33,160 bases of DNA, from contig JAHYJH010000021.1 in the NCBI GenBank assembly GCA_019429185.1, positions 1 to 33,160 of the forward strand, given 5' to 3'. Shown here one piece after another: positions 1 through 33,160 of this stretch. A program made the position numbers and the translations under genes. Position 1 is the stretch's first letter. Each line of letters opens with the position of its first letter. Source of the DNA: Vicingaceae bacterium (GTDB lineage Bacteria > Bacteroidota > Bacteroidia > Flavobacteriales_E > Vicingaceae). The notes under the pieces were generated by a model. That model searched no databases. It saw nothing but the letters and a program-made list of their open reading frames with translations, and was not told the origin of the DNA.

Positions 1-173
1 AGGTCGTTGAATAATTTCATAATGATTTTTTTTGTAAATCTATACCCCAAAGCTACAATAATTTTCTCTAAAAAAACAACATAAGTTACTAACAATCAGA
101 TGTTTATAAATTTATGGACAGACACTATTTAATCTCCTTGCCGAAAGCTTTTTCCAAATGCTATCCGCCAATT

Positions 174-2015
174 TTATTTCTTTTGATAACTATATTTTTC
201 CTTAATTTCATTCATAAAATAACTTCCCATAGCTGGCGAATTCATCAACTCCTCATACACCCTTTTCGGCACATCAACATACCTATAAATCGCACCGTGG
301 TGAAACTCTATTTCTAAAATGTGTGCTTCTTTGTCGTAGCCAACAGCGGCAATGTTTGAAGACGCTACAGGAATTCTTTGATTAACATCTTGGTCTACCA
401 ATTTTCGAACATAATTAGCAGTTATGTATTTTTGATTTTTGCTAGTGAGCTTTTCGGGAAGCGTTAAATTTAACCAACCGAGTTCAATAATGGGCTTTAT
501 GTACTTGTTATAATTTTTACTGTTATTAAATAAATTAATGTGAGTAAAAATTTCTTCCCTTGTTTTTGGTTCTGTACAAAAGCTTATTACACTTAAAAGT
601 GTTTCATCGATATAAGAAATTAACTGAGGTTTAGCTTGATTCCATCTTTGGCTCCATCTTTGGTTCTCCGAGAGCCTAAGATAAGCATCTATATCTACTA
701 ATGATTTGATATTCAAATCAATATCTTTGACTCCATCTTTGGCTCTTTCTTCTTTAGCAATGCTAGTTAAAGGATGTATGGGAAGAATACACAAAAAGTA
801 AGCATTGTTTTCATCCGTTTCAAAAACAGGTGGCGGTGAACCGTTTTCTTCCATACTACTGTGAATAATGGGCAATCCTGTTCCTCTTCCTTCCGTGAGT
901 TTCAACTCCTTTAAAAATCCGCCTATTTTGCGATTTCTATAATCTCGTGCTACTACTCGTTGATTTTTTAGCATAGCCTGATTAATTGGAGGCATAGGAC
1001 CAGGGAAACTCAATATTTCAATTTTATCTTTATGAATTTGAATCTCCACCGGATTTTCTCGTTCATAGCTCTTATGATAAACCGCATTGACTATAGCTTC
1101 TTCTATAGCCTGAAAGGGATAGTTGAAGAAACGTATAGATTCTGCTTGACTAGCTGATTTAACTACCAATTCTTCTATAATAGTTGATTTGAAATACTGC
1201 AAGATATCCCTAATCTGTTGTATGATAGATCCGGTAAATAACTTTTCAGTATAGTCTTTCCCAACTTTATTTTTGTGGATTATCAAATCAATTTTTGCTC
1301 CTGAAAAGAATTTTTCGGGATGCTCATTAAACAACAGCAACCCAGCATTTGTAGGACGTAATAGTTCGTCAGAACCTTTAGCTATCATTAAATGTCTGCA
1401 CAATTCGGCAAATGGGATTTTTGTACTCTCTTCATATAGGGAACTCCTCACTTCTTTTAAATAGTTTTGAATCAAACGCAAATTCAAATCATCTAGGGAT
1501 GCAGTTTGGTTGATTCGGTCATCAAAAGGGATACGTGCCGTGAGTTCAATAAGTCGTCTTTCGTCATCAGAACCATCTTTAACTTTTACCGTTTTAGAAC
1601 CACGTTTGATGAACATTGCTCTTTCTGTTCTTTTTTCACTTAAACTAATAGGAGCTTTGTAGGGTCTGTTATCTCCAGCGGGGGCAAATACAACCAATAT
1701 GTGCATTCCATTTATTAAATATGGTTGAAAAACAGGAATATAAACAGGGATTAACTTATGAGATAGTTCAATCAGTTTTTTCTGAATAGCATCCAATTCT
1801 TGAACGTGTAAACCAATAGGTGGCAACTTAGCTTTCCCATTCTCTTCTTCAACTCCAATAATGACATAACCTCCATCCCAATTATTAATATCATTGGCGT
1901 ATGCACATAAAGAGTGAACGATATCCTCTGGATTCCACCCCTTTTTCAACTCAATCCGATCCCATTCAACCGTATTGCCGTGCAGTAATTCATCTATATT
2001 TATAGGTAACGCCAT
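174..2015 (-). CDS. Schlafen/AlbA_2-type ATP-binding protein with C-terminal KTSC domain
   Basis: The 613-residue protein starts with an AlbA_2 (Schlafen AAA_4-like) nucleic-acid-binding domain at about residues 10-130, with the typical segment GGYVIIGVEEENGK. A GHKL-type HATPase_c_4 region follows at about 290-410 (AIEEAIVNAVYHKSYE, then GRGTGLPII). Next come a low-complexity linker (425-460), a predicted winged-helix part, and at about 550-613 a KTSC domain (SSNIAAVGYD, then GAIYRYVDVP). Proteins with the first two modules are often annotated as RecG-like helicases or transcriptional regulators, but no helicase motors are present. The ATG lies 8 nt beyond the double stop of a 31-codon ORF, in an apparent operon with an XRE regulator. 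The linker holds a 12-nt repeat read in two frames. A regulatory or defence role is inference; the domain calls rest on recognised motifs. Confidence 0.85.
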   Translation of the reverse strand: MALPINIDELLHGNTVEWDRIELKKGWNPEDIVHSLCAYANDINNWDGGYVIIGVEEENGKAKLPPIGLHVQELDAIQKKLIELSHKLIPVYIPVFQPYLINGMHILVVFAPAGDNRPYKAPISLSEKRTERAMFIKRGSKTVKVKDGSDDERRLIELTARIPFDDRINQTASLDDLNLRLIQNYLKEVRSSLYEESTKIPFAELCRHLMIAKGSDELLRPTNAGLLLFNEHPEKFFSGAKIDLIIHKNKVGKDYTEKLFTGSIIQQIRDILQYFKSTIIEELVVKSASQAESIRFFNYPFQAIEEAIVNAVYHKSYERENPVEIQIHKDKIEILSFPGPMPPINQAMLKNQRVVARDYRNRKIGGFLKELKLTEGRGTGLPIIHSSMEENGSPPPVFETDENNAYFLCILPIHPLTSIAKEERAKDGVKDIDLNIKSLVDIDAYLRLSENQRWSQRWNQAKPQLISYIDETLLSVISFCTEPKTREEIFTHINLFNNSKNYNKYIKPIIELGWLNLTLPEKLTSKNQKYITANYVRKLVDQDVNQRIPVASSNIAAVGYDKEAHILEIEFHHGAIYRYVDVPKRVYEELMNSPAMGSYFMNEIKEKYSYQKK

Positions 2016-2023
2016 AGTGTTTA

Positions 2024-2119
2024 TTATACCATATTAAAATCTCGCTCAATTTCATCATCCAAATTGACCGGAATATCAACAAACGCTGACCACATTTTTT
2101 TTAGTTCTGTTATTGTCAT
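2024..2119 (-). CDS. 31-codon ORF between XRE and AlbA_2 genes, possible remnant
   Basis: The ATG overlaps the stop of the upstream regulator gene as ATGA, and the ORF ends in two consecutive TAA codons 8 nt before the next ATG. The peptide begins MTITELKKMWSAF and contains an acidic stretch, VNLDDEIERDF. The beginning resembles the N-terminus of small proteins I recall lying downstream of XRE regulators at Bacteroidota restriction-modification loci, which would make this a truncated copy. That comparison is from memory. Its overlap and position suggest translational coupling between the two larger genes even if the peptide itself has no function. Confidence 0.45.
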   Translation of the reverse strand: MTITELKKMWSAFVDIPVNLDDEIERDFNMV

Positions 2120-2442
2120 TTCTTCTTATTCGCTTTAATATATTTGGCTCTTTCCTCTGCTACTTTCAGTGCTTCTATCCCTAAATCTTCGTCCTGAATT
2201 TCATACAAAATCTTGTCGCTTAGGAACGAAACCAAAAGTTCGTCTGCGTTGTAATCGTATATTTCGGCAAGTTTAAGAACTACTTCTTTTGTAATTCTCC
2301 GTTCCCCACGTTCCATTTTGCTCAAAATAGCAACGTCAATGTCGAGCAATGCAGCAACTTTCCGCAACGGAAGTTCCTTTTCTTCTCGAATGTGTCTTAA
2401 CTTTTCGCCTATTGTTTCTGTTGACATAACATCTATTGACAT
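2116..2442 (-). CDS. XRE-family helix-turn-helix regulator
   Basis: A small DNA-binding regulator (108 aa) with an HTH_XRE fold over residues about 11-65: the recognition region includes LRKVAALLDIDVAILSKMERG. The C-terminal tail is charged and probably supports dimerisation. Regulators of this type often control restriction-modification or toxin loci from a promoter they repress themselves. Here a TTGACA-N5-TGTCAA palindrome overlaps the start region and a TAnnTTTG box lies just upstream. The coordinates use the first ATG; a second ATG five codons in (position 2427) begins MSTETIGEKL, which fits family N-termini at least as well and would leave a short leader. The stop overlaps the next ORF. 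Confidence 0.85.
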   Translation of the reverse strand: MSIDVMSTETIGEKLRHIREEKELPLRKVAALLDIDVAILSKMERGERRITKEVVLKLAEIYDYNADELLVSFLSDKILYEIQDEDLGIEALKVAEERAKYIKANKKK

Positions 2443-2452
2443 AATGTGTCAA
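2436..2452. promoter_or_regulatory. Palindromic candidate operator for the XRE regulator
   Basis: TTGACA, five bases, TGTCAA forms a perfect 6-bp inverted repeat overlapping the first ATG of the regulator gene. A further TTGACATAA half-site repeats directly at 2421-2429. Position between the -7 box and the coding start fits autorepression. Binding is inferred. Confidence 0.5.
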
Positions 2453-2457
2453 AATTA
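2450..2457 (-). promoter_or_regulatory. Bacteroidota -7 box (TAATTTTG) of the XRE operon
   Basis: The minus strand reads TAATTTTG, matching TAnnTTTG, 7 nt before the first ATG and 22 nt before the second. No clear -33 TTTG was established. Transcription would start inside the palindrome. Confidence 0.5.
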
Positions 2458-2997
2458 GAAAAAGTTTTTTGATTTATTTTCACTTATTTCAAATTCTTTT
2501 CAACATCCTTGTCGAGCGTTGGGAAATTGGCTCTTTTGCAAAACTTGGGTCGTATGTCGGCTTGTGCGGTTTTGCAAATGTGTCAATGTGTGGCTGGCTA
2601 AAATTATTTTTTTAAATGTGCGGTGGGAAAAATTTTTAAAACATTTGGGTCGGTTTGGGTGTCGCCAAAGTCAGTCCGTAGGTACTGTCAAGATGTCAAA
2701 GTTCAATTTTCAGATGTCTGTTTTCGAAGTACGGTCGTTCTCTAGGCTTGCTTACAACTTATTTATATGTGTAATAAAACTACATATATACATCCAAATT
2801 GGGTAGATATGTGTAACTATTATCACATAATATATACAAATATAAACTTTATTTACAAATCATCAAAAGGGCTTTTTATCACTTTGATGTTATTTATTGT
2901 AGTAGGAGTAAACTTCTTTTCCGATAGTGAGAACGTGTGCTGTGTCCTAATAAAATTCGATGTGATAAATTCGTAAAAACTCCCAAAAATGAGTATA
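2458..2997. other. Intergenic stretch, partly G/T-rich, no gene seen
   Basis: About 540 bases between the XRE promoter and the ABC transporter stop. The part from about 2510 to 2750 is strongly strand-biased on the plus strand (rich in G and T, poor in C) and holds a degenerate repeated phrase, AAAACTTGGGTCG near 2535 and AAAACATTTGGGTCGG near 2640. Open frames here are short and have no recognisable family. From 2750 on it is ordinary AT-rich DNA. Near 2980 a short ACTC/GAGT inverted repeat, followed on the minus strand by a T run, could be a weak terminator for the ABC gene. Confidence 0.5.
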
Positions 2998-4827
2998 TTA
3001 TAGCTTCTGTATTGCAATTAATTTTTTATACACCGAACTTGTCGGACTTTCGAGCAATTCTTTGTGAGTACCTTGTTCTACAATTTTGCCATTGTTTATT
3101 ACTACAATTTCATCGGCATTTTGTATGGTACTTAAACGGTGAGCTACAACTACAGATGTTCGGTTCTTCATAAGTTGATTTAAGGCTTCCTGCACCAATT
3201 GTTCAGACTCTGTATCTAAAGCAGAAGTAGCTTCATCTAACAGCATGATGGGAGGATTTTTTAATACCGCACGAGCTATACATAAACGCTGTTTTTGTCC
3301 TCCAGAAAGTTTCATTCCATTGTCGCCTATTTCTGTTTGGTATCCTTTTTCCGAAGCCAAAATAAATTCATGTGCATTGGCAACTTTAGCAGCTTCAATC
3401 ACTTCTTGCTCTGTAGCTGTTTCATTTCCAAAAACAATGTTGTTGTAAATGGTATCATTAAACAAAATAGAATCTTGAGTAACTATACCTATTTGCTCTC
3501 GCAATGAATGAAGCGTTATTTCTTTTATATTTTTATTGTCAATTAAAATTTCGCCTTTGTTAACATCATAAAATCTTGGAATTAGATTGATAACTGTTGA
3601 TTTTCCTCCTCCAGACGCACCAACCAATGCTATTGTTTTCCCTTTTTGAATACGTAAATTAATATTTTTCAACACTTCTGTTTCGCCATAACTGAATGAG
3701 ATGTTTTTTAGTTCAATGGCGTCATTAAATTCAGTGATTTTTATTGCATTAGGTGCATCGGTAATTTCTTCAATTGCATCTGTTACTTCAAAAATACGCT
3801 CTCCAGCAATTAATCCTCGTTGGATATTAGCAACTAAGGTAAACAAACTTTTCAATGGCGAAATAACATTGGCAAACAACAACACAAACACTAAAAAGTT
3901 TTCGGGAGGCATATAGTTTTCTTTCAATACCAATGTTCCTCCGTAATATAACACCATACAGAAAACAGCGACTCCCATAAATTGAGAAATAGGCGATGCT
4001 AATCCCTTTTTATAATCCATAGAGCGTAATGCTCGTTCATATTTTATGTTTTCGTGGGTAAACCGCTTTATAAAAAATTCTCCAGCGTTAAATGATTGAA
4101 TAATTTTCATGCCTCCCAACGCTTCATCAATGGTGTTTAATATCTTTCCTAAATAATCTTGTCCTTGTTTTGCTTTTTTGCGTAATAACGATGTTAATTT
4201 CCAAATGATAAACCCTGAAAGTGGTAATACCAGCAGAGAAAAAAGCAATAATTGAGGTGATAAATAATATAAAACTGCAAAAGAAACAACAACAGTTATG
4301 GGTTCTTTCACAATGCCATTGAGGGTGTCTATTATGGATGACTCCACCTCTTTAACATCATTGGTCATTCTCGACATTAAATCACCTCTTTTTTCGTTAG
4401 TGTAATAGCCCAAATGCAATCGGTTTATTTTCTCAAACAAGGCTAAACGTATGTTTTTAATCATTTTAGCTTTCACAAATGCTAAGATAAAACGAGAGAA
4501 AAATGTAAAGAAATTTGCAAAGAATACGGAGATTAATAAGACAAAGCAAATAATTTTTAAGGCTTCTGTTTTATCTGTAAAGGAAACAAGGTAATTTTTA
4601 AACCAAACGCCAATGTTGCTTATATAGTCTTTACTGAATTCAAAAGCAGGAAAAGCAGTTTTTACAACTTCCTGAGCTTCATCACTAAACAATATTTTTA
4701 GCACTGGAGCAACAAAAGACAAGTTAAGAATTTCAAAAATTATCCCTAAAATGGTGGAAACAATAAACATTGGAAGAAAACTCCTGAATGGACGAGCAAA
4801 AGAGAGTATTCTTAAATATATTTTCAT
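2998..4827 (-). CDS. MsbA-like ABC exporter, fused permease and ATPase
   Basis: A 609-residue half-transporter of the type I exporter fold that works as a homodimer in the inner membrane. The N-terminal half (about 1-330) carries six predicted membrane helices, followed by a nucleotide-binding domain. Walker A is GASGGGKST at about 403-411, the signature LSGGQ is at about 507-511, Walker B with the catalytic Glu is MLLDEATSALD shortly after, and the H-loop is VVVAHRLSTI. Sequence style and length fit the MsbA/lipid-exporter branch common in Bacteroidota, but the substrate (lipid A, other lipids or drugs) cannot be read from the sequence. It follows ftcD by 27 nt on the same strand and has no clear promoter of its own, so the two may be cotranscribed. 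Confidence 0.92.
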   Translation of the reverse strand: MKIYLRILSFARPFRSFLPMFIVSTILGIIFEILNLSFVAPVLKILFSDEAQEVVKTAFPAFEFSKDYISNIGVWFKNYLVSFTDKTEALKIICFVLLISVFFANFFTFFSRFILAFVKAKMIKNIRLALFEKINRLHLGYYTNEKRGDLMSRMTNDVKEVESSIIDTLNGIVKEPITVVVSFAVLYYLSPQLLLFSLLVLPLSGFIIWKLTSLLRKKAKQGQDYLGKILNTIDEALGGMKIIQSFNAGEFFIKRFTHENIKYERALRSMDYKKGLASPISQFMGVAVFCMVLYYGGTLVLKENYMPPENFLVFVLLFANVISPLKSLFTLVANIQRGLIAGERIFEVTDAIEEITDAPNAIKITEFNDAIELKNISFSYGETEVLKNINLRIQKGKTIALVGASGGGKSTVINLIPRFYDVNKGEILIDNKNIKEITLHSLREQIGIVTQDSILFNDTIYNNIVFGNETATEQEVIEAAKVANAHEFILASEKGYQTEIGDNGMKLSGGQKQRLCIARAVLKNPPIMLLDEATSALDTESEQLVQEALNQLMKNRTSVVVAHRLSTIQNADEIVVINNGKIVEQGTHKELLESPTSSVYKKLIAIQKL

Positions 4828-4854
4828 TAATTCCTTTATTTTCTTTTATGCTTA

Positions 4855-6513
4855 TTACAATTTATTATTTATCAAAGCTATGGTTTCTTGCTCAATTGTT
4901 ACCGTTTTTTGGTACAATGCTTCCGCTTTTTTGATTATATTTTCAGCAAATACCCTGTCTTTAATGTCTTTGGCATTGATTCTAACATTAAAATAAGCAC
5001 CTGTTACGGCTGCTTTTGCACACAAAACACCAACAGCTCCGTCCGACAACGAAGATTGTAAACCATTGGTTAACATCGCTTGCATCACTTCTAACGAATT
5101 GAAAGCTGTTTCCATAACTTTAAAAGGAACTTCGGTTGCATATTTAGTCGCATTTTCAATGGCTTCTGCTCTCAACTTCTTTTCCTCTTCCGTTTCTTTA
5201 GGCATTCTGAACCCATCAATTATTTTATTAAATGCATTGGTATCTTCATCTACTAATTGGAGTAATGTTTTTTTATAGGCTTGTCCTTTTACAGCCCACT
5301 CCGAAAAATATTCCCATTTATCGTCCCAACCTTGTTTGTGTCCAGAAATATTCGCCACCATCGTTCCCAACGCAACACCTAAAGTTCCAACATAAGCTGA
5401 TATTGATCCTCCACCAGGTGCCATTGACTCTGCGGCTGTTTCGTCCGCAAAATCTTTTAACGATAAGTCAATCAGTTTTTTAGAAGCACCCTTTTGAAGT
5501 ATATATTCAATTATTTTTTCTTCAGGAATAAATGGTTTTAATTCATCTAATCCCAACGATTTTACTGCTATTTTAATTTTTTCTTTTTCAGAACAACCTA
5601 ACGAACGCTGTTGTTTTACCAAAAAATAATCTGCGGCATCTAACATTGCTTGTAAAGGAATTACCCCAATCAATTCAGAGCCAGTTACACGCAATCCTCT
5701 TGTTTGAGCTGCCATACAAGTTTCCTCAAAAGCAATGTGCATAGAGGTTATTGAAATGTTGGTAAGGTTATATGAGATTTGAGCAATTCCATATTCATCA
5801 ATGTACCAACCAATGCCTTTTACTGCCTTGAGTTTCCCTGGAATGCGTTTTTCAATGCCATTTTCTTTAACTATTCTACCCGCTTCTCTAACGTCAAATG
5901 CAATGGCATAAGCTCTTCTGGTTGATGTTGAATTTATATTTACATTAAATGCAATTAAAAAATTTCTGGCACTAATAGCAATTGCTCCACTTTTTACAAC
6001 ACTTTCGGTAAATTTACTTGGACCAAAATCGGGTTTCCATTCAGGGTTTGCTAATTTTTCTTTCAACCCTTCATATTCACCAGAACGGCAATTTGCTAAA
6101 TTTTTTCTTTTTTCTTCCGTTGCTGCATTTTCATAACAATACACAGGGATAGAAAGCTCCGCTCCTACTCTTTTTGCTAATTTATGAGCATATACTACCG
6201 TTTCTTCCATAGTAATTCCAGCAATTGGAATTAACGGACAAACATCGGTAGCACCAAAACGAGGATGTTCGCCTTTGTGATTGCTCATATCAATTAATTC
6301 GGCAGCTTTTTTTATCAATAAAAATGCTGCTTCAATAACCTTTTCTGGTTCACCTACAAAAGTAATTACAGTTCTGTTGGTTGCTTTTCCTGCATCAACA
6401 TCCAGCAATTTAACGCCTTCAACGGTTTCAACAACAGCGATAATTGCTTTTATTTTAGCTTCGTTTCTTCCTTCACTGATGTTTGGAACACATTCTATTA
6501 TTTGTTTTGACAT
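4855..6513 (-). CDS. ftcD: Bifunctional glutamate formimidoyltransferase / formimidoyl-THF cyclodeaminase
   Basis: This enzyme moves the formimino group of N-formimino-glutamate, the end product of histidine breakdown, onto tetrahydrofolate and then deaminates it to 5,10-methenyl-THF. Both halves are present in the 552 residues. The transferase N- and C-subdomains cover about 1-300, with the conserved NHKGEHPRFGATDV at 78-91 holding the catalytic His (H83, near His82 of the animal enzyme). The cyclodeaminase four-helix domain covers about 345-552, starting near SMAPGGGSISAYVGTLG. Length matches the fused form. No other hut genes are in the window, so the pathway context lies elsewhere. A TAnnTTTG box sits 26 nt upstream. 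The ABC exporter follows after 27 nt. Confidence 0.95.
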   Translation of the reverse strand: MSKQIIECVPNISEGRNEAKIKAIIAVVETVEGVKLLDVDAGKATNRTVITFVGEPEKVIEAAFLLIKKAAELIDMSNHKGEHPRFGATDVCPLIPIAGITMEETVVYAHKLAKRVGAELSIPVYCYENAATEEKRKNLANCRSGEYEGLKEKLANPEWKPDFGPSKFTESVVKSGAIAISARNFLIAFNVNINSTSTRRAYAIAFDVREAGRIVKENGIEKRIPGKLKAVKGIGWYIDEYGIAQISYNLTNISITSMHIAFEETCMAAQTRGLRVTGSELIGVIPLQAMLDAADYFLVKQQRSLGCSEKEKIKIAVKSLGLDELKPFIPEEKIIEYILQKGASKKLIDLSLKDFADETAAESMAPGGGSISAYVGTLGVALGTMVANISGHKQGWDDKWEYFSEWAVKGQAYKKTLLQLVDEDTNAFNKIIDGFRMPKETEEEKKLRAEAIENATKYATEVPFKVMETAFNSLEVMQAMLTNGLQSSLSDGAVGVLCAKAAVTGAYFNVRINAKDIKDRVFAENIIKKAEALYQKTVTIEQETIALINNKL

Positions 6514-6539
6514 AAATTTAATTTGTATATTTCAGGATG

Positions 6540-6547
6540 CAAATCTA
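6540..6547 (-). promoter_or_regulatory. -7 box (TAGATTTG) for ftcD
   Basis: The minus strand reads TAGATTTG, with a TTG 21 nt farther upstream as a possible -33 element. It lies 26 nt before the ftcD ATG, leaving a short leader. Confidence 0.6.
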
Positions 6548-6658
6548 ATAATAACCAATACATTTTTACAATTTCTTGTTTATATTGTTAGGCTATAAAT
6601 TTTTTATCAGCCTATATTTTTATGCTTTTATAACTGCTGAATAACAAAAATTATTATG

Positions 6659-6666
6659 TATGTTTG
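6659..6666 (+). promoter_or_regulatory. -7 box (TATGTTTG) for the 6689 lipoprotein
   Basis: TATGTTTG matches TAnnTTTG and lies 22 nt upstream of the ATG at 6689. A convincing -33 element was not identified. Confidence 0.5.
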
Positions 6667-6688
6667 TGTTTAACTAATTCATTTTTAA

Positions 6689-7345
6689 ATGAAACCTAAA
6701 CTGCTCCTTTTATCTTTACTATTTCTTTTAATAAGCGTTATTTCTATTTCGTGCGATGATTATGTTGTTCACAAAATAAATAAAACCATAACTGATAGTT
6801 TTTCCAAACAAGACAAAAAAATGATCAAAGAATTTACTAGCATAACCATTGATTTTGCGAAAATAAAAATTGAGCTACCAAAATATTACTTTAAAACCAA
6901 CCATGAAGAACTAACTTCAATTATTGATTTTATTGACGAAAACACTCAGATACAACTAAACAATATAAAGGAATTTGAAAAATCGAATAAAGGCTTCATT
7001 ATTTTTGTTGACTCTAATAATGTATTTAATCAAATAATGATTTTCGGTGCAGAACATACTTATTTTGATAAAAAATCAGCAGGACAATACCTTTATTTAC
7101 TTGAAAGACAACTTGAAAACGAATGGATTCCAAGAAATATTAACTATACAAGATTGGAGAGCAATTATTTATCAAACTCTAATGTAAGAATTCTAAAAGT
7201 TAAATACGAAACAAATATTAATAACATTACTAATTATACAACTCAATACATTATTACTACAGCAAAAAAATCATTTAGTATTGTTGTTAATAATAGTACT
7301 AATGAAGACTTTCAAAAAAATATTGCAGCTATAAAACTATTTTAA
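6689..7345 (+). CDS. Hypothetical lipoprotein
   Basis: A 218-residue protein I do not recognise. The N-terminus has a Lys-containing start, a hydrophobic core and a lipobox SIS-C with the acceptor cysteine at residue 22, followed by DD. This indicates a type II signal peptide and anchoring in the cell envelope; acidic residues just after the Cys recall, but do not match exactly, the Bacteroidota surface-export signal. The remainder is a Lys/Asn/Ile-rich soluble domain with no cysteine beyond the lipid one. It stands alone on the plus strand, diverging from ftcD with its own -7 box. Function unknown. Confidence 0.8.
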   Translation: MKPKLLLLSLLFLLISVISISCDDYVVHKINKTITDSFSKQDKKMIKEFTSITIDFAKIKIELPKYYFKTNHEELTSIIDFIDENTQIQLNNIKEFEKSNKGFIIFVDSNNVFNQIMIFGAEHTYFDKKSAGQYLYLLERQLENEWIPRNINYTRLESNYLSNSNVRILKVKYETNINNITNYTTQYIITTAKKSFSIVVNNSTNEDFQKNIAAIKLF

Positions 7346-7472
7346 AAACTAAACCAGTTCTAAGCTGTAAATTTACGTCCATCTGAAGCAGATTGTGTTG
7401 GTATTGTGTTGTTTCTTAGGTCTATCAAACACAAAACCTTATAAAAGAATACTATTTTTGTTACGATGATTT

Positions 7473-7604
7473 ATGATAAACATATTGTTAAGCCTTACGC
7501 TAAAACTGCTAACTTGTTTTCGTTTTTTACCTATTTTTGATGAATTGGTTTTCCAACTTTACGACTTGACAGATAAAGAAATAAAAATTGTGGAGGGGAA
7601 ATGA
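7473..7604 (+). pseudogene. C-terminal remnant resembling a restriction/N6-methylase protein
   Basis: A 43-codon frame ends with DELVFQLYDLTDKEIKIVEGK. This tail closely resembles the end of type IIG/Eco57I-like restriction-methylase proteins, which often close with a phrase like YELYGLTEEEI-x-VEG. Nothing recognisable of the catalytic or target-recognition parts precedes it, so it is read as a leftover 3' fragment. The stop is 5 nt before the hairpin chain. The family call is from memory of that C-terminal pattern. Confidence 0.45.
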
Positions 7605-7608
7605 TATT

Positions 7609-7822
7609 CAACCGCTTTGCGGTTGTACGAAAGGAGATATGTATTAACACTGCATTTCATACAGTGTTATTCAAATTAAATCCTTTCAGGATTTTGAAGC
7701 ATTATCAACTAAGCCTGAAGGGCTTAAATATGAATAACCGCAGGTGTAACCTGTGGAAACCGCAGGTGCAACCTATGGAAACCGTAGGTGCAACCTATGG
7801 AAACCGCAGGTGCAACCTGTGG
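7609..7822. repeat. Chain of eight short hairpins (REP-like) upstream of the RAYT remnant
   Basis: Eight inverted repeats follow one another. They are 7609-7625 (CAACCGC/GCGGTTG, 3-nt loop), 7645-7669 (TAACACTG/CAGTGTTA), 7678-7694 (AAATCCT/AGGATTT, 3-nt loop), 7710-7726 (TAAGCC/GGCTTA), and four copies of a 22-bp unit with stems at 7738-7756, 7760-7778, 7782-7800 and 7804-7822 (CCGCAGGT/ACCTGTGG type, 3-nt loop). Among the four copies, stem changes in copy 3 (T/A) keep pairing, while copy 2 has one mismatch. The next gene is a truncated REP-associated tyrosine transposase, the enzyme class that mobilises such palindromes. Confidence 0.8.
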
Positions 7823-7838
7823 AAAAAACAGTAAAAAA

Positions 7839-8078
7839 ATGAGTACTTATACCCAAATACTCTACCAAATTGTATTTAGTACTAAATACAGAGAACCTAC
7901 ATTCATTAAGAATAACAGAGATGAACTATTCAAATATATTTGGGGTGTACTAAAAAACAAAAAATGTCATTTATATCGAATAAATGGAGTTGAAGATCAT
8001 TTACACATTGTTACACAAGTTTCATTATCATCACTGGTAAAGGACATTAAAGTATCGAGTTCTTTGACAGCATTATGA
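7839..8078 (+). pseudogene. Truncated IS200-like REP-associated tyrosine transposase (RAYT)
   Basis: Only about the first half of an IS200/Y1 (TnpA_REP-type) transposase remains: 79 residues starting MSTYTQILYQIVFSTKYR, with the metal-binding HUH-type motif EDHLHI near residue 51. Complete relatives are roughly 140-150 residues and carry the catalytic tyrosine in the missing C-terminal half, so this copy should be inactive. The homology fails around KVSSSLTAL, and the TGA is the last base triplet before the dapF stop on the other strand. The ATG follows an A-run 16 nt after the last hairpin. Confidence 0.85.
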
Positions 8079-8852
8079 CTACAGAAAGGAAATTTCTCCT
8101 TTAAAAACCATTTCGGCAGGTCCAATTAGCCATATATCGGTAAATTTAGTCGCATCTCTTTTAAAGGCAACTTTTAACAAACCACCTTGTGTTTGAATTT
8201 CTATTTTTGATGCCCCTAATTGTTGTTGGTCAGCAATGCTCAACGCTACTGCGGTTACTCCTGTTCCGCAAGAAAGTGTTTCATCTTCCACTCCTCTTTC
8301 ATAAGTGCGAAGGGTTATTTTACCATTTTTTTGTTCCACAAAATTAACATTAGTTCCTTCGTTTTTAAACCTTTTGTTGTAACGAATTGCTGCTCCTTGC
8401 TCTTTAACATTGAGTGTTTGCAAGTTATCTGTTTGAATGATATAATGCGGAGATCCTGTGTGAATAAAGTAATAATCCGCTCCTTTTTCTATGTTTTCCA
8501 CATCGTGCATTTTCAAACTCACTTCTCCATTTTTGTTTATCCATGCTTCATGCTCTCCATCGGTTGATAAAAAATAAGCCTGACTTTCAATGATTTCTAA
8601 ATACTTAGCAAAAGCAACAGCACATCTGCTTCCGTTTCCACAAAAACTTTTAGAGCCATCGGCATTAAAATATATCATTTCAAAATCAAATTCATTGTGG
8701 TTTTCAATTAAAATTAACCCATCTGCTCCAATGCCAAATTTTCGATTACATAGTTGTTGCACCAACTGAATGTTTGTTTTATCAAACACATTGCTCCGAT
8801 TATCTATCATCACAAAATCGTTTCCTGTTCCTTGGTATTTATAGAAGTTCAT
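8079..8852 (-). CDS. dapF: Diaminopimelate epimerase
   Basis: A cofactor-independent cytoplasmic racemase that converts LL- to meso-diaminopimelate for lysine and peptidoglycan synthesis. The 257 residues start with the family signature YKYQGTGNDFVMID. Both catalytic cysteines are visible: C71 in SFCGNGSRC and C195 in ETLSCGTGVTAV. Length is normal (about 255-280). The ATG is 16 nt downstream of the glycosyltransferase stop on the same strand, so it is probably cotranscribed with it. The stop abuts the truncated transposase ORF with no intervening base. Confidence 0.96.
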   Translation of the reverse strand: MNFYKYQGTGNDFVMIDNRSNVFDKTNIQLVQQLCNRKFGIGADGLILIENHNEFDFEMIYFNADGSKSFCGNGSRCAVAFAKYLEIIESQAYFLSTDGEHEAWINKNGEVSLKMHDVENIEKGADYYFIHTGSPHYIIQTDNLQTLNVKEQGAAIRYNKRFKNEGTNVNFVEQKNGKITLRTYERGVEDETLSCGTGVTAVALSIADQQQLGASKIEIQTQGGLLKVAFKRDATKFTDIWLIGPAEMVFKGEISFL

Positions 8853-8868
8853 AAGGTTAAAATTTATC

Positions 8869-9999
8869 TTAAAGTGAGTTTTTTAAATTATAAATGGCTT
8901 CGGTTAATTTATTCCAATTGTATTTTTCTTTCTCTTGCTTAACTCCTTCAATAAAATCATTTTCTCTATGGTTATTAAAAAAATCAACTAAAGCATTTGC
9001 AACAGCATTAGCATTAGGCTCAACCACATAACCTACTTTTTGGTGAGGAACCATTTCTTTTAAACCTCCAACATCAGTAACCAACATGGGTTTATTAAAA
9101 TGATAAGCAATTTGAGTAACCCCACTTTGTGTTGCATTTCTGTAGGGTTGAGCCACAATATCAACAGCACAAAAATAATTTACTACTTGATTATCAGGAA
9201 TAAATTCATTTTTAAGGATAATATGCTCTTGAATATTTAATTTTTTCATTAAGTCGAGATAAGGTTGCTCATCTTCATAAAATTCTCCTGCAATAATTAG
9301 TTTTATGTTCGTTTTATCAATTCTTTCATCGGCAAAAGCTTCAAGTAAAATATCCAACCCTTTGTATTTTCTAATAATTCCAAAAAACAAAATATATTTA
9401 AAATTAGAAGCTAAGTTAAGAGCCTGCTGGGCATTACTTTTTGATTTTTCACCGCCAAAATTATCATACAACGGATGTGGAGATATTTTTTTAGGTTTGA
9501 AAGGTGCAAAATTATTCAAATCGTCAAACACACGTTGCGATAACACTAAAAATGCGTCCATTTTAGAAGTAAATAATTTTGTTAAACACCTGTCTCCTAT
9601 TCTTTTTTCGTGAGGAATAATGTTATGAGTAAGAGCAATACATTTAGTTATTTTATTTTTTTTTGAAATGGATGCAATTGTTCCAAAACAAGGAGCCATA
9701 AAAGGCATCCAGTAATTAAAAATTACCATGTCAGGTTGACGTTGTTTGAGTTGCTTCCCTACTTTTATCCACGAAAATGGATTTATTGAATTTATTTTTC
9801 TAGAAATGCTTAAATCATTAATGCTATTTGAATCAGAAAATTGTGTTTTACCAGGAAATAAAAAACTTGGATATTGAAGTGTGAATGTGATTATTTCAAC
9901 TTCGTGTTTTTCTTGAATAAATTGTTGTGCTAATCGTTCCGTAAAAAGTGCAATTCCTCCTCGATACGGATAGGCTGGACCTATAATTACAATTTTCAT
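8869..9999 (-). CDS. GT4-type glycosyltransferase (GT-B fold)
   Basis: A 376-residue retaining glycosyltransferase. The N-terminal acceptor domain opens MKIVIIGPAYPYRGGIALFTERLA, with the Gly-rich loop typical of GT4 enzymes. The C-terminal nucleotide-sugar domain (about 195-350) includes ILFFGIIRKYKGLDILLEAF and TQSGVTQIAYHFNKPMLVTD. Such enzymes build lipopolysaccharide or capsule chains at the cytoplasmic face, but donor and acceptor are unknown here. The ATG overlaps the stop of the broken ORF6N gene as TAATG, and dapF follows after 16 nt. Confidence 0.9.
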   Translation of the reverse strand: MKIVIIGPAYPYRGGIALFTERLAQQFIQEKHEVEIITFTLQYPSFLFPGKTQFSDSNSINDLSISRKINSINPFSWIKVGKQLKQRQPDMVIFNYWMPFMAPCFGTIASISKKNKITKCIALTHNIIPHEKRIGDRCLTKLFTSKMDAFLVLSQRVFDDLNNFAPFKPKKISPHPLYDNFGGEKSKSNAQQALNLASNFKYILFFGIIRKYKGLDILLEAFADERIDKTNIKLIIAGEFYEDEQPYLDLMKKLNIQEHIILKNEFIPDNQVVNYFCAVDIVAQPYRNATQSGVTQIAYHFNKPMLVTDVGGLKEMVPHQKVGYVVEPNANAVANALVDFFNNHRENDFIEGVKQEKEKYNWNKLTEAIYNLKNSL

Positions 10000-10555
10000 T
10001 AGGGCGTGTTTTTGTTTTTCTTAAATCCTATTGGTACTCTTGGCTCTTGTGGCGAATGGAGTAATTGTTTTAATGCTTTAAAAATTAGCTGTATTTCTTC
10101 TTCGTGCTTGTTAGTTTTATCGTCTTGCGTAATTACTCTTTTTTCTAACTGCTCCATTTTTAATAAAACCTCTGTATTTGTTAAAAAAACTTCTCGTATT
10201 CTAGTAAAAATACGGATGATTTGTATGTTTACTTCTATGGCTGTTTCACTATTTAAAACACTTGATAACATCGCCACTCCTTGTTCTGTAAAAACATTTG
10301 GCAATTTTCGTAATCCCATTTTCTCTTTATTGGATGTCGCATTTTGCAACTTCCAATTTTCTAACTCTTCTTCGGTTAATTGAAACATAAAATCGCTAGG
10401 AAAACGTTTCTCATTACGTTTAACGGCTTGGTTTAAAACTCTGGTTTCTACCCATACATTTCAGCTAAATCTCTATCCAACATCACTTTTTTACCCCGAA
10501 TGTGGTAAATTTTATTGATTACTGTTTCGTCTGTTATTGTTACTGATTTACTCAT
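9999..10555 (-). pseudogene. ORF6N-domain protein, frameshifted
   Basis: The first codons (ATG at 10555) give MSKSVTITDETVINKIYHIR and lead into the ORF6N-domain phrase LDRDLAEMYG, after which the frame hits TAG at about 10460. One base added there restores the expected VETRVLNQAVKRNEKRFP and joins the long downstream frame (MFQLTEEELENWK, then FTEQGVAMLSSVL), which runs to 9999. ORF6N proteins are small DNA-binding proteins found in phage and mobile contexts and often stand alone in Bacteroidota. The C-terminal part has a predicted coiled coil. The lesion is a single missing base in a short G run; a sequencing error is possible. Confidence 0.85.
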
Positions 10556-10590
10556 TTATTTTTATTGATATGGTATTATTTACCAAAGAT

Positions 10591-10625
10591 AAAATTGGAT
10601 ATCACAGATTGTGATATCCAATTTT
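10591..10625. terminator. 16-bp perfect hairpin, likely terminator for the GT2 gene
   Basis: AAAATTGGATATCACA and its exact complement flank a 3-nt loop. On the minus strand the stem follows the GT2 stop by 30 nt and ends in TTTT, and the plus strand also ends in TTTT, so it could terminate in both directions. It separates the GT2 gene from the ORF6N/GT4/dapF run. Confidence 0.7.
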
Positions 10626-10655
10626 CTAATACTTTTACTACAAGTTCAATTCATT

Positions 10656-11618
10656 TTATATTTCTTTCTCAATTTGGTAATTGTTTCTGTGAGGGGAACT
10701 TCTAGAAACAAGTTCTCCTAAAAAGCCTGCAATAAACAATAAAGAACCTATTATCATTGCTGTTAATGAGATATAGAAATAAGGATTATCTGTTACCAAA
10801 ATGGCTTTTACTCCTTTACTTAAATAATACAGTTTTGATATTCCTATATACAATGCACTTAAAAAACCTATCACAAACATTAATGTGCCTAATGAACCAA
10901 ACAAGTGCATGGGGCGTTTTCCAAAACGAGCTATAAAGGTTATTGAAAGTAAATCTAAAAAACCATTAATGAATCGCTCTAATCCAAATTTTGTAACACC
11001 ATATTTCCGCTCTTGATGATGTACCACTTTTTCAGTTATTTTTTCAAATCCTGCCCATTTAGCAATAACTGGAATGTAGCGATGCATTTCTCCATAAACT
11101 TCTATGTTTTTTATTACATCTTTTTTATAGGCTTTTAGTCCGCAATTAAAATCATGCAAATTTTTAATTCCCGACATTTTACGTGTTGCAGCATTAAACA
11201 ACTTGGTTGGAATGGTCTTGGTTATTGGGTCGTAGCGTTTTTTCTTCCATCCAGAAACTAAATCCCATCCTTCTTCAACTATCATTTTATACAACTCGGG
11301 CAATTCATCTGGACTATCTTGTAAATCGGCATCCATAGTAAAAACAACATTTCCGTTTGCTGCAGCAAAACCAACATTTAATCCTGCTGATTTACCATAA
11401 TTTCTTCTAAATTTTATGGCTCTAATGTTTGGATTTAATACTTTTAATTGTTCAATCACTTGCCAAGAGTTGTCTTTACTACCATCGTCAATAAAAAGAA
11501 TTTCATAGCTATAGTTATTAACTTGCATCACATTAGCAATCCATTCGGCTAATTCGGGTAACGATTCCTCTTCATTAAAAAGTGGGATTACTATAGATAT
11601 GTCTAAAGTTTCATTCAT
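10656..11618 (-). CDS. GT2 glycosyltransferase, DPM1/GtrB-like membrane enzyme
   Basis: A 320-residue inverting GT-A enzyme of the polyprenyl-phosphate sugar synthase kind (DPM1, ArnC, GtrB). Residues 44-47 are DDGS and the metal-binding DXD-type motif is DADLQD at 96-101. Two C-terminal membrane helices (about 235-260 and 272-300) anchor it, as in GtrB-like proteins. It probably loads a sugar on undecaprenyl phosphate for envelope or O-antigen modification; the sugar is unknown. It is monocistronic, with a TAnnTTTG box only 7 nt before the ATG and a strong hairpin after the stop. Confidence 0.92.
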   Translation of the reverse strand: MNETLDISIVIPLFNEEESLPELAEWIANVMQVNNYSYEILFIDDGSKDNSWQVIEQLKVLNPNIRAIKFRRNYGKSAGLNVGFAAANGNVVFTMDADLQDSPDELPELYKMIVEEGWDLVSGWKKKRYDPITKTIPTKLFNAATRKMSGIKNLHDFNCGLKAYKKDVIKNIEVYGEMHRYIPVIAKWAGFEKITEKVVHHQERKYGVTKFGLERFINGFLDLLSITFIARFGKRPMHLFGSLGTLMFVIGFLSALYIGISKLYYLSKGVKAILVTDNPYFYISLTAMIIGSLLFIAGFLGELVSRSSPHRNNYQIEKEI

Positions 11619-11625
11619 GAGGGTT

Positions 11626-11633
11626 CAAAGATA
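11626..11633 (-). promoter_or_regulatory. -7 box (TATCTTTG) for the GT2 gene
   Basis: The minus strand has TATCTTTG with only 7 nt to the ATG at 11618. If transcription starts 4-7 nt past the box, as at the SRP gene next door, the mRNA would be nearly leaderless. Confidence 0.5.
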
Positions 11634-11686
11634 ATAAAAGAATAATTTTATTTCTGTTTTACTCCTTTAGATTTAAAAGTTATTTA

Positions 11687-11694
11687 TACTTTTG
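11687..11694 (+). promoter_or_regulatory. -7 box (TACTTTTG) for SRP RNA
   Basis: TACTTTTG matches TAnnTTTG exactly and sits 4 nt before the GGGCAAG that opens the closing stem of the RNA. Confidence 0.7.
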
Positions 11695-11698
11695 CAAC

Positions 11699-11800
11699 GG
11701 GCAAGTCTTATACGACCAGCTCCTGCTGAACTTCCCCAGGCTGGGAACAGAGCAAGGATATGCGGTTGAGCGGTGCGATGTAAGTAGCTTGCCCACTTTT
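11699..11800 (+). ncRNA. ffs: Signal recognition particle RNA, bacterial small (4.5S) type
   Basis: The apical domain is clear. CAGG (11737-11740), then CTG-GGAA-CAG (a GNRA-type tetraloop on a 3-bp stem, 11741-11750), then AGCA and AGG (11751-11757) reproduce the helix 8 core that binds Ffh. The ends pair as GGGCAAG (11699-11705) with CTTGCCC (11788-11794), followed directly by ACTTTTTT as a terminator tail. Total length of about 100 nt fits the bacterial small SRP RNA. A strong -7 box stands just upstream. No protein gene overlaps it. The RNA scaffolds Ffh and FtsY for co-translational membrane targeting. Gene ends are estimated from the pairing. Confidence 0.9.
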
Positions 11801-11932
11801 TTCTCTCCTTTTTTTCTTTTATACAAGCATTTATTTTTAGTTGGTTTTAGTATATTACGTGTACAACAACTATTCATTTATCATTATCACAACAAGACCT
11901 CCAAGGTTTTGAAAATAATATTATCTATGGAT

Positions 11933-12199
11933 ATAAACCTCCAAGGTTTTCAAAACCTTGGAGGTTTATAGAAAATCGAAATAAAATAATAACATTTTTG
12001 ATTGTTCTTTCGTATAACACAACCCACACGCTTAATTTTTATAAACAATTTAAATATATGGATAGAAACCTCCATAAACCTCCAAGGTTTTCAAAACCTT
12101 GGAGGTCTATAGAAAATCGAAATAAAATAATAACATTTCTGATTGCTCTTTCGTATAACACAACCCACACGCTTAATTTTTATAAACAATTTAAATATA
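11933..12199. repeat. Direct 126-bp duplication carrying a long palindrome
   Basis: Copy 1 (11933-12058) and copy 2 (12074-12199) are about 126 bp each, differ at only a few bases, and are separated by 15 bp. Each opens with an inverted repeat (AACCTCCAAGGTTTT, one C, AAAACCTTGGAGGTT) that is perfect over 18 bp in copy 1 and has one mismatch in copy 2. A third, half copy of the palindrome is at about 11897-11915. The right part of copy 2 ends 6 nt before the ATG at 12206, so the duplication includes the upstream region of that gene. The palindrome resembles a repeat common between genes in Bacteroidota. Confidence 0.85.
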
Positions 12200-12205
12200 A
12201 CTGTT

Positions 12206-12667
12206 ATGAAAAAATATGCAATGTTGTTCTGTACTGTTTTATTTTCAGTATGTTGCGTTTATAGTCAAATTAATTTCACTGGGTACTTAACAGATGAAGA
12301 AAATAACAAACTAAAAGATGTAACCCTCAATATTTATGATCAAAATGAATTAATTTCTACAGAAATAGTTTCAAAGAAATTCTCTTCTAATCTAAATATT
12401 AACACTTATTACACGCTAGAATTGGTTAAGGATGGTTTTTACACTAAACGTATTGCTATTTCAACTTTTGGAGCTAAAAACACAACAGAACCTTTTCTTT
12501 TTGCTGTTGAAATGTTAATGAAGCAACAAGGTAAAGATAATTTAGACACTGATTTTCCATCTGCATTAATTGAATATCAAAAAAATAAACAGTGTTTTAG
12601 TTACAATGCTTCCTATGCTAAAAATTTAAAGAAGGCTCAGGAAGAAATATTGGTTGAAAAAGAATAA
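12206..12667 (+). CDS. Small secreted protein with carboxypeptidase-regulatory-like fold
   Basis: A 153-residue protein with a signal peptide (MKKYAMLFCTVLFSVCC, VYSQ) and probable cleavage after the Ser-Gln region. The body begins INFTGYLTDEENNKLKDV, which is the usual opening of CarboxypepD_reg-like beta-sandwich domains in Bacteroidota secreted proteins. The C-terminal third is charged and lacks a type IX sorting domain. The ATG at 12206 was chosen because it gives the signal peptide; the upstream in-frame start has a non-signal sequence. Its stop is directly adjacent to the hemD stop on the opposite strand. Function unknown. Confidence 0.75.
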   Translation: MKKYAMLFCTVLFSVCCVYSQINFTGYLTDEENNKLKDVTLNIYDQNELISTEIVSKKFSSNLNINTYYTLELVKDGFYTKRIAISTFGAKNTTEPFLFAVEMLMKQQGKDNLDTDFPSALIEYQKNKQCFSYNASYAKNLKKAQEEILVEKE

Positions 12668-13387
12668 TCAACGTAACAACATTTTAATAGCATCTATCAT
12701 TCCATCTGTTGTGTATTCAGAGGCAACAGCATCAATCCTTAAATTGTTTTTTTGAGCTACTTTTGCTGTTTCAGGACCAATATAGATAAGTGATGTATTA
12801 TTTGTTGGAATGTTAAGTTTTAGAAATGCATTCACACAAGAGGCACTTGTAAACGTAATAAAGTCAAGAGGTTGGCTAAGAAGTTGTTTTAATTCTTCTT
12901 TGGTATAAAAAATAGGTGTGTTTTGATATGTTTTTATCGAAAATACCTGAGCTGCACGTTGTTTTAATTGATTAATTAAATTATCGTTAGCTAATTCAGA
13001 TAAGGGTATGAAAATTTTTTCATTTGGAAGTATGGAGATTTCTTTTCCCAACACAGCAGCTTTAAATTCTTTAGGCATAAAATCTACATTCAATCCCAGT
13101 TTTTCTACTGTTTCTTTTGTTTTTTGCCCAACAACAGCAATTTTTGCTTTAAATAAGTCTTTTCTAATAACTTCAAAAAAAGTAATTACAGCATTATAGC
13201 TTGTAAAAACAACCCAATCAAATTGATGTTGATTAAAAATAAGTTGTAGTTCTTTTTTATTAATAGCTTCCAACTGAATTAAAGGTAAAGAAATTACCTT
13301 TGCACCCAATGCTTTTAATTGATTTGAGAATAAGACTGATTGAGCTTTTGGTCTTGTAATTAATATAGTTTTATCTTTAAGAAACAT
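12668..13387 (-). CDS. hemD: Uroporphyrinogen-III synthase
   Basis: HemD closes hydroxymethylbilane to uroporphyrinogen III with inversion of ring D. The 239-residue reading begins MFLKDKTILITRPKAQS, a typical HemD opening. Other family-like parts are DWVVFTSYNAVITFF, IAVVGQKTKETV and FITFTSASCVNAF; the family has low sequence conservation, so context helps. The start at 13387 was preferred to an in-frame ATG 18 codons earlier, which would extend deep into the hemC part with a Lys/Leu-rich non-homologous segment. It overlaps the hemA-hemC stop by 11 nt and is clearly cotranscribed with it. Confidence 0.9.
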   Translation of the reverse strand: MFLKDKTILITRPKAQSVLFSNQLKALGAKVISLPLIQLEAINKKELQLIFNQHQFDWVVFTSYNAVITFFEVIRKDLFKAKIAVVGQKTKETVEKLGLNVDFMPKEFKAAVLGKEISILPNEKIFIPLSELANDNLINQLKQRAAQVFSIKTYQNTPIFYTKEELKQLLSQPLDFITFTSASCVNAFLKLNIPTNNTSLIYIGPETAKVAQKNNLRIDAVASEYTTDGMIDAIKMLLR

Positions 13388-15560
13388 TAGCAAAAAGTGC
13401 TTTTTTTTTGAGTTCAACTTCATCTTTAAGAGCAAGAGCAAGTTGTCTTGCTAAAGTTCTTTTATCATTTATACTTCCACTTATTGTTTTTCTTGCAAAA
13501 AAATCACCGTCTTTTGTTGCAAAAATGCCTTCAATTTTAATTTCCGTTTCTGTTGCTTGAGCATAGGCTGCCATTGGCAAATTACAGCCTCCTCCTAGTG
13601 CAATTAAGAAAGCTCTTTCTGCATCGGCAGCATCTTTTGTGGGTTGGTGCGATAATTTTTTTACTAAATCATAGATATAACCGTCTTTATCTATCATTTC
13701 TATGGCTAAAATTCCTTGTCCAACAGCAGGAAGCATAACATCAGTATCGAAAATTTCAGTTGCAACATCTATCATATTCATTTTCTGAAGACCCGTTGCT
13801 GCTAAAATAATAGCATCATAATTTCCTTTCTCCATTTGTGCAATTCTTCCATCCACATTTCCCTGAATGAATTTATACTCTAAATCAGGTCGTGTTTGTT
13901 GCAACTGAACACTTCTTCTTAAACTTCCTGTTCCAACTACAGCTCCTGGTGGTAATTCCTTCAATGTTTTTCCAGATTTTGAAATAAGCACATCTCTAAC
14001 ATCTTTTCGTGGTGTAACAGTAATTACACGTAAGCCAAAAACATCTTCTGTAGGAACGTCCTTAAAACTATGCACAGCCACATCTATTTCTCCTGCCAAC
14101 ATGGCTCGTTGTAATGCTGATGTAAAAGCTCCTACTACACTAATATCTCCTTCATCACCACTGGTTTTAATAATTTTCGTTTCAAACTCATAAGTCGGTT
14201 CCAATTTCATTAACTGTTCAACAATCCAATTGGTTTGAGTAAGAGCTAATTTGCTTCCTCGAGTACCAACAACTATTTTTCGTTTTGGAACAAAAATATC
14301 CACACCATTAACCGCTAAGATATTTTTAGCTGTATTAATAGGACTGTCTGTTTGATGAAGATTTTGGGCTATTTCTTTAATTGCTTCAATTGATGGTTTT
14401 GATATTTTTCGAAGTAATCGATGTGTGAATCTTTTTAATACTATTTCTGTGTGCTTGTCGATATCGCCTAATTTTGGAAATAACCATTTTAACTCTTCGT
14501 TTCTAATGTCATCTAAATTATTCCAATAAGCCTCAATAACTGGAGCTACTTTTCTGTTTTTTAGCCAAACAGAAAACCAATCTACTTCCTGATTAACAAT
14601 GGTTCTTGCCATGGGAATTTCATCGTATCTTTTCAGCAAACCTTTGTATGTTATTTTTTTAATATCATCTAAATCGAATAGTTTAATGTTATCATGTTCT
14701 TTTAGGTTCGGATTAAAGTTTCGAGGAACACCGAAATCTAAAAATAATTTACATCCTCCAGATTGGAGTGCAAAATTTGCTCTAGGGCATTTACTTTCCG
14801 CCATAGTTTCTTCATGAAGTAGGTTTATTTCTCCTTGAGTTCCTCCAACAATAATATTCGCTTCAGAAAGTGCTGCATGAATTTGATCCATTTGAACAGC
14901 TTCTCCATTCCACTCTAATGCCATCTCTTTAGCTCTTTCAAAATCGTGGCTGGCAACATATAATTTTTTGATTTTAGTTCTATCCAATACTGTGTTTACT
15001 AAATTTGCCATGTTACCTGTTCCTATGAGTAAAAAAACAGATTCTTCAAATTTATATCCTTCTTGTTCTATCAATTCAAAACCAACAGTTGCTAATGAAG
15101 CAGAAAATTTTCCTATATTGGTTTCTTGTCTTACTTTTTTCCCTGTATGAATTGCATGCCGAATAAGCTCGTCCAATACTGGTCCTATGGTGTTTTCTTC
15201 TCTTGCCAACGCTAGAGCTTCTCTAATTTGACCAGTAATTTGATGCTCTCCAACAGCTTGAGACTCCAATCCGGCTGCAGTAGAAAATAAATTACGGATG
15301 GCAATTTCACTGTCTGGCAAAATAGATAAAAATTGACGATAATTGCCGAACTGATTAAAATATGCTAAAATAGCATCATTATTTTCGCCATAAGCATAAA
15401 TAGATAGTCTATTACATGTTGAAATTATAAAAATCTCTTCATAGTTTTTTTTAAGAAATTTTAGGGCTTCTTTGGTTTGTTCTTTATTAAGTGCTAATCG
15501 CTCTCTGATTGCAATAGAAGCAAACCTATGACTTAATTCAACTCCGATTATTTTGTTCAT
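13377..15560 (-). CDS. hemA-hemC: Fused glutamyl-tRNA reductase - hydroxymethylbilane synthase
   Basis: One continuous 727-residue frame encodes two heme-pathway enzymes. Residues about 1-400 are HemA, which reduces glutamyl-tRNA to glutamate semialdehyde: the catalytic Cys is C49 in STCNRLSIY, the NADPH-binding domain has LIGTGNMANLV, and the C-terminal dimerisation helices are present. After a linker of about 25 residues, residues about 426-727 are HemC: GTRGSKLALTQT near 432, catalytic Asp D501 in VHSFKDVPTE, and the dipyrromethane-binding C659 in GGGCNLPMA. The chain thus joins the first C5-pathway step and a later step, skipping HemL and HemB. The catalytic residues are intact. A -7 box is at 15602-15609, and hemD overlaps the 3' end. 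Confidence 0.95.
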   Translation of the reverse strand: MNKIIGVELSHRFASIAIRERLALNKEQTKEALKFLKKNYEEIFIISTCNRLSIYAYGENNDAILAYFNQFGNYRQFLSILPDSEIAIRNLFSTAAGLESQAVGEHQITGQIREALALAREENTIGPVLDELIRHAIHTGKKVRQETNIGKFSASLATVGFELIEQEGYKFEESVFLLIGTGNMANLVNTVLDRTKIKKLYVASHDFERAKEMALEWNGEAVQMDQIHAALSEANIIVGGTQGEINLLHEETMAESKCPRANFALQSGGCKLFLDFGVPRNFNPNLKEHDNIKLFDLDDIKKITYKGLLKRYDEIPMARTIVNQEVDWFSVWLKNRKVAPVIEAYWNNLDDIRNEELKWLFPKLGDIDKHTEIVLKRFTHRLLRKISKPSIEAIKEIAQNLHQTDSPINTAKNILAVNGVDIFVPKRKIVVGTRGSKLALTQTNWIVEQLMKLEPTYEFETKIIKTSGDEGDISVVGAFTSALQRAMLAGEIDVAVHSFKDVPTEDVFGLRVITVTPRKDVRDVLISKSGKTLKELPPGAVVGTGSLRRSVQLQQTRPDLEYKFIQGNVDGRIAQMEKGNYDAIILAATGLQKMNMIDVATEIFDTDVMLPAVGQGILAIEMIDKDGYIYDLVKKLSHQPTKDAADAERAFLIALGGGCNLPMAAYAQATETEIKIEGIFATKDGDFFARKTISGSINDKRTLARQLALALKDEVELKKKALFANVS

Positions 15561-15601
15561 TCTTCCGTTTCTTCTATTTAATTCTATTCTAAATAAGAAT
15601 G

Positions 15602-15609
15602 CAAATTTA
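15602..15609 (-). promoter_or_regulatory. -7 box (TAAATTTG) for hemA-hemC
   Basis: The minus strand reads TAAATTTG 41 nt before the hemA-hemC ATG. It lies downstream of the 84-bp inverted repeat, so the heme genes probably have a start independent of typA. Confidence 0.55.
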
Positions 15610-15678
15610 TTAAAAAATTTACGGGTAATACATGAATAAAGTCAATTCAATTGAAATTAATGAAAATAAATTGATTTT

Positions 15679-15762
15679 ATTAGAGTTCGGGGCTGTAAAA
15701 TCAAACAAGGAGGCATACCCCTTGTCAACACTATAAAATTTGATTTCACAGAAGTCTCTAAT
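15679..15762. repeat. 84-bp long inverted repeat between typA and hemA-hemC, MITE-like
   Basis: The ends pair as ATTAGAG (15679-15685) with CTCTAAT (15756-15762). Inside, CTGTAAAATCAAA (15693-15705) pairs with TTTGATTTCACAG (15739-15751) at 12 of 13 positions. A central ACAAGGAGG/CCCCTTGT hairpin has one bulge. One end lies in the typA stop codon. The end sequence (TTAGAG, CTGT, GAAATCAAAT) resembles the ends of the two MITE-like elements at 23.7 and 25.3 kb. It could serve as a typA terminator. Confidence 0.6.
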
Positions 15763-17522
15763 TAAATTTTTCTCATTCTCAAACTTAGAGGTGTAACTTC
15801 TAAATATTCATCTGCTTGGATAAATTCCATTGCCTCTTCTAATGAAAATTTAATTTTTGGAGCAATTTTAACTGCTTCATCTGTTCCAGATTTACGCATG
15901 TTAGTAAGTTGTTTTCCTTTTGTTAAATTTATTTCTAAATCATTGTCTCTTGTGTGTTCTCCAACTACTTGTCCTTTATAAATAACATCCCCTGGCTCAA
16001 TGAAAAACCGACCTCTATCTTGTAATCTATTTATTGCAAAAGCTGTTGAAGGACCAGCATCCATTGAAATTAAAGACCCTTTATTTCTTTCAGGAATTTC
16101 TCCTTTAAATGGACCAAATTCTCTAAATCGATGTGTCATAACTGCATTTCCTGCTGTAGCTGTTAACATATTATTTCTTAATCCTATCAAACCACGAGAT
16201 GGAATATCAAATTCTAAATGTTGCAAATCTCCTTTAGGTTCCATTACCAACATATCTCCTTTTCTTTGTGATACTAAGTCAATGGCTTTACTAGAAAATT
16301 CGGCAGGCACATCAATAACTAATGTTTCATAAGGCTCGTGCTTTTGACCATTAACTTCTTTAAAAAGAACTTGAGGTTTACCAACTTGCAATTCATAACC
16401 TTCTCTTCGCATGGTTTCTATTAAAACAGATAGATGCAAAACACCTCTTCCGAAAACAATAAATTTATCTTCCGAACCCGTTTCTTCAACACGCATCGCT
16501 AAGTTTTTTTCGAGTTCTAAATACAAACGATCTCTTAAATGCCTAGATGTAACAAATTTTCCTTCTTTTCCAAAAAATGGAGAATTGTTAATGGTAAACA
16601 ACATACTCATTGTTGGCTCATCAATAGAAATTCGAGTTAATTCTTCAGGATTGTTTAAATCTGTAATGGTATCACCAATTTCAAAATCTTCAATACCAAT
16701 AATGGCACAAATATCTCCACTTCTTGCTTTAGTTACTTTTACCTTTCCCATTCCCTCAAAAACAAACAATTCTTTAATCCGAATTTTCTTTTTGGCGCCT
16801 CCTTGCTTACAAATGGTGTAATCTTTATTTTCTTCTAAATCTCCTCTAAAAATCCTTCCGATTGCAATTCTCCCTACAAATTTTGAATAATCTAAGGATG
16901 TAATTTGCATTTGCGGTGTTCCTTCAACATAAGGAGCTTCTGGAATATTTTCTACGATAGCATCTAATAAAGGAATAATATTTTCTGTTGGTTTGTTATG
17001 ATCCGTACTCATCCATCCATTTTTAGCAGAACCAAAAATTGTTGGAAAATCTAACTGATCTTCAGTAGCATCTAAACTAAACATTAAGTCAAAAATAGAT
17101 TCTTGAACTAAATCTGGAGTACAATTTTCTTTATCAACCTTATTCACTACAACTATTGGTTTCAATCCTAATTCCAACGCTTTTCCTAACACAAATCGAG
17201 TTTGTGGCATAGCACCCTCAAAAGCATCAACCAACAATAAAACACCGTCAGCCATTTTCAATACACGTTCTACTTCTCCACCAAAATCAGCGTGACCAGG
17301 GGTGTCAATAACATTTATTTTCACACCATTGTAGCTTACACTCACGTTTTTAGCTAAAATAGTTATCCCTCTTTCTCTTTCCAAATCATTGCTGTCTAAC
17401 AATAATTCTGTTCGTTCCACTCGGTCATCAAACACCTTGCATTGGTCTATAATTTTATCAACTAAAGTGGTTTTTCCATGGTCAACGTGGGCTATAATAG
17501 CTATATTTCTTATCGATTGCAT
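15762..17522 (-). CDS. typA: Ribosome-associated GTPase TypA/BipA
   Basis: A translational GTPase that binds the ribosome and supports 50S assembly and stress or cold adaptation. G1 is AHVDHGKT at 11-18, G3 is DTPGH at 73-77 and G4 is NKVD at 127-130, followed by EF-G-like domains II, III and V and the TypA-specific C-terminus with [19 protein letters not shown]. Length of 586 is within family range. It has its own -7 box 18 nt before the ATG. A long inverted repeat starts in its stop codon. Confidence 0.97.
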
Positions 17523-17540
17523 ATTTTTTTTTTAAGGCTG

Positions 17541-17548
17541 CAAAAGTA
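17541..17548 (-). promoter_or_regulatory. -7 box (TACTTTTG) for typA
   Basis: The minus strand reads TACTTTTG followed by CAGCC, the same box as at the SRP RNA gene, 18 nt before the typA ATG. Confidence 0.6.
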
Positions 17549-17752
17549 GAATTGTTTTTTTGATTATCGGATTTTATTTAGCTTATTATTTGAAACCATA
17601 GGAGGTGCAATGATTTATCAAACTTTCATTAACAAAATGGCTTCCTATTTTAGCTTCCATTCTTGTTTTCTTAACGTAAGTATTTATGTTTATGAATAAG
17701 CATTTCTGCTGTGAATTATCTTTAATTTTACCGACTTAAATTTTCATAGAAA

Positions 17753-18703
17753 ATGAACAAGGAACTACGAATCATTTTTATGGGTACGCCCGATTTTGCT
17801 GTTGAATCACTAAAAATATTGGTCGAAAACAACTATAACATTGTTGGCGTTATTACTGCTCCCGATAAACCTGCCGGAAGAGGACAACAATTGTCCCAAT
17901 CGGCAGTTAAAATTTATGCCGAAAAACAATCCATTCCCCTGCTCCAACCCACTAATTTAAAAGATGCACATTTTTTAAATGAACTAAAAAGTTTAAATGC
18001 CAATTTACAAATTGTTGTTGCTTTTAGGATGTTGCCCGAAGTTGTTTGGAATATGCCCATTTTAGGTACGTTTAATTTACATGCTTCACTATTGCCGCAA
18101 TACAGAGGTGCTGCACCAATAAACTGGGCGATTATAAATGGCGAAAAAGAAACTGGTGTTACCACCTTTTTTCTGCAACACGAAATTGATACAGGAAACA
18201 TAATTTTACAAGAAAAAGTTAGTATAGGTGCTGATGAAACAGCAGGAGAATTACACGATAAATTAATGTTGTTGGGAGCAGAATTAGTGCTAAAAACAGT
18301 GCAACAAATTGAAACCAACACAACTAATCCAACACCTCAAAATACCAATCAGGAATTAAAATTAGCGTACAAAATTTTTAAACCTTTTTGTGAAATCAAT
18401 TGGAACAAACCCATCAATGAAATTCATAATCACATTAGAGGATTAAGTCCTTACCCAACCGCTTATACTTTTTTAAAACATAAAAAAACACACAAAGTAA
18501 TTAGTTGTAAAATATTCAAATCTAAACTATTAAAAGAAAATCATTCGCTAAAAACAAAAACACTTATTGCTACAAAAAATGAGTTAAAAGTAGCTGTTGA
18601 TGGAGGTTTTATTTCTATTTTAGAACTGCAACCCGAAGGTAAAAAAAGAATGAACATAACTGATTTCTTAAATGGAATTAATAGTGATGAGTGGGAAATT
18701 TAG
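17753..18703 (+). CDS. fmt: Methionyl-tRNA formyltransferase
   Basis: Formylates initiator Met-tRNA with 10-formyl-THF. The 316-residue length is standard. The catalytic triad is in place: N108 and H110 in NLHASLLPQYRGAAP and D146 in HEIDTGN, near Asn106, His108 and Asp144 of the E. coli enzyme. The C-terminal OB-fold domain for tRNA starts at about 205. It is alone on the plus strand between typA and GxxExxY, and no def gene is nearby. The ATG at 17753 gives the usual N-terminus (LRIIFMGTPDFAVESL). Confidence 0.97.
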   Translation: MNKELRIIFMGTPDFAVESLKILVENNYNIVGVITAPDKPAGRGQQLSQSAVKIYAEKQSIPLLQPTNLKDAHFLNELKSLNANLQIVVAFRMLPEVVWNMPILGTFNLHASLLPQYRGAAPINWAIINGEKETGVTTFFLQHEIDTGNIILQEKVSIGADETAGELHDKLMLLGAELVLKTVQQIETNTTNPTPQNTNQELKLAYKIFKPFCEINWNKPINEIHNHIRGLSPYPTAYTFLKHKKTHKVISCKIFKSKLLKENHSLKTKTLIATKNELKVAVDGGFISILELQPEGKKRMNITDFLNGINSDEWEI

Positions 18704-18739
18704 GGATGTTGAGTGTTGAATTTTAAATTAACTTTTATT

Positions 18740-18921
18740 TTTCTGCCACTGATTTCGCTTATTAACGCTGATTTTTTCGCTGATTGAACGAATTAAAATT
18801 TAAAACTAAATAAAAATAACAACAATAATTTCTGTGAAAGAAATCTGTGAAAATTTATGTAATCTGTGGCATAGAAAATAAGCTAATGATGTTTAGCACT
18901 AATCTTTCTGCCACTGATTTC
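18740..18921. repeat. Direct repeat framing the region before the GxxExxY gene
   Basis: TTTCTGCCACTGATTTC occurs at 18740-18756 and again at 18905-18921, and the DNA between has several related CTGTGAAA/TCTGTGG phrases. I recall such 'ctgccactgatttc' phrases beside GxxExxY genes in Bacteroidota. The second copy ends 17 nt before the GxxExxY ATG. Confidence 0.6.
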
Positions 18922-18938
18922 AGCTATAAAAGACTATT

Positions 18939-19346
18939 ATGGAAGAATCTACCTCGTTTTATACTAGCAGTGAAAAGTACCCTTTAAGTAAAGAAACCTA
19001 TAAAATTATAGGTTTAGCAATGGAAGTACATAAAGAAATAGGTAAAGGGTTTTTAGAAATTGTTTACAAAGATGCTTTAGAAATTGAGTTTAATGACAAT
19101 AACGTATCGTACGAAAGAGAAAAACCTTATGAAATTAACTATAAAGGTAGATTGTTAAAACGACAATATATAGCTGATTTTGTTGCTTTTAATCAAATTA
19201 TTTTAGAAATTAAAGATCAATCGGGAATTTATGATGAAGATATTAAGCAAACTATTAACTATTTAGCTTGCTCAAAGCTGCATATAGGTTTAATTATAAA
19301 CTTTGGAGAAGAATCACTAACCTTTAGAAGGGTTATTTTAACTTAA
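18939..19346 (+). CDS. GxxExxY family protein
   Basis: A 135-residue protein of the GxxExxY family, named for the motif seen here as GFLEIVY at residues 37-43. Other conserved parts are YKIIGLAMEVHKEIG, the acid-rich VAFNQIILEIKDQ and the ending INFGEESLTFRR. The family has been related to PD-(D/E)XK-like nuclease folds (the D...E.K pattern here is DFVAF with LEIKDQ), but its biological role is not established. Copies often occur in accessory DNA with repeated flanks, as here. Start ATG at 18939. Confidence 0.92.
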   Translation: MEESTSFYTSSEKYPLSKETYKIIGLAMEVHKEIGKGFLEIVYKDALEIEFNDNNVSYEREKPYEINYKGRLLKRQYIADFVAFNQIILEIKDQSGIYDEDIKQTINYLACSKLHIGLIINFGEESLTFRRVILT

Positions 19347-19384
19347 AATCCATAAATCAAATTATTAAAAAACACTTTAACATA

Positions 19385-20626
19385 TTGCTTTCCTTCATTA
19401 AATATTATAAACACCTGGAAAAACACATTGTGCAATTTATTGCTGCTGAATTTTTCTTGCAATTAATAAACAGTGCGTTTATGGCAATTATGCTTATTTA
19501 TATGGAGAAAGTGGGTTTTAAAGACCACGAAAGTGCCTCTTTTGTTTCTTTTCGGTTTTTAGGAGTATTGCTATTCGCTTTTCCATTGGGCTTGTTTATA
19601 AAAGGACGAAAATTAAAACCTATTTTTTATATTTCCTCTATTGCCACACCAACACTAGCTTTGATTATTATTTATGCCATTTCTATTCAGCAAAGAGAAT
19701 TGCTTTATGCAAGTTTGTTTTTGTGGGGAACAAGTTTTATAGGCATACAAATTTCCGCCATTCCTTATATTTTAAGAAATGCTAAAAAACAAACGCATAC
19801 CGAAGCCATTACGCTTAGTTATTCCACTTGGAGTTTAGCCAATATTTTTAGCGGAATAATCATTTTTGGATTAAAAAACCTGAATCCCGATTTATTTGAT
19901 GAAAAACTGATTTTACAAATTATTTGTAGCATTGGATTTATTGGTACTTTCTTTATATTCAGCATCAAACACACTGAAACCCTTCCTGTTTTAACTAATA
20001 AAAGAACGAATTTAAAAGAATTTGATTGGATAATCATTTTTAAAGCGTTAATTCCGACCATGATAATTGCTGTGGGAGCTGGATTAACGATTCCTTTTGT
20101 TGGTTTATTCTTTTATAAAATACACGGCTTAGATTCCGATCAATTTGCAATTATAAGTGCTTTTGCAACGCTCATCGTTTTTAGTATGGTGCTTTATGTT
20201 CCTATTATAAAAAATAAATTAGGTTATAAACTAGCTGTTCCTTTAACGCAAACCATTGCTATTGTTGCTCTAATTATATTGGCTTTTACCGAAATTATGC
20301 CTTTTAAATGGGCTGTTTACATTGCAATTGTTGCTTATGTTATTCGCCAACCATTAATGAATATGGCTGGACCTATGACTTCCGATATTGTTATGAAATA
20401 TGTAGGCGAACGCAATCAAGAAATGATGAGTGCATTAACCTCTGCCGTTTGGTCGGGAAGTTGGTTTATTAGTTCCGTAATTTTTCAGGTACTTCGTCAG
20501 TTTGGACTTCGTTATGTGTATGTATTTTTAATTACTGCAGCACTTTATTTTTTAGGTGTGTTGATGTATTACTTGCTCATTTTAGATTACGAGAAAAAAA
20601 TAAATCAAGGATTAATTGATGAATAA
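19385..20626 (+). CDS. Major-facilitator-like membrane transporter
   Basis: A 413-residue integral membrane protein with about twelve hydrophobic segments in the pattern of the major facilitator superfamily. The first helix ends with AFMAIMLIYMEKVGF, and a Gly/Pro-rich loop and charged KGRK follow the second. No substrate-specific motif was recognised. The likely start is TTG at 19385, because the first in-frame ATG lies after part of the first helix; no good SD site was seen. The stop overlaps a 14-codon ORF (MNKLIFIILAFLNF) that leads to the propeller lipoprotein, with 36 nt between stop and the next proposed start. Confidence 0.8.
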   Translation: MLSFIKYYKHLEKHIVQFIAAEFFLQLINSAFMAIMLIYMEKVGFKDHESASFVSFRFLGVLLFAFPLGLFIKGRKLKPIFYISSIATPTLALIIIYAISIQQRELLYASLFLWGTSFIGIQISAIPYILRNAKKQTHTEAITLSYSTWSLANIFSGIIIFGLKNLNPDLFDEKLILQIICSIGFIGTFFIFSIKHTETLPVLTNKRTNLKEFDWIIIFKALIPTMIIAVGAGLTIPFVGLFFYKIHGLDSDQFAIISAFATLIVFSMVLYVPIIKNKLGYKLAVPLTQTIAIVALIILAFTEIMPFKWAVYIAIVAYVIRQPLMNMAGPMTSDIVMKYVGERNQEMMSALTSAVWSGSWFISSVIFQVLRQFGLRYVYVFLITAALYFLGVLMYYLLILDYEKKINQGLIDE

Positions 20627-20662
20627 ATTAATTTTTATTATTTTAGCATTTTTAAATTTCTG

Positions 20663-21670
20663 ATTACGAAAAGAATAACAACATATTGCTTTTTACTGTT
20701 TTTCGTTTTTTTTGTTGCTTGCAATAAAAAAGCAAATAAAATTGAACCGACAATAGTAGCACCTACTCCTACTCCTTCCACATTTGCTCAGATTTTTAAC
20801 AACTCTAACAGTGGTTTGCCCGATAATTTTGTAAACGACATTGAAATTATTGGGTCAATTAAAAAAATAGCAACAAACAACGGACTTGCTTTTTTTGATG
20901 GACAAAATTGGACGGTGTTAAACACTTCCAACTCAAATTTACCCAGTAATATTATTCACTGTGTAAAAACAAATGGCACAACCACTTGGATAGCAACCGA
21001 TAACGGACTTGTTAATTTTAACGGAACAACAATAACTGTTTATACAAGTTTAAATTCACCATTGCCCAACAATCGTATTAGAAGTTTAGAATTAGATGCT
21101 AACAGCAAACTTTGGATAGGTACTTTTAGTGGTGGCGGATTAGCAAGTTTTGATGGTGTGAATTGGCAAGTTTTTACGCCTGCTAATTCCAATTTGCCAA
21201 ATAATTCCATTTCAGTAATAAAAAAAGATACCAACGGAAAACTTTGGTTAGGAACTGCTTCGGGTTTTTCTGTTTTTGATGGCGTTACCTTTACTAATTT
21301 TAATCCCAGCAATTCTTCGCTTCCAAGTCCTAATGTGTTTTCAATTGTGCACGATGCTAACAATGTTGCTTGGATAGGAACAAATGGAGGTTTAACTCGG
21401 TTTGATGGTGTTAATTGGCAAAGCTTTACAATGCAAAACTCAGGATTGCCATTAGATTTAGTACGCACTGTAGCTTTAAAAAACAACAATGAACTTTATG
21501 TTGGTATGGCCGGGCAAGGATTGGCTTTTTTCAATTACAGCACTTCTACTTGGGTGCATTATAATACAAACAACTCCAATATCCCAAATAACTTTGTGAA
21601 TAACATCAACATTGATAATAATAATGTTGTTTGGGTTGCAACTGAGAATGGTGTTGCTCTAAAAGAGTAA
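20663..21670 (+). CDS. Propeller-repeat lipoprotein with non-ATG start
   Basis: The frame gives ITKRITTYCFLLFFVFFVAC from an ATT at 20663: a classic lipoprotein signal with the acceptor Cys at position 20, then a Pro/Thr-rich spacer. The body has six or seven two-component-regulator-propeller-like repeats of about 41 residues (WIATDNGLVNFNG, LWIGTFSGGGLASFDG, LWLGTASGFSVFDG, AWIGTNGGLTRFDG, VWVATENGVAL). Such repeats form a beta-propeller, and this one is free-standing, without the kinase or DNA-binding modules that repeats often precede. No ATG or GTG exists between the signal peptide and the previous gene in this frame; CTG at 20660 and TTG at 20816 are other starts, but the latter omits the signal. 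A TGA of the small upstream ORF overlaps the ATT. Ligand unknown. Confidence 0.75.
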   Translation: MTKRITTYCFLLFFVFFVACNKKANKIEPTIVAPTPTPSTFAQIFNNSNSGLPDNFVNDIEIIGSIKKIATNNGLAFFDGQNWTVLNTSNSNLPSNIIHCVKTNGTTTWIATDNGLVNFNGTTITVYTSLNSPLPNNRIRSLELDANSKLWIGTFSGGGLASFDGVNWQVFTPANSNLPNNSISVIKKDTNGKLWLGTASGFSVFDGVTFTNFNPSNSSLPSPNVFSIVHDANNVAWIGTNGGLTRFDGVNWQSFTMQNSGLPLDLVRTVALKNNNELYVGMAGQGLAFFNYSTSTWVHYNTNNSNIPNNFVNNINIDNNNVVWVATENGVALKE

Positions 21671-21677
21671 AATGGAA

Positions 21678-22535
21678 TTATAAAAACGATTCTTTTACTG
21701 ATTGGTTAAGTTTATCCAATATTTTTTTTATTGTTTCACAAGTATAAGTTCTTGAACGATACGTTTCAACCCATTTTATTCCTGCTATTGAATTTGTTAA
21801 AAAAAGTTCATCTGCCTGAAGCAACATACTTGCAGTAATCATTCCTTCTATAACATTGATGTTCATTTCGTGAGCAATTTCTATAATTTGACTTCTTGTA
21901 ATCCCTTCAGTACAACCTTCTTCAATGGCAGGTGTGTAAAGTGTATTGTTCTTATATAAAAACACATTAGAACTTATTGCTTCTACAATTCTATTGTGTT
22001 GATTAACCATTAAACAATCATCTAATTGGTGTTCTGTTTTATAAATACCAGTAATGATGTTTGGTATTTTGTTGGTAGTTTTTATTTGAGATAAGGGGGT
22101 GTTAAATAATATTATTCCATTATAGATATCTATTTTCAATCCTTTTGTATTTAGTTCAAACAGGTTATTTGAAATTGAAGTAACTTCAATAACAAAGGAT
22201 TTTGTATCATTTTTAGGTGTATAAAGTCCTTCTCCCACTCTAAAAACAGTAATTCTTACTCTTCCTCCTTTTTTGATATTATTTTTATCAATAAGATGAA
22301 TAATTTGTTCTTTGAGTTTTTCAAATGTCATCGGAATGTTTTTCATTCTAAGAATGTCCATTCCTTTTTTTAATCTTTCGAAATGATTGTCAAGAAAAAT
22401 AGGTTTTCCATTTATTACTCTAATTGTTTCAAAAACAGCATCTCCAAATTTGAACGCTCTGTTGTTTATGGAGAAAATTTTTTCATCTTCTTCATAAAGA
22501 AAACCATCTAAATTAATATATTTTTTTGAACTCAA
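21678..22535 (-). CDS. Aminotransferase class IV (PabC/IlvE-like)
   Basis: A PLP enzyme of fold type IV, 285 residues. The N-terminal INNRAFKFGDAVFETIRV is typical, the PLP-binding Lys is K152 in SQIKTTNK, and the phosphate-site loop is EAISSNVFLYKNN with EGCTEGITRSQI. Class IV includes branched-chain aminotransferases, D-amino acid aminotransferases and 4-amino-4-deoxychorismate lyase; length and style fit PabC or a related lyase, but this cannot be decided here. The start is a TTG at 22535 that overlaps the phosphatase stop as TTGA, indicating translational coupling. Confidence 0.88.
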   Translation of the reverse strand: MSSKKYINLDGFLYEEDEKIFSINNRAFKFGDAVFETIRVINGKPIFLDNHFERLKKGMDILRMKNIPMTFEKLKEQIIHLIDKNNIKKGGRVRITVFRVGEGLYTPKNDTKSFVIEVTSISNNLFELNTKGLKIDIYNGIILFNTPLSQIKTTNKIPNIITGIYKTEHQLDDCLMVNQHNRIVEAISSNVFLYKNNTLYTPAIEEGCTEGITRSQIIEIAHEMNINVIEGMITASMLLQADELFLTNSIAGIKWVETYRSRTYTCETIKKILDKLNQSVKESFL

Positions 22536-23014
22536 ATTAGGTTGTTTTTTAATTGCATAAGATTGGAATTAGACTCTATTTTTATTCCCCTCATTCCTAC
22601 ATTTTTTGCAGCTTCAACATCTCTTTCACTATCTCCAATAAAAAAAGAAAGCGATTTATCGATAGAAAATCGTGCAATGGATTTTTCTAATAATAATGAT
22701 TTTGGTTTTCTGCAAATGCAATTTTCATTTTCGGAGTGGTGTGGACAATAATAAATTGATAAAATATCTATTCCAACTTGTTTCAATTTGGTTAACATAA
22801 ACTCGTGTACGAGATTCACGTCCTTATGGTTATATATTCCTTTGGAAATTCCACCTTGATTTGTAATTACAATGAATTCATATCCTTTATTTTGAGCAAT
22901 TTTCAAAAAATCAAAAACTCCTTCATTTATCTCAAAATCAGTTATTTTAAAGGTATATGCTCCTCGTTCTTTATTGATAACACCATCTCTGTCTAAAAAA
23001 ATTACTTTACGCAT
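22532..23014 (-). CDS. gmhB: HAD-IIIA phosphatase, GmhB-like
   Basis: A 160-residue HAD phosphatase with DRDGV (nucleophile D8 and D10), motif II TNQGG and motif IV GDSERDVEAAKN. A zinc-binding insertion CPHHSENENCIC (C90, H92, C99, C101) is diagnostic of D,D-heptose 1,7-bisphosphate phosphatase (GmhB) and its close relatives. It would act on heptose bisphosphate in LPS core precursor synthesis, or on a related histidinol-type phosphate; no other heptose genes are in view. It follows the rhomboid gene by 17 nt and overlaps the aminotransferase. Confidence 0.85.
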   Translation of the reverse strand: MRKVIFLDRDGVINKERGAYTFKITDFEINEGVFDFLKIAQNKGYEFIVITNQGGISKGIYNHKDVNLVHEFMLTKLKQVGIDILSIYYCPHHSENENCICRKPKSLLLEKSIARFSIDKSLSFFIGDSERDVEAAKNVGMRGIKIESNSNLMQLKNNLI

Positions 23015-23031
23015 AAATTTAGTTTATGAGG

Positions 23032-23664
23032 TTAAAAATTTAATGCATTCATTAATTGAGCAACGAAATTCATAAAAGCTCCAGGCACAAAAATAAGCGT
23101 AAATAAAAACCCAAAAACCGCTCCCCAAGTGTGGGCATCATGAGCTACATTGTCGTTACTTTTTTTATCCATGTAAATTTCATAGGCTAAATAAAGAACT
23201 CCAAACAATAATGGATTAATAGTAAAAGGCAAAAAGATAATCCCTATTCCTCCTGAAAAAGGCATGAATGCTATAGCAGCAAACAATACTGCTGAAACAG
23301 CTCCAGAGGCTCCAACAGCATTATATGCATAATTATCTTTGTACCTAACCAAAGAAGGCAATGAAGCCACCGCTATTCCTCCAACATAAATAAACAAATA
23401 ATAAGCAATACCTAATGCACCTAATTCATTGATTAAAATGGATTCTACTATATTTCCAAAGCTATATAGTACATACATATTAAAAATCAGGTGAAAAATA
23501 TTTTGTTTATCATGTATAAACGCATGTGTAAACAAACGATACCATTCTTTGTTATGGATTACTTGATAGGGATTAAAAAGTAGTTTTAGATATAATTCAT
23601 TATTACTATTTGCAATGAAAGTAATAATTGCGGTAATAACTATAATTAAAATGGTTATGCTCAT
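23032..23664 (-). CDS. Rhomboid family intramembrane serine protease
   Basis: A 210-residue six-helix membrane protein. The active-site pieces are N62 in HLIFNMYVLYSFG, the nucleophile S120 in NAVGASGAVSAV and H178 in AHDAHTWGAVFGF. The short N-terminus goes directly into the first helix (ITILIIVITAIITFI). Substrates are unknown. It heads the rhomboid - phosphatase - aminotransferase run. A MITE-like element begins 40 nt upstream. Confidence 0.92.
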   Translation of the reverse strand: MSITILIIVITAIITFIANSNNELYLKLLFNPYQVIHNKEWYRLFTHAFIHDKQNIFHLIFNMYVLYSFGNIVESILINELGALGIAYYLFIYVGGIAVASLPSLVRYKDNYAYNAVGASGAVSAVLFAAIAFMPFSGGIGIIFLPFTINPLLFGVLYLAYEIYMDKKSNDNVAHDAHTWGAVFGFLFTLIFVPGAFMNFVAQLMNALNF

Positions 23665-23703
23665 GTATTATTTTTTTTTGATTGATGTAACTTGCTATTT
23701 AAT

Positions 23704-23979
23704 TAGAGTCTGTCTTTAAAGCCCAACTTATTCAGCATATTTATTGTTTTTCTAAGGTTTTCATGAGCTCGCTTTGCTCGGTTCTTCGTTATTCTCGTTT
23801 TAAAAACCAGTCATTTACAAAAGTAAAACTGGCTTCGCCTTCTTCCTCCTTGCAAGGCATAGTCAAAGAAATCTTTGCCTCTGCCCTTGCTTCGTTCGTC
23901 AGTTCCTGATTTTCAAAACTTCGAATGCCTCGAATTTGAACTTTAAAGTTCAGCCTCTCGACTTTACAGACAGACTCTA
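23704..23979. mobile_element. MITE-like element 1 (about 276 bp)
   Basis: Ends are terminal inverted repeats: TAGAGTCTGTCTTTAAAG (23704-23721) against CTTTACAGACAGACTCTA (23962-23979), 17 of 18 matching. No transposase is encoded. Flanks are TAAT/TTAATTA-rich, and the target duplication is unclear. The interior has coding-like GC-richer patches (GAGCTCGCTTTGCTCGG) and a 14-bp palindrome GAACTTTAAAGTTC near the right end. The end sequence shares GTCTGT with element 2. Confidence 0.75.
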
Positions 23980-23992
23980 TTTAATTACAAAT

Positions 23993-24439
23993 TTATTCGC
24001 AAAGGCAATCAAGTTTAATTCCTTCGAAAGAAATATTTACCAGTGTTGCAATGTCTTCTTTTTCTTCTACAGTAGATAATCGTCTTGGTTCGCACGTTTC
24101 TATTAAAAGGATAACTTCTCTTCCATCTGCTAATTTTCCTTCTATTTGGTATTCAGGGCAAGGCTCTCTTGTTGTTGAACTTTCCGAAAAATTTACTTTA
24201 GCTTTTTGGAAAAAAGTTTTATCGAAATCTTCAAGCGTAATGTTGTTACACTCAAGTGTACAAGTTATGTATTTATTCGTTACAACCAATGCTGTTTTTT
24301 CAATAAATTCTAACACTCTTCCTTCGGGAAGCCAAGAAGAACGAGCATCATCACCCGAATAAAAGATTGCCCAAACCATTACACAGCCAAGTCCAAAACC
24401 TATGAGGTAAAATTTTAATCTATTTATAAACTTGTCCAT
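23993..24439 (-). CDS. Conserved hypothetical membrane-anchored protein
   Basis: A 148-residue protein with a single N-terminal membrane helix (FYLIGFGLGCVMVWAIF) after a short basic stretch, then a soluble domain starting WLPEGRVLEFIEKTAL. It has several Cys (TCTLECNN, REPCPEY, ETCEPRR, LDCLC). The N-terminal pattern, a basic stretch, a helix and then R-V-L after Pro, reminds me of DUF4258-type proteins of flavobacteria, but the match is from memory and not firm. It lies between MITE-like element 1 (13 nt from its stop) and the broken zeta-like gene. Confidence 0.7.
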   Translation of the reverse strand: MDKFINRLKFYLIGFGLGCVMVWAIFYSGDDARSSWLPEGRVLEFIEKTALVVTNKYITCTLECNNITLEDFDKTFFQKAKVNFSESSTTREPCPEYQIEGKLADGREVILLIETCEPRRLSTVEEKEDIATLVNISFEGIKLDCLCE

Positions 24440-24471
24440 GTTTTTTTTAATTGAAAATTGATTATTATATC

Positions 24472-25076
24472 TTAACTATTTTCAACTAACTTGTAAATAG
24501 CTGGAAATCGGTGTTTGAAATATTCAGGTAATTTATCAGACATCAGAACAACTTCATTCTCCTCAATTTGCAACATATTTGTATAAACATCATTTTGTTT
24601 TGAATTATCAACAAATAAAATATTATCAAAAAACCGAAAATGCAAATTTACATTCTTATATCCCGCTTTCCACTTAAAATTAACTGTTTTATCATCAACA
24701 AAATGCCCTTTAAACTCTGTTCACACTTGAATCCTATGTCTTGCTATTTCTTGATTATCAATACAAAAGAAAATTAAATTGATTTGGTATCCTTGATTTT
24801 AAATTTCTCAGCCCAGTATAATGGATTAGTATCAAAGTTAGTTTCGTAACAAAAATCCGATTTATTAAACAACGCTTTTTCTATTGCCAATTCAAAATCT
24901 TTTGTTGTTTTATCTTTTGCAAACTTTTCTCGTAATTCACTATCAGGTAAACAATTATAATGTTCGAGAAATAATCTGTCGTAGTCAAATGAAACTAAAT
25001 CATCTGATAAAAAAGTTGATGCAAAGGTTGATTTTCCTGCTCCATTACAACCTGCTATAATAATCAAGCTAGGCAT
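24472..25076 (-). pseudogene. Zeta-toxin-like kinase, broken
   Basis: The first 100 residues read as a zeta-type P-loop kinase: Walker A is GCNGAGKST at 9-17, then DYDRLF and SDFCYETNF. The frame then stops at TAA because one base is missing (about 24783-24790); in the next frame NLIFFCIDNQEIARHRIQV continues the fold and meets an in-frame TGA. After it the same frame resumes with FKGHFVDDKTVNFKWK and ends at 24472 with the expected C-terminus. Two independent lesions argue for real decay. Intact relatives phosphorylate UDP-sugars or other small molecules as toxins. The ATG overlaps the stop of a small upstream ORF. Confidence 0.85.
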
Positions 25077-25236
25077 TAGATTTTAATGCCCTATTCAATT
25101 GTTGACTAAGTTTTCCTTCTTTTTTTCTAATCTGAAATAATTCTTCTCTTGGAATAATTTGACTATTCAAAATATTTCGAGCTTTACTCATTTGTTGAAT
25201 AACTCTTATACCTGTTATCAATTTTTCTTTACACAT
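25069..25236 (-). CDS. Small ORF upstream of the zeta-like gene, candidate antitoxin
   Basis: A 55-residue ORF (MCKEKLITGIRVIQQMSKAR to QQLNRALKSNA), helical and basic, ending in TAG that overlaps the ATG of the zeta-like pseudogene by 8 nt. The order (small gene first, kinase second, with overlap) is that of many antitoxin-toxin pairs. The ORF is intact although its partner is broken. I do not recognise a family; function is inferred only from position. Confidence 0.6.
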   Translation of the reverse strand: MCKEKLITGIRVIQQMSKARNILNSQIIPREELFQIRKKEGKLSQQLNRALKSNA

Positions 25237-25320
25237 AACACAAAATTACAAAATAATCAATACAATCAGTTCATTCTACACTCACGAAATTTCAAAGGAA
25301 TGAATTGTCTTGTTTACTAA

Positions 25321-25478
25321 GGGTCTGTAATGAAATAAACTATACATTTAGCCTTGCTCTTTTGCTCGCTAATTGCGTTGAAAATACTCGCCATAGCGTT
25401 GCTATGTCTGTGTTTTTCGTCTTATTAGCAAACAAAATAACTTCGCCTATTCTGTACACTTTATTTCATTACAGACCC
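25321..25478. mobile_element. MITE-like element 2 (158 bp) with perfect TIRs
   Basis: Terminal inverted repeats GGGTCTGTAATGAAATAAA are perfect over 19 bp (25321-25339 and 25460-25478) and extend imperfectly to about 26 bp. The flanks are TAA on both sides (25318-25320 and 25479-25481), a probable 3-bp target duplication. There is no coding capacity. Interior hairpins include CATAGC-GTT-GCTATG. The element lies 10 bp from the ald stop. A 3-bp TNA duplication recalls IS5/IS1031-type transposition, but that is inference. Confidence 0.85.
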
Positions 25479-25488
25479 TAACAAATTA

Positions 25489-26703
25489 TCACATTGCCAT
25501 CAACAACAAATTAATGTCTTTGTAAGGCAAGTTAAAAGTCTCAGCTAAGTATTTATTGGTTAGTACTCCTTTATAAATATATACGCCATTTTGAATTCCT
25601 ACATAGGATTTTATCATAGATTCAATTCCACCATATTCTCCTGCATCTAAAATAGTTGGAGCGATTACATTGCTTAGTGCATAAGAAGCCGTTCTTGCAA
25701 CTCTTGATGCTATGTTTGGAACACAATAATGAATCACTCCATGTTTTGTAAAAACAGGTGCTTGATGGCTTGTTAATTCAGAAGTTTCTACACATCCTCC
25801 TTTATCAATACTAACATCTACAATAACTGAAAAGTTTTTCATTTTTTCAACCATTTCCTCTGTAACAACAATAGGTGCTCTGCCTATTTTACTACTTATT
25901 GCACCAATAACTACATCAGCCGATTTTAATGATTTCATCAATACTTTAGGTTGAAGTATTGATGTTTGTAAGCGTTGCCCGATAACATCCTGAACCCTTC
26001 TCAATTTATGAATGTTGTTGTCAAAAATTTTTACAGATGCACCTAAACCTATAGCTGCTCGGGCAGCATATTCACCTACGGTTCCTGCCCCTAAAATAAC
26101 TACTTCTGTGGGTGATATACCTGAAATACCTCCAAACATTTGTCCTTGTCCTTTTCGTTCACTATTCAAATATTCTGCAGCAATTAATATTGCCGTATTC
26201 CCTGCAATTTCACTCATGGCAGTTACAATGGGTAAAACACCATCGGGGTCTTTTATAAAATCAAAAGCAATAGCAGTTATTTTTTTTGAAATTAGTTTTT
26301 TTATGAAATCTTTTGGTTGAATCGGTAATTGCAACGCAGATATAAGCAATTGACCGTGTTGCATCATATCTAATTCTTCTATTGTTGGAGGCTCAACTTT
26401 TAGTATCATGGTTGCCTTATATACTTCTTCCGTTCCATAAACAATTTGAGCTCCTGCCTCACTATAATCTCTATCACTAAAACTACAACCTTCTCCTGCT
26501 CCTGTTTCAATGATTACTTCATGTCCATTATTAACTAACAAAGCAACAGCATCAGGAACGAGCGTAATTCGTTTTTCTTGCATGGAAGTCTCTTTGGGTA
26601 TTCCTATTTGCAAATTACTTTTCTTTATAGCTATTTCAAGTGTTTCTTCTTGAGGCATAAAACCATGAGCTAAGGATTTGAGTAAGTCATCTGATGTGGA
26701 CAT
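25489..26703 (-). CDS. ald: Alanine dehydrogenase (Bacteroidota type)
   Basis: An NAD-dependent enzyme interconverting L-alanine and pyruvate plus ammonia. The 404 residues start with an extension of about 30 residues, then the family opening IGIPKETSMQEKRITLVP, the substrate-domain Lys near 102 in LKVEPP, a Rossmann GAGTVGEYAARAAIGLGASV at 205-224 and SIDKGGCVET later. The His that classical enzymes have after the KVEPP strand is not obvious here (ISALQLP), as I recall for Bacteroidota homologues. The distinction from a transhydrogenase alpha-like protein rests on length and C-terminus. Its own -7 box lies downstream of tsaE. Confidence 0.88.
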   Translation of the reverse strand: MSTSDDLLKSLAHGFMPQEETLEIAIKKSNLQIGIPKETSMQEKRITLVPDAVALLVNNGHEVIIETGAGEGCSFSDRDYSEAGAQIVYGTEEVYKATMILKVEPPTIEELDMMQHGQLLISALQLPIQPKDFIKKLISKKITAIAFDFIKDPDGVLPIVTAMSEIAGNTAILIAAEYLNSERKGQGQMFGGISGISPTEVVILGAGTVGEYAARAAIGLGASVKIFDNNIHKLRRVQDVIGQRLQTSILQPKVLMKSLKSADVVIGAISSKIGRAPIVVTEEMVEKMKNFSVIVDVSIDKGGCVETSELTSHQAPVFTKHGVIHYCVPNIASRVARTASYALSNVIAPTILDAGEYGGIESMIKSYVGIQNGVYIYKGVLTNKYLAETFNLPYKDINLLLMAM

Positions 26704-26746
26704 ATCTTTTGGTATTAAATGAGTTTGGAAAAACTATTAATTGCTA

Positions 26747-26754
26747 CAAATTTA
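26747..26754 (-). promoter_or_regulatory. -7 box (TAAATTTG) for ald
   Basis: The minus strand reads TAAATTTG about 43 nt before the ald ATG, in the 62-nt gap after tsaE, suggesting that ald can be transcribed separately. Confidence 0.5.
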
Positions 26755-26765
26755 TAAAATACAAT

Positions 26766-27200
26766 TTACTCTTCTATGGTTATTTTACGTTTATTATTTA
26801 TAAGTGTTTGTATGTTGATTTTCAAACAGTTTTTTGGCAACAAACCAACTATCTTTTCTGGCCATTCAATGAAACAAAGATTTCCACTATATAAATAATC
26901 TTCCACTCCAATATCATAAGCTTCTAGTTCGTTTTCTATTCGATAAAAATCGAAATGATATATTTTTTTATTGTCTTGTGTTACGTATTCATTAACAATC
27001 GAAAATGTAGGGCTTTGAATGTTGTCAATCACTTTTAGTTGGTTGCACAATTGTTTAATTAGTGTTGTTTTGCCTACTCCCATTTCTGCATAAAATGCAA
27101 CAACTTTATGATTTCCTATTGCTTCTATCAACTGCTGAGCTATTTCAGGAAGTTCTTCTAATGTAAAAGCATTGAGTTTTATTTCTGGCACTTGATTCAT
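26766..27200 (-). CDS. tsaE: tRNA t6A biosynthesis ATPase TsaE
   Basis: A 144-residue P-loop ATPase that regulates the TsaB-TsaD complex in making N6-threonylcarbamoyl-adenosine on ANN-reading tRNAs. The Walker A is AEMGVGKTT at 38-46, then the switch-like SPTFSIVNEY, and FCFIEW-type phrase LCFIEWPEKI. Length is standard. Together with miaA and cca in the same run, it forms a tRNA maturation set. It follows the GT-C-like gene by 18 nt. Confidence 0.95.
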   Translation of the reverse strand: MNQVPEIKLNAFTLEELPEIAQQLIEAIGNHKVVAFYAEMGVGKTTLIKQLCNQLKVIDNIQSPTFSIVNEYVTQDNKKIYHFDFYRIENELEAYDIGVEDYLYSGNLCFIEWPEKIVGLLPKNCLKINIQTLINNKRKITIEE

Positions 27201-27218
27201 ATTTAGATATATAATTTT

Positions 27219-28547
27219 TTATTTTTTCAAAATTAAGGCATTATTCAACTCAAAATATCTTTTTAAATCTACATTCAAAAAGTGCGTAGTATCAGTAGTT
27301 ATTTCTGCCGATGGCAAATATCCCGAATGAGGTAAGGGCTTTAAATAAATAGGTTTTTGATGCTTGATGGTTGTTTTTATTTTTGCTAACTCATCCATAC
27401 GCTTATCATAAGCTCTTGCATAGTTGTTGTGAATTTGAAAGGTAATTACAACAAACACAATCATTCCTATTGTATTTATTGCTAAAATAACTTTTTTCAG
27501 TTTTTCTGAAATATAAATTTCACTTCCTAATAAAAATAAATACCTAATTAGTAATATTACTATTAAAACTGAAGAAACTGTGGTTATTCTTTCTGGCGAC
27601 AACGCACCTAAAGGAATTACTGCAATTAAATGGTTAATAAAAACAACAATGCCAATTATTATGCATGAATACACGAGTTCTTTTAAAGGTCGGAAATTAT
27701 TTTTGTTGGTTCTTTTAATCGTTAAGAATGTTATTGGTAGCACTAAAAATAAAGCTGGTAAAAATGTTTTATGAAATTGGAAAAATAATGTTTTAACAGT
27801 TGCATAACCAGTATAAAGAATAACATTTTGCCAACTAAGGTCGGGTGTTATGTTATCTCTTATTGCTGTTCCGTTTCCTAAATAGTTTATTAAAAAACAT
27901 ATTGTCAATATTATAGATGATATTAATAATGGCATTTTTTGTTTACTATTTCTAAATACTAAAAACCAACATATAAACATTAATAAGATAATTGTCATAG
28001 CTTCATTAGATCCTGGAATTGCCATTGATGCCATAATTAATATCAACCAATCTATTAATGATTTTTCTTTATTAATAAAAACACTTAATAAAAAAAGCAA
28101 TGCTATAGTACTAGACATATATATAGCCACACCAGAATACCAAAACCAAACATCACTTATAGCCTTTGAAGCAAAGAAAAATACAGTAAGAATAAGAAAG
28201 GATAAAAGATTTAGATTACTTATTTTTAATTGATAAAACAATGTTACTTTTCTTAACAACCTGTTTATTCCTGAGTAAAGTAATAATATAGAAATTGAAT
28301 TAAAAAAAATTAAAAAATATGGAGAATCACCCCACTGAATAAACCATGCTAATATCCAATTTGAAAAAAACCTGCCGTTCCACTCAAATTGCAAGTGGTA
28401 AAATATTTCATAAGGAGTTTTAGTTTTTATAGCGTATAAAAAGTAAAAATCATCTGCGACAAAACGATTAAAATAGGCTATTGAAGCAAAAAAAACTAGC
28501 CAAAGAAGTGTTTGAATATAAAGATATGGACGTATGGAAAATGTCAT
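27219..28547 (-). CDS. Multi-spanning membrane protein, GT-C-like (DUF6056-type)
   Basis: A 442-residue protein with about ten predicted membrane helices and an N-terminal loop RFVADDFYFLYAIK after the first helix. Acidic residues (DD) at this position, followed by WNGRFFSNW, are the usual arrangement in GT-C fold glycosyltransferases, and the overall style recalls DUF6056 proteins. It might use a lipid-linked sugar in envelope glycosylation, but no specific family was confirmed. It is placed between miaA (16 nt) and tsaE (18 nt), so it is likely cotranscribed. Confidence 0.75.
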   Translation of the reverse strand: MTFSIRPYLYIQTLLWLVFFASIAYFNRFVADDFYFLYAIKTKTPYEIFYHLQFEWNGRFFSNWILAWFIQWGDSPYFLIFFNSISILLLYSGINRLLRKVTLFYQLKISNLNLLSFLILTVFFFASKAISDVWFWYSGVAIYMSSTIALLFLLSVFINKEKSLIDWLILIMASMAIPGSNEAMTIILLMFICWFLVFRNSKQKMPLLISSIILTICFLINYLGNGTAIRDNITPDLSWQNVILYTGYATVKTLFFQFHKTFLPALFLVLPITFLTIKRTNKNNFRPLKELVYSCIIIGIVVFINHLIAVIPLGALSPERITTVSSVLIVILLIRYLFLLGSEIYISEKLKKVILAINTIGMIVFVVITFQIHNNYARAYDKRMDELAKIKTTIKHQKPIYLKPLPHSGYLPSAEITTDTTHFLNVDLKRYFELNNALILKK

Positions 28548-28563
28548 AATATATATATCGTAA

Positions 28564-29475
28564 TTATTTAGTTATTAGTTTTTTTTCTATAAATTCTATT
28601 ATTTCAGTTTGTTGATTGGGATGAAACCATTTATAATCTGCTGAACGCTTAAACCAAGCAATTTGTCTTTTGGCATATCTACGAGAGTTTACTTTAATTT
28701 TTTCTATGGCTTGTTCTAACGTAGTTTGCTTTTCCAAGTAATCAAATAATTCCTTATACCCTACTGTATTTAAGGCGTTTTTATTCTTAAAAGGTAAAAC
28801 GCTTTCAACCTCAGCCAATAAACCCATTTCCATCATTTCATCAACTCGTTGATTAATGCGTTTATTTAACGCTTCTTTCGGACGATTAAGTGCTATTTTT
28901 ATTACATTAAAATTTCTTAGTTGCTGTTTTCCTTTTCTCAGTTTTGAATAAGGTTGTTTTGCTAAAATACAAACTTCAATAGCTCTGATAACTCGTTTGG
29001 TATTATGTAAATCTATTTCATTATAAAAATCGAGATCGAGTTGTTTCAATTTTTCTTGCAACAAACCAATACCATATTTTTGGTAGATTTGGTTTAATTC
29101 TTCTCTTATTTCTGGATTTCCTTCGGGTAAATCAGCATCAAAACCATTACAAATAGCATCAAGATACAACCCAGAGCCTCCTGTTAAAATAACAATAGGA
29201 TGTGTTTGAAATAACTCATTTAAAAGAGGTATAACTTCTTGTTCATACTCGTTTACATTAAAATCTTGATGAATGGAATGTGAATCAACAAAATGATGTT
29301 TCACTCCTTGCATTTCTTCAATTGAAGGTTTTGTTGTCCCAATGCTCAACTCTTTGTAAAATTGCCTGGAATCGGCTGAAATAATTTCAGTATTAAAATG
29401 CTGAGCAAGTTGAATGGATAATAAAGTTTTTCCTACTGCTGTAGGACCTGCTATTACAAGTAAGGTTGCTTGCAT
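28564..29475 (-). CDS. miaA: tRNA dimethylallyltransferase
   Basis: Adds the dimethylallyl group to A37 of tRNAs reading UNN codons. The 303 residues show the P-loop GPTAVGKT at 10-17, then DSRQFYKELSIGTTKP, LTGGSGLYLDAI and the C-terminal RRYAKRQIAWFKR. Length matches the family. The ATG overlaps the stop of the pRiA4b ORF-3-like gene as TAATG, so translation is coupled to it. Confidence 0.97.
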   Translation of the reverse strand: MQATLLVIAGPTAVGKTLLSIQLAQHFNTEIISADSRQFYKELSIGTTKPSIEEMQGVKHHFVDSHSIHQDFNVNEYEQEVIPLLNELFQTHPIVILTGGSGLYLDAICNGFDADLPEGNPEIREELNQIYQKYGIGLLQEKLKQLDLDFYNEIDLHNTKRVIRAIEVCILAKQPYSKLRKGKQQLRNFNVIKIALNRPKEALNKRINQRVDEMMEMGLLAEVESVLPFKNKNALNTVGYKELFDYLEKQTTLEQAIEKIKVNSRRYAKRQIAWFKRSADYKWFHPNQQTEIIEFIEKKLITK

Positions 29476-30026
29476 TATTGATAATCATCAAAATCATCAA
29501 ATCCCTCAAAAATATCATCTTTATAAGGGTCTTCATCTTCAAAATCATCATCTAATCCTTCTAAATGAAGTATTTCTTTCATTATTTCTTCGTCTGATAG
29601 CACGTTGTTTTTAGAATTTTGTTTGGGTGCTTTGCCTTCGCTGTGTACTAATTTTGGAAAATCGCCTTCCTTTTCTTTTATCGAAATTTCGAGTAATTCG
29701 ATAAAGAAATTCCACATATTTAAAAAATCGTACGTGTATAACAAATGGCAACCTATGCAGTTAATTCCTTCTTTTATAGTTGTTTTATTCATTATTAACT
29801 TTTCTTCATCACCTTCAGAAATACCCATATCAAACAAAGAGATTTCTTGTCCTTTGTTCCAATCAAAATCGCTTAAATAAAAAGATGCCATTTGAGAATT
29901 ATCAAAACCAAATGAAGTCAAAATGCAATTATGAAATTCTTCAAAATTTTGATGGCTGTTTATTTCGATGTCACGAAAAACATTTTTTTCTCCTTCTATT
30001 AATACTCTAAATTTATATGTACTCAT
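29475..30026 (-). CDS. Plasmid pRiA4b ORF-3-like protein
   Basis: A 183-residue protein of the pRiA4b ORF-3 / IS1096-passenger-like family: YKFRVLIEGEKNVFRDIEI and the middle FYLSDFDW give the usual pattern, with a later segment YTYDFLNMWNFFIELL. It ends in a very acidic tail (DDFEDEDPYKDD and FEGFDDFDDY). The biochemical function of the family is not established. It precedes miaA with a TAATG overlap. The acidic tail is longer than I would expect but has no stop or frame problem. Confidence 0.85.
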   Translation of the reverse strand: MSTYKFRVLIEGEKNVFRDIEINSHQNFEEFHNCILTSFGFDNSQMASFYLSDFDWNKGQEISLFDMGISEGDEEKLIMNKTTIKEGINCIGCHLLYTYDFLNMWNFFIELLEISIKEKEGDFPKLVHSEGKAPKQNSKNNVLSDEEIMKEILHLEGLDDDFEDEDPYKDDIFEGFDDFDDYQ

Positions 30027-30061
30027 TTTTTAATTATGTGTTAGCAGTTAATGGTTATTAG

Positions 30062-30089
30062 CCCCCTAATCCCCCGAAAGGGGACTTTT
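30062..30089. repeat. CCCCCTAAT/CCCCCGAAAGGGG intergenic hairpin
   Basis: CCCC-GAAA-GGGG makes a GNRA-capped hairpin followed by ACTTTT, in the 85-nt gap between cca and the pRiA4b-like gene. A phrase of this form is a common intergenic repeat in Bacteroidota. The T run follows on the plus strand, whereas the flanking genes are on the minus strand, so a terminator role here is unlikely. Confidence 0.4.
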
Positions 30090-30111
30090 CCATCACCCAA
30101 AGCCTATTTAG

Positions 30112-31569
30112 TTACGGCTGTTTGTTATTTGTTTTTTCTAATCCTAATTCTTTTCCTTTTTTTAGCATAAATTGATAAGCTGCTTCATAGTTATTTTCTA
30201 TATCTCCTTCTAAAATGGCTTCTCTAATTGCATCTTTAATTTTTCCTATTTCCCTACAAGGTTTTAAATTAAATGTTTCCATAATTAACTCGCCCGAAAT
30301 TGGAGGTTGCCAGTTTCGGAGTTGGTCTTTTTCTTCTACTTCTTTAAGTTTTTGTTTAACCATTTCAAAGTTAGCCAAATATTTTTTAACTTTTTCAGGA
30401 TTTTTGGAAGTAATATCTGCACTACAAAGCGTCATTAAATCATCAATGTCTTCGCCTGCTTCAAAAAGTAGCCTCCTAACCGCACTATCACTCACGGTTT
30501 CCTTAACTAAAGCTATTGGTCTAAGATGAAGTAGTACTAATTTCTGCACATATTTCATTTTGTTATCTAACGGAAGTTTAAGTTTTTTAAAGACAGCAGG
30601 AACCATTCTTGCTCCTTTGTCTTCATGTCCATGAAAAGTCCACCCTACTTCATTATCAAATCGTTTAGTAGCTGGTTTGGCAATATCATGCAAAATTGCA
30701 GCCCAACGCAACCAAAGATTATCGGTTTTTAAGGCAATATTATCTAATACTTCAATGGTGTGGTAGAAATTATCTTTGTGTCCTTTTCCATATTTAATTT
30801 CTATACCTTTTAAGTTATCCATTTCTGGAAAAATAATCGCCAACAAGCCTGTATCGAAAAGCAATTTAAAACCTATTGAGGGTTGTTTAGCTAAAATAAT
30901 TTTATTGAGTTCGTCAATAATGCGTTCTTGCGAAACAATTTTAATGCGTTCTTTATTTTTTGTTATAGAATTTAATGAGCTTTTATCAATATTAAAATTA
31001 AGTTGCGTTGAAAAACGTATGGCACGCATCATTCTCAACGGATCGTCTGAATAGGTAATATCTGGATTTAAAGGTGTTTTTAGTACTTTCTTTTGTAAAT
31101 CACCAATACCATTAAATGGGTCTATTAAAGCTCCATAAGTTGCTGTTTGCAAACTCAACGCCATTGCATTTATGGTAAAATCTCTTCGGTTTTGGTCGTC
31201 TTCTAATGTGCCATCTTCTACTATTGGTTTTCGTGAACCTCGTTGGTAAGATTCTTTTCTAGCTCCAACAAATTCTACTTCAAAATCATTATAATTGAGC
31301 ATAGCTGTACCAAAGTTTTTAAAAACAGTTACTTTGGTATTTTTTCCAATTCGTTTGGCTACTTCTTCAGCCAATTCAATTCCAGAACCATTGCAAACAA
31401 TGTCAATGTCTTTACAAGGTCGGTTTAGAAAAAAATCACGAACAAAGCCTCCAATAACATAACTTTCTATATTTAATTTGGCAGAAGCATCACTAATGAG
31501 TTTAAAAACAGGGTTTTCTACTAATTCTTGCAGGGCTGTATGTTGATTTTTTAGGATTATTTTATTCAT
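30112..31569 (-). CDS. cca: CCA-adding tRNA nucleotidyltransferase with HD domain
   Basis: A 485-residue class II nucleotidyltransferase that adds or repairs the 3' CCA of tRNA. Key residues are GGFVRD at 40-45 and DID at 54-56 of the polymerase active site, then [11 protein letters not shown] and [11 protein letters not shown]. The C-terminal half has an HD phosphohydrolase domain with [10 protein letters not shown] and FHGHEDKGA. Whether it adds CCA or poly(A) cannot be settled by sequence reading alone, but the length and single copy favour CCA addition. It starts 5 nt after the DUF5683 stop. Confidence 0.92.
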
Positions 31570-31574
31570 TTCTA

Positions 31575-32141
31575 CTAAAAACTAAGCGTTAAACTAAAAC
31601 CATTCATAACCTGATTTTGTTGTGTTAATTGAAAAGATGGCTTTAAATTTAAGGATAAATTGTCGTTTTTTGGAAAAGTAAACAAATGTGCATCAACAGT
31701 AGCATCAATAATATTCAACGCATAAAAAACTCCTGCTAAAATAACAGATAAATCTCTGTTTCGTTGATAATAATTAACATTAGATTCGAGATTCTGCACC
31801 GACATAATTCCTTCGTATTTATCAACCGTATTGGGGTCATCATCAACTCTTGCTTTCAGTGCATCTCTAAATTTATTGTAATCACTATTGTTACTTACCG
31901 CAAAAAAGATGGAAGTACCAATTGCACCATAAATGATAGGAATTTTCCAATATTTTTTGTTGTAGGCTTGTCCCAATCCAGGCAAAACTGCACTCATTAA
32001 CGCTGCTTTTCCTGGAGAATGAGGTTTCTCTTTTAATACAATAATGGTATCCGTTTGTGTTGTTGATTGGCAATAAACAAGCTGACTAAAAACAAAACAC
32101 AAAACAAATGTGAGTATATGTAGAATTGAAAATTTATTCAT
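31575..32141 (-). CDS. DUF5683 membrane protein
   Basis: A 188-residue Bacteroidota envelope protein of the DUF5683 family. A signal peptide ([21 protein letters not shown]) is followed by the conserved [31 protein letters not shown], then a second hydrophobic segment, and later NLSVILAG-like [29 protein letters not shown]. Function unknown. It precedes cca by 5 nt, an operon-like arrangement; in many Bacteroidota I recall DUF5683 beside parB and dapB instead. Confidence 0.88.
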
Positions 32142-32197
32142 TTTGTGGCGTGTAGCTTATTGTGATGGAGGTGTAAAAATAAAAAATTGTTTTTTTT

Positions 32198-32923
32198 CTA
32201 CATCATAAATCCAATTTTAAATACAATTACATTTTGACTTCTTAAAACCTCCTTAAAAGAAGTGTATTTATTGTTAATTTCTTCCCAATTATTTTTATCA
32301 AACTCAGGTTTTAAAGCGTGTAAAAAATCATCGCATAGTTTTTTTAATGCTTCAGCATCTACTAACTTATTGTAGCTTATCACTTCAAATAAAGAAGTTT
32401 CATCAATTGGGTAATAAAAGCTATGAATTGAAAAAGGTTCTGTTTGTAATAAATCAATTTCTTTATTAGTTAGCTCTGTAATTACGTTTGGATAGATACC
32501 AACCCAATAAAAACCATCAGTAATATCAAATTTATCACAATTATGGCATATGTTAAATTCAACCAACTTTATCTCTTTAATATCTTGTAAATCAATAGTT
32601 TTTAAATTTTCTAAAGAAGTGGCATTTAGATGAAAATCACAATCTTGTGTAAAATCAGATAGTTTTGGAAAAGCCAATGTTAGAACATTAAGATAAACGA
32701 TTAATTTATTTTCTTGGTTAATACAGTTTTTAATAATGAAATCTTTGATAGTTATGTTTTTGAATTCATATTCGGCTTGATAACTGTTATTAAAAACAAA
32801 CCCTTCTGTATAACTATCATCTAAAAGAGTAATGCCTAATTGATATTTAACGCAATTTCCTGCATCAGCATATAGTTTTCCTATCGATAAAATAATTATT
32901 AAAACAACTATAATTTTTCTCAT
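32198..32923 (-). CDS. Secreted hypothetical protein
   Basis: A 241-residue protein with a signal peptide (IIVVLIIILSIGKLYA, probable cleavage after YADA). It has no family I recognise. It holds several Cys (CVKYQLG, IKNCINQ, TQDCDF, ICHNCDKF) and predicted beta-rich segments. A -7 box (TAGCTTTG) lies about 34 nt before the ATG. It ends 56 nt before the DUF5683 start. Confidence 0.7.
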   Translation of the reverse strand: MRKIIVVLIIILSIGKLYADAGNCVKYQLGITLLDDSYTEGFVFNNSYQAEYEFKNITIKDFIIKNCINQENKLIVYLNVLTLAFPKLSDFTQDCDFHLNATSLENLKTIDLQDIKEIKLVEFNICHNCDKFDITDGFYWVGIYPNVITELTNKEIDLLQTEPFSIHSFYYPIDETSLFEVISYNKLVDAEALKKLCDDFLHALKPEFDKNNWEEINNKYTSFKEVLRSQNVIVFKIGFMM

Positions 32924-32957
32924 TTAAGGCTTTTTAGTTTAATTTTCATAGACAACA

Positions 32958-32965
32958 CAAAGCTA
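32958..32965 (-). promoter_or_regulatory. -7 box (TAGCTTTG) for the 32923 gene
   Basis: The minus strand reads TAGCTTTG, matching TAnnTTTG, in front of the secreted hypothetical gene. Confidence 0.45.
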
Positions 32966-33042
32966 ACATAAATTTTTAACTCGGTTTAAAGGAATTATAC
33001 TGAACAAATGCTACCATCTCATTAACTTATCCAACTAGTGCA

Positions 33043-33160
33043 TTAACTTGCAAGTTTCTGTCGGTATTTAACAGTGTTAAAAGCCCAATTAATAGGCTTG
33101 CTTAAGATATTGTTGTAGTAACAGATAAAATCAGCTATTTGTTTTTCCAAACTATCCACC
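33043..33160 (-). mobile_element. C-terminus of an IS630-type transposase, cut by the window end
   Basis: The frame running into the window on the minus strand reads VDSLEKQIADFICYYNNIL, then KPINWAFNTV, ending at a TAA. The pattern F-x2-YYN-x6-KP-x-W is the usual end of IS630/Tc1-mariner-like DDE transposases. The rest of the gene lies beyond position 33160, so its integrity cannot be judged. No terminal inverted repeat was recognised between the stop and 32924. Confidence 0.7.

Follow-up and report, generated by a model that had tools for sequence, protein, structure and literature searches.

A chain of double-hairpin modules before a truncated Y1 transposase gene in a Vicingaceae bacterium: probable remnant of a REP-like system of Bacteroidota

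Transposases of the HUH-Y1 superfamily bind single-stranded DNA hairpins and cut at sites that are set by a short guide adjacent to the hairpin (PMC6006769). One group of these enzymes, TnpA-Y1 subclass 1.2, has been described as having no REPs and as generally lacking secondary structure at its termini (Quentin et al. 2018, PMC6006769). The locus considered here lies in a 33,160-nt stretch of DNA from a Vicingaceae bacterium (below, the window), where an earlier note, made from the sequence, had recognized a chain of hairpins leading into a truncated gene for a REP-associated transposase (RAYT).

The chain occupies positions 7609-7822, and all eight hairpins were present as described. The last four of them form a tandem with an exact 22-nt period, and 16 nt separate the end of the final stem from the ATG at position 7839. 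The one compensated stem change that had been reported for the tandem (C-G to T-A) was found in unit 3, while in unit 2 only one side of a pair is changed (C.A). Four perfect stems of at least 6 bp were observed in the chain, compared with 0.2 expected from 300 shuffles (maximum 2). The 22-bp unit has exact matches in the genome at the chain only, and one match with two mismatches at another place. An Rfam search of positions 7300-8300 returned a chance-level match only. The features of the locus are collected in Table 1.

Table 1. Features of the hairpin chain and the truncated gene, in window coordinates. R1 is a covariance model whose training set includes both modules of the window; its E values are for the whole genome.
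Feature	Position	Strand	Remarks
Eight hairpins of the chain	7609-7625, 7645-7669, 7678-7694, 7710-7726, 7738-7756, 7760-7778, 7782-7800, 7804-7822		
Outer hairpin A2'	7609..7625	-	CAACCGC-TTT-GCGGTTG; distal part of minus-strand unit
Minus double-hairpin module	7647..7695	-	R1 65.0 bits, E 2.9e-12
B' of minus module	within 7645-7669	-	10-bp stem, GAA loop, one T.G wobble, bottom strand
Linker of minus module, AATTTGAATAA	7667-7677	-	linker search
A1' of minus module	7678-7694	-	GAA loop on bottom strand
Plus double-hairpin module	7709..7757	+	R1 63.1 bits, E 8.8e-12
A1 of plus module	7710-7726	+	
Linker of plus module, AATATGAATAA	7727-7737	+	linker search
B of plus module	7738-7756	+	GTA loop
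Four B hairpins in tandem	7736..7823	+	period exactly 22 nt
Truncated Y1 HUH transposase	7839..8078	+	79 aa
Breakpoint, end of homology	8066..8081	.	~13 nt from dapF stop codon

The open reading frame behind the chain scored 50.9 bits against the Pfam family Y1_Tnp, covering positions 2-78 of the 121 in the profile. The best PDB match of the enzyme is the ISHp608 TnpA. Bacterial and archaeal genomes were scanned with the 79-aa fragment, which yielded 79 loci, 63-86% identical to it. Judging by their titles, almost all of them come from Bacteroidota, and most of those that do not run into the end of a contig code for a protein of 148 aa. Intact relatives carry D53-H54-x-H56, Y114, Q118, and H121-H122, i.e., a Y---Q--HH arrangement, as well as WQ. 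These are the signature elements of subclass 1.2 (Y---Q--HH, DH[IV]H, WQ, ~148 aa), of which the window copy keeps DHLH; the relatives also share the low copy number of this subclass and its occurrence mostly in Bacteroidetes/Cyanobacteria. The Y---NP motif of RAYTs (TnpA-REP, class 2) was not seen in the relatives, and the NCBIfam scores were 65.7 bits for IS200/IS605 (cut-off 55) and 30.9 bits for REP_Tyr_transpos (cut-off 80). Nor is the REP guide tetranucleotide, GTAG or GTGG, present at the foot of the hairpins, where the consensus has AATNTGAATA between hairpins. The enzyme matches TnpA-Y1 subclass 1.2 (Quentin et al. 2018); it is no RAYT in the strict sense, the class to which the earlier note had assigned it. 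This clade departs from the published description in that hairpin modules flank the genes here.

The module recurs in the relatives with a conserved layout. It consists of hairpin A (6-7 bp stem, GAA loop), the linker AATNTGAATA, and hairpin B (8-bp stem, GNA loop), and when a range of spacings was searched, the loops of A and B mostly lay 29 nt apart (82 of 92 cases). Short perfect hairpins occurred at 3.3 per 300 nt upstream and 2.8 per 300 nt downstream of the genes, compared with 0.37 in shuffled sequences and 0.23 at a distance of 1.5 kb. Modules with the 29-nt spacing were found 104 times within 600 nt of 80 genes, and 10 times in 247 kb of sequence located more than 1 kb away. A search anchored on the linker only, with no hairpin demanded, likewise gave 104 matches near genes and five far from them; 74% of pairs over 14 positions were Watson-Crick in this set, and GAA was the commonest A loop (62/104). 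Covariation was observed in all 14 pairs, with 96.9% paired versus 27-47% when slid, figures that are inflated by pre-selection of the modules for pairing; the association with the genes rests on the proximity and linker-anchor counts.

The eight hairpins of the window are two copies of this one conserved module with extra hairpins added, and not the unusual mixture of four different stems that they had been taken for. The two modules face each other head to head, 13 nt apart. Near the 80 genes, 18 such tight head-to-head pairs were counted, that of the window included, with gaps of 16-95 nt as measured by a profile search that trims ends. The three extra B copies in the window occupy the place of A2 in most relatives. 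Single-hairpin tandem arrays are also found near other genes (25 bp x 5 at locus L017; 29 bp x 4 and x 6.6 at L029), and chains of hairpins like that of the window are usual in this transposase clade.

Intact genes have modules to either side, inverted with respect to each other. The nearest upstream module was on the plus strand at 55 loci and on the minus strand at 16, while the nearest downstream module was on the minus strand at 44 loci and on the plus strand at seven, mostly beginning 35-75 nt past the stop codon. In a sequence-profile search, a full-length module was missing within 450 nt upstream at 20 of 76 loci, and downstream at 40 of 72. At locus L134, there is a module pair on both sides of the gene. 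At L012, from the family of the host, the minus unit of the window lies directly past an intact gene, with 83% identity over 87 nt; the stretch A2' B' A1' precedes the gene of the window but follows the intact one of L012, and the A2' sequence of the window is also found past the L012 stop codon. A 20-nt sequence, AAATTGTGGAGGGRAAATGA, adjoins the minus unit on its outer side in both places (window 7585-7604, before the unit; L012 3540-3559, after it), and resembles a ribosome-binding site with a start codon. When genus relatives were searched for an empty site of the L012 gene, only the gene and a stretch ~1.2 kb past the gene end were matched, with no shared upstream flank; the matching stretch past the gene corresponds to 3638-4401 of the query. 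Far from being absent near intact transposases, which had been named as the outcome that would speak against such a link, the hairpins occur beside many intact relatives. They are repeats that belong to an IS200/REP superfamily transposase, and in this the earlier note was right.

Relatives that were left out of the model (L100-L105, 59-78% identical) also bear the module, while most clades of genes less than 50% identical are without it. In other clades with the Y---Q--HH signature, strong hairpins numbered 0.3 per 200 nt upstream and 0.85 downstream, with 0.13 in controls. Because these clades have few strong hairpins and most lack the module, the latter marks one clade within subclass 1.2.

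Copies of the module are also dispersed in host genomes. With R1 at E <=0.01 and at most 150 candidates scored per genome, 15 host genomes contained from three to at least 67 modules each, many of them far from the transposase gene. Close copies of the gene itself (>=68% identity) were mostly limited to one per genome, with three in genome G010. The repeats are thus short, palindromic, and dispersed, arranged in inverted pairs and clusters, and mostly accompanied by one full gene per genome. In plasmid and phage collections, distant relatives of the gene were found on two chromosome-sized plasmids and none in phage. Apart from the two modules of the chain, all that the genome of the window holds is a single degraded relic of the form A1-linker-A2, on contig C44. 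Seven near-identical copies of ~205 nt, with the structure A1-B-A2-B'-A1', are present in G009 in different contexts and in both orientations, and comparable mini-elements occur in G005. Among the G009 mini-elements L119-L128, the central hairpin and the B hairpins have loops that read inverted from one copy to another (CTAC/GTAG, TTTT/AAAA), which looks like a flipping of the hairpin tips.

Some dispersed copies in G009 and G005 bear outer inverted repeats, AATGTCGTTTWKTTAAG, which are generally absent at gene loci, and these outer-repeat copies may have been spread by another transposase. The mini-elements L119-L128 (G009) and L154-L168 (G005) have a common outer repeat AATGTCGTTTWKTTAAG / CTTAAMWAAACGACATT, which is missing at nearly all gene loci. 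The outer repeats are what one would expect if the module were an unrelated MITE moved by some other, e.g., DDE-type, transposase, with the Y1 gene merely lying beside or inside it. We regard this explanation as unlikely, since the dispersed copies in G007 and G010 have no outer repeats, the position of the module past the stop codon is nearly fixed, and its tie to the gene is clade-specific, with the module present at genes of at least 59% identity and mostly lacking at those below 50%.

Slightly less probable still is that the chain acts as a structured mRNA leader, whose hairpins would regulate expression of the transposase as 5' UTR structure does in some IS200-type genes. Compared with shuffled sequence, the hairpin region folds with a z-score of -7.5 as RNA and -6.7 as DNA, as the folding check called for in the earlier note revealed, and the start codon follows it at once; being so close to the ATG, the hairpins could incidentally restrict translation. 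Yet modules are found equally past the stop codon, on the opposite strand, and far from genes of the family, and no match to a promoter of the Bacteroidota type was found on the plus strand upstream of the gene. The pattern of wobble pairs points the same way. Departures from Watson-Crick pairing on the GAA-loop strand were G.T rather than A.C by 38 to 8, in both orientations, and by 37 to 12 in the linker-anchored set, counts which come from related sequences and thus carry no strict probability; the G.T wobbles track the strand of the GAA loop and not the sense strand of the gene. Because modules flank intact genes on both sides and on both strands, the transcribed leader that had been suggested for this locus is disfavoured. 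A further reading, chance inverted repeats combined with local replication slippage and unrelated to the gene, has in its favour that slippage explains the 22-bp tandem well and that the unit is unique in the genome, but this very improbable reading is already contradicted by the shuffle controls and by the presence of the module in relatives across the phylum.

The gene in the window is incomplete. Homology to the intact 148-aa protein runs to approximately residue 79-81, and compared with the nearest relative, four residues are deleted right after the HUH motif. The copy was said to have lost its catalytic half, which is true of the tyrosine half (the catalytic Tyr, Q, HH, and the tail are gone) but not of the HUH motif, which is kept as DHLHI. 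There is no downstream module at this locus. No matching second half of the gene was found elsewhere in the genome, nor was there a close intact copy in it, the other aligning Y1 genes being 39% and 32% identical. The idea that the chain is the substrate of a related active copy in this genome finds no support, as those two genes are without the module. They encode Y---Q--HH transposases (L001 and L002, on host contigs C64 and C194; the identities are those with the L012 protein), and are surrounded by different short palindromes.

None of the same-genus genomes has the gene at dapF, and the genes beyond dapF differ in those that were read. Given that homology stops near dapF, and that same-genus genomes lack the gene and have other sequence there, a deletion or rearrangement likely removed the rest of the window gene. 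A comparison of window positions 8079-8852 with L136-L138 shows that the sequence beyond the dapF 3' end varies among the genomes of the genus that were compared, suggesting a rearrangement-prone spot. Decay of the gene is recurrent: other copies, at L016, L018, and L038, are interrupted by a stop or a shift of frame after only 46, 102, and 91 aa. L085 and L090 are truncated by contig ends and give no evidence of a common truncation point.

Taken together, the chain probably represents head-to-head double-hairpin end modules of a transposon-like system of Bacteroidota, with one expanded hairpin and a dead first half of the transposase gene. The best reading of the window copy is a dead remnant of a REP-like system that would be read as single-stranded DNA by a subclass 1.2 transposase. 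The fixed geometry, the covariation, the inverted association with intact genes on both sides, the dispersal, and the truncation at this locus are supported directly. The cognate HUH-Y1 enzyme would read the modules as folded single-stranded DNA, on the strand with GAA/GNA loops; the hint as to the strand comes from the excess of G.T over A.C there in both orientations. A further hint is that GNA triloops are unusually stable in DNA. The GAATA of the linker may act as a guide-like recognition site, and cutting and rejoining of module units by the enzyme could lead to REP/REPIN-like spread without any rise in the copy number of the gene. The B tandem of the window presumably arose when one hairpin was expanded by slippage, and the chain would be what remained after a deletion or rearrangement had taken the downstream module along with the tyrosine half. 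The window copy is ordinary, and the point of interest is the module at the level of the family.

We would give about even weight to the broader proposal of a Bacteroidota-wide REP-like system that is served by a subclass 1.2 transposase outside the RAYTs, uses a rigid two-hairpin single-stranded DNA unit (a GAA loop and a GNA loop 29 nt apart, with a GAATA linker between the hairpins), and was domesticated independently from the IS200 branch. A literature search, covering the main texts of openly readable papers, returned no earlier report of the module, and the novelty of its repeats for this branch of enzymes is provisional. If the module is the substrate of subclass 1.2, a group that had no recognisable DNA partner in the 2018 description gains one, and pairing of REP-like repeats with a transposase would have arisen at least twice, from two branches of one enzyme family. 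The rules of recognition are testable with oligonucleotides, the module being short, with conserved geometry and free stem sequence. For annotation, the module accounts for a frequent hairpin pattern in intergenic DNA of Bacteroidota.

Among described systems, TnpA-Y1 subclass 1.2 (PMC6006769) resembles this one in its 148-aa protein, the D-H-[hydrophobic]-H, WQ, and Y---Q--HH motifs, the conserved C-terminal tail, low copy number, and occurrence in Bacteroidetes; the clade studied here differs by its elaborate double-hairpin modules, which flank the gene on either side and also occur as dispersed copies. IS200/IS605 elements (IS608, ISDra2) likewise have enzymes of the HUH-Y1 family and hairpins near their ends, whereas the modules here are mutually inverted on the two sides, and the gene, which is mostly single-copy at this level of identity, hardly occurs on plasmids or in phages. 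TIRYTs and TIRtrons (Di Nocera 2013, PMC3733652) are Y1 genes with partly self-complementary flanking inverted repeats and some dispersed families, but their proteins were grouped with RAYT-like enzymes, and their TIR motif, GGGGWSAS, is not present here. REP-RAYT systems (REPtrons, BIMEs, and REPINs; Nunvar 2010, Bertels 2011, Di Nocera 2013) resemble the system described here in that a chromosomal gene of low copy number has inverted hairpin repeats at its flanks, while many further copies of the repeat are dispersed as inverted pairs, and tandem clusters occur. In contrast to them, the enzyme here is not of the Y---NP class, there is no GTAG tag, and the repeat is a two-hairpin unit with a fixed loop-to-loop distance.
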